From NCBI GenBank assembly GCA_046760705.1, contig JBHIER010000238.1, positions 1 to 5,795 on the forward strand: a DNA stretch of 5,795 bases. The letters run 5' to 3'. Both the position numbers and the translations under genes were made by a program. Under the pieces are notes generated by a model, which did no database searches, was not told where the DNA came from, and was given only the letters and a program-made list of their open reading frames with translations. Below, piece by piece: positions 1 to 5,795 of the stretch (position 1 is the first letter of the stretch; each line of letters starts with the position of its first letter). The DNA is from JBHIER01 sp046760705 [NCBI: bacterium] (GTDB lineage Bacteria > JBHIER01 > G020348925).

Positions 1-306
1 CGTCACCTCGGAGGTGTCCGGCGCATAGCCTTCCTTGGAGGCGGTGACGAGATACTCGCCGCCAGGTATATCGGATATGGCATAATCTCCCCGGCCATCA
101 GATAATACCCCTTTCAAACCGGGCAGAATTTGAATCTGAGCCGCGTCAATAGGCCTATCGTAGTAGGAGGTGACCCGGCCGAACAGACCCCCTGTGCCTT
201 TATAGTGGGAAGACTGGGGGTCGAAGGGATTACTTCGCTCCGCATCAGGAGCACAGCAGAAAAATAACGGGAATAGTAGCAAATGTATTGTCCAGATAAT
301 CCGCAT
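1..306 (-). CDS. Putative lipoprotein with carboxypeptidase-regulatory-like domain (3' end beyond window)
   Basis: The first 102 codons are present and the frame is open at the window edge, so the C-terminus is missing. The ATG at 306 follows a Shine-Dalgarno AAGGAG about 10 nt upstream. Residues 1-18 form a hydrophobic signal (MRIIWTIHLLLFPLFFCC) ending in two cysteines. This resembles a lipoprotein signal, but the residue before the cysteine is F or C rather than the usual G/A/S, so lipidation is likely rather than certain. A linker with NPFDP follows, then from about residue 44 a beta-rich stretch (LFGRVTSYYDRPIDAAQI, SDGRGDYAISDIPGGEYLV, ASKEGYAP). This matches the pattern of carboxypeptidase-regulatory-like/CnaB-type beta-sandwich domains: G-x-V, P-x-x-A, D-G-x-G-x-Y, I-P-x-G-x-Y. 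Such domains are common in surface proteins of FCB bacteria and usually act in adhesion or as structural modules. The gene lies 239 nt after the dockerin selenoprotein and probably has its own promoter. What the missing part carries cannot be told. Confidence 0.8.
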   Translation of the reverse strand, partial: MRIIWTIHLLLFPLFFCCAPDAERSNPFDPQSSHYKGTGGLFGRVTSYYDRPIDAAQIQILPGLKGVLSDGRGDYAISDIPGGEYLVTASKEGYAPDTSEVT

Positions 307-331
307 CAAATTTATACTCCTTAAGTCGATA

Positions 332-344
332 GATATAACATATT
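332..344 (-). promoter_or_regulatory. Shared upstream motif AATATGTTATATC, copy 1
   Basis: The 13-mer AATATGTTATATC (minus strand) lies 25 nt upstream of the lipoprotein ATG. An identical copy lies 32 nt upstream of the ATG of the Tyr/Trp-rich protein gene (2728..2740). Identity of sequence, strand and approximate position in front of two genes suggests a core promoter or 5'-UTR element. AT-richness makes a chance match possible. Confidence 0.3.
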
Positions 345-345
345 T

Positions 346-374
346 AATTTAATATTTCTCCAAAATAAAATCAA
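346..374 (-). promoter_or_regulatory. Candidate sigma70-like promoter for the lipoprotein gene
   Basis: On the minus strand there is a TTGATT box (369-374), a 17-nt spacer and a TAAATT box (346-351) in very AT-rich DNA, about 40 nt upstream of the ATG at 306. The match is 5 of 6 to TTGACA and 4 of 6 to TATAAT. AT-rich DNA yields such matches easily. If the organism uses Bacteroidetes-like promoters this box pair may be irrelevant. Confidence 0.3.
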
Positions 375-545
375 GCTAAAAAGCTCGCTATCACAAAATC
401 ATCAGCGTATAGTCAAGACTGCTCGTGTCAGATGACTGGCATATCTGAGGAACAGTTCTGTTTGAGTCTTTAATAGACACATGTCGCGTGGGAAGCTGTG
501 AAAGGGTAGGATGGATATTAGGGGCAGCAAGCCTTTTTTGCTACG

Positions 546-1271
546 TCAATGGCCAGCCCTTTTGGCCACCGCTGTTGGGCCTCCCAAAATTACGTTCACT
601 ATGCCGATGACATCAAGAACATTAATACTTCCATCGGAATCAAAATCAGCCGCACAGAATTGGGAAGAGTCAGGTTCAACCATACTGAGAATAAAATTGA
701 CTGTCAGAACAACGTCGAGCACATTGATCTGGCCATCGAAGTTGACATCACCCTTCAGACAGGGAGTCAAAAGGCTTACAATATTTGAGATTATCGCATC
801 CTCATCATAACCACCGGCACGATATTGAATCACACTGTTTGAGTCAATCACGAAGTAATAGTTGTGAGAGGCTCCATAAATAGAGGCCGTAGAACTGCCA
901 CTTAACAAAAGTGGGTAAGTGATACCGGCGGGTATCTGATAAACGGATCGAACTTGGCTGGCTGTACCATTAAAGATATCTATGCCCAAGACCTGAAAAT
1001 CTTGATCTTGATAGGCCCCCCAAATGTTTTGTTCAATAGACGGTGCCACCGCCTGACAAGGACCTCAGGAATAGCCAAAAAAGTAAAGAAGAATCACAAG
1101 GCCAGAATAATCCGACAGGGAAACAGTATCGCCGTCAAGATCGATAAGGGTAAAATTCGGGGCAGGATCGCCAACCCCGGGCTGAGCTGCGCCTTTACGA
1201 CTAAATCCAAACAACATCAGCAAAAGAGTAAGAGTAAGAAACAGGTTTCTTTTTTGCGGTAATTTGAACAT
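546..1271 (-). CDS. Exported TlpA/ResA-like thioredoxin-fold selenoprotein with C-terminal dockerin-type repeats (Sec at residue 69)
   Basis: This is a 241-residue protein if the in-frame UGA at 1065..1067 is read as selenocysteine. The ATG at 1271 follows a purine-rich GAGAGAGGGGG. Residues 1-30 are a signal peptide (basic start, LFLTLTLLLMLFGF core, cleavage near AAQ). Residues 31-168 are a redoxin domain: GDPAPNFTLIDLDG, then LLYFFGYS-U-G-P-C (U69, C72), VLGIDIF, and GITYPLL, whose P120 sits where the cis-proline belongs. Cysteine relatives have CGPC here, so U replaces the attacking cysteine. Residues 174-230 hold two dockerin-like calcium loops (GDVNFDGQINVLDV and ADFDSDGSINVLDV), each followed by a hydrophobic helix. 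The likely role is a thiol/selenol oxidoreductase outside the cytoplasm, tethered through the dockerin or folded by calcium; the partner is unknown. A bSECIS-like hairpin follows the UGA (1038..1054). Without recoding, the product would end at 68 residues just before the active site. A nonsense mutation is the alternative, but the position and downstream conservation argue against it. Confidence 0.88.
1038..1054 (-). promoter_or_regulatory. Bacterial SECIS-like hairpin after the UGA of the TlpA-like gene
   Basis: The mRNA AGGCGGU-GGC-ACCGUCU folds into a 7-bp stem (one G-U pair) with a GGC triloop at 1045..1047. The apical G is preceded by 17 nt counted from the end of the UGA. Bacterial SECIS models ask for a short stem-loop with G in the first two loop positions, roughly 16-37 nt after the UGA, and this meets all of those. 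SelB is the expected ligand. The hairpin lies inside the reading frame and encodes the residues just after the active site, as is normal in bacteria. Confidence 0.75.
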
Positions 1272-1390
1272 TTTTGTTCCCCCTCTCTCAATTTGCTGGG
1301 GACACCTTAGTGCTCTGGTTCGCAAATACGGTGACGTATTCTATTATTTGTCCCAAAATGCGTTCATAAAGAAAAGCCCGATCGTTCGCT

Positions 1391-1525
1391 GTCATTGCGA
1401 CCCCGGACTCGATCCGGGGGAAGCAATCCGCGAAGCGCCGCGAGGGCCCCGTGACATGGCACGGGGTAAATCTCCGCCCGTGGCGGTCTCGCTACCTATT
1501 CTGAGAGATCCCTCACTTCGCCCCT
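1391..1525. repeat. Palindrome-rich dispersed-repeat-like element
   Basis: This non-coding GC-rich block begins GTCATTGCGA and contains GAAGCAATCCGCGAAGCG and, near the right end, GAGATCCCTCACTTCGC. These phrases are recognisable from mosaic intergenic repeats seen in many bacterial genomes. It holds at least three perfect hairpins: CCCCGGA/TCCGGGG (1401-1407 with 1413-1419), CCCCGTG/CACGGGG (1447-1453 with 1460-1466) and CCGCC/GGCGG (1474-1478 with 1482-1486). It fills most of the gap between the Tyr/Trp-rich protein gene and the TlpA-like selenoprotein gene, and its right end abuts the stop codon of the former. In transcripts it would form stable hairpins that could attenuate read-through or protect the mRNA 3' end. 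The exact borders are estimated, and multiplicity in the genome cannot be seen from here. Confidence 0.65.
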
Positions 1526-2695
1526 TCACCTTCCTCTGCCCCGATGGCCGCTGTGTCCCCGATGCCCTCCACCAAAATGGCCTCGACCGATGGATCCTCG
1601 GCCGATGGATCCTCGGCTAAAATGCCGCCCACCCGGTCTGCTTATGTATCCGCGACTGAAACGTCTGCTGCCTGAGGAGCGCCCAAAATGAGGTCGATTA
1701 TAACTCTTGGAACCTGTATGGCGGCGGTATCCACGGCGGTATTGGGGCCGCTCATATTTACGCCCCCGAGATCGTTCGTGGCGGTTGTAGATGTGGTCTC
1801 TACGAGACACCCTACGACGCTGCACCCGGTAGCCTCTGTCACTCTTATCCCTCCCATAACGCTCTTTCCGAGCATAGCTTCTGTAATCTTCGCCCCCACC
1901 ACCTTTCCCAAGCCCTCTTCGCCGGTCATGCCTTCCGTATCTCCGCCCATCCCAGCGGTCCCAACCGTATCGGGGGTCGTAGCGATCGTACCACCAATCC
2001 CGGTAGTAATAGCCGGAGTAATACCAATCGCACTGGCCCAAATACCACCCCAGTCCATAGTCGTATGGTCCCCACCCCCAGTGAAATCCCAACCAGACAC
2101 CACCCCACCAGGCCGGATACCCGTAGTAGTAAGGCGCATAGAGCCAGGGCAGCCCGACGTCATAATAGACGATGTACCTTTCAACATATCTCTCATGGCC
2201 GTTGCTATCGTACTCAACCTCACCCGCCTCTTCCTTTTCAGCTACATCACCCCGGTCGGTGTCAATCCGAACCTCTCCGTCCCCTCTAAAGTATACCACC
2301 TCGGTGAGATTCAAAATCTCCTGTTCATCGTCATAGTACCCTCTCACGGTGATGCCTTGTGGATGCCGGCCCTCTTTCTCTAACCGTTCATTGCTCTCGA
2401 TGATCTTCTGGATATCCTGGTGTGTGTCTTCAAGAACCCCTCTGTTGTATCCGTCTTCGTAGCACAACAGCTTCTTTTCGTTCTGACCGAGCAACAGGTT
2501 CCACACACCGTAGTCGCCATCCTCTTTGTAAATGCTCACTATGGGCACGCCCTCCACGTCCACCAACCGGTCGGCATACTGCCCAATCTCTTCAATGCTG
2601 GTTCTGACCTGAGCCTCTGAAGAGCCCGAAAGTACGAACAAGAAAACAGCCACTGGCAGACTCAGACAGAATCCCTTTGTCCACATCGCTCTCAT
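1526..2695 (-). CDS. Exported Tyr/Trp-rich and Arg/Gly-rich low-complexity protein
   Basis: A protein of 389 residues of no family I can name. The ATG at 2695 is preceded by a strong AGGAGGTG with 7-nt spacing; a GTG 9 nt upstream overlaps that Shine-Dalgarno and is less likely. Residues 1-28 are a signal peptide (VAVFLFVLSGSSEA, then QV). Residues about 32-137 look like an ordered beta domain (LVDVEGVPIVSIY, GVWNLLLG, ITVRGYYDDEQEILNLTEVVYF), possibly OB-like, which is inference. Residues 138-170 are acidic. Residues 175-250 are crowded with Tyr, Trp, Gly and Asp (PAWWGGVWLGFHWGWGPYDY; DWYYSGYYYRDWWYDRYDP). Residues 250-389 are rich in Arg, Gly, His and Ser with RG/GR repeats, ending RGHSGHRGRGR. 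The acidic, aromatic and basic blocks suggest a sticky or self-associating envelope or matrix protein. The gene starts 87 nt after the TRASH-like selenoprotein gene ends. Long open frames on other strands across 1642-2383 arise from its codon bias. Confidence 0.8.
   Translation of the reverse strand: MRAMWTKGFCLSLPVAVFLFVLSGSSEAQVRTSIEEIGQYADRLVDVEGVPIVSIYKEDGDYGVWNLLLGQNEKKLLCYEDGYNRGVLEDTHQDIQKIIESNERLEKEGRHPQGITVRGYYDDEQEILNLTEVVYFRGDGEVRIDTDRGDVAEKEEAGEVEYDSNGHERYVERYIVYYDVGLPWLYAPYYYGYPAWWGGVWLGFHWGWGPYDYGLGWYLGQCDWYYSGYYYRDWWYDRYDPRYGWDRWDGRRYGRHDRRRGLGKGGGGEDYRSYARKERYGRDKSDRGYRVQRRRVSRRDHIYNRHERSRGRKYERPQYRRGYRRHTGSKSYNRPHFGRSSGSRRFSRGYISRPGGRHFSRGSIGRGSIGRGHFGGGHRGHSGHRGRGR
1587..1616 (-). 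repeat. 15-nt tandem duplication inside the Arg/Gly tail
   Basis: Two perfect copies of CCGATGGATCCTCGG (plus-strand reading) at 1587-1601 and 1602-1616. They encode the repeated pentapeptide in RGSIGRGSIGRG near residues 361-372. This is an in-frame slippage-type duplication in a low-complexity tail, probably tolerated and possibly length-variable between strains. Confidence 0.85.
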
Positions 2696-2727
2696 GACCG
2701 TCACCTCCTGTTAAGAAAGTTTTGAAT

Positions 2728-2740
2728 GATATAACATATT
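2728..2740 (-). promoter_or_regulatory. Shared upstream motif AATATGTTATATC, copy 2
   Basis: This is identical to 332..344 and on the same strand, 32 nt upstream of the ATG at 2695. A perfect TTGACA lies just upstream on the minus strand, but the spacing to TATATC or TATCAT is wrong for a normal sigma70 promoter, so I do not assign -35/-10 boxes. The short gap after the TRASH-like gene (2705..2782) therefore probably carries a promoter of unclear type. Confidence 0.3.
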
Positions 2741-2782
2741 GAACATGTCAAGTTTGTCTTTTACTTGTGGCATCCCCAAATT

Positions 2783-3238
2783 TCACTGAGACGCCACCTT
2801 GAATTTCTTCATATTCCCCACGTTCTCGAAATAGTACACCTTTCCATCAGGGAGTGCACCGATGACTGCGGTGGCCTTGTCAACGACATTCCCACTCACT
2901 GGATCAACCGCCTTCCGTATCTTCGGACCCGAAGATAGCCTTTTCAGGCAGTCATCGCATCAGCCGTAGTACGTCCGGCCATCAACTTCAACCGGAATCT
3001 GCTCTTTTTGAAAGAGCCGGTCGGTAGCCATGCCCATGCACACGTACTTTGCTTCCACCCTTGTCAATATGCTGGTTTGCGGTCCTTCGCCCCCGGATCT
3101 CCAGGGCTGGAATAGTGCCACAGAAGATCCAAACAGTAGCAATGCAAGTATCACGCCAAGGATCACATTGCGACGGCGTTTCTTCCTGCGATGCTTAATC
3201 TTCTTCATTTTGACTCTGCGATGCTTAATCTTCTTCAT
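2783..3238 (-). CDS. Membrane-anchored TRASH-like metal-binding selenoprotein (Sec at residue 93)
   Basis: A protein of 151 residues if the UGA at 2960..2962 is read as selenocysteine. The ATG at 3238 follows AAAGGAG with good spacing. Residues 1-24 are extremely basic and contain a duplicated decapeptide (MKKIKHRRVK, MKKIKHRRKK). Residues 25-43 are one membrane helix (VILGVILALLLFGSSVALF), placing the rest outside the cytoplasm by the positive-inside rule. The domain reads AKYVCMGMATDRLFQ (C67), IPVEVDGRTYYG-U-C-D-D-C (U93, C94, C97), KAVDPVSGNVVDKATAVIGA and GKVYYFENVGNMKKF. As I recall, cysteine relatives have YYGCCxxC followed by an AVDPVSGKPVDKATAVIG-like stretch, so U replaces the first Cys of the pair. 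C67...U93-x3-C97 mirrors the spaced-Cys plus CxxxC layout of TRASH metal-binding domains, although the C67-U93 gap (25 residues) is slightly longer than I recall as typical. The likely role is binding or sensing a soft metal such as Cu or Hg, or a redox switch. A strong bSECIS-like hairpin lies at 2918..2937. Stopping at the UGA would delete the metal site. Confidence 0.85.
2918..2937 (-). promoter_or_regulatory. Bacterial SECIS-like hairpin after the UGA of the TRASH-like gene
   Basis: The mRNA UAUCUUCG-GGUC-CGAAGAUA is a perfect 8-bp stem with a GGUC tetraloop (2926..2929). Exactly 30 nt separate the end of the UGA from the first loop G. The loop begins GG, and GGU-type apical loops are what SelB recognises in the classical formate dehydrogenase elements. 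It sits entirely inside the coding frame. It is the strongest perfect hairpin in this gene and is exactly where a SECIS is required. Confidence 0.85.
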
Positions 3239-3245
3239 TTTGACT
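3186..3245 (-). repeat. 30-nt perfect tandem repeat duplicating the start region of the TRASH-like gene
   Basis: Two identical 30-nt copies at 3186-3215 and 3216-3245. Each copy carries an in-frame ATG (3208 and 3238), and together they encode the doubled basic N-terminus. Only the upstream ATG has the strong AAAGGAG; the inner ATG is preceded by AGAGTC. The duplication adds ten mostly basic residues on the cytoplasmic side and looks recent because the copies are identical. Confidence 0.95.
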
Positions 3246-3282
3246 TCTCCTTTCTAATTTTACAAGCGCCGGGCATAAAGCC

Positions 3283-3320
3283 CTACACTACACATCTATA
3301 TAAAATAAAATGTAGTGTAG
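3283..3320 (-). promoter_or_regulatory. 10-bp perfect inverted repeat upstream of the TRASH-like selenoprotein gene
   Basis: CTACACTACA (3283-3292) and TGTAGTGTAG (3311-3320) are perfect inverted arms around an 18-nt AT-rich centre. Each arm is itself a pentamer repeated twice (CTACA CTACA / TGTAG TGTAG). The dyad ends 44 nt before the ATG at 3238 and 51 nt after the permease stop codon. It could be an operator for a dimeric regulator (metal-responsive regulators are plausible given the product), an RNA hairpin in the leader, or a weak terminator for the permease transcript. It lacks a GC-rich stem and a following U-run, so an operator or leader structure is more likely. A smaller GGGC-TTTAT-GCCC hairpin (3271-3283) directly follows on the transcribed strand. 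Confidence 0.55.
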
Positions 3321-3371
3321 CCCCTTGTGGGCGTATTTCTATAATTAATGTGTCTGTTCCTCCCCCTTTCT

Positions 3372-4511
3372 TTATTCATTCAGAACCTCGGCCGGATCCA
3401 TTTTGACCGCCTTTCTGGCCGGCAACAGGCTTGACAGAACGCATACCAAGATGGCTGTGATTAACGACCACACCAGAAAAAGGGGCACCAGCTTAATTTC
3501 AGCCTTCACAATCCGAGGACCAACAAGTAGAGCCAGTCCTGCTCCCACCAGGTATCCCAGAAGACCTCCAATCACTCCGAGGGAGACGGCCTTCTGAAAC
3601 AAGAGATGAAGTACCATCCCTGGGGTGGCCCCAATAGCCACCAATGTGCCAATCTCTCTTCTACGTTCGCGCACATTTATCTCCATGTAATTAGCAATGC
3701 TCAAGACACCAATGAGCATAATAATTACGAATAAGATTAAGGAATACCGCTTTAAAGTCTCCGTAGACCCCTTTCGAATATCGACGATCTGTTTCACGGT
3801 CACCGGTCTTGTACCGGGCAAAAGCGATTCAATTTTGCGAGAAAGATCTTCCACCATTTCTTCGTTTGACATAAGCTTAATTTCGTTAATTTTCCCTTCA
3901 ACTCCAAGGATGCCTTGAACCGTCGGCAAGGGGGCAAAAACCTTTATGTCGTCGAGGGTGCCTGATTTAGGAAGAATCTTTGTAATAGTGAGAGGAATCC
4001 CCTTTACCATCAGTGTCCCTTCCTCAACCAAGTCTAATTGATCGGCCAATTCACCCCCGATCAAGGCGTGGTTGCCACTGAGCTCCCTTATGTGAGGGGC
4101 CAGAGCCCCGAGGGCTTCGGAGAAGGAGAAATTGAGTTTCAAATTCTTATCGGGTAAAACACCCGTAAGTATGTACCGTTCGCCCTGCAAGGTGATCTCC
4201 GAGGAGAGGACGGGGGCAACATTCTCCCCGTCAAACAGACCTCGCTCGACTAAGATGGCAGCATAATGCTGGGGCATCACAGCCGTGCCGAATCTCCCCT
4301 GATAATAGTCGGTCAACGACATCTGTCGGGGTAAAACAAACACGCTGCCCCCTAAATATCGCAGTTGCTCGGCTAAAGATTCCTTTGAGGAGACACTTAT
4401 GGATTGAACGGCCACAATAATGGTTATGCCTAAAAAGATGGCCATCAGGCTGGCAAATGACCTCACCTTCCTCTGGGTGAGCTCCTTGAGCATAATTGCA
4501 TTGAGATTCAT
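3372..4511 (-). CDS. MacB/FtsX-type ABC transporter permease
   Basis: A 379-residue inner-membrane protein with type VII ABC permease architecture: a short cytoplasmic start, TM1 (about 20-40), a long extracytoplasmic domain (about 41-255), then TM2 (256-276), TM3 (about 300-332) and TM4 (341-363). Hallmarks are the coupling-helix region RERRREIGTLVAIGATPG (281-298) and the C-terminal PARKAVKMDPAEVL (364-377). Family members use a separate cytoplasmic ATPase to drive mechanical work in the periplasm: export of peptides or antibiotics, lipoprotein release, or activation of cell-wall hydrolases. Which of these applies cannot be told. The ATG at 4511 lies 9 nt after the TGA of the thioredoxin-fold gene, with GAGGACGAG as a modest Shine-Dalgarno, so the two are co-translated. 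The length is normal for the family and I see no break. No ATPase gene is in the window. Confidence 0.93.
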   Translation of the reverse strand: MNLNAIMLKELTQRKVRSFASLMAIFLGITIIVAVQSISVSSKESLAEQLRYLGGSVFVLPRQMSLTDYYQGRFGTAVMPQHYAAILVERGLFDGENVAPVLSSEITLQGERYILTGVLPDKNLKLNFSFSEALGALAPHIRELSGNHALIGGELADQLDLVEEGTLMVKGIPLTITKILPKSGTLDDIKVFAPLPTVQGILGVEGKINEIKLMSNEEMVEDLSRKIESLLPGTRPVTVKQIVDIRKGSTETLKRYSLILFVIIMLIGVLSIANYMEINVRERRREIGTLVAIGATPGMVLHLLFQKAVSLGVIGGLLGYLVGAGLALLVGPRIVKAEIKLVPLFLVWSLITAILVCVLSSLLPARKAVKMDPAEVLNE

Positions 4512-4520
4512 CTCTCGTCC

Positions 4521-5294
4521 TCAGTCATCGCAGGTGGTTCCGCCCTCTCCGGTGCCCGTACCGCCACAACCACTCCGGGAAATCAGAACTTTTTGAAAAG
4601 AAGCCAACAGGTCTTTCACCGTGACTTCCCCCACAAATCTGTCTACAATCTGTCCATTTTTTGATACGACCACTGTTGTGGCTTCTTCTACACCGGGATT
4701 TGCCTTCAACTGCTTTAACAACTTTGCCTCGGATCTATCCTCGGGGTCGATAACAATCACTTTCACCGATTTGCTTAAGACTTTAGCCAATTTGTTTACA
4801 ACTTCAAGGTTCTTCTTCCCGTGAGGCGTACGCTCGTTCTGAACGCTGAAAAAGATGACCTTGTTTTCTTGCAACGCTTTCAAAGCCTCAGCCATTTTGG
4901 AAGAAGCAAATCCTCCTTCCAACTCATTCAAACTCACAACACCCTGGAACCCTCCGGTCACCGTCCCCTCCGGGCTGAGGGTCAAAGTCAGGGGTGCTTT
5001 GTAGACGCTGTATTGTCTCAACAAATCCCGGTGTCGGGGATCATTGATCTCTATGCGGACAAACTCCGCCCTGTCCTTCCACTTCTTCTCGGCCTGATCA
5101 AATATTTTTGACATCTCCTCGCTGTCGGTCACACCCTGTTCATAAAAGAGGATAAAAACGTGCTTGCCGTTTTCCAAAGCTTTTTCTATGGCTCTCTCCT
5201 CGGAGTCGTGCTCTGCCTTCAACGCAGGAGCCCAAATGAGACTGACAAAAAGCAAGGAGAAGATTAAGACCAAAAGGAGAGTGTTTCTGTTCAT
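4521..5294 (-). CDS. Exported double thioredoxin-fold protein lacking CxxC, with Cys-containing tail
   Basis: A protein of 257 residues. The ATG at 5294 follows AGAGGGGG with 8-nt spacing. Residues 1-27 are a signal peptide (LLLVLIFSLLFVSLI core, cleavage near LKA-E). Residues 33-140 look like a thioredoxin fold (HVFILFYEQGVTDSEEMSKIFD, FVRIEIND, YKAPLTLTLSPEG). The CxxC position reads GVTD, while P101 sits where the cis-proline belongs. Residues 143-237 are a second such domain (KVIFFSVQNE, VKVIVIDPED, ATTVVVSKNGQIVDRFVGE), also without active cysteines. The tail, SGCGGTGTGEGGTTCDD, carries the protein's only two cysteines (C243, C255) in a Gly/Thr-rich flexible stretch. It is probably a non-catalytic binding or chaperone-like partner; the tail could bind metal, form a disulfide or anchor the protein. 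It is coupled to the downstream permease (9-nt gap), suggesting a functional pair. Its own terminator is UGA, used as a genuine stop. Confidence 0.85.
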   Translation of the reverse strand: MNRNTLLLVLIFSLLFVSLIWAPALKAEHDSEERAIEKALENGKHVFILFYEQGVTDSEEMSKIFDQAEKKWKDRAEFVRIEINDPRHRDLLRQYSVYKAPLTLTLSPEGTVTGGFQGVVSLNELEGGFASSKMAEALKALQENKVIFFSVQNERTPHGKKNLEVVNKLAKVLSKSVKVIVIDPEDRSEAKLLKQLKANPGVEEATTVVVSKNGQIVDRFVGEVTVKDLLASFQKVLISRSGCGGTGTGEGGTTCDD

Positions 5295-5324
5295 GGCCGT
5301 ATCCCCCTCTAAAAGGTTTTCGTT

Positions 5325-5420
5325 CTATATATCAAGCATAAACTCCGGTCCAACATACGCTCCAACGAGCCATGTCACCTTCTGCAGCCATGGTATAATG
5401 GGCCATGGTTTGCTCCTCAT
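5325..5420 (-). CDS. Possible 31-residue small membrane-like protein
   Basis: A frame of 31 codons, ATG at 5420 to TAG at 5325, begins MRSKPWPIIPWLQKVTWLVG and ends GPEFMLDI. An AGGTGG Shine-Dalgarno with 5-nt spacing follows directly on the stop codon of the upstream gene, leaving 11 nt between genes, and it ends 30 nt before the next ATG. It is rich in Trp, Ile, Leu and Val and could form one membrane segment. An overlapping alternative frame starts at the ATG 5408 (MAHYTMAAEG...) after GAGGAG. I recognise neither product. The spacing supports translation; the length does not allow a firm call, and the stretch may simply be a leader of the downstream operon. Confidence 0.3.
   Translation of the reverse strand: MRSKPWPIIPWLQKVTWLVGAYVGPEFMLDI
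5387..5409. repeat. Paired GCCATGGT direct repeats with 15-bp period
   Basis: GCCATGGT occurs at 5387-5394 and again at 5402-5409. Because CCATGG is self-complementary, the pair can also form a hairpin with a 9-nt loop. It lies in the gap between the GWxTD-like gene and the thioredoxin-fold gene, inside the possible small ORF. It could be a paired protein-binding site or an RNA leader hairpin, or a chance pair. Confidence 0.35.
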
Positions 5421-5431
5421 CTTTACCACCT

Positions 5432-5795
5432 TTACTCCAACAATGTGAACACAATGCTCTTTTTCACCTTCTCCCCACGGTTCAAATCCTCTACTGCAAC
5501 CATCAATTGATATTCCCCTGGAGGGGAATCCCTCATGTCAATACTGGTATATCCGATCTCGGTCCCGGATGTACCCCGATCCTCATAGGAGACGGTGATC
5601 TCCCCTTTCTTCCGGTCTACGCCGATCAGACTCCCCAGCCCGGAGACAATCTGAGACACCACGTTCTTCTCTCCTAAGAGAGAAGCAACTGTGTAGTCGG
5701 TTTGAAAATGGGTTCTGCCGTATTTATCCTTTGAAAGATTATAAATCTCGTAGTAGATGTACACCAGTTGTGATTGTCTGTATCGTTTTGTCGGA
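5432..5795 (-). CDS. C-terminal part of a GWxTD-domain-like protein (5' end beyond window)
   Basis: The frame is open from the window edge to TAA at 5432-5434, so only about 120 C-terminal residues are visible. The visible part starts within PTKRYRQSQLVYIYYEIYNL and continues DKYGRTHFQTDYTV. It ends with SIDMRDSPPGEYQLMVAVED, LNRGEKVKKSIVFTLLE. The sequence 'YYEIYNL...YGRTHF', then 'PGEYQL.V.V.D...G......FTL', is what I associate with the C-terminal beta-sandwich of GWxTD-domain proteins, which are exported proteins of unknown function frequent in FCB-group and candidate-phylum genomes. The GWxTD motif itself would lie upstream and is not seen, so the assignment rests on the C-terminal pattern alone. 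A GTG at 5764 could act as a start, but it lies in the middle of the conserved strand and is unlikely to be the true one. Confidence 0.6.
   Translation of the reverse strand, partial: PTKRYRQSQLVYIYYEIYNLSKDKYGRTHFQTDYTVASLLGEKNVVSQIVSGLGSLIGVDRKKGEITVSYEDRGTSGTEIGYTSIDMRDSPPGEYQLMVAVEDLNRGEKVKKSIVFTLLE

What the first reader, a model, noticed from the sequence alone, without database searches (positions are those of the whole stretch)
2783..3238. Selenocysteine in a TRASH-like metal-binding domain: UGA at the first Cys of the C-C-x-x-C site
Seen: TYYG-UGA-TGC-GAT-GAC-TGC, giving U-C-D-D-C, followed in frame by KAVDPVSGNVVDKATAVIGA and ending 58 codons after the UGA. Inference: cysteine relatives carry YYGCCxxC, so Sec would be a metal ligand or a redox switch on the outside of the membrane. 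I know of no described Sec form of this domain, so this may be a new selenoprotein family. A selenolate would favour soft metals such as Hg, Cu or Ag, or give a lower pKa for sensing.
Basis: partly seen in the sequence, partly recalled or inferred. Interest (0 to 1): 0.95.

Follow-up and report, generated by a model that had tools for sequence, protein, structure and literature searches.

The report
Probable selenocysteine in a TRASH-like protein
A small, probably exported metal-binding protein of an unnamed bacterium has, at one of the cysteines that should hold the metal, the codon UGA, which here most likely means selenocysteine rather than stop; we found no description of this form of the protein.

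Summary
On the minus strand an ORF (3238..2963) runs to an in-frame TGA (2962..2960), and the frame continues (2959..2786) to its own stop. The two pieces, searched apart, match the two halves of one protein family with exactly the TGA codon between them. In 75 of 75 other loci that carry the C-C-x-x-C motif this codon is TGC or TGT. The Cys forms are TRASH/YHS-like, though mostly below Pfam's curated cut-offs, and several sit beside copper genes. The window keeps every strongly conserved column on both sides, so the gene does not look decayed.

Two things favour selenocysteine over stop. A redoxin-dockerin ORF in the same window has an in-frame TGA at its catalytic Cys, and a relative in a SelA-encoding genome has TGA at the same column. 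Behind both window TGAs lies a hairpin that fits the published bacterial SECIS model (reached by 2.2% and 1.6% of synonymous recodings).

Limits: it is the only TGA form found, the host genome is not held, its selenocysteine machinery was not seen, and the hairpin is not decisive alone. The gene was not read through. I rate it a likely new selenoprotein variant; that Sec binds the metal is inference.

The parts
2963..3238 (-). N piece of the TRASH-like ORF (92 aa): basic start, membrane/signal-like segment, then RVEAKYVCMGM...QIPVEVDGRTYYG up to the TGA
   Evidence: in 19 of 19 loci tblastn ends at residue 92, one codon before the C piece
2960..2962 (-). in-frame TGA, the proposed Sec codon, at the first Cys of C-C-x-x-C
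   Evidence: Cys codon in 75 of 75 motif-bearing relatives
2786..2959 (-). C piece of the TRASH-like ORF (58 aa), CDDCLKRL...YYFENVGNMKKFKVASQ; from about its residue 18 on a cysteine-free YHS-like stretch
   Evidence: YHS at E 0.097
2783..2785 (-). terminal stop, also TGA
2918..2937 (-). SECIS-model hairpin: 8 pairs, loop GGUC, 30 nt after the TGA, -8.0 kcal/mol
3038..3040 (-). codon of Cys67, the invariant first metal-site Cys (YVCM)
2957..2959 (-). codon of the second Cys of C-C-x-x-C, next to the TGA
2948..2950 (-). codon of the last Cys of C-C-x-x-C
3247..3250 (-). Shine-Dalgarno-like GGAG before the first ATG
   Evidence: read
1068..1325 (-). N piece of a second ORF of the same kind: AhpC-TSA/redoxin, ends ...LLYFFGYS
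1065..1067 (-). in-frame TGA at the first catalytic Cys place of the redoxin ([TGA]-G-P-C)
   Evidence: TGA at the same column in L067, Cys in L072
549..1064 (-). C piece of the redoxin ORF with a type I dockerin
1038..1054 (-). SECIS-model hairpin behind the redoxin TGA: 7 pairs, loop GGC, 17 nt after the TGA, -7.6 kcal/mol

Best explanation
This is an intact selenoprotein gene. It codes for a small, probably exported or membrane-anchored protein with a TRASH-like metal site, C-x25-[UGA]-C-x2-C. The UGA is recoded as selenocysteine through the hairpin at 2937..2918 by the host's SelB and tRNA-Sec. Sec then stands where all relatives have a metal-site Cys, next to a second Cys. The protein most likely binds a soft metal, Cu(I) first of all, outside the cytoplasm and hands it on or keeps it harmless; the selenolate would raise affinity or tie metal binding to redox state. 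Shown: the in-frame TGA, its place at a Cys invariant in the relatives, the conservation on both sides, a SECIS-model hairpin, the second TGA of the same kind in the window, and copper genes beside several Cys relatives. Inferred: recoding in the host, export, the metal, and the advantage of Se.
For: 75 of 75 motif-bearing relatives have Cys there. Both pieces match the family with one codon between them in 19 of 19 loci. The window keeps 16 of 16 columns of at least 90% conservation in the C piece and 9 of 9 in the N piece, against 41 relatives. The second TGA lies at the catalytic Cys place of a redoxin; its relative L067 has TGA at the same column with a matching piece behind it (33%, E 2.5e-10), and L072 has Cys. 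The genomes of L067, L072, L011 and L021 have SelA over cut-off (4 of 4). Hairpins that fit the published bSECIS model (PMC13188914 section 5) lie behind both TGAs. Of 220 TGA trinucleotides in the window 5 have such a hairpin, these two among them. Synonymous null: 43 and 32 of 2000. TRASH/YHS-like by Pfam. Copper genes near several Cys relatives.
Against: No TGA form was found outside the window. Two of 20 Cys relatives also pass the hairpin threshold, so the hairpin alone is weak. In a 49-nt fold a competing structure wins, with a GAAA loop only 14 nt after the TGA. The TGA redoxin relative L067 has no hairpin that fits the model. The whole stretch behind the redoxin TGA folds no better than shuffles. 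The host genome is not held, so SelA/B/C/D were not seen in it. No metal gene was recognised in the window, and 8 of 15 relatives' loci looked at by eye show none either. PF08394 scores of all 21 relatives seen in full lie below the curated cut-off.
Confidence: 0.85

Rival explanations
1. A recent nonsense mutation: the gene has just been broken and the C piece has not had time to drift.
For: The window is the only TGA form among 76 motif-bearing genes, itself counted. TGA is one step from TGC/TGT.
Against: It would have to take one of about 4 Cys routes of about 53, be followed by a SECIS-model hairpin (43 of 2000), and a like event would have to lie in the redoxin ORF of the same 5.8 kb. No strongly conserved column is lost.
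Confidence: 0.06
2. A base error in the read or assembly turned TGC/TGT into TGA.
For: One contig of unknown depth. PMC2398784 (passages) warns of this for single sequences.
Against: The same coincidences as above, and the redoxin TGA has a TGA relative in another genome.
Confidence: 0.05
3. The host uses another genetic code in which TGA is always an amino acid.
For: Two in-frame TGAs in a short contig.
Against: Four of the six window ORFs that end inside it end at TGA, TGG is used (14 in one ORF) and TGC/TGT are used. The C piece is 58 residues long and 15 of 19 relatives end after 54-61 residues from the same point, so its terminal TGA looks like a real stop.
Confidence: 0.01
4. Sec is there but serves a thiol-redox task (the U-C pair or C-x-x-C as a dithiol/selenenylsulfide), not metal binding.
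For: Neighbours in the window are a thioredoxin-like protein and a redoxin. Most characterised selenoproteins have a redox motif (PMC13188914, section 7 parts 1-2).
Against: The family is TRASH/YHS-like, the TGA-x3-Cys spacing equals that of the ligands C204 and C208 of a YHS protein (PMC4626032 passages), and several relatives sit beside copper genes.
Confidence: 0.25

Closest known systems
Cys-form TRASH/YHS-like proteins (e.g. L001, L011, L014, L018, L021)
   Same: Similar length, same C...C-C-x2-C site and cysteine-free second half; 54-67% identity over the C piece in these five loci. L011 and L021 also share the x25 spacing and CMGM; the other 39 of 41 aligned have x23
   Different: Cys codon instead of TGA in all; several lie beside CopA-type multicopper oxidase, CopB, CusF, RND or P-type ATPase genes, which the window does not show
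YHS selenoprotein NF041384 (PMC13188914 Table 1, motif GxU)
   Same: A YHS-type protein listed as a selenoprotein
   Different: Different family and motif: in G012 and G009 it lies at other loci than our family, and it was not among the 25 of 27 NCBIfam families shown for our relatives
CopZ-family (2Fe-2S) selenoprotein form 1, motif GxUC; SaoC and MbdU, motif CU (PMC13188914 Table 1)
   Same: Sec next to Cys in proteins that the table names for metals (CopZ family, metal-binding MbdU) or for a Cys-Cys end (SaoC)
   Different: Known here from the review table only; not compared by sequence
Redoxin / AhpC-TSA UxxC selenoproteins (PMC13188914 Table 1)
   Same: The second TGA of the window is of this known kind; L067 carries it too
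   Different: The window copy is fused to a type I dockerin
Ribosomal eL24 and M. phlei adenylyl cyclase YHS domain (PMC4626032 passages)
   Same: Cys-x3-Cys metal site; eL24 binds Cd through four Cys per that paper; 8 of 41 relatives match the NCBIfam model of L24e weakly (best 0.0022)
   Different: Not exported (recalled), no Sec; fold matches of the Cys form to ribosomal chains that I recall to be eL24 are weak

Membership tests
TRASH/YHS domain (Pfam PF08394, PF04945) | Sequence match to the domain models over the curated cut-off | tested here: inconclusive
   Intact Cys relatives: 41 of 41 match PF08394 at E<=0.1, best 1.3e-6, but 0 of the 21 seen in full reach 27 bits; YHS over its cut-off in 4 of 21, through the second half. 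The window's cut pieces: YHS E 0.097 only.
TRASH/YHS domain (Pfam PF08394, PF04945) | Four metal-ligand positions with a C-x3-C pair | tested here: inconclusive
   Met by the 41 aligned Cys relatives, in which four Cys are invariant. The window has three of the four as Cys; the TGA is at the other.
TRASH/YHS domain (Pfam PF08394, PF04945) | Treble-clef fold | tested here: inconclusive
   Model of the Cys relative L021, pLDDT 84; best PDB rows E 0.45 and Z 3.2.
TRASH/YHS domain (Pfam PF08394, PF04945) | Binds a transition metal | not testable with these tools
   -
Bacterial selenoprotein | In-frame TGA aligned to a Cys of homologues | tested here: met
Bacterial selenoprotein | bSECIS hairpin (loop 3-9 nt with G in first two, stem 4-16, 16-37 nt from TGA, <=-7.5 kcal/mol; PMC13188914) | tested here: met
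   (-8.0, 30 nt, 8 pairs, GGUC); which structure wins depends on the length folded
Bacterial selenoprotein | TGA form in other organisms | tested here: inconclusive
   None among 75 motif-bearing relatives; only some phyla could be reached
Bacterial selenoprotein | Host encodes SelA, SelB, SelC, SelD | not testable with these tools
   No genome held for the window. SelA in 4 of 4 genomes searched of the phylum of L011
YHS selenoprotein NF041384 | Match to that model over cut-off | tested here: not met
   Window pieces, cut at the stop, do not match at E<=1. Of six genomes, the model hits G012 and G009 at other loci than our family and not G011, G091, G008 or G053

The most novel reading that the evidence does not exclude
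A selenolate is a direct metal ligand in a TRASH-like domain: an exported copper-type protein in which Sec, next to a Cys, binds Cu(I) (or Hg/Ag) and in which a selenenylsulfide between the two switches the metal on or off. It would be a selenoprotein family not in the 2026 table of 119 families and subfamilies (PMC13188914).
Probability: 0.42. Interest if true: 0.78.

Novelty: new variant of a known kind. Interest (0 to 1): 0.62.

Why it matters
Sec is known mainly as a redox residue. A Sec in place of a metal-site Cys in a copper-type TRASH-like domain would show selenium used for metal binding, would link selenium supply to metal handling, and would be missed by an annotation that ends the gene at the TGA. 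It also shows that a short unnamed contig can be recognised as coming from a probable Sec user through two separate genes.

Tried and rejected
Alternative code: rejected because TGA ends four of the six ORFs that end in the window and TGG/TGC/TGT are used. Known YHS selenoprotein NF041384: different family. Rfam: no family at gathering score in the window and only chance-level hits around the TGA; no tRNA in the window. PDB by sequence: only chance-level matches for the C piece and none for the profile of intact Cys relatives. PDB by fold: no match under E 0.001; the top rows are ribosomal chains that I recall to be eL24 and, toluene monooxygenase, which PMC4626032 names as holding a YHS domain; all weak. 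Viral contigs: nine stretches match a DNA pattern around the TGA and none encodes a relative of the C piece; the nine were also in the tblastn, best E 0.11. Host phylum: a permease search in the phylum of L011 gave nothing at E<=1e-60, which says little. Promoter and terminator patterns: none.

Literature: 'selenocysteine'+'TRASH'+'selenoprotein'+'metagenom' gave 2 papers, unrelated by the listing; 'selenoprotein'+'TRASH domain' gave 0; 'selenoprotein'+'YHS' gave 5, three of them selenoproteome papers looked at here. Held library only. What I saw of each paper: PMC13188914 sections 5 and 7 (parts 1-2 of 3) and passages; PMC9312934, PMC2398784, PMC7830388, PMC4626032, PMC1794560 and PMC9012183 passages only.

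Rows dropped before counts: L022, L023, L052, L054 and L097, L098, L107, L115, L117, L121, L122 are second copies of loci counted before; L134 repeats L133; L019/L027 is cut off before the position; L045, L046, L049, L050 lack the motif and are reported apart; L055-L063 are pattern hits without a relative. Of 44 distinct Cys loci then in hand, 41 went into alignment A1; L030, L036 and L048 were left out because no ATG was found in range. In one search I read loci of minus-strand matches in the wrong orientation; one search replaces it.

Full report
OBSERVATION. The window is one 5.8-kb contig for which no genome is held. The ORFs that I scanned all lie on the minus strand; plus-strand ORFs (up to 231 aa) were not scanned. 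In order: a Y_Y_Y-like fragment, a thioredoxin-like protein (5294..4521), an FtsX/MacB-type permease (4511..3372), the TRASH-like ORF (3238..2783), a 392-aa Trp/Tyr/Gly/Arg-rich ORF without a Pfam match (2704..1526), a redoxin-dockerin ORF (1325..546) and a CarboxypepD_reg fragment (309..1). The TRASH-like ORF starts at ATG 3238 behind a GGAG, runs to TGA at 2962..2960, and the frame stays open to a second TGA at 2785..2783. I did not read it through; the two pieces were searched apart.

RELATIVES. The C piece found 20 loci in genome contigs. In the 19 where both can be seen, tblastn of the N piece ends at its last residue and that of the C piece starts at its first, with one codon between. 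That codon is TGC or TGT in 19 of 19. Searches of whole genomes with the C piece (245, 395, 8, 247, 148 and 57 genomes, overlapping) gave, after duplicates, 25 and 29 further loci with the motif. The plasmid collection gave 3 records, two distinct genes. All have Cys: 75 of 75. Four paralogues lack the motif. The TGA form is alone among 76.

FAMILY. The Cys forms are TRASH/YHS-like: 41 of 41 match PF08394 at E<=0.1 and 33 of 41 PF04945. Scores are modest. Of 21 relatives seen in full, none reaches the PF08394 cut-off (best 22.4 of 27 bits), and 4 (L002, L014, L016, L020) pass that of YHS through the second half. Invariant in the 41 aligned are four Cys, a Tyr, an Asp-Pro, a Lys, a Tyr-Phe and a Met besides the start. 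In the numbering of L021 the Cys are C46, C72, C73, C76; the TGA stands at C72. The distance from the first Cys is x23 in 39 of 41 and x25 in L011, L021 and the window. PMC4626032 (passages) gives the likely ligands of a YHS domain as D178, C181, C204, C208 and says that eL24, a TRASH protein, binds Cd through four Cys. C72-x3-C76 has the spacing of C204-x3-C208, so the TGA falls on a likely ligand (inference). An AlphaFold model of the Cys relative L021 has a well-defined domain from about residue 40 to 125. Its best PDB rows are ribosomal chains (eL24, as I recall) and toluene monooxygenase, with weak scores; 8 of 41 relatives also touch the NCBIfam L24e model (best 0.0022). The second half looks like a YHS repeat without cysteines (C piece to YHS at E 0.097; inference).

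FUNCTION OF THE RELATIVES. By Pfam on ten picked proteins: multicopper oxidases (L002, L014, L018), CopB (L014), a plastocyanin/CusF protein and a MerR regulator (L018), an RND pump (L013), P-type ATPases with heavy-metal binding domain (L014, L020) and an HMBD protein (L011). These were picked because they looked like metal genes, so they are examples, not a rate. By eye 7 of 15 loci show such genes (L002, L013, L014, L015, L016, L018, L020) and 8 do not (L001, L004, L006, L007, L008, L010, L012, L017). The Ornithobacterium plasmid gene is followed by an annotated multicopper oxidase domain protein. The window shows none.

IS THE TGA A CODON? Four lines. (1) Conservation: the window keeps 16 of 16 columns with at least 90% conservation in the C piece and 9 of 9 in the N piece; relatives left out one at a time keep a median of all, at worst 75% and 80%. 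(2) A second TGA at a Cys place: the redoxin ORF ends its N piece ...LLYFFGYS, then TGA 1067..1065, then GPCQAVAP.... In the phylum of L011 177 of 244 genomes match this N piece; I read the 30 loci fetched plus L004-L006. Of these 33, L067 has TGA at the very same column (LLFFFGDG [TGA] SSCRAVAPEIE), L072 has Cys there, 13 others have TGA four codons later, behind xTPG in 10 of them, which fits the known peroxiredoxin selenoprotein (TxxU, PMC13188914 Table 1), one has a TAA inside the match, and the rest have no stop nearby. The piece after the TGA of L067 matches the window's (33%, E 2.5e-10). SelA is over cut-off in the genomes of L067, L072, L011 and L021; SelB in 6 of the 20 genomes of the first scan. 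(3) Hairpins: the model in PMC13188914 (section 5) asks for a 3-9 nt loop with G in the first two places, a stem of 4-16 pairs, 16-37 nt from the TGA and at most -7.5 kcal/mol. Behind TGA 2960: 8 pairs, loop GGUC, 30 nt, -8.0. Behind TGA 1065: 7 pairs, loop GGC, 17 nt, -7.6. Shuffles reach -7.5 in 77 and 52 of 2000, synonymous recodings in 43 and 32 of 2000. Of 220 TGA trinucleotides of the window, in any frame with 60 nt behind them, 5 have such a hairpin: these two, one that shares the hairpin of the first, one other on the minus strand and one on the plus strand. (4) Stops by chance at Cys codons are costly: 3 of 52 and 3 of 68 single-base routes to a stop start from Cys in the two ORFs as they stand, about 4 of 53 and 4 of 69 with the lost Cys counted in.

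AGAINST. No second TGA form of the TRASH-like family. Two of 20 Cys relatives also have a hairpin at or under -7.5 (L012, L017). The 49-nt stretch from the TGA folds best into a different structure whose GAAA loop is 14 nt from the TGA; the GGUC hairpin appears in the 79-nt fold. The stretches behind the redoxin TGA fold no better than their shuffles as a whole. L067 has no fitting hairpin. The host's Sec machinery is unseen. The reading is strong but not proven.

AGE AND STATE. If it is a broken gene, it broke so recently that no strongly conserved residue has changed. The nearest relatives differ at about 40% of C-piece residues (0.62 and 0.59 identity), so the lineage is long separated, while the frame is clean apart from the TGA. 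CMGM behind the first Cys is shared with only L011 and L021 of the 41 aligned; both lie in one phylum (L011's record title: Candidatus Marinimicrobia; G091 found in the phylum of G011). The host may belong there or near it; a permease search did not settle this.

VERDICT. Probable new selenoprotein variant: Sec at a metal-site Cys of a TRASH-like protein, 0.85 that the TGA is Sec. That Sec binds the metal is inference, about 0.42.

Noticed in passing
window 1065-1067 (-), ORF 546-1325: Second in-frame TGA of the window, at the first catalytic Cys place of a redoxin fused to a type I dockerin; a relative with TGA at the same column is L067, with Cys L072.
   Followed up: yes
window 3186-3245: Perfect tandem duplication of 30 nt at the start of the TRASH-like ORF, so that MKKIKHRR stands twice, the second time with its own ATG.
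   Followed up: no
window 3274-3329: Inverted repeat with CTACACTACA/TGTAGTGTAG inside 19-nt arms 18 nt apart, upstream of the TRASH-like gene; operator-like by eye, no promoter or terminator pattern found by the scan.
   Followed up: no
window 1526-2704 (-): 392-aa ORF rich in Trp, Tyr, Gly and Arg with a signal-like start and no Pfam or NCBIfam match at E<=1.
   Followed up: no
window 4521-5294 (-): Thioredoxin-like protein (best Pfam E 1.1e-5) whose TGA stop lies in frame three codons before the ATG of the permease.
   Followed up: no
L066, L070, L074, L075, L079, L081, L086-L088, L090-L093: 13 of the 33 loci read have a peroxiredoxin-like ORF with TGA behind xTPG or the like, which fits the known TxxU selenoprotein; L073 has a TAA and is not one of them.
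   Followed up: partly
L095 (G012): The genome of L012 carries the known YHS selenoprotein family NF041384 with one TGA inside the match, while its TRASH-like gene has Cys.
   Followed up: no
L045, L046, L049, L050: Paralogues that keep the second half but lack the C-C-x-x-C motif.
   Followed up: no
L133, L134, L094 (plasmids): The Cys form also rides on plasmids of Ornithobacterium and Pontibacter, beside DUF3347 proteins, and beside an annotated multicopper oxidase protein or RND adaptors.
   Followed up: no
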